Source: a virus. Taken from it: a stretch of DNA of 48,149 bases. The stretch is taken from IMG/VR virus record IMGVR_UViG_3300030107_006089, positions 1 to 48,149 of that record; one strand, 5' to 3'. Below, piece after piece: positions 1 through 48,149 of this stretch. Both the position numbers and the translations under genes were made by a program. The notes below the pieces were generated by a model, which worked only from the letters and a program-made list of their open reading frames with translations, did not search any database and was not told the origin of the DNA. The stretch's first letter is position 1. Each line of letters opens with the position of its first letter.

Positions 1-5489: not shown

Positions 5490-5945
5490 TATCATCTCCG
5501 AATCCGTCGTTTATCAGCGCCTCCTTCATCTTACCGTCGTTTGAGCGAGTCTGAGTTGGAAGATTTGGTATCTGATTGTGAAGCTGCACTGACTGGAGAT
5601 CATTGGCGTGATGAGATTCAGGCATGTTCGATTCGCATATGGAGATTGTTCCGCACATTAGACATTGAGTACGGTGGTAGTGGAAAGTTTGGTAGGTTTG
5701 CACGAGCGATAGACGAGTCACCTACAGCGATTGCTGCATACTTTCTTGGTAAGGACAAGCCTACTCGGTACAACACAGATGTTCTTCACAGGTGGTGTTG
5801 TGGCATCAGCTCACTATGGCTTGAGGAGTTTGGTGGACCTCAGGTTGATCTACATTTGCGTGCTGACGGAGTTGTTCGTCCCTTCTTAGTTCACATGAGT
5901 CCGTTAGGTGTTATCAAGAACGCGGGCGAGCCACAGCTAAAGTAG
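5481..5945 (+). CDS. Putative HTH (XRE-like) regulator (154 aa)
   Basis: Start chosen at the ATG at 5481 (GAGG about 9 bases upstream); the frame is open to 5343 but that part reads like noncoding sequence. Residues about 75-120 (GKFGRFARAIDESPTAIAAYFLGKD... then LHRWCCGISSLWLEE) resemble the five-helix XRE/lambda-repressor DNA-binding fold, with a helix-turn-helix around FARAIDESPTAIAAYF. A short C-terminal region follows. It may be an early repressor. It sits beside a possible divergent gene and just upstream of a noncoding A/T-rich gap. The HTH call is by eye. Confidence 0.6.
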   Translation: MQHYHLRIRRLSAPPSSYRRLSESELEDLVSDCEAALTGDHWRDEIQACSIRIWRLFRTLDIEYGGSGKFGRFARAIDESPTAIAAYFLGKDKPTRYNTDVLHRWCCGISSLWLEEFGGPQVDLHLRADGVVRPFLVHMSPLGVIKNAGEPQLK

Positions 5946-6231
5946 TGATATCAGTAAGGAATCAAGACAAGAAACCCTTGCTGCCCATATCTGCCCCACC
6001 TTTTCTTAACCTTTTATTAGCCCTCTCTATTGCCTGACCACTACTCCTCTATACCATTTATTTTTTTTTATAGGAAAAGGGGATATAAGGGAGGCAATGG
6101 TAAATAACCTAAGCATTCTAACTATTTACCGCTGACCATGTTGTAGCCACAACTACCTATAAGTGGGGCGGCATCGTATTGAAAGCCCCTAATAACCCTG
6201 GAATGTGCCTGACCTTTGGCCCAAACATGAC
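5946..6231. other. A/T-rich noncoding gap with inverted repeats; candidate replication origin or control region
   Basis: No supported gene between 5946 and 6321. The segment holds a T10 run (about 6060-6069), the inverted pair GGTAAATA (6099-6106) / TATTTACC (6123-6130), the pair ATTGCCT (6029-6035) / AGGCAAT (6092-6098), CCTTTTC and GAAAAGG arms flanking the T run, and a repeated GCCTGACC. This density of symmetric elements next to an A/T-rich stretch is typical of origins or regulatory regions. No known initiator site is recognised. Confidence 0.4.
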
Positions 6232-6260
6232 TTGACCGCCACATCCCCATACCTTATGAC
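6232..6260 (+). promoter_or_regulatory. Sigma70-type promoter for the methyltransferase operon
   Basis: TTGACC (6232-6237), 17 bases, TATGAC (6255-6260). It would give a leader of about 55 bases before the ATG at 6322 that includes the AACACCACA box. Confidence 0.55.
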
Positions 6261-6321
6261 TTAGTACACCATTGGGTGACACTTAGTCCCCATCAGGTTA
6301 CCAAACACCACAGAGGACACA

Positions 6322-6741
6322 ATGAGCGTACATTTTAGTAGTAAGACCGATCAGTGGTCTACACCCCAGGATTTGTTCGATAGCTATGACAAACTGTGGG
6401 GATTTGAACTGGATGTTTGTGCTCTACCAAGCAATGCCAAATGCCGGAAATACTTCACACCGGAAGACGATGGGCTTGCTCAACAGTGGTCTGGTGTGTG
6501 CTGGATGAATCCACCGTATGGAAGAGAGATCAAGAAGTGGATGAAGAAAGCCTACGAAGAATCCCAACGTGGATGCACAGTGGTTTGCCTGGTTCCTTCT
6601 AGAACAGACACCGCTTGGTGGCATGACTACGCAATGAAAGGACAAGTGATCTTTCTAAGGGGAAGGCTCAAGTTCGGTGACGCTAAGAACTCTGCACCCT
6701 TCCCGTCAGCAATCGTGATCTTCAAAGGAGACAACAAGTGA
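6322..6741 (+). CDS. Phage DNA N6-adenine methyltransferase (139 aa)
   Basis: A compact Dam-type enzyme that transfers a methyl group from S-adenosylmethionine to adenine N6. The catalytic NPPYG motif is at residues 63-67. The N-terminal pattern (SKTDQWSTPQDLFDSYDKLWGFELDVCA) and the later GRLKFGDAKNSAPFPSAIVIF are hallmarks of the short phage N6-adenine methyltransferase family (PF05869 type), and the length is usual for it. No cognate nuclease gene is seen, so it is an orphan enzyme, probably protecting phage DNA from host restriction. Leader AACACCACAGAGGACACA. Its stop overlaps the GTG of the next gene. Confidence 0.93.
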   Translation: MSVHFSSKTDQWSTPQDLFDSYDKLWGFELDVCALPSNAKCRKYFTPEDDGLAQQWSGVCWMNPPYGREIKKWMKKAYEESQRGCTVVCLVPSRTDTAWWHDYAMKGQVIFLRGRLKFGDAKNSAPFPSAIVIFKGDNK

Positions 6742-7484
6742 ACGAACAAACCTCAACCATGATCAAGAAAGCAATCGGAAGCCATGCTGTCTTCTTAGCA
6801 GTGCGGCACGACCCTGAACTCGTAGGGAGATTCAAGAAGACTGAAGCCGGAACCCTTTTCATGGATGGAGACAAGATCAATAAAGCCAAACTGGCTTCTG
6901 TCCTCATCTACCTGACGGGCAAGTGGGGCATGCGGCCTACCGAGTTTGAGTTGTACACAGGGATTCTGGGTGCCTCTCAAGAAGTAAAGGTCGAACGCAA
7001 GAAGAACTCACTGCCTGAAAGAGAAGTGCAGTGGGCCAAAGAAAAGCTGACCAGGGATCACGTTGCCATGTCTACAACTGACATCATCGAGCAACTGCCC
7101 GCAGGAATGCTGATGCAAGGACGGAGCGGTGAGATGAGACTGGCTCGTATCCTCGATGAACTGGGCTGGGAGAGAAAGAGAACCATGATCCACAACATCA
7201 GAGCCTATCGATGGTATCCGCCAGAAGACTGGGTGTTCCCAGATGTAGAGGCTCCTCAAGCAAAGAACCTTGAGAACGTCGTGGATTACTTCGACCACAT
7301 CGAAGACGAAAGCATTGTGCCCCCTGAGATGGAAGTAAGGCAAACAGATGGCCGATGGACACATCCAGTCGCTGAAGACGATGAGCCAGAAGACAAGGTT
7401 GAGCTGGACCCATGGGGAGATCCCGTAGGCGTCATCAAAGAAGCAAACGAAATCAAACACTTCTACGAAGAGGATGAGGAATGA
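6738..7484 (+). CDS. Phage protein of unknown function, possible winged-helix domain (248 aa)
   Basis: GTG start at 6738 overlaps the previous stop (GTGA); AAAGGAG lies 9 bases upstream. The N-terminal half is helical. Residues about 98-160 (REVQWAKEKLTRDHVAMSTTDIIEQL... RLARILDELGWERKRTMIHNIRAYRW) look like a winged-helix fold similar to those at the ends of phage primase/VapE proteins. The last 90 residues are very acidic. A replication-accessory role fits but is not proven. Confidence 0.7.
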   Translation: MNEQTSTMIKKAIGSHAVFLAVRHDPELVGRFKKTEAGTLFMDGDKINKAKLASVLIYLTGKWGMRPTEFELYTGILGASQEVKVERKKNSLPEREVQWAKEKLTRDHVAMSTTDIIEQLPAGMLMQGRSGEMRLARILDELGWERKRTMIHNIRAYRWYPPEDWVFPDVEAPQAKNLENVVDYFDHIEDESIVPPEMEVRQTDGRWTHPVAEDDEPEDKVELDPWGDPVGVIKEANEIKHFYEEDEE

Positions 7485-7582
7485 ACAAGAACGATTATGA
7501 CCTGGCCGATATAGCCATGGGTGTCATAGCCCTCGGTATTCTCACATGGGTTTTAGGCTCAGCGCTCATCTCTTTGCTGTAA
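7481..7582 (+). CDS. Small single-span membrane protein (33 aa)
   Basis: ATGA overlap with the previous stop and a GAGGATGAGGA ribosome-binding region. Translates to MNKNDYDLADIAMGVIALGI followed by LTWVLGSALISLL: a polar N-terminus and a hydrophobic helix of about 20 residues. Small membrane proteins of this kind are common in phage early operons. The function is unknown. Confidence 0.5.
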   Translation: MNKNDYDLADIAMGVIALGILTWVLGSALISLL

Positions 7583-7660
7583 GATACAAATGACTTGCAC
7601 ACTGTAAGGAAGCATATTTCAACTGGGTTGTGCTTCTGGGTGTGAAGACGGCGGCGCAGG

Positions 7661-7839
7661 GAGGCATGGCCGTGGTCAAACAGATGCCTCAAACATTATG
7701 GGTCGCCACCCTTCCACTTATAAATAATGGTGGGGTGTTCAGAAAAATCTGGGTGGCGACTCACCCTCTTATGAGCCACTGCTTACGAACCGAAGTCTAA
7801 TGACGATTAGGTGGGCGGCAAGTTTGTGGTGGCTCACCT
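7661..7839 (+). ncRNA. Structured noncoding stretch, candidate small RNA or structured 3' UTR
   Basis: Between 7583 and 7988 no gene is supported, but several stems line up: GAGGCAT/ATGCCTC (7661-7667 with 7684-7690), GTCGCCACCC/GGGTGGCGAC (7702-7711 with 7751-7760, perfect 10 bp) and AGGTG/CACCT (7809-7813 with 7835-7839), followed directly by the terminator stem at 7846. The spacing and the terminator suggest a transcribed, folded RNA. No known RNA family is recognised. Confidence 0.4.
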
Positions 7840-7845
7840 TTTCTC

Positions 7846-7921
7846 GGAGGCGACGGGATCAACTAAACACTGGAATCCGCCAGGGTTTTTGTACCAGGCT
7901 CCCGTCGTCTCCATCTTTTTT
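7846..7921 (+). terminator. Terminator with a long 13-bp stem and internal hairpin
   Basis: GGAGGCGACGGGA (7846-7858) pairs with TCCCGTCGTCTCC (7900-7912; one G-U) and is followed by ATCTTTTTT. The large loop contains a further CTGG/CCAG hairpin (about 7870-7883). It separates the methyltransferase operon from the next promoter. Confidence 0.7.
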
Positions 7922-7933
7922 ATGTTATCTCTA

Positions 7934-7962
7934 TTGACAACACAAAAAGCACAGACTATTCT
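7934..7962 (+). promoter_or_regulatory. Strong sigma70-type promoter for the helicase operon
   Basis: Perfect TTGACA (7934-7939), 17 bases, TATTCT (7957-7962). It starts 13 bases after the preceding terminator and leads into the AACACCACA leader of the gene at 7989. Confidence 0.8.
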
Positions 7963-7988
7963 CTCTAAACACCACAATAGGAGGACGC

Positions 7989-8264
7989 TTGAAACACGGA
8001 GAAGTTCGAAACAGAAGGATGGTTTGCCACTCAAGGCCGAGAGAAATCTCGGTGTGGTTCGCCAAAAACTGTGAATCAACAAATGATGTTCAACCTGCAT
8101 GGTCAGGATTCTTAGAACAGACATACGCAGAGATTTACTGTGCCTTCTGTGACGAGTGGATCAAATGTAGGGGGGTTGGAGGAACCCTCAAATGGGTAGC
8201 TGTTCATAGTGACGGCGGCTGCAGAAAGAACAAAGAACACAACACCACACTGGAGATCAAATGA
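7989..8264 (+). CDS. Hypothetical protein with Cys pair (91 aa)
   Basis: Probable TTG start at 7989 with a full AGGAGG (7979-7984) 4 bases upstream; no ATG is better placed. The protein holds a YCAFCDEWIKC segment (C-x2-C-x5-C, near residues 54-62) and a further Cys near the end (DGGCRKN), suggesting one zinc site. The function is unknown. Overlaps the next start (ATGA). Confidence 0.65.
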   Translation: MKHGEVRNRRMVCHSRPREISVWFAKNCESTNDVQPAWSGFLEQTYAEIYCAFCDEWIKCRGVGGTLKWVAVHSDGGCRKNKEHNTTLEIK

Positions 8265-8704
8265 TCGAGATTACAAATGAGCAAGACATTACGTTCAACG
8301 TGAGAGTCGTTTATCGAGGCGGTTCATACGGACTAAACGACGAACTTATCTACCAAAACGATGAGCCACTCGTAGAGTTCTACGACACCAGGTACAAACA
8401 AGCGGATACGGACTGTGGCTACCGTGGTCAGTTTATCTGCCGATACCTGCTGACAACATTGCAAGACCACACGGACAGGTGGCCTGAGACTACCACGCTG
8501 GCACTCTTGGGTGGTCAGCCACAATGGTCAATCACTGGCGGGAATGTGCGTGAAGCTGTGAAGTATGCGCTCAAAGGAATGCTGGCTGTAAGAGATCCAG
8601 GGTCGGAAGAACGACGACTCCGCAGGATGCTCAAGTCAGCACTAAACAAGATCGATTCGCTCGAGGCTGAGATTCAGCAGCTCAAGACGATGGGAGGTGA
8701 GTGA
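8261..8704 (+). CDS. Hypothetical protein with C-terminal coiled coil (147 aa)
   Basis: ATG overlaps the previous stop; CTGGAGATCAA gives the ribosome-binding site. N-terminal two thirds is mixed alpha/beta (MIEITNEQDITFNVRVVYRG...). The last 40 residues (EERRLRRMLKSALNKIDSLE) form a heptad-like coiled coil ending ...QQLKTMGGE. It may pair with the helicase encoded next, with which it is coupled (TGATG). Confidence 0.7.
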   Translation: MIEITNEQDITFNVRVVYRGGSYGLNDELIYQNDEPLVEFYDTRYKQADTDCGYRGQFICRYLLTTLQDHTDRWPETTTLALLGGQPQWSITGGNVREAVKYALKGMLAVRDPGSEERRLRRMLKSALNKIDSLEAEIQQLKTMGGE

Positions 8705-10125
8705 TGACTATGGCGCATGCCAAGGTGGTTGGGGGTGGGCAATACCTGCACCCCGACTGCCCCGTTCTCGATGAGATTGTGGATCGATTCAAGATGCGCA
8801 ATCCTGAGTATGGGCGTGCGCAGTCTTTAATCAGGAGCGGCAAGTATGTAGACCTACCAGAGGAATACATCTACGCTGCCCGTGAACTGCCTTACTCCCA
8901 CCCATGGGCAGGCGGCCTTCAGGTTCCAAGGTGCGTTGACTTGAGAAGCTATGGCTTCGAGAACCACGTTCGAACCAGCTACCCAGCAGCTAGAAAGGTC
9001 AACCTCGAGCCCCACATCAAACTGAGAGACTACCAGTATCTGGCGATTAAGAAGTTCGTCGAGGTAGATAGCCATGCGCGAGACGCAGTGGTCGTAGCAC
9101 CATGCGGTGCCGGAAAGACAACTATCGGCATTGGAACCATTGCTGCTGTGTCATCGCCAGCGCTTGTGCTTGTTCACACGTTGGACTTGGCTACACAGTG
9201 GGTGACTCGATGCAGACAACAACTGGGAGAGGAGGCTCTTCTGATTGGTGGAGGCAACAGTTCATCTAAGAAAGACTGGGACAGCCAAGAGAAAGATGCA
9301 CGCATTGTCGTTGCAACCTTCCAGACGATGTACAAATGGACGTGGGAGGAACGATACAACTTCGGCAAGCACTTTGGCTTGGTCATTGTAGACGAAGCGC
9401 ATCACGTCCCAGCCAACACATTCACTGAGATTCTGATGACGTTAGGCGCTCGATTCAGACTCGGACTGACCGCTACTCCTGAGCGGGCTGATGGACTGAC
9501 CAACATGCTTCATTGGAGTCTTGGAGAAATCATTCACGAGGTAACTACTCCTGAGCTGATTGAGCGAGGGCTGGTCTTGGCTCCTCGAGTAGTGAACGTG
9601 AATACAGGATGGAAGCCACCACAAAAGGAAATGGAGTACACCAAGATGATTAGCGCCATGTGCGGTAATGAGGATCGTACTCAACTCATACTCGACACTG
9701 CCCGACGTGCCGTGAACAACGGACGCCAGGTTCTGGTTCTTTCAGACCGAGTTCAACACTGCATCGACATGGCAGAGAAGATGAGTTCTGTCTGCATCAG
9801 CGCTGCGCTAGTTGGAAAGGTCAGCAAGAAGAAGAGAGAAGAGATTCTAAAGAAAGCAGATGAAGGAGAGATTCGAGCCCTGTTTGCTACGACAGTAGCT
9901 GATGAGGGTCTTGACCTTCCAGGCTTAGACACAGTCATACTGACATCACCGAGCAGTGCGATGGGACGCATCCAACAACGCATTGGTCGAATCATGAGAA
10001 CTAAAGAAGGCAAGCAAGAGCCACTCGTCATCGACCTGGTTGATGAAGGTGGACGATTCTATGGCGCGGCCAAGAAAAGGCGGCGGCTGTATTCAAGCCT
10101 TGGATGCAAGATGGGAGTTAGCTAA
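8704..10125 (+). CDS. SF2 DNA/RNA helicase, DEAH box (473 aa)
   Basis: ATP-driven nucleic-acid translocase of helicase superfamily 2, UvsW/type III restriction-subunit-like. Seen: Walker A PCGAGKTT near residues 133-140, DEAH near 230, LTATPERAD near 255-263 (motif III), ATTVADEGLDLPGLD (motif V) and QRIGRIMR (motif VI), so both RecA lobes are complete. The ATG at 8704 overlaps the previous stop and is 6 bases from GGAGG; a GTG at 8701 is an alternative. The N-terminal 100 residues are specific to this protein. A role in replication-fork or recombination-intermediate processing is inferred from UvsW. Confidence 0.9.
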   Translation: MTMAHAKVVGGGQYLHPDCPVLDEIVDRFKMRNPEYGRAQSLIRSGKYVDLPEEYIYAARELPYSHPWAGGLQVPRCVDLRSYGFENHVRTSYPAARKVNLEPHIKLRDYQYLAIKKFVEVDSHARDAVVVAPCGAGKTTIGIGTIAAVSSPALVLVHTLDLATQWVTRCRQQLGEEALLIGGGNSSSKKDWDSQEKDARIVVATFQTMYKWTWEERYNFGKHFGLVIVDEAHHVPANTFTEILMTLGARFRLGLTATPERADGLTNMLHWSLGEIIHEVTTPELIERGLVLAPRVVNVNTGWKPPQKEMEYTKMISAMCGNEDRTQLILDTARRAVNNGRQVLVLSDRVQHCIDMAEKMSSVCISAALVGKVSKKKREEILKKADEGEIRALFATTVADEGLDLPGLDTVILTSPSSAMGRIQQRIGRIMRTKEGKQEPLVIDLVDEGGRFYGAAKKRRRLYSSLGCKMGVS

Positions 10126-10217
10126 TGGGGTGTTTTGAACTGAATGAAGGGACGCAAGGATTCTTACTTTACATGGGCATCTACACCGCTTGGTGCATGG
10201 TGTTCGATTCACATTGA
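10125..10217 (+). CDS. Very small hydrophobic protein (30 aa)
   Basis: The ATG overlaps the helicase stop (TAATG), with GGGAG 7 bases upstream. Translates to MGCFELNEGTQGFLLYMGIY then TAWCMVFDSH: a short hydrophobic, Cys-containing stretch. Coupling and ribosome-binding site support translation. Function unknown. Confidence 0.4.
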   Translation: MGCFELNEGTQGFLLYMGIYTAWCMVFDSH

Positions 10218-10259
10218 TGCAAGCACGCAATCAATATTGTTCTTAGGAGGACAAACACA

Positions 10260-10658
10260 ATGGTCAACAAAGTAGTACTAATAGGCAATCTGGGTCAGGA
10301 TCCAGAAGCCCGTCAGACCAACTCAGGCACGACGGTTACCAACTTTCGCTTGGCAACCAACGAGCGACGGAAGGTGAACGACGAATGGACAGACCATACT
10401 GAATGGCATTCAGTTGTCTGCTTTGGCAAGACGGCAGAGAATGTCGCTAAGTATTGCAGGCGAGGCAAACAGGTCTACATCATGGGCCGGATTCAAACTC
10501 GTAAGTGGCAAGACAAGGAAGGCAATGATCGCTACAGCACTGAGATTGTAGCCGACGACATCAAGTTCCTTGGTGGCCGAGACGAGGCTGCTTCTACAAA
10601 TGGAAGAGCACCAGCTCAACAGTCCCAGTCTGTGAACCTGGACGACATTCCATTCTAA
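10260..10658 (+). CDS. ssb: Single-stranded DNA-binding protein (132 aa)
   Basis: OB-fold SSB that coats single-stranded DNA during replication and recombination. N-terminal MVNKVVLIGNLGQDPEARQT and the following FRLATNERRK...TEWHSVVCFGKTAENVAKY are classic bacterial SSB sequence over residues 1-105. A short linker leads to the acidic tip DDIPF that recruits partner proteins. Length is slightly short because the linker is brief. AGGAGG at 10247-10252 lies 7 bases before the ATG. It stands between the helicase and primase genes. Confidence 0.97.
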   Translation: MVNKVVLIGNLGQDPEARQTNSGTTVTNFRLATNERRKVNDEWTDHTEWHSVVCFGKTAENVAKYCRRGKQVYIMGRIQTRKWQDKEGNDRYSTEIVADDIKFLGGRDEAASTNGRAPAQQSQSVNLDDIPF

Positions 10659-10668
10659 ATAAAAACGC

Positions 10669-10741
10669 TGGGGTGTAGTTCAATTGGCAGAACGCCTGAC
10701 TGTTAATCAGGAGGTTGCAGGTTCGAGTCCTGCTGCCCCAG
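10669..10741 (+). tRNA. tRNA-Asn (anticodon GTT)
   Basis: Complete cloverleaf: acceptor TGGGGTG/TGCCCCA (two G-U pairs near the base), D arm GTTC...GAAC, anticodon stem CCTGA/TCAGG around loop CTGTTAA (anticodon GTT), and T arm GCAGG TTCGAGT CCTGC. Discriminator G; the 3' CCA is not encoded (CCT). Layout matches bacterial tRNA-Asn. It could supply asparagine codons in late genes or mark an attachment site; no integrase is seen. Confidence 0.95.
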
Positions 10742-10757
10742 CCTCTTTGGAGAGACG

Positions 10758-11108
10758 ATGATGTTGTACAAAAATCTCTTAGTAGGCATGCTTTTCACAT
10801 GTTCCTGTGCGCCGAAGCATACAAACTACGGTGCGCTTGAAGGTCTTGCTGGAGACTACTTAGAGAACCAACGCATCTCCTCTGAAATGCTTTTGGTCGC
10901 AGCCAAGAACGCACCATACCAAGACGAATGTAGAAGGTTTGCTGGCGCTGCATTTTGGTTGAGAGCAATCGCGAAAGCTGAAACTGAATACCAGCTTTGG
11001 CTCTTTCACCCATATCGTTTTCTGTTGGAAGAACCAGACCCAACACCAAGACCTGAGTCGTCTTACGACTTTTGTATCAAACATGACTTGCGCGAAACAA
11101 GTCTGTAG
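10758..11108 (+). CDS. Putative lipoprotein (116 aa)
   Basis: Starts MMLYKNLLVGMLFTCSCAPK: a short basic/hydrophobic signal followed by Cys at a lipobox-like LFTC (C15), so it is probably lipidated and exported. The mature part is polar with several Cys (DECRRF, DFCIKH). TTGGAGAG precedes the start. It may alter the cell surface (for example superinfection exclusion), or act in lysis like a one-component spanin; neither is shown. It follows the tRNA by 16 bases. Confidence 0.6.
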   Translation: MMLYKNLLVGMLFTCSCAPKHTNYGALEGLAGDYLENQRISSEMLLVAAKNAPYQDECRRFAGAAFWLRAIAKAETEYQLWLFHPYRFLLEEPDPTPRPESSYDFCIKHDLRETSL

Positions 11109-11144
11109 CCTACATTGACAACACCACACCACAAGGAAGGACAA

Positions 11145-11585
11145 ATGGAAAGAAAGATTAACCCTAAGAGGGTCATCCAGATTGACTATGACTCAAGGTA
11201 TCAAGAGATGCTTTGGGAGATGATCAAGGATGAACTAGAAGACATTCTCAATAGAGAGCCATACCGGATGGAAGACCACGGTGTTGGAGCCTATGAGTAC
11301 TGGGGCTTTACTGGATGCGACAGCAAGATGGTTCCAGTCATTGAACTCAGCCAAGACATTATTGAACTGTGGGTTCCTCAGAATGTTGTCGATGAGCTGG
11401 GGGGAGAAGATGAAGTATCGGACATGTTCACCGATGGAACGGATGAGATGACAGCCATGACCGATATCGAGAACTACGAGATTACTGTTGTGGCCAAGTT
11501 CAACGAGGCCCGGTGGGAAAACCATTCTCCGAGCGGCAGCAGGTCTAAATATTACGTTGGCAATTACAGCTTGCGGCAGGAGTGA
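11145..11585 (+). CDS. Hypothetical acidic protein (146 aa)
   Basis: The ATG at 11145 is preceded by GGAAGG and by the AACACCACACCACA leader; an upstream ATG in frame (11115) lies within that leader and is less likely. Acidic, soluble protein (MERKINPKRVIQIDYDSRYQ...) rich in Glu and Asp, with a C-terminal region of beta appearance (YEITVVAKFNEARW). No family recognised. Three bases separate it from the next gene. Confidence 0.65.
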   Translation: MERKINPKRVIQIDYDSRYQEMLWEMIKDELEDILNREPYRMEDHGVGAYEYWGFTGCDSKMVPVIELSQDIIELWVPQNVVDELGGEDEVSDMFTDGTDEMTAMTDIENYEITVVAKFNEARWENHSPSGSRSKYYVGNYSLRQE

Positions 11586-11588
11586 TAG

Positions 11589-11840
11589 ATGCGCATCAAT
11601 ACGATTGAAGTAGTTAGAGAGTTAGTAGAAAAACTCGGTGGTGGATACAGGCCGTGTGCCCGCATCCTTGGGACTAGTCACACTGCATTGTGGCATGCTC
11701 TTGAAGGAGACAGGCCGCCTCCTACATTGGACACTCTTGCCCGATGGGCGAGCAATGCCAAAGAAGAAGCAGGCATTGAACTATCGTTTACAGTTAAGCC
11801 CGGTGGCGTGCTTGACTGGACCTTCACCCTGTCCGAGTAG
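11589..11840 (+). CDS. Small HTH DNA-binding protein (83 aa)
   Basis: AGGAGTGATAG precedes the ATG. Residues about 8-52 (VVRELVEKLGGGYRPCARILGTSHTALWHALEGDRPPPTLDTLARW) fit a Cro/XRE-type helix-turn-helix with the recognition pair around CARILGTSHTALWHALEG. The remaining 30 residues form a beta tail. Just upstream of primase, it may regulate this replication operon or be a replication-linked DNA-binding factor. Confidence 0.7.
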   Translation: MRINTIEVVRELVEKLGGGYRPCARILGTSHTALWHALEGDRPPPTLDTLARWASNAKEEAGIELSFTVKPGGVLDWTFTLSE

Positions 11841-11848
11841 AAGATGGG

Positions 11849-12856
11849 ATGTGGATTGAAAGTGCTCAAAATCTCTCCATTGTTGGGGTTGCACAACGCC
11901 TAGGTCTTGGCTCTCGACGAAGCAATTCTTTTAGTCCATGCCCTGCATGCGGGGCGGAAGAAAGGGGTAGTTCGGACAAACGTGGACCTTTAGGTCAGAC
12001 TCGAGACGCTAAGGGCTGGAGGTGTCATGTTTGTGGGGCTGGCGGTGACGTTGTGGATCTTGTATCGCACGCCATTAAGGGTGATAGGTTTCGAAATCTG
12101 ACCAAGGTAGACCAGCAAGAAGTAAAGACTTGGTTTACTCAGGAAGGCGTAGTTCTAAACAACGCAGTCAAACCTCAACCAAAGCCACCAAGACAGAGAG
12201 TTAGACCTCCTGTTTTAGAGGTAGCAGAGTTGTGGAAGGCAGCATCGCCATTGCACAGACTTCAGGACACCAGGCCCAACAACAAGGTCAAGAAGTTCTT
12301 GTTGGACAGGAGTTTTGACATTGACCTTTTGGCCCAAAGTAAGATCGTTAGAGTTCTTCCAGAGAGAAAGAACTATCGGTGGCCTTCTTGGTGGCCGGGC
12401 ACCTGGAGTTCCATATACAGGCTTGCCGTCCCAGCGTTTGAAACAAACGGTCAGCTTGCATCAATCCACGTTCGCGCCATCGGAGACAAACAAGTAAAGC
12501 CAAAAAGTCGATGGCCAAAGGGGTTTGAGGCGGGCGGGCTGTTCCTTGCAAACAAACAGGGAATCGAGCTTTTACGAGGCAACCCTTCTAAATCACTTGA
12601 AGGGTTACTGATTTGTGAAGGGATTACTGACATGCTTAGGGCTTGTTGTTCGGTAATCCATGAGAATATGAATATCGCTGTCCTCTCTGGAACCTCTGGA
12701 AGTTTCCGTGAGATGTCGAAGATTGTTATTCCTAAGAACCTTAATGTTTACGTTGCAACAGATCCCGATGAACAAGGCGAGCAATACGCAAGTTTGATCC
12801 ACAAGGCAGTTGCACCACACACCGTGTACAGATTGAATTTAGATGAGCTGGAGTAG
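11849..12856 (+). CDS. TOPRIM DNA primase with N-terminal zinc finger (335 aa)
   Basis: RNA-primer synthase or primase-like component. Zinc-binding cysteines C31, C34, C59 and C62 (CPAC...CHVC) match a CHC2-like finger, followed by GGDVVDLVSHA. The TOPRIM fold is marked by LLICEGITDML (E257) and ATDPDEQGE (D305, D307). The part between is degenerate relative to DnaG, as is usual in phage primases. Together with the VapE-like ATPase encoded next it would form the primase-helicase. Start ATG at 11849, 8 bases after the preceding stop. Confidence 0.85.
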   Translation: MWIESAQNLSIVGVAQRLGLGSRRSNSFSPCPACGAEERGSSDKRGPLGQTRDAKGWRCHVCGAGGDVVDLVSHAIKGDRFRNLTKVDQQEVKTWFTQEGVVLNNAVKPQPKPPRQRVRPPVLEVAELWKAASPLHRLQDTRPNNKVKKFLLDRSFDIDLLAQSKIVRVLPERKNYRWPSWWPGTWSSIYRLAVPAFETNGQLASIHVRAIGDKQVKPKSRWPKGFEAGGLFLANKQGIELLRGNPSKSLEGLLICEGITDMLRACCSVIHENMNIAVLSGTSGSFREMSKIVIPKNLNVYVATDPDEQGEQYASLIHKAVAPHTVYRLNLDELE

Positions 12857-12858
12857 AG

Positions 12859-14214
12859 GTGCCTGATCTTGATAAAGTACTTGCGAATAAAGAGAACAAC
12901 CTAAGAACACTTATTCAGACCGCTAAACAGCAGGGGCCTATTGGGACCAAACCGATTGCTGTAAACGGCCAGATGCGTGTGATAGGAAACGCGGCAGCAG
13001 TAGGTCAACCTGAATCAAAGGTGGTCAATCTACTAGACACATATGTCACTAAGAATGGAGACATGGCTTTTAGGCCAAGCCGACGAAACGCTTACTTGGT
13101 CTTGTGCAACGACACTAGAGTAAGAGGAAAGATTTGGCACGATGACTTCAAAGGCACGTTGATGCGCAGCCAGGAGGAATACAAAGACACTGACGATACC
13201 AAGCTACAGATGTGGCTTGAGGGCATCTACGGAATGAGGATGTCAACTGGGACGGTTTCTGAAGTGGCTCGACTTGTTGGAGAAGAGTTCTCTCGGAATC
13301 CTTTGCACGAGTATTTAGAGGGCTTGCAGTGGGATGGAATACCGCGCATCGATACCTGGCTGATTCGTGGAGTTGGAACCATGGATACAAGGCTTGTTCG
13401 AGATGTAGGCAAGCGATGGCTTATCTCTGCAGTGGCAAGAGCCATGCAGCCTGGGTGCAAGGCAGACACTGTACTCATCTTTGTGGGACCACAAGGCGCA
13501 AAGAAGAGCACTTGCTTTCGAGCGCTGTGCGGAGACGAATACTTCTGTGACACGCCGATGGATATCGGATCTCCAAACGCCTACAGTCAGATTCGTAGAG
13601 CGTGGATTTACGAGGTTGCTGAGCTTGATTCAATCCGAAGGTCTGCCAACAGTGCAACCAAGGCGTTTCTTACAGCTCAAGAAGACACATACAGGCCAGC
13701 ATACGGAAGACATGCAGTCACAACAAAGAGACACTGTATCTTCTGTGGAACAACAAATGAACAGTCATTCATTTCTGACATGACAGGTTCGAGGCGGTTC
13801 TGGCCAGTTCGAGTAGGGACTGTAGATCTCCAGTGGATCAAAGACAATCGAGATCAGTTGTGGGCCGAAGCGATGGCGGCTTACAAGAGAGGAGAAATCT
13901 GGTGGCTTGAGAATGAGTCGGAGAGTGAGTTGCAGAAAATATCTGAGGACTACCGACAGATTGATCCGTGGCAACCAATGATAGAGCATTGGTTGGTAGC
14001 CAAGAGCAACGTCACAGTCACAGAGGTAATGCAGGAAGGACTGAAGCTTGATCCAAACCAAATGAGCAAGTTGGCTCAAATGAGAGTTTCAGACATCCTT
14101 CGCCACCTGGGCCTAAGTCGTGTGAGGAAGACTCGATTAGGCAAGAGGTGCTATGTTTGGTCGAGGTTTGAGTCGAAAGATACAGATGAAGAAGATGAGC
14201 ACGCCGATTTCTAA
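12859..14214 (+). CDS. VapE/VirE-family replicative ATPase-helicase (451 aa)
   Basis: GTG start with GTAGAGG just upstream. Matches the virulence-associated E family (PF05272 type), an AAA-like superfamily 3-related ATPase of phages and phage satellites. Seen: Walker A GPQGAKKST at 210-218, an acidic Walker B-like region (YEVAELDSIRR) and the typical CIFCGTTNEQSFISDMTGSRRFWPVRVG arginine-finger region. The C-terminal 90 residues form a winged-helix-like tail (VSDILRHLGLSRVRKTR). It likely unwinds DNA with the preceding primase. Confidence 0.9.
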   Translation: MPDLDKVLANKENNLRTLIQTAKQQGPIGTKPIAVNGQMRVIGNAAAVGQPESKVVNLLDTYVTKNGDMAFRPSRRNAYLVLCNDTRVRGKIWHDDFKGTLMRSQEEYKDTDDTKLQMWLEGIYGMRMSTGTVSEVARLVGEEFSRNPLHEYLEGLQWDGIPRIDTWLIRGVGTMDTRLVRDVGKRWLISAVARAMQPGCKADTVLIFVGPQGAKKSTCFRALCGDEYFCDTPMDIGSPNAYSQIRRAWIYEVAELDSIRRSANSATKAFLTAQEDTYRPAYGRHAVTTKRHCIFCGTTNEQSFISDMTGSRRFWPVRVGTVDLQWIKDNRDQLWAEAMAAYKRGEIWWLENESESELQKISEDYRQIDPWQPMIEHWLVAKSNVTVTEVMQEGLKLDPNQMSKLAQMRVSDILRHLGLSRVRKTRLGKRCYVWSRFESKDTDEEDEHADF

Positions 14215-14410
14215 ATGCGTCCCAATGGGCTTTACTCTTGTAGAAGAACAGGAATGTTGGTCAGTATTTGATCCCGACCATGAAATGGTAATCGAAGCCA
14301 GACACTACGATGAATTGAAAGACCGGCTTAGGACTATTCTTGAAGCAAAGAACGAAGTTGTTGAAGACAGCCTGATGGACTTCATAGCGAAGAAAAAGGC
14401 AGAAGCCTAA
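14195..14410 (+). CDS. Hypothetical small protein (71 aa)
   Basis: Start set at 14195 (MSTPISKCVPMGFTLVEEQE...), overlapping the end of the VapE gene by 20 bases; in-frame ATGs at 14153, 14186 and 14225 are alternatives. N-terminal part beta-like, C-terminal half a charged helix (HYDELKDRLRTILEAKNE) ending KKKAEA. No family recognised. It is the last + strand gene before the minus-strand islet, ending 2 bases from the convergent gene. Confidence 0.6.
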   Translation: MSTPISKCVPMGFTLVEEQECWSVFDPDHEMVIEARHYDELKDRLRTILEAKNEVVEDSLMDFIAKKKAEA

Positions 14411-14411
14411 C

Positions 14412-14528
14412 TTACCTGCCGTATCCCACCTTTCTGTTCTTCAAGGGCTTAAGAACCTTCTTCTTAGTAGGTTTTTTCAGCTTGCTTTTTTTCATTGTAG
14501 TGCTGCCTTTATATTTTTTACCCGGCAT
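14412..14528 (-). CDS. Small, highly basic protein (38 aa)
   Basis: The minus-strand ATG at 14528 has GAGG 7 bases upstream; the longer frame to 14615 overlaps the zinc-ribbon gene and lacks such a site. MPGKKYKGSTTMKKSKLKKP continues Lys-rich to KVGYGR. Over a third of residues are Lys/Arg, implying nucleic-acid binding or DNA compaction. Overlaps the end of the preceding gene. Confidence 0.55.
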   Translation of the reverse strand: MPGKKYKGSTTMKKSKLKKPTKKKVLKPLKNRKVGYGR

Positions 14529-14637
14529 CTTGTTCCTCTTGCTTGATTGGCTCACCGGCAGGCTTTGAACAAGCCGGACAATATAAAGAGCCGTGATAGC
14601 GGTGGTCACATTCAAAGCAAATGCGTTCTATTTTCAT
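14518..14637 (-). CDS. Zinc-ribbon mini-protein (39 aa)
   Basis: ATG at 14637 overlaps the stop of the upstream H1-like gene (ATGA). Translates to MKIERICFECDHRYHGSLYC then PACSKPAGEPIKQEEQDAG: two C-x2-C pairs (C7/C10, C20/C23) 9 residues apart, a minimal zinc ribbon. It may bind nucleic acid or protein. The tight coupling with two basic proteins suggests they act together. Confidence 0.6.
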   Translation of the reverse strand: MKIERICFECDHRYHGSLYCPACSKPAGEPIKQEEQDAG

Positions 14638-14933
14638 TTCTTTTTGCTCGCAGGCTTCTTTTTAGCGGCAGGTTTTTTCTTGGCAGCGGGCTTACGCTTT
14701 CGGGGAGCTCGCTTGAGCTTCACTTCATCGTCTTTGGTTCCAAACTTTCCGTCAGGCCCAGCATCGACAGTTGCTTCAATTGCGCCGACACGAACCTTGA
14801 TCTCGCCATCTTTCAATTGTTGCTCGAGTGCATCGATATGACTCAACAATGAAGGAACAAGGTTCTGGCCTTTGTAATTGCTGTTCCAAAATTTACGGAT
14901 GTTCTCAAGGCGTTTTTTACTAAGAAGTCCCAC
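14634..14933 (-). CDS. Histone-H1-like basic protein with calcium-loop-like motif (99 aa)
   Basis: GTG start at 14933 with AAAGGAAAAAC upstream. N-terminal 45 residues helical (KRLENIRKFWNSNYKGQNLV...), then VDAGPDGKFGTKDDEVKL, which resembles an Asp/Gly-rich metal loop, then a Lys/Ala/Pro tail with PAAKKK repeats like bacterial histone H1 tails. It probably binds DNA electrostatically. It starts a three-gene minus-strand operon, 20 bases from the divergent gene at 14954. Confidence 0.7.
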   Translation of the reverse strand: MGLLSKKRLENIRKFWNSNYKGQNLVPSLLSHIDALEQQLKDGEIKVRVGAIEATVDAGPDGKFGTKDDEVKLKRAPRKRKPAAKKKPAAKKKPASKKK

Positions 14934-14953
14934 TTAGTTTTTCCTTTGTTAAG

Positions 14954-15223
14954 ATGAAAAGAATGAAGGCTTGGAAAAGATATTTGTCTAAAGACAGTAA
15001 CAAACCCGCTGTCATTCTACCCATAACTGGGAAGATTCTAAACTATGAAGACATGCCAGAGGGAACAATCTTTTATGTAGGAACCCTTTGGAAATACAAA
15101 GGAAACCTTGTCAGGATCTCTGGCCGGTCCTGTAAAGAAGGGTGTGGAGGTTCGATGGTTTTCGAAGATGAAAAAGACAACGAGTTCTGCAGAACATGTG
15201 GTCCATTAGAGCCGAAGCTTTGA
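14954..15223 (+). CDS. Zinc-ribbon protein (89 aa)
   Basis: MKRMKAWKRYLSKDSNKPAV..., a basic N-terminus, a beta-like middle, then CKEGCGGSMVFEDEKDNEFCRTCG (C-x3-C...C-x2-C), a four-cysteine zinc ribbon near residues 57-80. The start has no clear ribosome-binding site; ATG at 14963 is an alternative. Its 3' end overlaps the convergent XRE gene by 18 bases. Confidence 0.6.
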   Translation: MKRMKAWKRYLSKDSNKPAVILPITGKILNYEDMPEGTIFYVGTLWKYKGNLVRISGRSCKEGCGGSMVFEDEKDNEFCRTCGPLEPKL

Positions 15224-15445
15224 TTGAAGACCAGGCCATTCCCTGACCGATACTACGCCCCCCGTGACGTGCTCAATAGCCACAGCCAGTGCCAAGGATG
15301 GCACCTTTCGCCCACCTTCTAAATCTCGTAAATAAGCAATAGAGATTCGCTGACCAAGAGGATCGAGTTCATCATTTAACCAGCCTACAAAGGCTGCTCT
15401 CGTCGATTTTCCAGGTAAACTCGCTCTGTAGTCTTGAACTTGCAT
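15206..15445 (-). CDS. XRE/Cro-like repressor divergent to the recombination genes (79 aa)
   Basis: ATG at 15445 with GGAG 6 bases upstream; the frame extends to 15553 but would run across the facing gene's promoter. The protein (MQVQDYRASLPGKSTRAAFV... LNDELDPLGQRISIAYLRDLEGGRKVPSLALAVAIEHVTGGVVS) carries a helix-turn-helix typical of Cro/CI/YdaS proteins, including the conserved GGRKVPS-LALAIEH end. It probably represses the divergent promoter of the YqaJ gene via the inverted repeat 15496-15522. Confidence 0.8.
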   Translation of the reverse strand: MQVQDYRASLPGKSTRAAFVGWLNDELDPLGQRISIAYLRDLEGGRKVPSLALAVAIEHVTGGVVSVREWPGLQSKLRL

Positions 15446-15469
15446 TGTCACTCCAATCTGATTGTTTTC

Positions 15470-15498
15470 TAGATAAGCCAAAATTTGTCCGCATGCAA
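15470..15498 (-). promoter_or_regulatory. Possible promoter of the XRE gene
   Basis: On the minus strand, TTGCAT (15498-15493), 17 bases, TATCTA (15475-15470). It lies back to back with the + strand promoter at 15510, with its -35 touching the left arm of the inverted repeat. Confidence 0.4.
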
Positions 15499-15522
15499 AG
15501 TGATGCTCCTTGACGCACTTTG
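15496..15522. promoter_or_regulatory. Operator candidate (inverted repeat)
   Basis: CAAAGTG (15496-15502) and CACTTTG (15516-15522) are perfect 7-base inverted arms with 13 bases between. The arms overlap the -35 regions of both divergent promoters, the expected place for the XRE protein to control both genes. Confidence 0.5.
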
Positions 15523-15538
15523 TGAACAGCACTATTTT
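15510..15538 (+). promoter_or_regulatory. Promoter of the YqaJ exonuclease gene (possibly leaderless)
   Basis: TTGACG (15510-15515), 17 bases, TATTTT (15533-15538). Transcription would start about 7 bases later, at the ATG (15546) itself, and no Shine-Dalgarno is seen, consistent with a leaderless message. Confidence 0.55.
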
Positions 15539-15545
15539 AAATACC

Positions 15546-16502
15546 ATGGACACAACAAGAGAAGAATGGCTTCAGGAACGACTCAAAGGACTGGGTGGTA
15601 CTGATGTAGCAAACATTGTCATGAGTTCTGCAAGCCCAGCTCAAAAGGTTGGCTGTTTTCATAAGAGCCCGTTTGCTTTGTGGGCAGAGAAATCGCAGCT
15701 AACAAGACGTGATAGTTCTGAAGACTCGTCTATGAAGCGTGGTCGCGTCATGGAAAAATATGTTTGCGAACTGTATTTGGAGTTTCTTGGAGACGGAGCG
15801 AGCCTGATTGATCCAGGTCTTACTTGGCACCCAGAGCGAAAACGAATCTTTGGTACTCCTGATCGCCTGGTGCTTAAAGACGGAATCGAATGGGGAATGG
15901 ATGCAAAGACTCGACGCAACAGAAAAGGTTGGGGCGATGCCGGAACAGACCAGGTTCCATTAGACACAGAGGTTCAGATGCGAGTGTACATGGAAGTGTT
16001 CAACTCGCCTTATTGGGACGTTGCTACGCTCTTTGGTCTTGATGACTTCCGAGTGTACAGGCTTCAACGAGACGAAGATCTTGGTCAGGAGATCCTCAAC
16101 ATTGCTGACAAGTGGTGGAAAAACCACGTCGATGAATCTGTTCCTCCTGCGGTGGATTCATCAGACATAGCCAAGTCAGTCATTGGAAAACTTCATCCAA
16201 GAGTTGTGGATGAACAGCTTAGGGCTCCTACAAACATAGAGCTTGAGCTGCATAAAGAACTGGTTTCGATCAAACGAAAACACAAAAGAATCGACGATAA
16301 GAAGAAAGAGTTAGAGAATGAACTTCGTCGCTTGATTGGTGACTCGGTTGGCATTGATCGTGTTGCTACATGGAAACAATCTAAACCAAGACAGTTCTTT
16401 GATAAGGTTAAGTTTAGAGAAGAAAACCCAGACATGTACGATTCATACACCACGGAGAAGCCCGGCAACCGGGTGCTTCGAATCTTGGAGAACAACAATG
16501 AG
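15546..16502 (+). CDS. YqaJ-family recombination exonuclease (318 aa)
   Basis: Lambda Exo/YqaJ-type nuclease that resects double-stranded DNA to give 3' tails for the annealase. Seen: N-terminal EEWLQERLKGLGGTDVANI, the GTPDRLVLKDG element and GMDAKTRRN (acidic residue plus Lys of the PD-(D/E)xK core near residues 118-122), then EVQMRVYMEVF. C-terminal 90 residues add a charged coiled coil (KELVSIKRKHKRIDDKKKEL). The start is the ATG at 15546; the frame is open to 15510 but no start there is supported. The stop is reached at 16503-16505 and overlaps the recT start. Confidence 0.88.
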
Positions 16503-17421
16503 TAAGAATGAAATCTCACCCTTAAAAGAACTCGGAAGCTACCTTGAAAGCAAGAAGCCGATTCTAAAGAAGCTAGCCCCTAAAGGAGCAGACATCGACA
16601 AGATCGTTGCCCTTGCCACCTTTGAGGCGGCTAAAAACGAACAGCTTCTACAGTGCTCTCCACAGTCGATGTACATGGCTTTGTCTAAAGCATGCCAGTT
16701 AAACCTGGTTGCAGGCGGGGTGCTTCATCGCTCTCACTTGGTTCCGCTTTGGAATAAGAAGAGCCGGTCTATGGAGGCCGAACTTTGGATTGACTACACC
16801 GGCTTGATGGAGTTGGTTCGTCGGTCTGGAGAGATTGCAAACTTTGTTGCCCGAGTGGTTCATGAAGGGGAAGAGTTTGAGCACTACTTTGATTTGGACG
16901 ATGGAGAAGTGCTTCGCCATCAACCAAACTATGATGGAACGGTTGGAGAACCTAAGCTTGCATACGCTGTTTGTTTTTTCAAAGACGGTCAGCGGCAAGT
17001 AGAGGTGATGCGCAAAGACCAAATCGAAAAGATTCGAGACAACTCTAGAAGCGGCAAGAGTGGCCCATGGGTGAGCCATACAGAAGAGATGTGGCGCAAA
17101 ACTGTAATCCGTCGAATCTGCAAGTACTTACCATTGTCAGCAGAAGCAAAGACTGTTCTTGCATACGATACAAGCGCTGATGTCACTGGAGAAAAGTCGG
17201 AGCTGTTTACTCCCAAATCTGTTCTTCAGGATATTCAAACAGAACAAGTGATAGTTAATTCGGAACCAATCGATGTTGATGGTTTCGATCTTCCGCTGAA
17301 GAAGAAAACTAAGAAACGAACCAAGGCGGCACAAGTGGTTGCTGCCAAAGAAACCGCGACTAAATCTACTGAAACTGACAATCCGTCAGAAGATGATTTT
17401 GTAATCAACCCAGACAGATAA
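16498..17421 (+). CDS. recT: RecT-family single-strand annealing protein (307 aa)
   Basis: Partner of the YqaJ exonuclease. It anneals complementary single strands and promotes strand exchange in a host-RecA-independent route. RecT features: ALATFEAAKNEQLLQCSPQS, SMYMALSKACQLNL, LVPLWNKKSR...WIDYTGLMELVRRSGEI (typical core), HTEEMWRKTVIRRICKYLP. A Lys/Thr-rich tail follows residue 250. GGAG lies 7 bases before the ATG at 16498, which overlaps the exonuclease end. Confidence 0.9.
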   Translation: MSKNEISPLKELGSYLESKKPILKKLAPKGADIDKIVALATFEAAKNEQLLQCSPQSMYMALSKACQLNLVAGGVLHRSHLVPLWNKKSRSMEAELWIDYTGLMELVRRSGEIANFVARVVHEGEEFEHYFDLDDGEVLRHQPNYDGTVGEPKLAYAVCFFKDGQRQVEVMRKDQIEKIRDNSRSGKSGPWVSHTEEMWRKTVIRRICKYLPLSAEAKTVLAYDTSADVTGEKSELFTPKSVLQDIQTEQVIVNSEPIDVDGFDLPLKKKTKKRTKAAQVVAAKETATKSTETDNPSEDDFVINPDR

Positions 17422-17430
17422 GGAACTCTA

Positions 17431-18075
17431 ATGTCTCTATTGAAAGAAATTGAAAATCAACGTCTTGGCGTTTTTGGAAAAAAGAAAGAAGATAAAAAAG
17501 AAACCGATGAAGAATCAAAAGTTCTTCAAGTTTCGGAGTTTCTGAAGATTGTTCGACAAGTTTTTGATCTTCAACTCATTGATAAGAAAACCGTAAACAA
17601 GAACAAAGAGAACCGATTTCGTTTTCAGAAAGTACAGTGGGATATTCAGGGTCTTCTCGGAAACCTTACTCCATCGCTGTTTGCCCTTAAGTGTGCGAAC
17701 ACAATCGAGGGAATGTTGAAAAACATCAACCACTCACAAGGCAACGGCGATTGGAGAATGGCAGAATACGAGGTGGCTTTGGATAAAGACGGTGATGGCT
17801 TAGAAGTTATTGTCGTCGGCGCTAAGTTTGTTGATCTAATCAACCAGCCTGATTTGCAGTATCAAAACGGTATTCCTGCCGCTAACGTCAACGTCAGCGT
17901 TAAATCGGAGGCTATTCCTAAAGAAGTCTTGTCTGCTCTCAGTGAGCGGTCAACGGACGACGATGAGCTCAAGGGGCTTCTTAAGCAATTGATTACAGTG
18001 ATGGCTTCTGACGCTACGCCAACAACAGACACGAAAACACTGCCTCAGGGAGAGGAAGGCGTTGAAATGACTTGA
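17431..18075 (+). CDS. Recombination-operon accessory protein, unknown function (214 aa)
   Basis: AAGGAACTCTA-ATG 9 bases after recT. Helical N-terminus with a Lys/Glu-rich stretch (FGKKKEDKKETDEESK), then a mixed domain (residues 30-150, including GNLTPSLFALKCANTIEGML), and an acidic C-terminus. No family recognised. Position after YqaJ and RecT suggests help in recombination or replication. It is the final + strand gene before the two-way terminator. Confidence 0.65.
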   Translation: MSLLKEIENQRLGVFGKKKEDKKETDEESKVLQVSEFLKIVRQVFDLQLIDKKTVNKNKENRFRFQKVQWDIQGLLGNLTPSLFALKCANTIEGMLKNINHSQGNGDWRMAEYEVALDKDGDGLEVIVVGAKFVDLINQPDLQYQNGIPAANVNVSVKSEAIPKEVLSALSERSTDDDELKGLLKQLITVMASDATPTTDTKTLPQGEEGVEMT

Positions 18076-18090
18076 GCGTTTCAATGCCAA

Positions 18091-18165
18091 AAAAAGTAGG
18101 GGCGGTCACGTCGGGAATGCTTGCTGTAGGGTTCTGCAAGCGACCGTGACCGCCCCCTTTATTTA
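18091..18165. terminator. Bidirectional terminator between early and late regions
   Basis: GGGGCGGTCACG (18099-18110) and CGTGACCGCCCC (18145-18156) form a perfect 12-bp stem enclosing a second hairpin GCTTGC/GCAAGC (18119-18124 with 18136-18141). The left flank is A-rich (AAAAAAAGTA) and the right flank T-rich (TTTATTTAT), so it can stop transcription in both directions. It lies exactly where the + and - gene blocks converge. Confidence 0.9.
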
Positions 18166-18387
18166 TACAGGAGCCGCTTCTTCTGAAGCTTCCTCTGCGG
18201 GTGCCTCTTCTGCGGGTGCTTCTTTTGCAGGAGCCTCCTCTGCAGGAGCCTCTTCTGCCGCATCAGGGGTTTTATCACCGTCATCCATAAGATGACAAGT
18301 ACCCATGCTTGTTGAAATAACTACAACCCCTCCAATCAGAGCAACCTTTGGATTGAGTTTCTTCCAGAGTTCTTTTAGCTTTTCCAT
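18163..18387 (-). CDS. Small anchored acidic repeat protein, lysis-associated (74 aa)
   Basis: MEKLKELWKKLNPKVALIGG then VVVISTSMGTCHL: a basic amphipathic start and one hydrophobic span ending near a Cys (MGTC, possible lipobox). The C-terminal 35 residues are EEAPA/KEAPA repeats. The ATG overlaps the endolysin stop (TAATG); GGAG lies 6 bases upstream. It could be a holin-like or spanin-like partner of the endolysin; the sequence does not decide. It is the last gene of the late operon. Confidence 0.6.
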   Translation of the reverse strand: MEKLKELWKKLNPKVALIGGVVVISTSMGTCHLMDDGDKTPDAAEEAPAEEAPAKEAPAEEAPAEEASEEAAPV

Positions 18388-19202
18388 TATGTCTCCTCAG
18401 ACAGGTCGTCTTCGGTAATGAGTGTATATGTGAAAACCTCAGCACCTGACGCCTTCCAAATACTAACCGCTTCCTTCCAGTCTGCGATTCGGGCAAACAC
18501 CTGGCAGCCAGCCGACCACTTATCTACTCGCGTAGAGTTCTCCCCGGCATGATGCAGATTCACGCCGTACCAGCCCTCGATTCCAGGGTCGTCGTCATGG
18601 CCAAACGACAAAATGTTATTCCGATCATTGTCACGCCAGACGCGGATGGGCGCTGCCCGTTGACACAAAGTTAGGTACTTTCCACGGTGCATATCCCACT
18701 TGTAGGCACGGTAGGAACCAGGCACCATAATGGCTGTGCCAGCGGAACTTCCATAGACCTCAGGATGCTCTAAGCAAAAAGTGCCTGGATCCGTAGTGAT
18801 CCGATACTTCTTGTGCTGCCACAATCCGTTGTTCACCCACACCAAGTGCATCTCATCATCGAAGCTGTTGGAGATCGTGTTGTTTGATCTGACGCCAATA
18901 ATGTTGATTTGACCATCGGTATAAACCTCGTAGTCTTTTTTCTTCAACACATTGATGATAGGTGGTGGCTCATCAGACACTTCGGGCTGCTTTGGCTCCT
19001 CAGCGGCTTGTAAAGCCTTTAGGGTGTTAGGCCCCACGATTCCGTCTGCTGCTAGTCCTGACGCCTTCTGGAAGCGCTTTACGGCCTTTTCTGTGCCTCT
19101 ACCAAAGATTCCGTCTACACCAATCTGGCCATAGCCCTTGTCGTTCAAAGCCTTTTGAATGTCTTTGACTTCATCTCCACGGGATCCGACTTTGATTAGC
19201 AC
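18387..19202 (-). CDS. Endolysin: peptidoglycan-binding domain plus YkuD-like catalytic domain (271 aa)
   Basis: Residues 1-64 form a PG_binding_1 domain (GSRGDEVKDIQKALNDKGYG, GVDGIFGRGTEKAVKRFQKA). A Pro-rich linker (PPPIINVL) leads to a catalytic region with HH217-218 and SAGC (Cys 233) in GVNLHHAGEN...KWSAGCQVF, resembling the L,D-transpeptidase/YkuD His and S-x-GC pattern. It probably cuts or remodels peptidoglycan at lysis. GTG start at 19202. No signal peptide, so it would need a holin. The exact bond attacked is not clear from sequence. Confidence 0.75.
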   Translation of the reverse strand: MLIKVGSRGDEVKDIQKALNDKGYGQIGVDGIFGRGTEKAVKRFQKASGLAADGIVGPNTLKALQAAEEPKQPEVSDEPPPIINVLKKKDYEVYTDGQINIIGVRSNNTISNSFDDEMHLVWVNNGLWQHKKYRITTDPGTFCLEHPEVYGSSAGTAIMVPGSYRAYKWDMHRGKYLTLCQRAAPIRVWRDNDRNNILSFGHDDDPGIEGWYGVNLHHAGENSTRVDKWSAGCQVFARIADWKEAVSIWKASGAEVFTYTLITEDDLSEET

Positions 19203-19209
19203 AGCTCAT

Positions 19210-19617
19210 CTACCCCAAGTCTTTAATACCAACACGAACAATTACATCAGAAGTGGGCGAGGTTGGGCTTACGCTAATAGCTCCTGCTTCAATAACGCCA
19301 GCGATTGCAAGATTGCCAAACGTCGTACTGCTTGGTGCGCCGCTGTTAATAATGCCAATAAACTGTCGGCTTACTCCACCCTGAACTCGAAACAACAAGT
19401 CTGGATCATCAACACCTACATTAACGTCTGACCCATCGTTGTATAAAGCGGCGTGTACAGCATCGCTGCTGTTCTGCGTATTGTCTACTTCAACAATCAT
19501 AATGCCAAGGTTAGCAACAGCACCGCTAATGTCCTGCGCCTCAGTCGTCGTGGCGTCAGTTTCGGTCGCGACATAATCAATTAACTTTGCTCTTTTAGTA
19601 GTAAAGCTTGCTGCCAT
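19210..19617 (-). CDS. Small virion-like protein, beta-rich (135 aa)
   Basis: MAASFTTKRAKLIDYVATET..., low charge, rich in Val, Ala, Ser and Gly, with alternating strands (NLGIMIVEVDNTQ, QFIGIINSG, DVIVRVGIKDLG). No signal peptide or membrane span. It resembles the other small beta-rich proteins of this late block and is probably a minor structural or fibre-attachment protein. Lies 2 bases after the next upstream gene. Confidence 0.6.
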   Translation of the reverse strand: MAASFTTKRAKLIDYVATETDATTTEAQDISGAVANLGIMIVEVDNTQNSSDAVHAALYNDGSDVNVGVDDPDLLFRVQGGVSRQFIGIINSGAPSSTTFGNLAIAGVIEAGAISVSPTSPTSDVIVRVGIKDLG

Positions 19618-19619
19618 TT

Positions 19620-19988
19620 TTAACTCCGTTTCAGAATGATAGTGAGTTTGTTGGTGCCAGATGGACCAGTACTTGCTTCCTTTCCATTCTCTTCAGACAC
19701 AAAGTAGCTGAGACCATTAGAAAACGTCACACCATCAGGAACGGTCCAAACAGTAGTATCGTTTGGCTTCATTTGAAGAATCCAGTTTGGCTGTGTTGTT
19801 CCTGCTGTAATGTCAGCCGAATCAAACAACTTTAGGTAAGCAGTATTGGCGTCTCCGCTTACATAAACAATTGTGTACCAAGTGCCCCCTCCGCCAGCCA
19901 CGTCTTCAACAGCAGTAAGGCCGGGAGCAGTATCATGAATAATGTCTGCGCCTAACGAAAGCGTTTGATTGGTTGCTGTAATAGCCAT
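19620..19988 (-). CDS. Small virion-like protein (122 aa)
   Basis: MAITATNQTLSLGADIIHDT..., Gly/Thr-rich, predicted beta sandwich (GTWYTIVYVSGDANTAYLKL). Its ATG overlaps the stop of the DUF2589-type gene upstream (TAATG). No family recognised. Probably structural by context. Confidence 0.6.
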   Translation of the reverse strand: MAITATNQTLSLGADIIHDTAPGLTAVEDVAGGGGTWYTIVYVSGDANTAYLKLFDSADITAGTTQPNWILQMKPNDTTVWTVPDGVTFSNGLSYFVSEENGKEASTGPSGTNKLTIILKRS

Positions 19989-20626
19989 TAGCCACCTCGA
20001 CCGGAAGGAGTGGGAGCAGGAGGATTAGGATTCGCAGAAGGAGCAGCGGCAGGTTTTTCCGCAATCGCAGACTGCACAATATCAAGGCATCGTTTGAGGC
20101 CCTCAGGCATTCCGTCATCACGAGCAAGAACCTTGACGTTGTACTTTGCTGAGTTGTCGGAAGAGCGAGTGTTTTCGCTCTTGGCGGAAATAGAACCGTG
20201 GATCTTGACATCAACACTAACTGGACCCCAGCCTGCTTTGACCTCAGTATCCATTGTCGCTTCGTAATCGCGACTAGATTTTGATGAAGTACTGGACTTC
20301 ACTTCCATAGTGAATTCAACTTCCACCTCTTTCACCGCCAATGAAGGAGTGTTTAGAATCGCGAGAATCGGAACATCAAGCTGATTCGTGACTTCAGTGT
20401 ACCCACCATTCCCATCATTTACGGGCTTGGAGTAGGTGAAATCTACCGTCCGTGCCTTCATCAGGCCATTAGCGTCAGTCTCCAAACCAACGGTTTGAAT
20501 AAAGTCTGCAGTAGCTTTAGCGAGCTGAACCTGGGAGTTACAAGCAGCCGCCAGCGGACCACCGATGAGCTGATCCATTGGAAGACCACCAAACTGGTCA
20601 GACATTTTTACGAGGCCGTCAGGCAT
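19988..20626 (-). CDS. DUF2589-family protein, larger member of pair (212 aa)
   Basis: The N-terminal pattern LPMDQLIGGPLAAACNSQVQ followed by LAKATADFIQTVG, then ARTVDFTYSKPV, LDVPILAILNTPSLAVKEVEVEFTMEV is characteristic of DUF2589 proteins, which bacteria often encode as adjacent pairs of unknown function. Residues about 95-185 carry a beta domain (VSVDVKIHGSISAKSE); the C-terminus is Pro/Ala-rich and ends SGRGG. GGAGAGAAC precedes the ATG. Unusual in a phage late operon; see findings. Confidence 0.75.
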   Translation of the reverse strand: MPDGLVKMSDQFGGLPMDQLIGGPLAAACNSQVQLAKATADFIQTVGLETDANGLMKARTVDFTYSKPVNDGNGGYTEVTNQLDVPILAILNTPSLAVKEVEVEFTMEVKSSTSSKSSRDYEATMDTEVKAGWGPVSVDVKIHGSISAKSENTRSSDNSAKYNVKVLARDDGMPEGLKRCLDIVQSAIAEKPAAAPSANPNPPAPTPSGRGG

Positions 20627-20635
20627 TGTTCTCTC

Positions 20636-21124
20636 CTACGGAAGTAGTTTAATAAGTTGATTGTCGATTCGAGCATAACCTTCTGGAGGTTCTTGCCCTT
20701 TGAAAGTTATGGAAATCTTAGCAGTATTTCGCTTTTTAGCGAACCATCCATTTCCACCTACAGACGGATTTATTTTTAGCTTGCGATGAGTACAACCAAT
20801 GTCAGCGCCATCTTGCATGCCCTGAAGTTCAATATCCATTTCAACAGTAAGTGCATCAATCGCTAAAGATTGTCCGGTGACGAGTGTTTGCATCGGAATT
20901 TGAACGTCTCGTTCAATCTGTTTTCCTTCTTCCCACACAGGAAGACGAACAGTCACCATTCTTGGTTTGTATATTGGGCTTCCGTCAGAAGCTTTTTCGC
21001 CTGTATCAATCCAATATTCTTCTTGCTGAATGTGATTCAGTTCGTGCTGTTCAGCGATATCTGTTGATTTGATTACGGCTTCTTGAATTGCTCCAACAAA
21101 CTCATCTAACGAGAAGTGTGCCAT
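20636..21124 (-). CDS. DUF2589-like protein, smaller member of pair (162 aa)
   Basis: MAHFSLDEFVGAIQEAVIKS..., followed by VTVRLPVWEEGKQ...IPMQTLVTGQSLAIDALTVEMDIEL, parallel in order to the DUF2589 protein encoded next (helix, then strands feeding into an -EV-M-IEL segment). Ends GYARIDNQLIKLLP. AGGACG precedes the ATG. It overlaps the start-proximal end of the preceding gene by 23 bases. Function unknown; acts presumably with its neighbour. Confidence 0.65.
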   Translation of the reverse strand: MAHFSLDEFVGAIQEAVIKSTDIAEQHELNHIQQEEYWIDTGEKASDGSPIYKPRMVTVRLPVWEEGKQIERDVQIPMQTLVTGQSLAIDALTVEMDIELQGMQDGADIGCTHRKLKINPSVGGNGWFAKKRNTAKISITFKGQEPPEGYARIDNQLIKLLP

Positions 21125-21365
21125 CGTCCTTTTCCCTTATTTGGACTTTTCTACAAACATCACACTGGCATACTAATGGCTTTGGTTGTTTTGCTTCTTG
21201 ATGCCCAGCACACCAAGCCTCATACATATAAAGCACTGCACCGCCGCTTAAGAAGGGATAAACCCTGTCTTCTCGAAGCTCTGCATATCGCTGTTCTAAA
21301 AGCCACTGAACAAAAGACTCATTGTCTTGCCATCGATTCTTATTAATCGGTGATTCTGTTGACAT
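21102..21365 (-). CDS. Hypothetical protein with C-terminal Cys motif (87 aa)
   Basis: Start at the ATG at 21365 (MSTESPINKNRWQDNESFVQ...); the frame is open to 21461 but that part overlaps the upstream gene. Contains GGAVLYMYEAWCAGH and, near the end, CQCDVCRKVQ (C-x-C-x2-C), a possible half zinc site. Function unknown. Coupled by overlap to the DUF2589-like gene. Confidence 0.6.
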   Translation of the reverse strand: MSTESPINKNRWQDNESFVQWLLEQRYAELREDRVYPFLSGGAVLYMYEAWCAGHQEAKQPKPLVCQCDVCRKVQIREKDDGTLLVR

Positions 21366-21729
21366 AACCAACCACGTTGATTTTGTTCGCAGTGTCGGCA
21401 ATAGCAGCGATTCTTCTGGCAGCGCTTCCGGTCCCACGAACAGAATGTCCAGAGAGAACAAGCATCAATCCTGTTTGAGGGGGAACTTTGAACATCACTT
21501 TTTCAGCGTTTGCTGCAGACGCGCTGCTTACATAGCCAATGTGTAGAGTTACTAAAATAGAAGTTGTATCAATATTGGTCATCCACAACCAAACTTCATC
21601 TCGAATGCCTGAAGACGTTCCTGTGTCGTGAATAAAGGAACCGTTTCCGGCGGTATCCGTGATAGGAATCGGGTTTCCGTCTCCCTCTGTTCCACCAGGT
21701 GACAGGTTAATTTTTGCATAGGTTGCCAT
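21343..21729 (-). CDS. Virion-like protein, paralogue of the one at 23389-23742 (128 aa)
   Basis: MATYAKINLSPGGTEGDGNP..., with DEVWLWMTNIDTTSILVTLH, a PPQTGLMLVLSG strand pair and the ending NVVGYVNRITD. The protein at 23389-23742 has the same order (DEIWLWAANQHSAAVELTIE, IPLQNGLVIKAF, IFGFVNRLDI). Such duplicated beta-sandwich proteins usually belong to fibres or head decorations. The ATG overlaps the previous stop (TGATG). Confidence 0.65.
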   Translation of the reverse strand: MATYAKINLSPGGTEGDGNPIPITDTAGNGSFIHDTGTSSGIRDEVWLWMTNIDTTSILVTLHIGYVSSASAANAEKVMFKVPPQTGLMLVLSGHSVRGTGSAARRIAAIADTANKINVVGYVNRITD

Positions 21730-21890
21730 CAGTCACGTTCTCTCTTTAGTACTCGCTCAAAAAGCTCTTCATACTTTCGAGTCATTTTTGTGAGCTGGCG
21801 GCCCATCCGCCGGTTTTGATTGATGAGGTAGCCAATAAATCCCATGGTCATACCCAGGTCCAGGTACTGAGCTACAACATCTCCTTCCAC
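21729..21890 (-). CDS. Small membrane/coiled-coil protein (53 aa)
   Basis: GTG at 21890 with a strong GGAGGGG 3 bases further upstream of GTAA spacing. Translates to MEGDVVAQYLDLGMTMGFIG then YLINQNRRMGRQLTKMTRKY and a charged helix ending ELFERVLKRERD. One short hydrophobic stretch followed by a basic coiled coil. Its stop overlaps the next start. It is probably part of the lysis or holin set with the XhlA-like gene directly upstream. Confidence 0.55.
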   Translation of the reverse strand: MEGDVVAQYLDLGMTMGFIGYLINQNRRMGRQLTKMTRKYEELFERVLKRERD

Positions 21891-22082
21891 TTACCCCTCC
21901 ATAAAGATCGCGATGCACTGCATGATGACGATGGTTGCGAGAATCAGCCCTTGGGCTTTGTGGATTTCCTTCTTAATGCCTTGAATATCAACACGAATTG
22001 CGGACACTTCAGCCTCCGTAGTATCAACGCGCTGGCCAAGAACAGCTACGTCTGTTTCAAGTTTTCGAACACGCTGTTCCAC
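21891..22082 (-). CDS. XhlA/hemolysin-like holin-associated protein (63 aa)
   Basis: MEQRVRKLETDVAVLGQRVD..., an N-terminal coiled coil (about 42 residues) and a C-terminal membrane helix (GLILATIVIMQCIAIFMEG). This is the layout of XhlA-family proteins, which sit at the inner membrane and help release endolysin. GTG start at 22082 with AGGGGAAATAA upstream. Immediately followed by another small membrane-type gene. Confidence 0.7.
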   Translation of the reverse strand: MEQRVRKLETDVAVLGQRVDTTEAEVSAIRVDIQGIKKEIHKAQGLILATIVIMQCIAIFMEG

Positions 22083-22091
22083 TTATTTCCC

Positions 22092-22373
22092 CTAAAGCTT
22101 GGCTCGTAAATACCACAGCTTTTCATTAGCATCAGCATCAGAGAAGCTTGTGTCATCTCTTGACCACGTAATTTCATTCACATTATCTGGCTTGTAATCA
22201 CTCAATTCCATTGATCTGGACTCAGTAAGCTCGATCAAAACATAGTCGGAATAAGAGCTAGCTTTGGTTGTTGTCCCAAAGTTGCTGTAGCCCCAAAGTT
22301 CTCCTGCAACCACAGCTTCCACAATGTCCTGTGCTGCGCTGGTGCTTGTCGCTTCGTACAATAGAAAAGCCAT
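22092..22373 (-). CDS. Small virion-like protein (93 aa)
   Basis: MAFLLYEATSTSAAQDIVEA..., with a beta-rich body and charged C-terminus (WSRDDTSFSDADANEKLWYLRAKL). No membrane span. Follows the 337-residue fibre-type gene after 2 bases. Probably a fibre accessory protein by context; no family recognised. Confidence 0.6.
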   Translation of the reverse strand: MAFLLYEATSTSAAQDIVEAVVAGELWGYSNFGTTTKASSYSDYVLIELTESRSMELSDYKPDNVNEITWSRDDTSFSDADANEKLWYLRAKL

Positions 22374-22375
22374 TA

Positions 22376-23389
22376 CTAACTCAGTGAAGCGCGAGCCGAT
22401 AACGGCTGAAGCAGCGTTTTGATGGAGCGAATCCTAATACATCCGCCTTTATTTTGGTTATGAATAGACCCAAACCAGACCGCAAAGTGAATGTACCTAT
22501 CGTTTGAAAGGTCCGTATTATTGTCGGACCTGTAAGAAATTGGGGTTGCCATCTGGTTAAACGGAGCGGCTGTTGCATACCCGCCGCCAGATACGACTTG
22601 ATTGCCACTATTCGCGCCAGTTCTCACATTAATTCCACCTTGAAAAACAACAGCGTCAAACCCGTTTGTAGACGATGCGCCGCTTTGCCCGCGCCATTTG
22701 TACGAACCGCTGTTAGTAGCGCCTTGGTAGTCGTAAGTGTTGATGCCAGCGCGAAAAGCGTTCATGCTTGTAGAGGTTCCGTTTGCGGCATTAACGTTCT
22801 TTGTGACATACGCTCCGCAGAAAGAATCAGCGCCAGGAATACCGGGTTCGGTAGACTGATCAGATGAGTAGTGAGCAAGACCAGCGGCTGCATGCAATTT
22901 ATAACCGTGTTCACTCTGGTCTCCACTCAGCGGTGCCGTAATAGGACCATTGGTTGTGTCGAAGGCCATCTCGATCTTCAGTAAGGTGCTCTCGGGTTGG
23001 TAGCGGAAAGCGTTCTCACCTGTAGGCTGCACTTGGTTTACCCAAGGGTTGATGTGAACTTTCTTGATAAGCCAAACGCCGTTTTGAGTGCTGCCAGTTG
23101 ATCGAATGTTGTAAGCGCTGCCACCGTTGTCAGGAAAGTTAATCAGAAGATGGCCGCTTGAGTGGGTAACTGTTGCAGTAGTAGCTTCATGAGCCGCCCC
23201 GCTTCCTTTCAAGATTCTCCACGTTCCAGATCCGCCGGGAATAGCCGACAGGTCTTCTGTGACCCAGTCTTTATAAGGATTACCACCACCCGCACTTGGA
23301 GTTCTGGGGCCACGGTTTGGGATAACAGTAGGGTTTCGGGTAACCCTAGGAGCGTATACTCCAAGATCAAATCGGCTACGTCTACTCAT
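22376..23389 (-). CDS. Putative tail fibre or receptor-binding protein (337 aa)
   Basis: Low-charge, Gly/Ser/Asn-rich protein without signal peptide (MSRRSRFDLGVYAPRVTRNP...). Central region (GGSGTWRILKGSGAAHEATT, HLLINFPDNGGSAYNIRS) resembles beta-rich fibre-tip domains, and the end (YIHFAVWFGSIHNQNKGGCIRIRSIKTLL) a lectin-like sandwich. Stop/start overlap with the upstream gene (TGATG). Receptor binding is inferred from composition and location only. Confidence 0.6.
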   Translation of the reverse strand: MSRRSRFDLGVYAPRVTRNPTVIPNRGPRTPSAGGGNPYKDWVTEDLSAIPGGSGTWRILKGSGAAHEATTATVTHSSGHLLINFPDNGGSAYNIRSTGSTQNGVWLIKKVHINPWVNQVQPTGENAFRYQPESTLLKIEMAFDTTNGPITAPLSGDQSEHGYKLHAAAGLAHYSSDQSTEPGIPGADSFCGAYVTKNVNAANGTSTSMNAFRAGINTYDYQGATNSGSYKWRGQSGASSTNGFDAVVFQGGINVRTGANSGNQVVSGGGYATAAPFNQMATPISYRSDNNTDLSNDRYIHFAVWFGSIHNQNKGGCIRIRSIKTLLQPLSARASLS

Positions 23390-23742
23390 CAGATGTCCAG
23401 CCTGTTTACAAATCCAAAGATGTTGATCACGTTTGTTGAGTTTGCAAACGCTTTTATAACGAGGCCGTTCTGGAGAGGAATGCCTGGTGCAATCTGCACA
23501 AGACCGGCCTCCTCAGCGACATCAACAACAATCAAATCGTCAGCGGCTGTGCCGCCCCATTCAATGGTGAGCTCAACAGCGGCGCTGTGCTGGTTAGCAG
23601 CCCACAACCAGATTTCATCAATGTCGGTTGTACCGCTCACCGCCGTGTGAATGGTAACAGCACTACCAGTTCCGTTGCCGGTAACCTTGATTCCTTTGCC
23701 CTGGGTGCTTCCGCTAAGAAGAACTTTGCTAATTGAAGCCAT
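23389..23742 (-). CDS. Virion-like protein, paralogue of 21343-21729 (117 aa)
   Basis: MASISKVLLSGSTQGKGIKV..., including DEIWLWAANQHSAAVELTIE and the end VINIFGFVNRLDI, shared with the gene at 21343-21729. AGGATC precedes the ATG. Lies between the 571-residue fibre protein and the 337-residue one. Probably a fibre/head decoration component. Confidence 0.65.
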   Translation of the reverse strand: MASISKVLLSGSTQGKGIKVTGNGTGSAVTIHTAVSGTTDIDEIWLWAANQHSAAVELTIEWGGTAADDLIVVDVAEEAGLVQIAPGIPLQNGLVIKAFANSTNVINIFGFVNRLDI

Positions 23743-23751
23743 TGAGTGATC

Positions 23752-25467
23752 CTATGAAAAAACTTGCATGTGAAGATTTAAGTTGAGGTCGTTTGGAGCC
23801 GCAGGCTCGTCAACCCATGAAAGGTCGCCACCACTATTTGTTTTTAGGATGCTATCCGCAGCAGGCGTTGCGGCAGGCCAAGTATAGGTGTGGTTAGATG
23901 CGATGTTCGCAGCGGCCTGGAACTTCATAAAGTTCGTACCGTTGTCCGAGTCCTCGTTGAGAAGAAGAGACGCTGCTGCGGCAGCAGACCCAAAGATCCG
24001 CACACCGCCAGTTCCCTTGGGCTTCAAGGACATAGTGATGTTGCTTGAGTCGCCCAACACACTGATTGCAGGAGCAGTACCGTCTGCTGCGTTCTCAACC
24101 TCAACGTAGTTAACGGCACTTCCAACTGAACAGAACTTCAAAAGCTTGTTGTTGTTCTCGTCATTAATCGCACTGCTGTCCGTCATGTTGACGTCACCAG
24201 GAACGGTAATGTCTCCGTCCGACTCGACAGTAAACTTGGTTCCAAGAGTTCCGTTTTGTGAAAGTTGCAGCTCAAACTTGGCGTCTTGAGTGCTTGCTGT
24301 ATTCGTAAATGCAGCTTCTTTAGAAACCAAGAACTTAGCAGCATCCACAGCGTTTCCGCTGGTGTCTTCAAGGTCGAACTGAAGGCTAACTTTTCCTGTC
24401 GTGTCGTTGGCGTCAGACTCATTGCCCAACTTCAGCGCTACAAACTCTGCATCTGAATCTGTAGAAATGTGAAGAGCGTTGGCGGGAGCAGCCGTTCCAA
24501 TGCCAACGTATCCATTTGTGTGAATACGCATGCGTTCGGCAACATCATCAGTACCGCTAACCTTTGTCCTAAACTGCATGCTTGCGGTGCCGGTGCCATC
24601 TCCTTGCCCAGTAGACAAGATCAAGTCACCACCGTTAATGTTGTTGGCCCCGCCCATGACGCCGCTTCCGGCGCTGATAGACAGGTTCTTTCCTGCAGTG
24701 GTGCCTGAGTCTTGATTGCGAGCAGAAAGGACCGTTAAGTTTGCGTTCCCTGCTGTGCCTAAAATAAGGTCGGCAGTAGTGCCGGTAATCATGGCACCAT
24801 AGTTTGAGTCTGCCCCGCTAGCGCTAATGTCTAAACCAATGTTGGTTTGTGTTCCAGAAGTTCCACCAACCAAATCAACATCAATGCCCGTATTGATAAC
24901 AGTACCAACCATCGTTGGAGAGTTGGAGTTGATATCTACATCAAGTCCAACATTCTGTCCTGTCTGGCCTGTAGCAATGATTCCCGTAGCGTCGTAGTCA
25001 ATGTAAGCGCCAACAGTCGTGTGGTTCGTCGTAGCTGTAACGTCTGTATTCACCGCCAACGTCGTACCGTCGAACGTCAGGTTGGCTTCACCGTTCAGGG
25101 CCGCAGCGCCTGTTGCTGTAGTGACACGGTTGTCCGAACCGTTGGACATTGATACCGCGCTTGCAGGTCCGACAATTGACGTGCCTGACGTAAGCTGAAC
25201 GTCGTCGCCTGCGTCTGTAGTGAAGTACAACTGATTTGGTGTAGCGGTCTTTACCCACAACTGCCCATAGTCTGATGTGTCACTGTCAGCGCTCCCCTGC
25301 TCTTTCAAGGTGATAGTCCCTGCGACTGTCAGCCTGGTTTTGGGATCAGCTAGGCCAACACCAAGCCTATTATTGGTCTCATCGACCACAACGGTGGTTC
25401 CATCGACCTCAAGGTCGGTAAGGATCTGTGACCCTCCGCTGCTGTTGAACGGACTATTGAAACTCAT
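23752..25467 (-). CDS. Tail fibre protein (571 aa)
   Basis: MSFNSPFNSSGGSQILTDLE..., repetitive low-complexity beta sequence with many Gly, Thr, Asp and Asn, typical of elongated fibre shafts. Seen: an N-terminal section (VDGTTVVVDETNNRLGVGLA, repeated GIGTAAPANALHISTD), and a C-terminal TYTWPAATPAADSILKTNSGGDLSW, a phrase seen in many bacterial and phage trimeric surface proteins. Likely trimeric and involved in host adsorption. AGGGGGTAGC precedes the ATG. Confidence 0.8.
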   Translation of the reverse strand: MSFNSPFNSSGGSQILTDLEVDGTTVVVDETNNRLGVGLADPKTRLTVAGTITLKEQGSADSDTSDYGQLWVKTATPNQLYFTTDAGDDVQLTSGTSIVGPASAVSMSNGSDNRVTTATGAAALNGEANLTFDGTTLAVNTDVTATTNHTTVGAYIDYDATGIIATGQTGQNVGLDVDINSNSPTMVGTVINTGIDVDLVGGTSGTQTNIGLDISASGADSNYGAMITGTTADLILGTAGNANLTVLSARNQDSGTTAGKNLSISAGSGVMGGANNINGGDLILSTGQGDGTGTASMQFRTKVSGTDDVAERMRIHTNGYVGIGTAAPANALHISTDSDAEFVALKLGNESDANDTTGKVSLQFDLEDTSGNAVDAAKFLVSKEAAFTNTASTQDAKFELQLSQNGTLGTKFTVESDGDITVPGDVNMTDSSAINDENNNKLLKFCSVGSAVNYVEVENAADGTAPAISVLGDSSNITMSLKPKGTGGVRIFGSAAAAASLLLNEDSDNGTNFMKFQAAANIASNHTYTWPAATPAADSILKTNSGGDLSWVDEPAAPNDLNLNLHMQVFS

Positions 25468-25475
25468 GCTACCCC

Positions 25476-25940
25476 CTAATGGTTACCTGCTTTTGAATCA
25501 GCCCAGTGCAGCCTAGCAGATGCGATCTCGGGGTTTCCTGTCTCATCATCAACAATGACCCAAAGAACCGCTTCCCCCACATTTGATTGCACAGTAGGAG
25601 CTGTCACAACAGCATCAATAGCAATCGAGACATGCCTGCTATTGGCGGTAGTTCGACCAACACTCAGTCTCTGTCCTGTCGCCTCGCCGGTCATCGGTTG
25701 ATCACCAGCGGTGTCCCAAGTCAGAAAACAGGAAACAGTGGTAGCTGCGTTTGCGTTAGTGAGCCTCAAATCCAAGTGTGACAAATAGCAAGATTGAGGC
25801 ATTGCCTTGGATCTAGCGTCCACACCGGAGTTTGCTTGAAGCCTGCACGGAGTATTTGTGCCGCCACCCGAAGCGCCGCCCATGTCTGCATAGGCTTGAC
25901 GAACTTCGGTATTAGCTGCGTTGACAATGAAGCCCTGCAT
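25476..25940 (-). CDS. Small virion-like protein (154 aa)
   Basis: MQGFIVNAANTEVRQAYADM..., low charge, Ala/Thr-rich, predicted mostly strands (SCFLTWDTAGDQPM, AVLWVIVDDETG). AGGAGG lies 5 bases before the ATG, one of the best ribosome-binding sites in the block, suggesting high expression. Probably structural; no family recognised. Confidence 0.65.
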   Translation of the reverse strand: MQGFIVNAANTEVRQAYADMGGASGGGTNTPCRLQANSGVDARSKAMPQSCYLSHLDLRLTNANAATTVSCFLTWDTAGDQPMTGEATGQRLSVGRTTANSRHVSIAIDAVVTAPTVQSNVGEAVLWVIVDDETGNPEIASARLHWADSKAGNH

Positions 25941-25969
25941 TCCGGCCTCCTAGTTAGAAGGTGGAAGAA

Positions 25970-26584
25970 TCAGGTAGACGGGTTGACAATGTCAACTACG
26001 AAGGCATGGGTTGCTGCAAGGTTAGCGTCAGTGGTGCTGAACTCAGTTGAGACGCTGACGTAGTTAACAACAGTAGTGTTGATCGTGAACGAAGGCTCAA
26101 ATTGGGCACTAACCAACTTCGACCCAAGAGCATCGGAATCAGAAATAGTACCAAAAGCAACACCCGTTCCAGTTGAACCGGCAGTCCGAACTTGGATGAT
26201 CATGTCACCGACACTAAAGTCATTCGCTGCCTGATCAACAGCAGTGCTGACGGCACATTCAGTATCAGATGTCATGGTGGTGCCGTTGCTGCCAAACCGA
26301 AGCCTACAAGTCAGGTTGTCTGTACCACTCGCATCGACTGTGCTCGACAATGTGACCCATCGAGCGCGAACAGTGGAGCCAGCAACAAGGGTGTTTGCTG
26401 GAATCGCGTACTGAGCGGTCATGTTTTCAGCACTGCTTGTTGCGGTGGTGGTGCCAGCAGCAACATCAGCGTTAGCTTGACCGCCGACGTACATTGCAGA
26501 TCCTGAACCTCTTCCATGATCAACAAGCATACCAATGCCATGCTCAAGGGTTCGACCGGCCATAAGTTCAACAATTTTAGACAT
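25970..26584 (-). CDS. Virion-like structural protein (204 aa)
   Basis: MSKIVELMAGRTLEHGIGML..., then a long Thr/Ala/Ser-rich beta region (TVRARWVTLSSTVDASGTDN...). First gene after the giant-protein gene and preceded by a putative internal promoter (26633-26641), so it may be made in larger amounts. Possibly a decoration or fibre protein; no family recognised. Confidence 0.65.
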   Translation of the reverse strand: MSKIVELMAGRTLEHGIGMLVDHGRGSGSAMYVGGQANADVAAGTTTATSSAENMTAQYAIPANTLVAGSTVRARWVTLSSTVDASGTDNLTCRLRFGSNGTTMTSDTECAVSTAVDQAANDFSVGDMIIQVRTAGSTGTGVAFGTISDSDALGSKLVSAQFEPSFTINTTVVNYVSVSTEFSTTDANLAATHAFVVDIVNPST

Positions 26585-26632
26585 GGGAGAGTCTCCAGAG
26601 TTTATTTGAGGAGTTTGTGTAGGATTGAAAAA

Positions 26633-26641
26633 ATAATAGCA
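26633..26641 (-). promoter_or_regulatory. Possible extended -10 promoter for the fibre/lysis block
   Basis: On the minus strand the gap 26585-26684 reads TGC-TATTAT (26641-26633), an extended -10 element, with no good -35. It is the only intergenic space over 90 bases in the late region, directly before the 204-residue structural gene. Confidence 0.35.
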
Positions 26642-26684
26642 CGTTGCGATTAATCAGCGAATACCAAAGTGATAGGGCCTTGTT

Positions 26685-29600
26685 TTACCATTCTTCATAG
26701 TTTAGTCCCTGCCTAACTCTAGAGCCACGACGAAGCCTTTCTTCTTCAGCCTGCTCTAGGACTTTTATGTGGTCTTCTTGTTGTTCTGCAGTGTACGTCT
26801 GTTCGACGTTTGGATCAGTAGTAAGGGCTGCTTGGCGTTCTTGCATAAGCATTCTGTTCTTAGCTCTTGTCTGAGCCCTGGCTCTTACAGTGCTTCGTGT
26901 TGGAAGATAAACTGGCTTGATTCCAAACATTCCAGCAAGCTCTGACAAACTGAATTCTGTTGCCTGTTTTTCCATCAACTTTGTAATGACATCATTCAGG
27001 TGGACTTTATATTCGCCTTTTGCGTTTTTCATCCAAACATCTTTTACACCAGCCGACGCCGCTTTGGCGCGAACTTCATCTTCAGTCATGTCGCTTGTAA
27101 GAGTCAGCTCCATCATGTTGATTCGAGGATGAAGCTGTCTCATCGGCCTGTCTAAAGTATGCCGGGCTGACATTGGATCACCCTGTCTATCAATATATGC
27201 TGTTGGATCGGCCCTCATTTCAGACCATGTTGCACCAAACGGTTTGAGAATAGGTCTGTCTAACTTACGAGATGCGGCTCTTGTTGCGGCAACAAACGCT
27301 TCTAAAAGGCCCATGTTGGACCTATCCAGCCAATTGAAAGTATCCATTGACCTACCGCCACCAGGGGTTTGCATAAGATTGCGCCAAATCCACCAAGCTT
27401 TTCCGTTTTTAGCGTGGAACCAGCCTTGTTCTGGTAAACCAACTTGGTCTGCTTTAGTGGCATCCAAATGACTTCTTGGAGTAACGTCAAAGAGTCCATC
27501 AACAAGCATTCCGCCAGAAATTGCTCTGTCAAGCTCAACAAGCCAAGGCGGAACCTTGTTGTAGTCATCAAGAGATCTGTTGTAGAAAATATCTTGACCT
27601 GTTGCCATGACAGGAAGAGCTTGAATGTGTGGCATAAATCGTGACGCCAAACCACGAATAGCATCTCCTCTGCTTTCGCCTCCCACAAACGGAATCACTC
27701 CAGTATCCACAATGTCTACATACAAGTTCAAAACATCCATCATTGGAAGAGGCGGCGTAATGTAGGCTATTTGTGCATTTCTTTGCGTGTTTATCTGCGT
27801 GTTTCTAATAAACACGGGAAGCCTATTGATCTGATACTCCCTCATCATGATCTCTGGATCATCACTAAGATAAACCTGCTGCACACCACGAACCATTCTA
27901 ATCTGACCAATGAGTCGGGCTGGGTTGGTAAGCAATGTCTCCCAGAAATGATCAAGGTTCTTTCTCAGGTAGGAATAGAACATGATCAAGTTGCGGCCAA
28001 CCATCTTTTCTGTTTCGCTTAGATCGGCGTAATCATACAGAAACTTTCTTGCTCGTTCTGCCGCATGAGCTGGAGTAAATCCTCTTTCAAGGTAATCAAG
28101 GAAAATGCTTACGCGATAGAAATTGTCTATCGCGGTGGCTGTTTCAACAAGAGTCCTTTGCCATTCACGACCTCCGCGACCAACAGCTTTTGCCCATGCT
28201 GGTTTTCCTGAAAACATCCTTTCAAGGTCTTTATTTAAAGACTGAATTGTTTCAGCATGAATAAAACTTGATTTTAGTCCAGCGTTTTCAGTCAACCGAA
28301 TAAGCTCTTCCGTTGAATAGACCATTCCATGTCTGGTCACTAGCGGTGGAGCATCAGGCGAATAATCAATAGCAATTCTGCGACCATTCTTTGTAAGGCC
28401 GTCTTTATACAATGCCATTACAATCGCTTTCGTTTGAGCAGCGTTTCTAAACAAAGCTCTGATTGTTCCAGTAATGCCCATTCCTTGGTACATCTGGAAG
28501 AACCCGCCCATTCCAACACCCATATAGTAAGCAGGGTTTGGAATTCCGATTCCGGTAGTTACGCCCATTCGAACGTTTCGAAAGGTCATAGGAAACAAAG
28601 AGGCAAGAGTTTGAAGCCCCTCGTTGACACCCATTCCAGCCTGTACGGGCCACTCTTTTCCCTTAAGCTTTTCACTAACTTTTTTAGTTAATTTTTCTGT
28701 GCCTCGAGTAGCAGACTTTGGACCATAAGCAGAACCAATCCGAGATACTCGGTCATAGGCATTTTCAATTTCCATAACCACAGCAGAGGGCATAAACATT
28801 TCTTGCCCATCAGGGGTGGTGTATCTTTCGAATCCTCTTTTCGATGGCTCCATACCAAGACGATCAAGAATGCCCATTGCGGCTTCATAAGCCATCATGT
28901 CGTGGACATTATTGAGAGTGTCTCTTGGAAAAAGGTTGTCTGCTGCTCTAGTAATTTCGTCAGCGGGAAAAATGCCTGCTGTTGTAGAGTCTTGTCGTGG
29001 TGCGTCTGGAAAAACTTGGTATTGGTACTCTACTTCTCCGCTTTCTACTTCTTGGAAATAGACTTTTCTTGCTAACAAATAACTCTGCTCTTGATCTAGA
29101 TACCAAAGAACCCTTTGGTAGTAGAGCTCCTCATTAATACCAATATATTCAGCGCCCTCTGGTCCTTGTTCAAGAATCTTGCCTCGTCCGACTCTGGCAA
29201 TGTCCCATGTGCTAAGACCGATTCCTGATCTAAGAAGAGCCCTGTTTAATCCTTCAACCAGGTCCATGCATCGAAGCCGAGCCATGACTTCCATCATTGC
29301 AAGGCCGGGATTAAAGTTGGGCATTTGATCGGGTCTTGTACCAACCTTGGTTTTAAAGTTGTTGGACACATAAACCATCAACTCATCGATCTTTCCTGTA
29401 TAGAACAAACTGTAGACAGCCCCCAAATCAACGTCTGGGACTCTATCGGCTAACTCAACACCCATTCCACCAATGAATGCTCCAAGAATGACTCGACCGC
29501 GCTGTATTACTGCTTCTTCTTTTTCTTTTACGCTTTTTCGTAGACGATAAAGGGCATCTCCCATGGCACGACGGTCTGCTTCAGAAAAGTCTGGAGTCTT

Positions 29601-32600
29601 TCCTTCTTCAAAAGCCTTGTACGCTTTTCGTCTATAAAGGCCAAGAATTCTTAGGGCTTCTCGTTCTTGTTCTCTAAGTCGTCGTTTTTGAGGCCCTCCC
29701 CTTCCGGTCAAGTCTCGACTCGTAATGATGTCTTGAAGCTCTTCTAAGCTATCAAGAATCTCAATGAGCATAGAACCTTGCTCAATATCAACTTCCGTTC
29801 CATCTATAGGATCTACAGCATCTTTGGGGTTTTGCGGAATGTATGAATCGCTATCAATATCAGCATTTCTAAGTTCTTGAACAAACGAGTCAAACCGTTC
29901 TCTAAATGGTTCAACGAACTCGATTCCTTTGCTTTTGTCCTGTCTGGAACCAAGAAGCCTTGTAACTTTTGCAGGATCCACTGGCGCTTGAAACATGTGC
30001 TCGAAAAAAGCAAACAACTCGCCTTCATCAATCTCTACATCAGAACGCATTGCGCGAACAATAAGAGCCCTAAAATCTTTATCTACGTTTCCAATCTGAG
30101 CGATGATCTCGTTGAGAGCTTCAACTGCTTCTGGATTTAAGTCTCCACCAGCAAACTGTTCCTTCTTAAGAGTAGAAAACCAAGACCTAAGCTTGGTCAT
30201 TACGTTGTCGCCTGAGTCTGGACCAAACCTCTCAAGGGCTCCTGAGCCGTTTTGTTTAAGAGCGTTCCACCAAACATACCCAAGTGATTTTGGTATCTTG
30301 TGTGTATAGCTAGTCTGACGAGCTGCGGGGCCAGCAAGAACATCTACTGTTGCTGTTTGAATCGCATTCCATTCATCTGCAGTTACCGTATTTAGGTCTC
30401 TGTCCCAATCGGTAATGTGCTTTCCAGTTCCTGCAGGAATAGCCTCTAAGGTTGCAGCACCAAGAGGTTCTCTTGCAAGAGATCGGATGTGAATCCTTAG
30501 ACCTTCTGCCTCGAAATCGTTGAATGTAAAAGTGTTGGTAGATGGATCATAGTTCTTGCTTGGATCGTTGTGCCCAAAGATTTCTCCGAACATCTCATCT
30601 ACAGCTTTTTGGATTTCTTTAACCCTGTTTCTTGGAACAATGCTTCTGGTTGTCATTGGAACCATATCCATTGGATGTCCAAATGTTTTCCGTGCATGTT
30701 CTCCGCTTACATAGCCAAGAATCCTTGCAAACAGATCCACAGGATCAACTTCGGATTCTCCTGGCCTGTATCCAATTGCCTGCAGAACGTTCTCAAGCCT
30801 TCTATCTATTTGGTAAAAGGTTCTTTTCTGAGCCTGTGCAATAGCCGATTCTTCTTCCAAAGCCTTTTCTGTTTCAAGCCTAATTTTGTCGCCAGGAAAA
30901 GTTCGACCCAACTTAGAAGTCATGTCGGAAACGTCTCTTCTAAGAGCCTCCTCTGGCCGCAAAAACCTATCCCAGAATGCGCGAGTCTTTGGATTGATTG
31001 TAGACAAACCACGCTGGCGATGCTTGATCCAAAAATCTTGCATGCTTCTATACAGATCGTCCATGGCTCGAGGACTGATTCCGTCTGGAGTTTCAAGCGT
31101 ATTGACGTAGTTCTCAAACACATCCGCAGCATGAGCTGCACCAGATGGAGTCAGCACTGGAGAAGTCTTTCCTGAATGGTCAAAGTTCTTAGCAAACGCT
31201 TTGTACCAGGTCTCGCCCATGAGTCTTGCTATGAGCCTTCCATTTGCTGAAAACAGCTTTCTAAAATCACCAGTCTGAAACAACTCTGTAAGATGAAAAA
31301 CATCTTCATTGGTCATCAGCAATTCATCTAAGACATCATCAGGGTTGCTGTACCTGACCTCATATCTGGAGGTTTTCCTGGGAACCTTGTCAACGTCACT
31401 TCTGTATGTAGAAAACAAGTATGGTTCAATGTCTCTTGGAACAGACCCGGTTTTCCCGCCGGAAATAATATACTTTCTAAAATCTTGAGTAGACCACAGT
31501 CTTTCATTTAGCTCGTATTGTTTGATAACCGCATCAGCCAAATTCAGTTTTTCAATCAACGGAAGATCGTCAACTGCTTGAATCCAATCAGGAGCGATTC
31601 TTTCGTTTGTTCGCAGTGGACCAAACAACTCTAAACGCAAGTCTGCGTTTCGCCATGGAACATTAAGTCTATCGACATCGCCAATGCCAAGCACTGACGC
31701 ATCAGCCCCACTTGGACGACCCATTACTGCAACCAAGGAAACAGCGGTTTCGAAATCATGACCGAAGGCCATGAACTCGCCTACTTCAGAAAGAACCTCA
31801 TTGATGGCCTTCTGCGACGACTCATTCTCTGAAAAGTCAAACCTTCCTTCTCTGATCTTGTTTTGAAGGACTTCAAAGATTCTTCGGTTGTTTTTAGAAA
31901 TGCTTTCAGGGGTGTTCTTGATTGGTCCAGAAACCGCTGAAGACATTTCTTTTACGATAAAATCAAGAGCAGCCTGCCTTCGAAACAGGGCTTCTCTTTC
32001 CGCAAAAGACACATCAGAACCGATGCTTATTTTTCCTTCAATAAGCCTTTCTGAAATGTCCAAAATTTCTGGTGGAAACTCTTCAGCGACCTTCTCGTTT
32101 CTAATGTATTTCATCAAGGCTTTGAACTTCTTAACGAAAGCGTCGAATGTCTTTTTCCAATAACTTTTGTTTTCTGCAAACTCTTTTTGAGCCATCAAAG
32201 ACTTAGGAAGTTCTTTAGTAATCAAATAGTCAGACAAAGTATCAGCAAGCCACTCTGAAAAGGTTGCTTCAGTACCGTACCTTCCCCTGAAATCGTCAGA
32301 CCTTGACCATTCTGGAAATCCTTTTTGAGCTTCACGCAAATATGCCGTTCTTAAGGCTCTGATGTCTGTTTCTGGAAGGAAGCTATAATGAAGAGCATGA
32401 ACTAATTCATGAATGAAAGTTGAAGCTCTCGTTTCTGGATCGGAAAGAGCCAGCATTTCATTCTTAGTCAAACGAGCAATCGTTTCGCTTATTAGCTCAG
32501 CAGCTTTGATTCTTATCGGATCTTTTCCTGGGGCACTCCATTTTTTGCTAATCTTTCCAACTTTCAAGGTCATTTGCGATGCAAGAGCTAATATAATTTT

Positions 32601-35600
32601 TTCTTCTTGACCTGCAGCGCCAGGACCAAAAACCCTGTCCATGACTTGTTGAGCTGAATGAGAAATGTGTCTTCCCAATTTTTCTTTCAATTTGTTTGTG
32701 ATTATTCTTTCAACTTCAAGCCTTAAAAAAGAGTTGTCAGGCCTGGACATAAGTGTTTCGGTCCAACCGACAATGTCATCAAATACTTTATCGACTTCTT
32801 CGGCAAACAGCTCACCGAATTGCTTGAAGTCAATATCTGCAAACTCTTCAATCGGGCCTTCGTTTAAAGGCTTGGCGAAGTTCATTTTAATTTCGCCAGT
32901 TTTGACGCTGTAAAAGCCTAAAGTAGAAACACCAGCGTCTAAGTCTAAAGAACCGGAATCCGACAGGAAAACTTTCCTAAACAATTGATCAGGAAGAATG
33001 TCAACAAAAGCCATCGTCAACAAGTAGTTAGGCTCATCGATGAAGCCTTCCTCATGCCAAAGTGTCAGCTTTTCTTCGAACTCCCTTCTTTGTTTTTCGT
33101 ATTTTTTAGTAGGGCCAGCGTCCATCAATGAGTCAGCGTCATCGGCTTTTACAACCCTAAGCCTCTTTACAGCCACTCCGCTAACGTCTTCAACCTCGGC
33201 TGATTCAACTACAGAATAGGGCGCTTTAGGTTTTTTCAGCACGCCTTTGAGTCTCTTCTGAAACTGAGCAGACAACTCAACATCAGAAAAAACAATCGCT
33301 GCATCAATGTCTGGAAAGGAATCAACCATCAACTCGATTTGAGAAAGAATAGAATCCAGGGTGACATCTGCAACACTGAAATCTTTGCCCTCAAAAAGAG
33401 GCTTGGCGTCTGCTCCTTCTAGGGTTCTGATTTTAAAAGTAAGCCTATGATTTGGCCCGCCTTTATCAGTCTGCTCCATAAAAACAGAAATGACTGGTTT
33501 TCCGTCAGGACCATCGATAACAACAAAGAGATCCATTGATTCTGGTACTGGGGCTTCACCTTCTTTTAGTCGCCAAGGACCATCGGCTTCTCCTCGCATT
33601 ACCTCTTTTAGGACAGGATCTACTTCACCATTTCTTCGAATGACGCTTCTGCGCAAAGGCCGTTCTGTATATCCTTTGCTGTTTGCTTTTGGAGAAAACT
33701 CAATTGGCTTGCCTAAACCAATATCAAAGTCAATCCAAACGCCGAGACTGCCTAAATCAGGGTCAAACTTTCTCGGACCAAAATCGGTTTCAATAGTGGT
33801 CGGCCTACCGGAATGAGTTGGTGGCGGAGCAGTTGGTGTTTCTCCTGCTTCTGGATCAACATCAACATCAGGGTCGGCCTTCTTAGGCTCAAAACCGTCT
33901 CTTTCAAACTTGATACTGACGTATTCAAAGAACTCAATGGGATCGTAGATTCGATCTTCCATCGCATATCGCCAAGCTTGTTTTTCAAGGCTTGTAAGAA
34001 TCGTTGGAATCTCTGCCCGATCAATAAGCCCTTTGTCGGCAGCGTTATACAGCTCAGTTTCTACACGCTTATATGCATCTGATTGACGTGTATTAATAAT
34101 GTTCGGATCGCCGTAAGTAAGCAAATGCTCAATAGTTTTGAGCGCTACACCTTTTCTTTTTGCGGCAGTGTTCTTGAGGTTCTTTAAAATCGTTTGTCTC
34201 GGAGTGCCGGTAACGATTTCATAGATAGCCAGAACTTCATTCAGAACGTGACTTGGAACGGTTTCAAGAAACTTTTCCGCCTCGATGCTGTTGAGGGAAT
34301 TGTGAGCCATAAGCTCAATGCCTCTTGAGGCCAAGGCATAAAGATCTTTGTGCTTAATTTCAGGGATTGAGTTTATTGAATCCCCAAAACCATCTCCGGT
34401 TTCTTTCATGCGAGAGATTACAGCATCTAAAACTCTTCGCTCATGAACACCAAGCCGGTCATCGTCAGAACGACTAAGCCTTTCCAAGGCTTCGACATTG
34501 TCTAAATCGGCGTCACCAACAATGTCTCGAAGATGATTTACGGCCCGAGCGACTTCTAAATCTACACTAAACCGTTTAGACCTCAGCCTCGGAAACATTG
34601 CAGACAATGTGGCGTCTAATCTAAACGCTACTGTGGGTTTCTTTTTGGCATCGCCAGGTTTCTTTTTGGCATCGCCAGTAAATAGGCCCTCAGGATTCCA
34701 GCCCCCCTCGTCGTCTGCCCAGAAACTCTTTTTTCCTGTTGGGTGGCTCCAATAACTCCATGTGTTCCAACCCCTATGGGCGGTTCTATAAACTTGACCA
34801 GTAGCCCAAAGAGGCGGCGCTTCCCAAGGAACCAACCAATCTGCAAGGATTCCAACGTTACCCCAGAACAGGAACTCTCCAGAGTTTCTATCAACACCCT
34901 TGGCATACATGAGGTCGGTCATGTGCCTAGAAAGACCCATCTCGCCAGTGTAAATGTTGGCAAGAACACGAGCTAAATAAGACGTGTTTGGATCCCTTAC
35001 TCGTTTGTTTGGAGACCGGGCAAAGTCGATCCCTGCTGGAGTAAATGGAAGAGGAGCTTCCATAAAGACTTCTTGAAATCCACCAGCGACACGCATGATT
35101 CTGCCGATGCTGCTTTCTTGGATAACGATTTCGCCATTTTCAATGGCGGTTTCCATAAAAATCGTTCCAAATGCTCTTGCTGCGGGAACCGTTGTTCTTC
35201 CGCCACCCGTAAAGATTGCATCTATGTCCGCACCAGCCGCAAGCAAAATGGAGTCCATAAAGCTTTGTTCAGACGGAATAAGGTTGTCTAAAAGCTCAGG
35301 GAGATACTTTGCAATCAAACCAATCGGAACAGCACGAAGGTGCCTACGAATTTCGTGGTCAGTAAGTTCGTTGTTCTGAACAGCTATAAGAATCGTTCGA
35401 ATCGCTGGAGGAACATCCGATTGAGTGAGCTCATCGTACTTTTGCTGGCCGAGAAGCTTAAACTTAGCAAGGTCTAATCTGCCTCGAATAACGTGCTCAG
35501 GCATTTCTGAAATAGTAAGACCAAGGATAAGGTGTCGAACAGCGTTCTTTACATCTTCATCTTTAGATGCTTGTTCAACAGACATTCCATTGTCTAAATA

Positions 35601-37088
35601 TACACGAACAGATTCGATTACCCTGTTCCAAGTTTCCGCTGGTCTCGTCCTATTAATCTCGAGCTGAAGACGCCTAGCATCTTCTTCATTGTCAGCGAAA
35701 AAAGGAATGTATTGATCAGCGATGCCGGTAAGGATTTGAAACCGCGTTGATAAGTCTACAAGACCTTGTGGTGCTTTGATTTGAGCAAGGAGGCCATCTC
35801 TTCCCATTGGAATGCCTCTCCAGAAATCTGGAGTGTTTCTAGATGTCCTTGACAATCCGTAGCCAATAAAGCCAAACAGTAGAGCCGAGCCAGTAATCTT
35901 TAAAGCGCCACCGCCAGAAAACTTTCTAAGCCCTTTAAATCCTGGGTATTTTTTACCGCCAGCGTCTGGTGCAAGCCAATAGTCAGCAGGCCCCACTCTC
36001 GGAGGAAGCTTGCCTTGATACTTGTGCCCTTCTGGAAGAAGAACAGTTGCTTTGACTTCTGGATAAAGCCATTGACCAAGACGGGTTTGAGCAGGCCCTT
36101 TTACTTTTCCGCCGGGGGCAACCGCCTCAACGGCCTTGGATGCTGTGTATCTAAGAGGGCTTCTTGTAAACGGGTTGGCTTTAACTGATGGAATAAAGTA
36201 CGGAGTGCCCGTAACTTTTGTTGCTGCCCAAGCTTGCGGTCTTCCTGTGACCAATGACGCGCCAATAATACCAGCACCAACTCCGACTGTTCTATCAATC
36301 CAGTCTGCACCGTTCTGAATCGCGTCAATATCAAAACCTAAGTTTTGAGCCTCCTCTCCAGTCATCATGGTCTGACGACCCATTGCCATAGCAAATGCTG
36401 GGAGAATGCCCTCGGCTCTCATTGCGGTATCGATATCTCGAGCCAATTGGCGACGATTTTCAAACCTTGCTTGAGGTGTTGGAGTTGCTTCAGCAATATC
36501 AATTGTTCGATAATTGAAGATCCCTGAAGCCATAGTAAGCGTGCTTACGTTGTTTTTTAGAGTTGATGGAATCAGGCTGGCATCGATGTCATCAATCATA
36601 GACTCGATTTCGCTGTCTTCAGCTCCAGCATCTATCGCATCATAAATTCCAAAGACAGCGCTGTCAGGATTGGTAGTAAGCCTCAACCCCTCACGCCTTT
36701 CTCCATATCTATTTTTAAAATCTGAAAGACTGGGCTTTGTTCTTTCTGGTATTCCGTGCAGGTTTCCAGAAAACTCTTCGTTGCCTACATGGGCAAATTC
36801 AAGTTTTCTCCTTGCTAATTTAAGTGCGTCTTCTCGACTGAGGTTGTCGTCGATTCTCATCGATTCATCAGCAAGCGCTTTAATCGTCTCCTCTGCCTGG
36901 TTCGACATCTCAAGAGGAGTGACACCAGGAAGCGCAGGAGATGAAACCTCACCGGCAATTTCCATCTCTGACGCGGTTACTGACCTGCCAGATCTTGGTT
37001 CTCTTTCTCCAAGAAGCCTTGTTTCTTCTTGAAGTTCTCGCTCTGCTCTCCATATTCGAGCCCGTCTTTCTTCTGCAGTTTCGGCCAT
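26685..37088 (-). CDS. Giant virion protein with zinc metalloprotease motif (3467 aa)
   Basis: The largest gene of the window, without visible interruption. Starts MAETAEERRARIWRAERELQ. A hydrophobic stretch near 396-415 (ALKITGSALLFGFIGYGLS) could be a membrane span. An acidic/Pro linker lies near 1075-1095. A zinc metalloprotease motif HELVHALH is at 1560-1567, with a following EWLADTLSDYL that may add the third ligand. The C-terminal third (about 2800-3200) has a long helical segment (FLYDYADLSETEKMVGRNLI... MFYSYLRKNLDHFW) like those in large internal virion proteins of podoviruses. Likely packaged in the capsid and ejected into the host. It follows the 941-residue gene after 13 bases. 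Confidence 0.8.
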   Translation of the reverse strand: MAETAEERRARIWRAERELQEETRLLGEREPRSGRSVTASEMEIAGEVSSPALPGVTPLEMSNQAEETIKALADESMRIDDNLSREDALKLARRKLEFAHVGNEEFSGNLHGIPERTKPSLSDFKNRYGERREGLRLTTNPDSAVFGIYDAIDAGAEDSEIESMIDDIDASLIPSTLKNNVSTLTMASGIFNYRTIDIAEATPTPQARFENRRQLARDIDTAMRAEGILPAFAMAMGRQTMMTGEEAQNLGFDIDAIQNGADWIDRTVGVGAGIIGASLVTGRPQAWAATKVTGTPYFIPSVKANPFTRSPLRYTASKAVEAVAPGGKVKGPAQTRLGQWLYPEVKATVLLPEGHKYQGKLPPRVGPADYWLAPDAGGKKYPGFKGLRKFSGGGALKITGSALLFGFIGYGLSRTSRNTPDFWRGIPMGRDGLLAQIKAPQGLVDLSTRFQILTGIADQYIPFFADNEEDARRLQLEINRTRPAETWNRVIESVRVYLDNGMSVEQASKDEDVKNAVRHLILGLTISEMPEHVIRGRLDLAKFKLLGQQKYDELTQSDVPPAIRTILIAVQNNELTDHEIRRHLRAVPIGLIAKYLPELLDNLIPSEQSFMDSILLAAGADIDAIFTGGGRTTVPAARAFGTIFMETAIENGEIVIQESSIGRIMRVAGGFQEVFMEAPLPFTPAGIDFARSPNKRVRDPNTSYLARVLANIYTGEMGLSRHMTDLMYAKGVDRNSGEFLFWGNVGILADWLVPWEAPPLWATGQVYRTAHRGWNTWSYWSHPTGKKSFWADDEGGWNPEGLFTGDAKKKPGDAKKKPTVAFRLDATLSAMFPRLRSKRFSVDLEVARAVNHLRDIVGDADLDNVEALERLSRSDDDRLGVHERRVLDAVISRMKETGDGFGDSINSIPEIKHKDLYALASRGIELMAHNSLNSIEAEKFLETVPSHVLNEVLAIYEIVTGTPRQTILKNLKNTAAKRKGVALKTIEHLLTYGDPNIINTRQSDAYKRVETELYNAADKGLIDRAEIPTILTSLEKQAWRYAMEDRIYDPIEFFEYVSIKFERDGFEPKKADPDVDVDPEAGETPTAPPPTHSGRPTTIETDFGPRKFDPDLGSLGVWIDFDIGLGKPIEFSPKANSKGYTERPLRRSVIRRNGEVDPVLKEVMRGEADGPWRLKEGEAPVPESMDLFVVIDGPDGKPVISVFMEQTDKGGPNHRLTFKIRTLEGADAKPLFEGKDFSVADVTLDSILSQIELMVDSFPDIDAAIVFSDVELSAQFQKRLKGVLKKPKAPYSVVESAEVEDVSGVAVKRLRVVKADDADSLMDAGPTKKYEKQRREFEEKLTLWHEEGFIDEPNYLLTMAFVDILPDQLFRKVFLSDSGSLDLDAGVSTLGFYSVKTGEIKMNFAKPLNEGPIEEFADIDFKQFGELFAEEVDKVFDDIVGWTETLMSRPDNSFLRLEVERIITNKLKEKLGRHISHSAQQVMDRVFGPGAAGQEEKIILALASQMTLKVGKISKKWSAPGKDPIRIKAAELISETIARLTKNEMLALSDPETRASTFIHELVHALHYSFLPETDIRALRTAYLREAQKGFPEWSRSDDFRGRYGTEATFSEWLADTLSDYLITKELPKSLMAQKEFAENKSYWKKTFDAFVKKFKALMKYIRNEKVAEEFPPEILDISERLIEGKISIGSDVSFAEREALFRRQAALDFIVKEMSSAVSGPIKNTPESISKNNRRIFEVLQNKIREGRFDFSENESSQKAINEVLSEVGEFMAFGHDFETAVSLVAVMGRPSGADASVLGIGDVDRLNVPWRNADLRLELFGPLRTNERIAPDWIQAVDDLPLIEKLNLADAVIKQYELNERLWSTQDFRKYIISGGKTGSVPRDIEPYLFSTYRSDVDKVPRKTSRYEVRYSNPDDVLDELLMTNEDVFHLTELFQTGDFRKLFSANGRLIARLMGETWYKAFAKNFDHSGKTSPVLTPSGAAHAADVFENYVNTLETPDGISPRAMDDLYRSMQDFWIKHRQRGLSTINPKTRAFWDRFLRPEEALRRDVSDMTSKLGRTFPGDKIRLETEKALEEESAIAQAQKRTFYQIDRRLENVLQAIGYRPGESEVDPVDLFARILGYVSGEHARKTFGHPMDMVPMTTRSIVPRNRVKEIQKAVDEMFGEIFGHNDPSKNYDPSTNTFTFNDFEAEGLRIHIRSLAREPLGAATLEAIPAGTGKHITDWDRDLNTVTADEWNAIQTATVDVLAGPAARQTSYTHKIPKSLGYVWWNALKQNGSGALERFGPDSGDNVMTKLRSWFSTLKKEQFAGGDLNPEAVEALNEIIAQIGNVDKDFRALIVRAMRSDVEIDEGELFAFFEHMFQAPVDPAKVTRLLGSRQDKSKGIEFVEPFRERFDSFVQELRNADIDSDSYIPQNPKDAVDPIDGTEVDIEQGSMLIEILDSLEELQDIITSRDLTGRGGPQKRRLREQEREALRILGLYRRKAYKAFEEGKTPDFSEADRRAMGDALYRLRKSVKEKEEAVIQRGRVILGAFIGGMGVELADRVPDVDLGAVYSLFYTGKIDELMVYVSNNFKTKVGTRPDQMPNFNPGLAMMEVMARLRCMDLVEGLNRALLRSGIGLSTWDIARVGRGKILEQGPEGAEYIGINEELYYQRVLWYLDQEQSYLLARKVYFQEVESGEVEYQYQVFPDAPRQDSTTAGIFPADEITRAADNLFPRDTLNNVHDMMAYEAAMGILDRLGMEPSKRGFERYTTPDGQEMFMPSAVVMEIENAYDRVSRIGSAYGPKSATRGTEKLTKKVSEKLKGKEWPVQAGMGVNEGLQTLASLFPMTFRNVRMGVTTGIGIPNPAYYMGVGMGGFFQMYQGMGITGTIRALFRNAAQTKAIVMALYKDGLTKNGRRIAIDYSPDAPPLVTRHGMVYSTEELIRLTENAGLKSSFIHAETIQSLNKDLERMFSGKPAWAKAVGRGGREWQRTLVETATAIDNFYRVSIFLDYLERGFTPAHAAERARKFLYDYADLSETEKMVGRNLIMFYSYLRKNLDHFWETLLTNPARLIGQIRMVRGVQQVYLSDDPEIMMREYQINRLPVFIRNTQINTQRNAQIAYITPPLPMMDVLNLYVDIVDTGVIPFVGGESRGDAIRGLASRFMPHIQALPVMATGQDIFYNRSLDDYNKVPPWLVELDRAISGGMLVDGLFDVTPRSHLDATKADQVGLPEQGWFHAKNGKAWWIWRNLMQTPGGGRSMDTFNWLDRSNMGLLEAFVAATRAASRKLDRPILKPFGATWSEMRADPTAYIDRQGDPMSARHTLDRPMRQLHPRINMMELTLTSDMTEDEVRAKAASAGVKDVWMKNAKGEYKVHLNDVITKLMEKQATEFSLSELAGMFGIKPVYLPTRSTVRARAQTRAKNRMLMQERQAALTTDPNVEQTYTAEQQEDHIKVLEQAEEERLRRGSRVRQGLNYEEW
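34636..34680 (-). repeat. 21-bp direct duplication within the giant gene
   Basis: The minus-strand protein reads GDAKKKPGDAKKKP near residues 803-816, encoded by two near-identical 21-base units. It is an in-frame Lys-rich linker expansion, probably by slippage. Confidence 0.6.
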
Positions 37089-37101
37089 TTTTATTCCAAG
37101 G

Positions 37102-39927
37102 TTACCGAGATTCTAACAACGGAGAATATGGTTGAGAAGTTCCCATCAAAAACTGATTCATTCTTTCAATCGAAGACGGTTGCGAATCATACCCACCAAC
37201 AGCTTGAATAATAACCCTTAAGGTCTGAAGATCAGAAGAATAAGCGTTGCGATACATTTCCATTACAGACCGTGTAGCGCCAGGCATTGTGTTTGAGGCT
37301 CTGCCCAACAAATTCGTTCTGCGATGAGAAGCGATTCTCCATGATTCTCTTAGGGAATTTAGAAGTTCCGAGCGTTCGTTTGGAGAAAGCTCTCTTGCGC
37401 GTTCTGCAATATTTCCAACGTCATCGTTCGGACCAACAATCATTCCCCATGAATGAGCCTCAGAAACCCTGCCGTGCTCGGCTTTTTGCCAGGGCCTTAG
37501 TCCTTCTGGCTGGGCTTTCCCATATCCAAAACTAGCCACATCATATCCACCCTCTATAGGGTCGTACTGATAATAATCTTCTTGAAAAGTAGGAAGCCAG
37601 TCGTCTTCTAATTTCTGATTTATATCAGCAACTAAGCCCGAAAAGAATGTTCCCTGCCCAACAAAAGGTGGCGCGTTTGATTCATTGATTAGCTGTTCTT
37701 CTAAAGAGGCAAGCGGGCTAAGAACAGCCTTTCTTGACCATTTGCCTTGCAAATACGCATCAGCAACAAGCCTTGGGGCTCCATAAAAGTTTTGTACAAC
37801 ATAGTCCATTCCCTCTTGGCCAGTCCATGTTGTTATGCGCTGCTGACCGTCTGGAAACATTCGGCTCAGCTCATCATCAGAATAGGTTCTAGAGGCCCCT
37901 GAGACCGCATCTAAGCCTTGAGAGGAAAGCGTAGTGCCCAAAGGTTGTCCCGGCCCCTCATACTCATCATGAAACCCAGCGCCTGGCGCTTGATAAACAG
38001 GGTTCAATAGCTCATCAAATCCCATGCCCGGCTGAAGCGTTCCTTTGTGGGTGTCCAAAGTACCAGATGTTCCGGTTTGATAATGCGAAAGATAAGAGCC
38101 TATTGTTCTTTGAACTTCCTGATAAATCTGCCCGTTTATAAAGCTGACTTGCATTTTGCGCCTGATTTCTTCTTCTCCGCCAGGTTCTAATGCTGAAGCT
38201 AAATCAAAGTACTGACCTTGTTGCTGCGCTAAGTGAAAAGACAAACCCTCTGCCCCTACCGGCGTGACACCCCCCATTTGAAGAGCAGCATCAAGGTCTT
38301 GGTCTTTTAAGTTGGGAATCAAAGAGTTTATTGTGTCCCGAAGCATCTCAAAGCCTGTAGCTGCGGCTGGTGCTGGGCCATCAATGGTGTCATACATTTG
38401 ATTGATATCAAAATCGAAACTAAACCCGCCCTCATTTACAGCTTTAATAAACTGAATCCCCATAAGGATGTGTTGCTGTTCCCTGGAGCCTCTCAAGTGG
38501 CTTCCTACTTGTTCTCCAATTGCGGTGTCTAATTCTAATAGTTGTTCAATAAAAAGTTCAGGTGTTTCGGATTCTTCTCGAAGATTTTCTACATACATCC
38601 ATATGTTGGACCGAGTGTTGTTTAGAAGATCTTCATCTATGTCTCCTGGGGTAGGGACATACCAAGAAATGTGTGACCCCACACCGTCCACTTCTCTCCA
38701 AAGGTCTCGCGATCTTTGAATGTCGATGGCCCGCATTTTCTCACCAAAAGGCAAATTCCATCCTGCCATATCAGAATAAAGAAAAGGAATATATCCTTCT
38801 CTTGGGCCTGTCGGTCTTTCGTAGGGACTTACAGAAGCGATTGAGCCTTGCCTGCTAAAGTTTCCTAAAAAATATTCTTTATGCCATGGGTCTAATGGCA
38901 TTGTGAATGGAATCCCTAAAACAGGTGAGCTGGATGCAGTTGCTGTAAAAGGCAAAGCACCAGTCTGTGCTAAAGCCGATGTTTGAGCATATCTCTGAAC
39001 CTTCTGTAATTTTGCAGCGCCAGTAGCAAACCCAATGCCGCTAAGAATAGGTTTTCCAAACCCGTACCAAAGCGAGGCTATATCTAAAGCCGTTTGTGCG
39101 GTGTCAGCAAGCTTCCCCATAGTGCCTTCATCAGGCAACACTGGGTTTAGTCCAGCCACCCCAAGAGAGTGATCAAGGATTGTTTTAACAAACCCAGTTG
39201 GAGGAGTATGATAGGTCGAATCTTTCCAGACCGAATCATACATCATGTTGGCCCATTGGTTTATTTGGCCCCTTTGATCGTCTTCGAGCATCATCCATGT
39301 TGGTGATTTCAAATAATCGGCACGATTTTCTTCAAAGTGCTCAGCAAGTTCTTGTGCGGCTTGTTCTCCGCCTCCGTGAGCTTCTTCTAATTTCGCAACT
39401 TTCTGTACTTGCTCTACTACAAACCTATCGAAAACTTCTGCTTCGTTTATCTCTGTTGAAGGATCGTCTTCCATCCAAGAACTTCTAGAGACAAACGGGT
39501 GTGTAATTTCTCCCTGACTAAGAGCTTCCAAAGCGTTTTCGGGCTCTGTTTTAGCCATCAATTCGCTTTTTAATTCATCTTCTCGTCTCCACAATTCATC
39601 AGCTTCTCTATTGCTTAATGCGGTGTTGACTTCGTCGATATAATCAAGAACCACCCGTCGAGCTTGTTCAGGATCGCCATATGCTTGAAGGGCTCCAGGG
39701 AAAAGTTCAGCCAAGTGCTCATCATTAGTTTTCGATTTCCACTCTTCAATAAAAGCTTCTTCTTCTGCTTCCTGTTGACTCCTGGCTTCTTCAAGAACCT
39801 CAGATTCAGACATTCGCGTTTTAGGCGCAAGCTGCAAAGAACTCGACAGTTCGGCGTCTTCAAGAGTGACCGGAGCTGTCGGCTCAGGCGTCACGTCCAA
39901 TCTGGGTTTGGTAGAAAACCTACCCAT
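37102..39927 (-). CDS. Large internal virion-type protein (941 aa)
   Basis: MGRFSTKPRLDVTPEPTAPV..., an acidic, Pro-rich N-terminus, then a long Glu/Ala-rich helical section (EEARSQQEAEEEAFIEEWKS) and a mixed body. A short hydrophobic segment near 270-300 (ASLWYGFGKPILSGIGFATGAA) could touch membrane. No enzyme motif recognised. Lies between the 1130- and 3467-residue genes (13 bases and 1 base gaps), so it probably forms part of the same ejected complex. Confidence 0.7.
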   Translation of the reverse strand: MGRFSTKPRLDVTPEPTAPVTLEDAELSSSLQLAPKTRMSESEVLEEARSQQEAEEEAFIEEWKSKTNDEHLAELFPGALQAYGDPEQARRVVLDYIDEVNTALSNREADELWRREDELKSELMAKTEPENALEALSQGEITHPFVSRSSWMEDDPSTEINEAEVFDRFVVEQVQKVAKLEEAHGGGEQAAQELAEHFEENRADYLKSPTWMMLEDDQRGQINQWANMMYDSVWKDSTYHTPPTGFVKTILDHSLGVAGLNPVLPDEGTMGKLADTAQTALDIASLWYGFGKPILSGIGFATGAAKLQKVQRYAQTSALAQTGALPFTATASSSPVLGIPFTMPLDPWHKEYFLGNFSRQGSIASVSPYERPTGPREGYIPFLYSDMAGWNLPFGEKMRAIDIQRSRDLWREVDGVGSHISWYVPTPGDIDEDLLNNTRSNIWMYVENLREESETPELFIEQLLELDTAIGEQVGSHLRGSREQQHILMGIQFIKAVNEGGFSFDFDINQMYDTIDGPAPAAATGFEMLRDTINSLIPNLKDQDLDAALQMGGVTPVGAEGLSFHLAQQQGQYFDLASALEPGGEEEIRRKMQVSFINGQIYQEVQRTIGSYLSHYQTGTSGTLDTHKGTLQPGMGFDELLNPVYQAPGAGFHDEYEGPGQPLGTTLSSQGLDAVSGASRTYSDDELSRMFPDGQQRITTWTGQEGMDYVVQNFYGAPRLVADAYLQGKWSRKAVLSPLASLEEQLINESNAPPFVGQGTFFSGLVADINQKLEDDWLPTFQEDYYQYDPIEGGYDVASFGYGKAQPEGLRPWQKAEHGRVSEAHSWGMIVGPNDDVGNIAERARELSPNERSELLNSLRESWRIASHRRTNLLGRASNTMPGATRSVMEMYRNAYSSDLQTLRVIIQAVGGYDSQPSSIERMNQFLMGTSQPYSPLLESR

Positions 39928-39928
39928 T

Positions 39929-42900
39929 TTATTGGTCCGATTCTTGAGCTTGTTGTACTGCGTCTCTTAAGTCTCTAAATTCTATAGAGTTTGAATCGAT
40001 TTCTTGGAAGTTGTTTTCAACCGGCTGGTCGCCCATCTGCCTTTGAAACTGTTGCTGACGAATAGGGCTGCCTTCTTGAACAATCATCTTGATTGCTCTC
40101 GCTGGCAATCTCTGTTCAGGCTGATCAAGGTAGTATCGATAATAAAAACCATGATGCATGCCGTCTTCTGGAGCGCTGTCCCATCTCACATAGTCCATAT
40201 ATTTGCCACCAAAGGAATCTTGCCCTTGAGAGTTTAAATAATAAGTACCTTGGTTCCTTTGTCCCTGAGTAAGGTTTGGAACCTGACCAGTTGTAATGTC
40301 AGGCTCGCTTCTGGAACCACCGCCAAGGCGTGGAAGAGTAACTTGCAAGCTTGGGATTTTTAATAAATCCGAGATGGATCTCCTACGTCTACGACGCCTT
40401 GTAGTCCTTGGTTTTTCAGTTGGGTCCGCATCTTGTTTTGGCTCTTCTAAAGTATATGTAGGATCAGGAGTGATAGTGGTAACCTCGCCTTCAGGTTCGC
40501 CTTCAGGTTCGCCTTCAGGTTCGCCTTCTTTCTTTGGCTCTGGTTCCGGCACAACTTCTTCAGGAGGCTCAGGCTCGTCTTCTAACTTTGGCTCAGGGAC
40601 GATTGGTCGTCTAGTTACTTCACCTGGCCTTCCGGTTACCGTTCCAACCATCTCTGGTGTGGGGTCTTCAGGAACGATTGGTCGCCTGGTTACTTCAGCA
40701 AAACCACCTTCCTCTATTTGAGTAGGCTCTAAAGGATCACCTATTTCAGGCTGCTCAGTCTCAATCACAGGCGGAGGATCGGGCGTCACGATCTCGGGAT
40801 CGGGCGTCACGATCTCAGGATCGGGCGTCACGGGCGTAGGCTCAGGCGTCACGATCTTAGGCTCGGGCTCAGGCGTAGGCGTAGGCGTAGGCGTAGGCGT
40901 AGGCGTAGGCGTAGGCGTAGGCGTAGGCGTAGGCGGAGTTACAGGCTCTTGTGCCATTCCTTCTGAAAGCTGTCCCGCCAGCCTGGAAATACGATGTTCA
41001 AACAACGTAGGTCTGGCCCCTTCCTTAAGGTTTCCTTGTTCGTCAAACGTTCTGGCAATCTCTCGTAGAGCCTCAGTTCCTGCTGCACCTCTTTGCTCTG
41101 CAGGCAAAGCCATAAGAAACGACTGTAGTTCGTCTAGTTGGGCCTCATAGCTGACGCCTCTGTTGATAGCGCCCTCAATGCTCATCAGCTTATCAAGAAG
41201 GTTTCCTCGAATGTCTCGTTCAGCCTTCATTTTAGAAAAGCTATCTTCTCTTGCACCAGGGGCTGATCTTGCAGATTTATCAGCAGAAGCGAAGACCCTG
41301 TTTGTAACATCAGAAGATACGTCTTCAGAAAGAAGCTTCAAGATATTAGAAGGCTGGCTATCGATCTTCTGAATGTCTTCGTCAGTTAGATCTGAAAACT
41401 TTTCTTTTAGCTTGGCTGCGTCATCCAAAATTTCTGGGTTTGCTACAGCCTGATCATAAAAAGCAAGAGCGCCTTTTACTTCATCAATCGTGTCTTGATT
41501 AAAAATAGCGCCAGCATCTGATCCGCTTGCCCTTAAGTTTTCAGCCCGAGAAAGAAAAGTCGCAAACCTATCTCTGCTCTGTTGTGCAATATCGGCATTT
41601 TCTTCGGCACTAAGATCGGGGTTGTACCCAAAAGCAGCCCCGCCTTGAGGCATAATCGAAGACATTACGCTTCCAACAACGTCTCCTTCTGAAAAAGACA
41701 AGTTGCCTCCTTCGTCTATTCCTGAAGAAAGAAGATACGGATCTGGATCTTCAGGAATCTGAGGAGTCTCTCCAAAAGGTTCTGGATATCTTTGTCTAAA
41801 CCTGTTTGGATCAGCATCTAGTTCAGATTGAAGGCGAGCTCGAATCTCTGCTACTTTGTTGAGCTGGCTTTGTGATGCCCACTCTGGAGCTGAAGCAAGA
41901 CGTTCGTCCAATCCTTCTCGGGCCAACTCATGTCGAAGAGCAACATCTACAGGCTCTTGGCTGCCAAAAACGGTTTCTTCATAAATATCAGAAACGTATT
42001 CAGCGTCTGGACGAGGCTTGATTGCCTGAAAAAGAGAATCAAGACGACCCCGTCTTTCGCCTTCTGGAGAAATTACCTCTCTATTGGCGCGATATCTGTC
42101 AGCAACACTCTCCATTTCCTTCTGTTCGTTTGTGTCCATCTGACGAATGATTCTGTTAACCGCATCAGGATCAACCTCTCTCAGCATCCTGGTTCTTCTT
42201 ACAGCGCTAAAAGCAGGGCTTGTGAACTGAGAAAGAGACTGGGTGGCCATATTAATGCCGCCCATCGTGTTCATAAGTGAATCGTACTGCTGATCCGCGA
42301 TCTCTTGCCGATCATAAAGATTGTCTACTTTTCTTTGAAGTCGCTCAATGTGCCTATCAATACGACTAAAATCAACCGGCTGATTGAAGTAGGAGTTCTC
42401 GTCAGTAGGTAGAACAGAACGAATCTGAGGGGCCGTGCCTCCCGCTCTCAATCTATCGTAATGTTCCTCAGAAACATCTCCATAGTTGTTCGCCATCCAC
42501 AAATTCATGAATGAATTGAGCTTATAATCAGGAACGTTTTGGCTTAAAGAGGGGTTCAGTCTTGGATCTACCCCTGCAAGGGCGTCGTCTCCAAACCCTT
42601 GCTGAAGCAGTCCTCCGCTATACAGCATTCCAGCAAGATCGTTGCTGACAGTTGGACTGTCTGTTCTGTTAATTTGGTTTGTATCTACGCCAGTAAATGC
42701 TCGAATAATATAGCGAGCGCCTGCGTGATCTCCTTCTTGAACAGCCCTTTGAACTAAAGCTTGTGCAACTGCGGCTTTTCGGATTGAACTTGGATTTCGA
42801 ATAACGCCGGTTGTTGCGTCTCCAGTAAGCTTCTGCATTGCATCGTTATAGATTCCGGCCCAATGCAGGGCGTGTTGGGCGTCGTCACTTCCAGAGTAAG

Positions 42901-43321
42901 CTTGTGCGCCTTCAACTATTGCAGTCACGTTGTCTGGAATAACTTTTTGGGCATTGTAGTCCTGCCGAGCTTTGAGTTCTGCTTCCCTAAGTTTTGCCTG
43001 CGCAGTAATGCTGGTAGTCAAAACGTCTTTCTGCATCTCAGCATTCTTTCGAGCAGTCTCTTCAAACTCCTGCATCAATTGGAATTTTCGCTCAGCATCA
43101 GCACCACGCATCTCTTCACGAAGCTTTTCAAGCTCAGTAATCTGCTCTTGGTACGCCAAGATAAGCTTGCTTCTTTGAGACGGGCTCGCATCGTTGAGCA
43201 TCATCTCCCAGCGCTTCAGATTGAACTTTGTTCGAACGCCTAAGAACTTTGAGAAAAACGCAGAGAACGCTGGAGTGCCAGCATCAAAGCTTGAGTTGAA
43301 GTATTCTTGTACTACGGCCAT
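39929..43321 (-). CDS. Large virion protein with Thr-Pro and Glu-Pro repeats (1130 aa)
   Basis: Start at the ATG at 43321 overlapping the upstream stop (TAATG); a frame opening at 43348 is less supported. N-terminal 120 residues are coiled-coil (LILAYQEQITELEKLREEMR). A PTPT run lies near residues 795-822, PDPEIVTPDPEIVTP repeats just after, EPEGEPEGEPEGE near 930-945 and an Arg cluster (TTRRRRRRRS) near 972-983. The C-terminal domain (about 1020-1130) resembles a head/tail attachment segment only loosely. Likely internal virion protein with flexible linkers. Confidence 0.7.
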   Translation of the reverse strand: MAVVQEYFNSSFDAGTPAFSAFFSKFLGVRTKFNLKRWEMMLNDASPSQRSKLILAYQEQITELEKLREEMRGADAERKFQLMQEFEETARKNAEMQKDVLTTSITAQAKLREAELKARQDYNAQKVIPDNVTAIVEGAQAYSGSDDAQHALHWAGIYNDAMQKLTGDATTGVIRNPSSIRKAAVAQALVQRAVQEGDHAGARYIIRAFTGVDTNQINRTDSPTVSNDLAGMLYSGGLLQQGFGDDALAGVDPRLNPSLSQNVPDYKLNSFMNLWMANNYGDVSEEHYDRLRAGGTAPQIRSVLPTDENSYFNQPVDFSRIDRHIERLQRKVDNLYDRQEIADQQYDSLMNTMGGINMATQSLSQFTSPAFSAVRRTRMLREVDPDAVNRIIRQMDTNEQKEMESVADRYRANREVISPEGERRGRLDSLFQAIKPRPDAEYVSDIYEETVFGSQEPVDVALRHELAREGLDERLASAPEWASQSQLNKVAEIRARLQSELDADPNRFRQRYPEPFGETPQIPEDPDPYLLSSGIDEGGNLSFSEGDVVGSVMSSIMPQGGAAFGYNPDLSAEENADIAQQSRDRFATFLSRAENLRASGSDAGAIFNQDTIDEVKGALAFYDQAVANPEILDDAAKLKEKFSDLTDEDIQKIDSQPSNILKLLSEDVSSDVTNRVFASADKSARSAPGAREDSFSKMKAERDIRGNLLDKLMSIEGAINRGVSYEAQLDELQSFLMALPAEQRGAAGTEALREIARTFDEQGNLKEGARPTLFEHRISRLAGQLSEGMAQEPVTPPTPTPTPTPTPTPTPTPTPTPEPEPKIVTPEPTPVTPDPEIVTPDPEIVTPDPPPVIETEQPEIGDPLEPTQIEEGGFAEVTRRPIVPEDPTPEMVGTVTGRPGEVTRRPIVPEPKLEDEPEPPEEVVPEPEPKKEGEPEGEPEGEPEGEVTTITPDPTYTLEEPKQDADPTEKPRTTRRRRRRRSISDLLKIPSLQVTLPRLGGGSRSEPDITTGQVPNLTQGQRNQGTYYLNSQGQDSFGGKYMDYVRWDSAPEDGMHHGFYYRYYLDQPEQRLPARAIKMIVQEGSPIRQQQFQRQMGDQPVENNFQEIDSNSIEFRDLRDAVQQAQESDQ
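40866..40936 (-). repeat. Hexanucleotide tandem repeat encoding Thr-Pro
   Basis: About eleven head-to-tail copies of a six-base unit (GGCGTA on the + strand). In the minus-strand protein it gives a PTPTPT run. Length may vary by slippage without breaking the frame. Flanked by 21-base repeats of the PDPEIVT type (about 40780-40850). Confidence 0.85.
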
Positions 43322-44019
43322 TAGTCCAACTCTCCAATGATGGACCACCCGGTCCCATTTGATATGATTGTAATGGAGTGAAATTGAGAACCGAGAGACT
43401 TGGTGGCGGAACCATCAATTTTCTCCGATGCGTTGCCATCAATAATAACAGCGTTCCCGCTTGGGTCTTGCTTCTTGAACGTAAGAACTAAGCCCACACA
43501 AGCTGCACATGGAGGCAAGGTGAAAGTAACAGCGCCGCTAGCAGCATTGCCGATATAAACAGACCCCTCTCCCTGAACAACAGTGTAGTCTGCTGTTTTG
43601 CTCACAACAGTTTTCTGAAACGTGTTTGCGCTTACAATCGTAAACTTTGGAAGACCATCGTTAGGAACACCGTTTCTGGCTATTTGTTCGACGTTCTGTA
43701 TTTTCTGTTCAAGCTCGGAAAGGCTTCGTTTTAGCTCTTCGATTTGGAGCAAAGCGGCATATCCCGCGTTCTTCATTCTTATTTGATCTTCAACAACCCT
43801 TAGCTTTCTCTTGAGTTCTTCCGTTTCCGCGTAAGCAGAAAGCCCTGCATTTGGGTTGATGATTACGTCATCAACGTTTCTTTTTGTAGTGCTTGTAGTG
43901 TTTGCCGTGACATCGTCAGACAAACTTCGTATTTGCTGAGTAATATCGATGTTTTCGGTGTTTCTTTCAATAGAAGGAACTTCCCGCACCCTTCTTGTTC
44001 CGTAAGGGATGCTGGGCAT
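43321..44019 (-). CDS. Fibre-like protein: coiled coil plus beta domain (232 aa)
   Basis: MPSIPYGTRRVREVPSIERN..., a central coiled coil (about 65-120: EELKRKLRVVEDQIRMKNAG ... IEELKRSLSELEQKIQNVEQ) and a C-terminal beta domain (FTIVSANTFQKTVVSKTADY, VTFTLPPCAACVGLVLTFKK, HSITIISNGTGWSIIGELD) like the beta domains at the end of phage tail fibres and spikes. AAGGAGAG precedes the ATG. Probably a short tail fibre or neck protein. Confidence 0.7.
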   Translation of the reverse strand: MPSIPYGTRRVREVPSIERNTENIDITQQIRSLSDDVTANTTSTTKRNVDDVIINPNAGLSAYAETEELKRKLRVVEDQIRMKNAGYAALLQIEELKRSLSELEQKIQNVEQIARNGVPNDGLPKFTIVSANTFQKTVVSKTADYTVVQGEGSVYIGNAASGAVTFTLPPCAACVGLVLTFKKQDPSGNAVIIDGNASEKIDGSATKSLGSQFHSITIISNGTGWSIIGELD

Positions 44020-44021
44020 GA

Positions 44022-45356
44022 TTACTCTCCTTGAGCTGCTTGTGTTTGGTCCTCAAGCATTTCAAAAGACAACCAGACATTTCCCGCAGGGTTTCCGTCA
44101 ATGTCGTATTCCCATGCTTTTGCCATAGAACTTCTTCGATCTGAGCCGCGAATAACCGCGTCTGAATAGTTTCCGGTGTCTTTAGAAGGGTCCAGCTTTA
44201 GGGTTGAAGAAGCTTCGGGATATTCTTCGTTAAACCAATCCCGAAAATCTAAAGCCATTTCTGTTCCTTGAGGGCTGTCAATGATTACTGTTTTCAAACT
44301 AGTTTGTGCTTCAGGCAACGCATTTATTTCTTCAAGAAATCCTTCCTGAGTTCTTGGGGCTGGTGCTTCTGCTTCGCCCTGGCCTTGTTCTTCTTTTTGT
44401 TCTCCCGCTTCTTCTGCAGTAGTGGCCTCTGCCCTTCCAGGGTCAAGAAGGCTTGTCAATTTACCAGACTCAAGTTCATATTCTCTTTCTAGCTCTGCTA
44501 AATACTTACGCCGCCGTTTTGGGCTCATTCTCCTGAGCTCTCCAATAATCATTACCCTTTGAGGGCCTGAAAATGCAGCCATCATTTGCCCAGGATTGTC
44601 TGGATCAGGCACCTCCATTTCTCGAAGTTCATTGAACAATTGGCCAACGTTCTCACCAGGAGCAAAGGCCCGGATTGTTCCGTAAGCCTCAGCGGCAGAG
44701 CCTATGCCTTGAGCTGTAGTTTCAAGCAAACCGCGAACACGCCCAGTTGCAGTTTCCTTAAGCTGGTCGTATTGCTGCAGCTTTTCTCTGGTAGCCTGAA
44801 GGTTCGCAGAAGTAATAGCCTTGCCTGCTTCTTTGGCGGCTTCAAACTGCCTTCCTTCTTTGACCCTGGCGGCTTCTCTCATGGTTTCTACACCGCCCTG
44901 TCCTGTAACTGCGGTGCCCCCAACACTACCAGCCAAAGCCTCCATTCTGGCCTGCTCTTCTTCCGCCAGAGTTCCGGCCTGACCCATGTACGCTTGTTCA
45001 ATTGCCTCTCTTTCAGCAGGAGCAAGGAAATCACCAGTCTTCATCTGTTGTTCAATTTGACCAGCCAACTCTCTTTCTCTTCGGGCTGAAGGGCTTGCGT
45101 ACATCAATGCTTGTGCTCCAAGCTGAGCGCCACTAAGCGCAGTAGCCCTCAAAGCCTCCCTGCCAAGCTGTCGTCGCTCAATGTCCTGCATCATTATCTG
45201 CTCTTCTGCACTAAGCTCGCTGCGGCCAAAAGGCCCGCCCATCACGGCAAGCTTTCGCTGCATTCCTGGCTCAAGGCTGTCCCACTCCTCTTCGGTAAAC
45301 TGGGACATGTAAGAACCAGCAGGAGCGTTTGAGTCGTATCTATTTCGTCGTGCCAT
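44022..45356 (-). CDS. Virion protein, helical (444 aa)
   Basis: MARRNRYDSNAPAGSYMSQF..., strongly helical Ala/Glu-rich middle (EALRATALSGAQLGAQALMY, ...AREAARVKEGRQFEAAKEAG) and Gln/Glu-rich linker (EQKEEQGQGEAEAPAPRTQE). No enzyme motif. Lies next to the Ala/Gly-rich protein and before the large virion genes, so an internal-core or ejection role is likely. AGGATTTAGAT precedes the ATG. Confidence 0.7.
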   Translation of the reverse strand: MARRNRYDSNAPAGSYMSQFTEEEWDSLEPGMQRKLAVMGGPFGRSELSAEEQIMMQDIERRQLGREALRATALSGAQLGAQALMYASPSARRERELAGQIEQQMKTGDFLAPAEREAIEQAYMGQAGTLAEEEQARMEALAGSVGGTAVTGQGGVETMREAARVKEGRQFEAAKEAGKAITSANLQATREKLQQYDQLKETATGRVRGLLETTAQGIGSAAEAYGTIRAFAPGENVGQLFNELREMEVPDPDNPGQMMAAFSGPQRVMIIGELRRMSPKRRRKYLAELEREYELESGKLTSLLDPGRAEATTAEEAGEQKEEQGQGEAEAPAPRTQEGFLEEINALPEAQTSLKTVIIDSPQGTEMALDFRDWFNEEYPEASSTLKLDPSKDTGNYSDAVIRGSDRRSSMAKAWEYDIDGNPAGNVWLSFEMLEDQTQAAQGE

Positions 45357-45365
45357 ATCTAAATC

Positions 45366-45860
45366 CTAACCCATGTTCCTTGAGAGAAAATCGTCGTACC
45401 CACTGCCTCCACCAGAATACTGAACAGAAGAAACTGACGGATCCTGTCCAGCGTCGTATCGTGGCTTTCGTGTAGCTGCTGCCCTGGATTTGCTGGCTCT
45501 AGCCTTGGCTTTCTGATCTTGCCGTGCTTCCGATGCTTCTTTAGCTGCAACCTTTTGAGCGTCCATAGCTTCTACTTGCGCTTTCTTTTCTGACCCAGCC
45601 TGGTAGGCCGCAGCTCCGCCTGCCGCAAGAGCGCCAGCAGCTAGAATGCCCCACCCAACAGGACCAAGAGCAGCAAGAGCAGCAGTGCCACCCGCAGCAG
45701 TAGCAGTACCACCAGCAAAAATAGAACCAACAGACCCAAGCGCGGTTGTTGTGGCTGTAATTCCGCCAGAAAGAGCACCCGCTTTCGCACCCTTAGAGGC
45801 CGCGCTTTCGGTATCCGTTCTTTCTACTTCTTCGTCTTGATAATACTGTTGCCTGGCCAC
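45366..45860 (-). CDS. Ala/Gly-rich membrane-active virion protein (164 aa)
   Basis: GTG start with AGGAGATAGCT upstream. A polar N-terminus is followed by a Gly/Ala-rich hydrophobic stretch (about 25-90: GALSGGITATTTALGSVGSI ... GPVGWGILAAGALAAGGAAA), then a basic, Lys/Ala/Arg tail. This matches the small internal virion proteins of T7-like phages that insert in the cell envelope during DNA ejection (gp14-type), by composition rather than sequence. Confidence 0.6.
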   Translation of the reverse strand: MARQQYYQDEEVERTDTESAASKGAKAGALSGGITATTTALGSVGSIFAGGTATAAGGTAALAALGPVGWGILAAGALAAGGAAAYQAGSEKKAQVEAMDAQKVAAKEASEARQDQKAKARASKSRAAATRKPRYDAGQDPSVSSVQYSGGGSGYDDFLSRNMG

Positions 45861-45862
45861 AG

Positions 45863-46750
45863 CTATCTCCTATCTACATGCACAACGAGGTTTCTTCCAG
45901 CAACAAAAACATGCTTCCAACTACCCGCAATAAAATCTGGAGTAACGGTTGAATGTTCTCTACCAAAGCTTGTGGCGCTTCCGTCTGGATAGTATTCGCC
46001 CATGCTGCTTTGCAGTGTCTTCATTTTTACTCGAACACCAATGTTATGCACACCAATGGGCAATTGAACGTTTTTCATAATTGAAAACTGCTTTCTGGCA
46101 CCCATCCAGTTTCGTCGTGTGCCGGTATACAAATACCTATCGGTGCTCTTCAATCTGTAGTCGTTTACAAACAGAGCAAATTCAGCAGCAAGAGTGTGTT
46201 CGTAAGCGCCGTTTTGATGCACAATGTCTGAACTATATTCGTTTTTGCCAGTAAGAGAGGCTTGAACATTTTCTCCATATTCACTGCCAGAACCACCCAT
46301 ATCAAACGCATAGAAGCTGGCTAAAATAGTAGCGACCTGATCCCTTGCAAAAAAGTTTGCTTCAGACGTAGCGTTATTAATCGCCCGTTCGTATGGTGGT
46401 GTGACTTTCACCGTTGATACAAGACCTGGAACCCAAACCCAATCGTCTTGTGTTGCTTGTGAATGGTGAATAGAGCGCTTTTCGGTTCCATGGTCTACAT
46501 GTCGATGATAAACCAAACAACTGACGCCTTCCATTCTTGGAGAAGGGGCTCCATAAAACTCAGACTTAAATATGTGCTGTGTCTTCACCCACCTCTTGTC
46601 AGATGAACTGGACGAAGTTCCTGTGCCCTGAAGATCAGACGATTCGATGCCATAGTTGACATAGTTTTGCATGCCTTCGTAGGCATCATCAAAGTACCCA
46701 ACATCTACCTGATCTCCGCTTACTGGGTCGCTTGGAAAGTACTTTGGCAT
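45863..46750 (-). CDS. Beta-rich structural protein, family member 3 (295 aa)
   Basis: MPKYFPSDPVSGDQVDVGYF..., with FALFVNDYRL...LPIGVHNIGVRVKMK and the ending HVFVAGRNLVVHVDRR. The two genes upstream end in a similar way (NANLNCAHYKR; YDRELIIHARYR) and share a -G-H-I-V-V- strand before it. Likely structural (fibre or neck). GATAGGT precedes the ATG. Confidence 0.65.
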   Translation of the reverse strand: MPKYFPSDPVSGDQVDVGYFDDAYEGMQNYVNYGIESSDLQGTGTSSSSSDKRWVKTQHIFKSEFYGAPSPRMEGVSCLVYHRHVDHGTEKRSIHHSQATQDDWVWVPGLVSTVKVTPPYERAINNATSEANFFARDQVATILASFYAFDMGGSGSEYGENVQASLTGKNEYSSDIVHQNGAYEHTLAAEFALFVNDYRLKSTDRYLYTGTRRNWMGARKQFSIMKNVQLPIGVHNIGVRVKMKTLQSSMGEYYPDGSATSFGREHSTVTPDFIAGSWKHVFVAGRNLVVHVDRR

Positions 46751-46752
46751 AC

Positions 46753-47520
46753 CTATCTCTTGTAGTGGGCGCAGTTAAGATTAGCGTTTCTAATCGTAAA
46801 GTAACACTGGTTGTTTCTAAAAAACCTGGTGTCTCCTTCGTACTCGTAGATCCTAAACTGAACACCAATCCAAAGAGAATCACCAGGCGAGGGTTTTGGC
46901 CACGCTCTTCCGTCACGGCCAGTAGAAGAATCGTTTAGAACAAGTGTGGTGCAAATGTTGTTCTTGTACCGTGAGCTGCCGATAGCTTGTGTAGGATATG
47001 CAGATAAAGCAACTTTTCTAAAAGTATGTCTAAATGGAGTCGCCCTGTAAGTAGACGTGTCGCTATTCCAATCGGCTATTGCAGGCATATTTGGCGAAAT
47101 TATGTACGCAAGCCTGTACCCCATTGTCATTTTAGAGTCTTTAGGTACTGCTTTATGGCTGTTTACAGCAGTAGGCATAATGAGCCCAGCATTAAATCTG
47201 ACTACAACAGTAGACTCAGTTGTGTTGTATTTAATTGGGCCAATAACAGAAGGAACGTTGCCTCCACTTGTGTACCAAACAACACGCCATTCATCTTTGT
47301 AATCTGGGGCATATTTTTGAATACTGTCGTTGTACTGCCACTCATAAAACTCATTTGTAATGGCAGCGGTTTGAGGAGCAAACATTCGCTCATCAAGTCC
47401 TTCGTCGCGAACATTAGAGCCATTTACCGCAGAAGACTTCCAAGAATCTACAGTGTCAGTCACATCTGAAGGGTTCATTGTGGACCCTTCTGTAATGTCT
47501 GTAATCGTAATCTTACTCAT
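46753..47520 (-). CDS. Beta-rich structural protein, family member 2 (255 aa)
   Basis: MSKITITDITEGSTMNPSDV..., a polar N-terminal 40 residues then a beta-rich body (DEWRVVWYTSGGNVPSVIGP..., LWIGVQFRIYEYEGDTRFFR) ending NANLNCAHYKR. Its layout matches the neighbours on both sides. No family name recognised. Two bases separate it from each neighbour. Confidence 0.65.
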   Translation of the reverse strand: MSKITITDITEGSTMNPSDVTDTVDSWKSSAVNGSNVRDEGLDERMFAPQTAAITNEFYEWQYNDSIQKYAPDYKDEWRVVWYTSGGNVPSVIGPIKYNTTESTVVVRFNAGLIMPTAVNSHKAVPKDSKMTMGYRLAYIISPNMPAIADWNSDTSTYRATPFRHTFRKVALSAYPTQAIGSSRYKNNICTTLVLNDSSTGRDGRAWPKPSPGDSLWIGVQFRIYEYEGDTRFFRNNQCYFTIRNANLNCAHYKR

Positions 47521-47522
47521 AG

Positions 47523-48149
47523 CTATCGATACCTCGCATGAATAATGAGCTCACGATCATACATAACAACTGGCTTTTTTAGATTTAGTGTGAAGATGCC
47601 TGGTTCATCGTTAGAAACAAACGCTTTTCTAACCTCAACAACAACCTCATGAAGTCCTGCATCAACAGGGACAGCGCCCACCAAATACACGTTTTCTTTT
47701 TGGCGGTGGTCACTAAACCAGCCACTTTCACAAACAGTAGTTCCGTCTACAACTACACGAAAAGCACACGCCCCATATAGGGCATTTGGGCCAATTATAA
47801 AAGCTTCCCGTGTTTTTGCAGTGTTGCTTCTTATGCGATCAGTGTCCTGATAAACTGCGCTTTCATGAACCGCTGTTCCTAAATAGGTAGTAGTGTTGTA
47901 ACCATGAGGCCCTGAATTTAAAAACCATCCGTAACCATTAAAAAGATTGGTGTTTCCGGTTCCCTGGTAATCGATTGCTTCACACTGATAAAACAATTCG
48001 GTATCTTGACCTTCAGGCGTAGCAACACCCGTAGGCTCATTGTTTGTATCATACGGAACCCAGGCGTGGTCTGTTCCTTTCAGTCTCTCTATAGGGTTCC
48101 ATTCAAAATGACAGCTAAACTCAATAGACAAAAGAGCTTCTGATTTAAG
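47523..48149 (-). CDS. Beta-rich structural protein, family member 1, cut by the window edge (at least 208 aa)
   Basis: The frame is open to the last base of the window (…LKSEALLSIEFSCHFEWNPI…), so the 5' end is missing; a TTG at 48131 is the only start-like codon inside. C-terminal PVDAGLHEVVVEVRKA and VVMYDRELIIHARYR align with the 295-residue protein. Structural by context. Confidence 0.65.
   Translation of the reverse strand, partial: LKSEALLSIEFSCHFEWNPIERLKGTDHAWVPYDTNNEPTGVATPEGQDTELFYQCEAIDYQGTGNTNLFNGYGWFLNSGPHGYNTTTYLGTAVHESAVYQDTDRIRSNTAKTREAFIIGPNALYGACAFRVVVDGTTVCESGWFSDHRQKENVYLVGAVPVDAGLHEVVVEVRKAFVSNDEPGIFTLNLKKPVVMYDRELIIHARYR

What the first reader, a model, noticed from the sequence alone, without database searches (positions are those of the whole stretch)
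7583..7921. Folded noncoding stretch ending in an unusual terminator: candidate phage small RNA
Four stems in 260 bases (7661-7690, 7702-7760, 7809-7839, 7846-7912), including a perfect 10-bp and a 13-bp helix, in a 405-base gap in otherwise compact DNA, followed by a strong promoter. Phages rarely keep so much gene-free structured sequence without function. It may be a regulatory RNA, a defence decoy or a structured 3' end.
Basis: partly seen in the sequence, partly recalled or inferred. Interest (0 to 1): 0.65.

Follow-up and report, generated by a model that had tools for sequence, protein, structure and literature searches.

The report
Conserved pseudoknot RNA after phage replication genes
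The gene-free stretch is a real, conserved folded RNA whose core is a small unreported knot-like structure that many uncultivated phages carry just behind replication genes, where relatives often have an ordinary transcription stop signal instead.

Summary
Window 7584-7921 (+) folds far better than shuffled sequence (z -5.1) and ends in a U6 tract 12 nt before a conserved TTGACA-17-TATTCT promoter. The interpretation needs recasting. The pseudoknot (PK) recurs in more than 130 distinct phage loci with strong covariation in both helices and is absent from Rfam. It lies in sense between a stop codon and the next replication gene: gp32-like SSB to uvsX, an OB-fold SSB-like gene to polA, or the window's upstream family to helicase. 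In loci chosen by protein alone it follows 44 of 69 gp32-like and 17 of 25 OB-fold SSB-like genes; 21 of the 25 gp32 loci without it carry a textbook intrinsic terminator there. Other window hairpins (7699-7763, 7846-7912) covary in polA phages. Best reading: a modular 3' UTR built around a pseudoknotted terminator/attenuator-like element. Rival: an SSB-responsive operator, as in T4 gene 32. No independent sRNA promoter was found. Function is inferred, not shown.

The parts
6738..7484 (+). Upstream gene (UP family, 248 aa; relatives 360-480 aa); its homologues carry the pseudoknot behind them and the helicase gene after it
   Evidence: tblastn synteny, ORFs, gap sequences; AlphaFold model mostly helical with a possible winged-helix part, pLDDT 72, pTM 0.39, no significant PDB match
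7481..7582 (+). Small ORF of 33 aa, hydrophobic (probable membrane peptide), overlapping the UP stop (ATGA)
   Evidence: ORF kept in both close relatives at 88-91% aa identity
7598..7644 (+). Hairpin 0
   Evidence: MFE; different sequence but pairing arms at the same place in L121/L328 and L183/L343, read by eye
7652..7690 (+). Pseudoknot (PK): S1 7652-7655/7669-7672, loop GCAGG 7656-7660, S2 7661-7667/7684-7690
   Evidence: recurs in more than 130 distinct phage loci with covariation in S1 and S2
7699..7763 (+). Hairpin X1
   Evidence: 6 of 11 pairs with double compensatory changes over 11 sequences
7772..7836 (+). Hairpin X2, a second version of X; L002 has only an X1-like copy, L003 only an X2-like copy, L121 has both
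7846..7921 (+). Hairpin 4 (stem 7846-7858/7900-7912, conserved GTACC internal segment) plus U6 tract: terminator-like end
   Evidence: 3 of 11 pairs with double changes over 14 sequences
7934..7962 (+). Sigma-70-like promoter TTGACA-17-TATTCT for the next gene
   Evidence: 10 of 12 positions; hexamers invariant in the three relatives
7989..8264 (+). Next gene (91 aa, TTG start, RBS AGGAGG at 7979-7984), no family match

Best explanation
The region is the structured 3' untranslated end of the UP-small ORF transcript. Its most widespread module is a 35-nt H-type pseudoknot that acts as a variant intrinsic terminator or attenuator between co-directional replication genes: the seven-pair S2 helix plus the following U-rich stretch slows or releases RNA polymerase and leaves a protected 3' end, so the upstream gene (most often an ssDNA-binding protein) is made in excess of the gene behind it. 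The short S1 helix and fixed loop give it a specific shape that probably binds a factor and so makes the step adjustable. In the window, two further hairpins and a strong hairpin with a U6 tract follow, then a new promoter restarts transcription. Shown: the structure, its conservation, position and orientation, and its occupancy of the terminator slot. Inferred: termination or attenuation, 3'-end protection and factor binding.
For: Pairing: in 36 sequences of the 35-nt class all 11 pairs form in 100% of cells, all 4 S1 pairs change on both sides, and no slid version comes near; 95% in the 29-nt class. A descriptor fixing only CAGG plus S1 and S2 pairing finds 158 sites in 2.7 Mb of phage loci against 0-15 for ten other tetramers. 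Position: in sense, often 9-16 nt after a stop and 20-30 nt before the next start. Unbiased sets: 44 of 69 gp32-like loci carry it, and 21 of the 25 others have a classic intrinsic terminator at that spot, the other four mostly other hairpins; 17 of 25 OB-fold SSB-like/polA loci carry it, several others having terminator-like hairpins. U-tract after PK: 65% (gp32), 47% and 57% (two SSB-like groups) against 13%, 4% and 2% upstream of other starts in the same loci; 17 of 44 in the unbiased gp32 set. In the window, hairpin 4 ends in U6 just before a conserved promoter.
Against: U-tracts are weak or absent after many PKs, including the window's own and most UP-helicase phages (17%), so PK alone need not terminate. 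The S2 loop is long for an intrinsic terminator. A plain terminator would not need a fixed GCAGG loop or the G..G/A..A coupling (181 GG, 16 AA, 6 other), which points to a specific partner. Where the next start is only 7-30 nt away there is no room for a new promoter, so full termination is unlikely there. No RNA data were available.
Confidence: 0.5

Rival explanations
1. PK is a translational operator bound by the phage ssDNA-binding protein: SSB recognises the pseudoknot and spreads into the unstructured leader behind it, repressing translation of the next replication gene, as T4 gp32 does on its own mRNA.
For: PK lies behind three kinds of SSB gene: gp32-like (Pfam gp32), an OB-fold family whose best fold match is the SSB PrgE (PMC11137577) and a Pfam SSB (L039). 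The layout pseudoknot, AU-rich spacer, RBS, start matches the T4 operator (PMC535899). A second pseudoknot-like motif was found in 7 loci, all right behind SSB-type genes. Mostly one PK per phage contig.
Against: T4's pseudoknot precedes gene 32, this one follows the SSB gene. Ordinary terminators replace it in relatives. In the window and UP phages the upstream gene has no SSB match, and the window's own SSB (10260-10658) has a tRNA, not a PK, behind it. In the window hairpins and a promoter separate PK from the next start.
Confidence: 0.2
2. A regulatory small RNA: the 3' UTR is cut out or transcribed as a discrete RNA that acts in trans, the hairpins being its body.
For: Length, modular hairpins and terminator-like end; the whole set is kept in L121, an SSB-like/polA phage. 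tRNA-like genes sit inside the same slot in L320-L324 and L032, so processing there is plausible.
Against: No promoter-like site upstream; always behind a gene in sense; hairpins gained and lost between close relatives while PK stays.
Confidence: 0.13
3. PK is a sensor or catalytic RNA: a minimal riboswitch-like aptamer for a host or phage metabolite, or a self-cleaving element that splits the operon RNA.
For: Invariant loop GCAGG, coupled G..G/A..A positions and very small fixed size across unrelated phages resemble ligand-binding pseudoknots in general.
Against: No match to any Rfam riboswitch or ribozyme. It follows genes as strictly as it precedes them and is replaced by plain terminators in relatives.
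Confidence: 0.08
4. The signal is at DNA level: a replication origin, recombination or packaging site whose inverted repeats merely look like RNA.
For: Near replication genes, mostly one per contig; recombination scars at PK (half elements in L019 and L057).
Against: S1/S2 cross-pairing with strand-specific loops, strict sense orientation and stop-to-start placement fit RNA; structure is stronger on the coding strand.
Confidence: 0.05

Closest known systems
Phage T4/RB69 gene 32 translational operator (PMC535899)
   Same: Small H-type pseudoknot, linked to a phage ssDNA-binding protein gene, followed by an unstructured stretch with RBS and start codon
   Different: T4's lies 5' of gene 32; here it lies 3' of the SSB gene and 5' of another replication gene, has its own fixed loop sequence, and is replaced by terminators in relatives
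Rho-independent (intrinsic) terminators and leaky intercistronic terminators
   Same: Same slot just after the stop codon; GC-rich helix followed by a U-rich tract, most clearly in gp32 phages and in window hairpin 4
   Different: PK has a crossing second helix, a long conserved loop and often a weak or absent U-tract
Rfam L17 downstream element (RF01708; PMC2864571)
   Same: A conserved structured RNA in the 3' UTR of a protein gene
   Different: No Rfam match detected; bacterial ribosomal protein gene, not phage replication
H-type pseudoknot riboswitches such as preQ1-I and SAM-II (from general knowledge)
   Same: Topology and small size with conserved loops
   Different: No Rfam match to either; located behind genes as well as before them; ligand unknown

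Membership tests
Any Rfam 15 family | Match at or above gathering score | tested here: not met
   Window: only a tRNA. 20 PK-bearing loci: only tRNAs. Permissive scans gave chance-level matches only
Intrinsic terminator (PK itself) | GC-rich helix immediately followed by a U-tract | tested here: inconclusive
   Helix always present; U-tract enriched over background but present in only 17 of 44 unbiased gp32 loci and not behind the window's PK
Intrinsic terminator (PK itself) | Causes release of RNA polymerase | not testable with these tools
   Needs transcription assay or 3'-end sequencing
Intrinsic terminator (window hairpin 4) | Stable GC-rich stem followed directly by a U-tract | tested here: met
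   13-bp stem 7846-7858/7900-7912, one G-U, then ATCTTTTTT; missed by the simple scan because its loop exceeds 8 nt
T4 gene 32-type SSB operator | H-type pseudoknot | tested here: met
   Supported by covariation; not probed chemically
T4 gene 32-type SSB operator | Located in the 5' leader of the SSB gene | tested here: not met
   It follows the SSB gene
T4 gene 32-type SSB operator | Bound by the cognate SSB with translational repression | not testable with these tools
   Needs binding and translation assays
Free-standing phage sRNA | Own promoter | tested here: not met
   No sigma-70-like + strand site between 6500 and 7934; other promoter types not covered
Free-standing phage sRNA | Discrete transcript | not testable with these tools
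   No expression data available

The most novel reading that the evidence does not exclude
An unreported class of phage RNA: a minimal pseudoknot, shared across unrelated phages, that senses the level of ssDNA-binding protein (or another replication signal) at the 3' end of the SSB message and sets expression of the next replication gene by pseudoknot-controlled attenuation.
Probability: 0.25. Interest if true: 0.82.

Novelty: new variant of a known kind. Interest (0 to 1): 0.62.

Why it matters
T4 gp32 and its operator pseudoknot are the textbook case of an SSB controlling mRNA, and PMC535899 (2004) notes that it was not known how far other SSB proteins do so. A conserved pseudoknot tied to SSB genes of unrelated families in many uncultivated phages makes that directly testable, and also tests whether pseudoknots can serve as transcription terminators. 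It adds an RNA motif that Rfam 15 lacks.

Tried and rejected
BLAST of the region and of PK against 50,697 phage records: no region match, only chance PK-length matches. Rfam, permissive and gathering: nothing. The idea that stems 2 and 3 are independent features was dropped: they are two versions of one hairpin slot, and close relatives keep one each. The idea that UP is an SSB was not supported: mostly helical model, no significant PDB match. Cellular hosts: 87 pattern matches in 84,980 genomes were mostly chance (7 with S1 of at least 3 bp, of which 3 look real; one of these has the SSB-like/PK/polA order, so is a phage contig). Hits L087 and L089 to the hairpin-0 segment lie in an unrelated reading frame and are chance. 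Literature searches found no description of this motif. No host could be assigned.

Full report
OBSERVATION. Between the stop codon at 7582 and the next start (TTG at 7989) lie about 406 bases without a convincing gene. The + strand of 7583-7921 folds at -130.6 kcal/mol, z -5.1 against dinucleotide shuffles; the other strand gives z -3.2. Folding energy alone is not unique in this genome. The promoter after the region is the only sigma-70-like + strand match in 6500-9000.

CLOSE RELATIVES. Two IMG/VR contigs share the locus at about 97% DNA identity. Their alignment shows the hairpin region evolving as modules: L002 lacks the X2 hairpin, L003 lacks X1, the window has both. L002's X hairpin differs from the window's X1 by two double changes that keep pairing; the outer pair of hairpin 4 is G-C in the window and A-U in L003.

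A PSEUDOKNOT IN DISTANT RELATIVES. A search with the primase-helicase protein (12859-14214) brought about 55 phages at 48-60% identity, in which the order UP gene, helicase gene (8701-10125 in the window), primase genes is largely kept. The three to six bases before GCAGG are complementary to the bases after GGCATG, which makes an H-type pseudoknot: S1, loop GCAGG, S2 (GAGGCAT), G, S1', loop, S2' (ATGCCTC).

BREADTH AND COVARIATION. With the loci already held, 132 distinct sequences were compared, of which 124 have S1 of at least 3 contiguous pairs and 131 a complete S2. The same pattern in bacterial genomes, where most matches are chance, gave S1 in 7 of 87. In the 35-nt class every S1 pair varies on both sides and all pairs form in all 36 sequences; the slid controls pair in 36-47% of cells. 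The 29-nt class gives 95%. A descriptor requiring only CAGG, S1 and S2 pairing found 158 sites in 2.7 Mb against 0-15 for other tetramers, and every S2 found had the form RRGGCNY with a matching partner. The loci searched there were partly chosen for PK, so this is a test of specificity and of S2 covariation, not of frequency. The first loop base and the base after S2-5' are coupled: G..G 181, A..A 16, six other, suggesting a non-canonical contact.

NEIGHBOURS. The element is in sense between a stop codon and the next start. Upstream genes fall into a gp32-like SSB (Pfam gp32), the UP family, an SSB-like group with acidic C-terminal tails and a few others; downstream are uvsX, polA and helicase. 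The SSB-like 176-aa family gave a model with a beta-rich core (pTM 0.66) whose only PDB match at E below 0.001 is PrgE, an OB-fold SSB (PMC11137577). The related 192-212-aa group before polA was not folded and is called SSB-like only by its place and tail. Small genes inserted between gp32 and uvsX often carry a further PK copy (L168, L187, L212). Most contigs have one PK, those with inserts two or three.

UNBIASED SETS. Because the pattern scan selects for PK, two collections were made by protein only. For the OB-fold SSB-like family, 17 of 25 distinct loci have PK within 111 nt of the stop. For gp32-like proteins, 44 of 69 distinct loci carry the motif, mostly 9-30 nt after the stop; S2 is complete in 41 and S1 has at least 3 pairs in 40. 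Of the 25 others, 21 have a textbook intrinsic terminator at the same place. The PK thus occupies the terminator slot. U-tracts after PK are enriched over background but far from universal (17 of 44 in the unbiased set).

THE FULL REGION ELSEWHERE. Contig L121, an SSB-like/polA phage, carries the whole window set: hairpin 0, PK, X1, X2 and hairpin 4; L183 has hairpin 0, PK, X and hairpin 4; L142 has PK and hairpin 4. A scan with the extended PK gave further members; in L320-L324 a sequence with the look of a tRNA-Asn gene lies between PK and X, and L032 has a tRNA-Leu-like gene after its PK (these read by eye, not by a tRNA finder). Over these sequences the X hairpin has 6 of 11 pairs with double changes and hairpin 4 has 3 of 11, with an invariant GTACC in its inner part.

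MECHANISM. Taken together the region is a modular 3' UTR. Shown: structure, conservation, sense orientation, placement, exchange with intrinsic terminators, and a terminator-like end in the window. Inferred: that PK pauses or releases polymerase, protects the 3' end, and answers to a factor. The main rival, an SSB-responsive operator like that of T4 gene 32 (PMC535899), gains from the link to unrelated SSB families and from a second pseudoknot-like motif seen only behind SSB-type genes (7 loci), and loses from its 3' position and from the UP phages, whose upstream gene has no SSB match.

NOVELTY. No Rfam family, no annotated phage record and no paper in the held library was found to describe it. 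It is filed as a new variant of a known kind, a structured intercistronic RNA; a regulator-sensing class is possible but unproven.

Noticed in passing
L404:3290, L418:3284, L119 and L112 (minus strand, positions 1010 and 7708 of the reverse complement), L347:3564, L353:3542, L361:3596: A second candidate pseudoknot, CCG-n-TG-GCAGAC-CGG...AGTCTGC, found in 7 loci, all directly behind SSB-type genes of two unrelated families.
   Followed up: partly
window 10260-10743: The window's own SSB gene (Pfam SSB, 8e-40) is followed 10 nt later by tRNA-Asn; in L320-L324 a tRNA-Asn-like gene sits after an SSB-like gene and PK. tRNA genes seem drawn to SSB 3' ends in these phages.
   Followed up: no
L019:4771-4953 and L057:1568-2172: Half copies of the PK at the ends of genes (UP stop codon fused to ATAGATGCCTC; inserted 168-aa gene ending in GTCGAATAGACGCCTC): recombination scars, suggesting PK sites are junctions for gene insertion.
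   Followed up: partly
window 18099-18156: Perfect 12-bp inverted repeat (GGGGCGGTCACG/CGTGACCGCCCC) where the + strand genes meet the - strand genes; lowest z of the first 18 kb; probably a two-way terminator.
   Followed up: no
L160:1234-1290 (-): In some gp32-uvsX phages S1 could extend to about 11 pairs (ATCTGTAAACC / GGTTTACAGAT), overlapping S2 and reaching the gp32 stop codon: a possible alternative fold.
   Followed up: no
L102, L126, L141, L146, L177: The polA-like gene appears to start 7-10 nt after PK (CTTTTTATGACC) with no Shine-Dalgarno between: possible unusual translation start.
   Followed up: no
window 26685-37088: A single 3467-aa ORF on the - strand, probably a tail or structural protein; not examined.
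   Followed up: no
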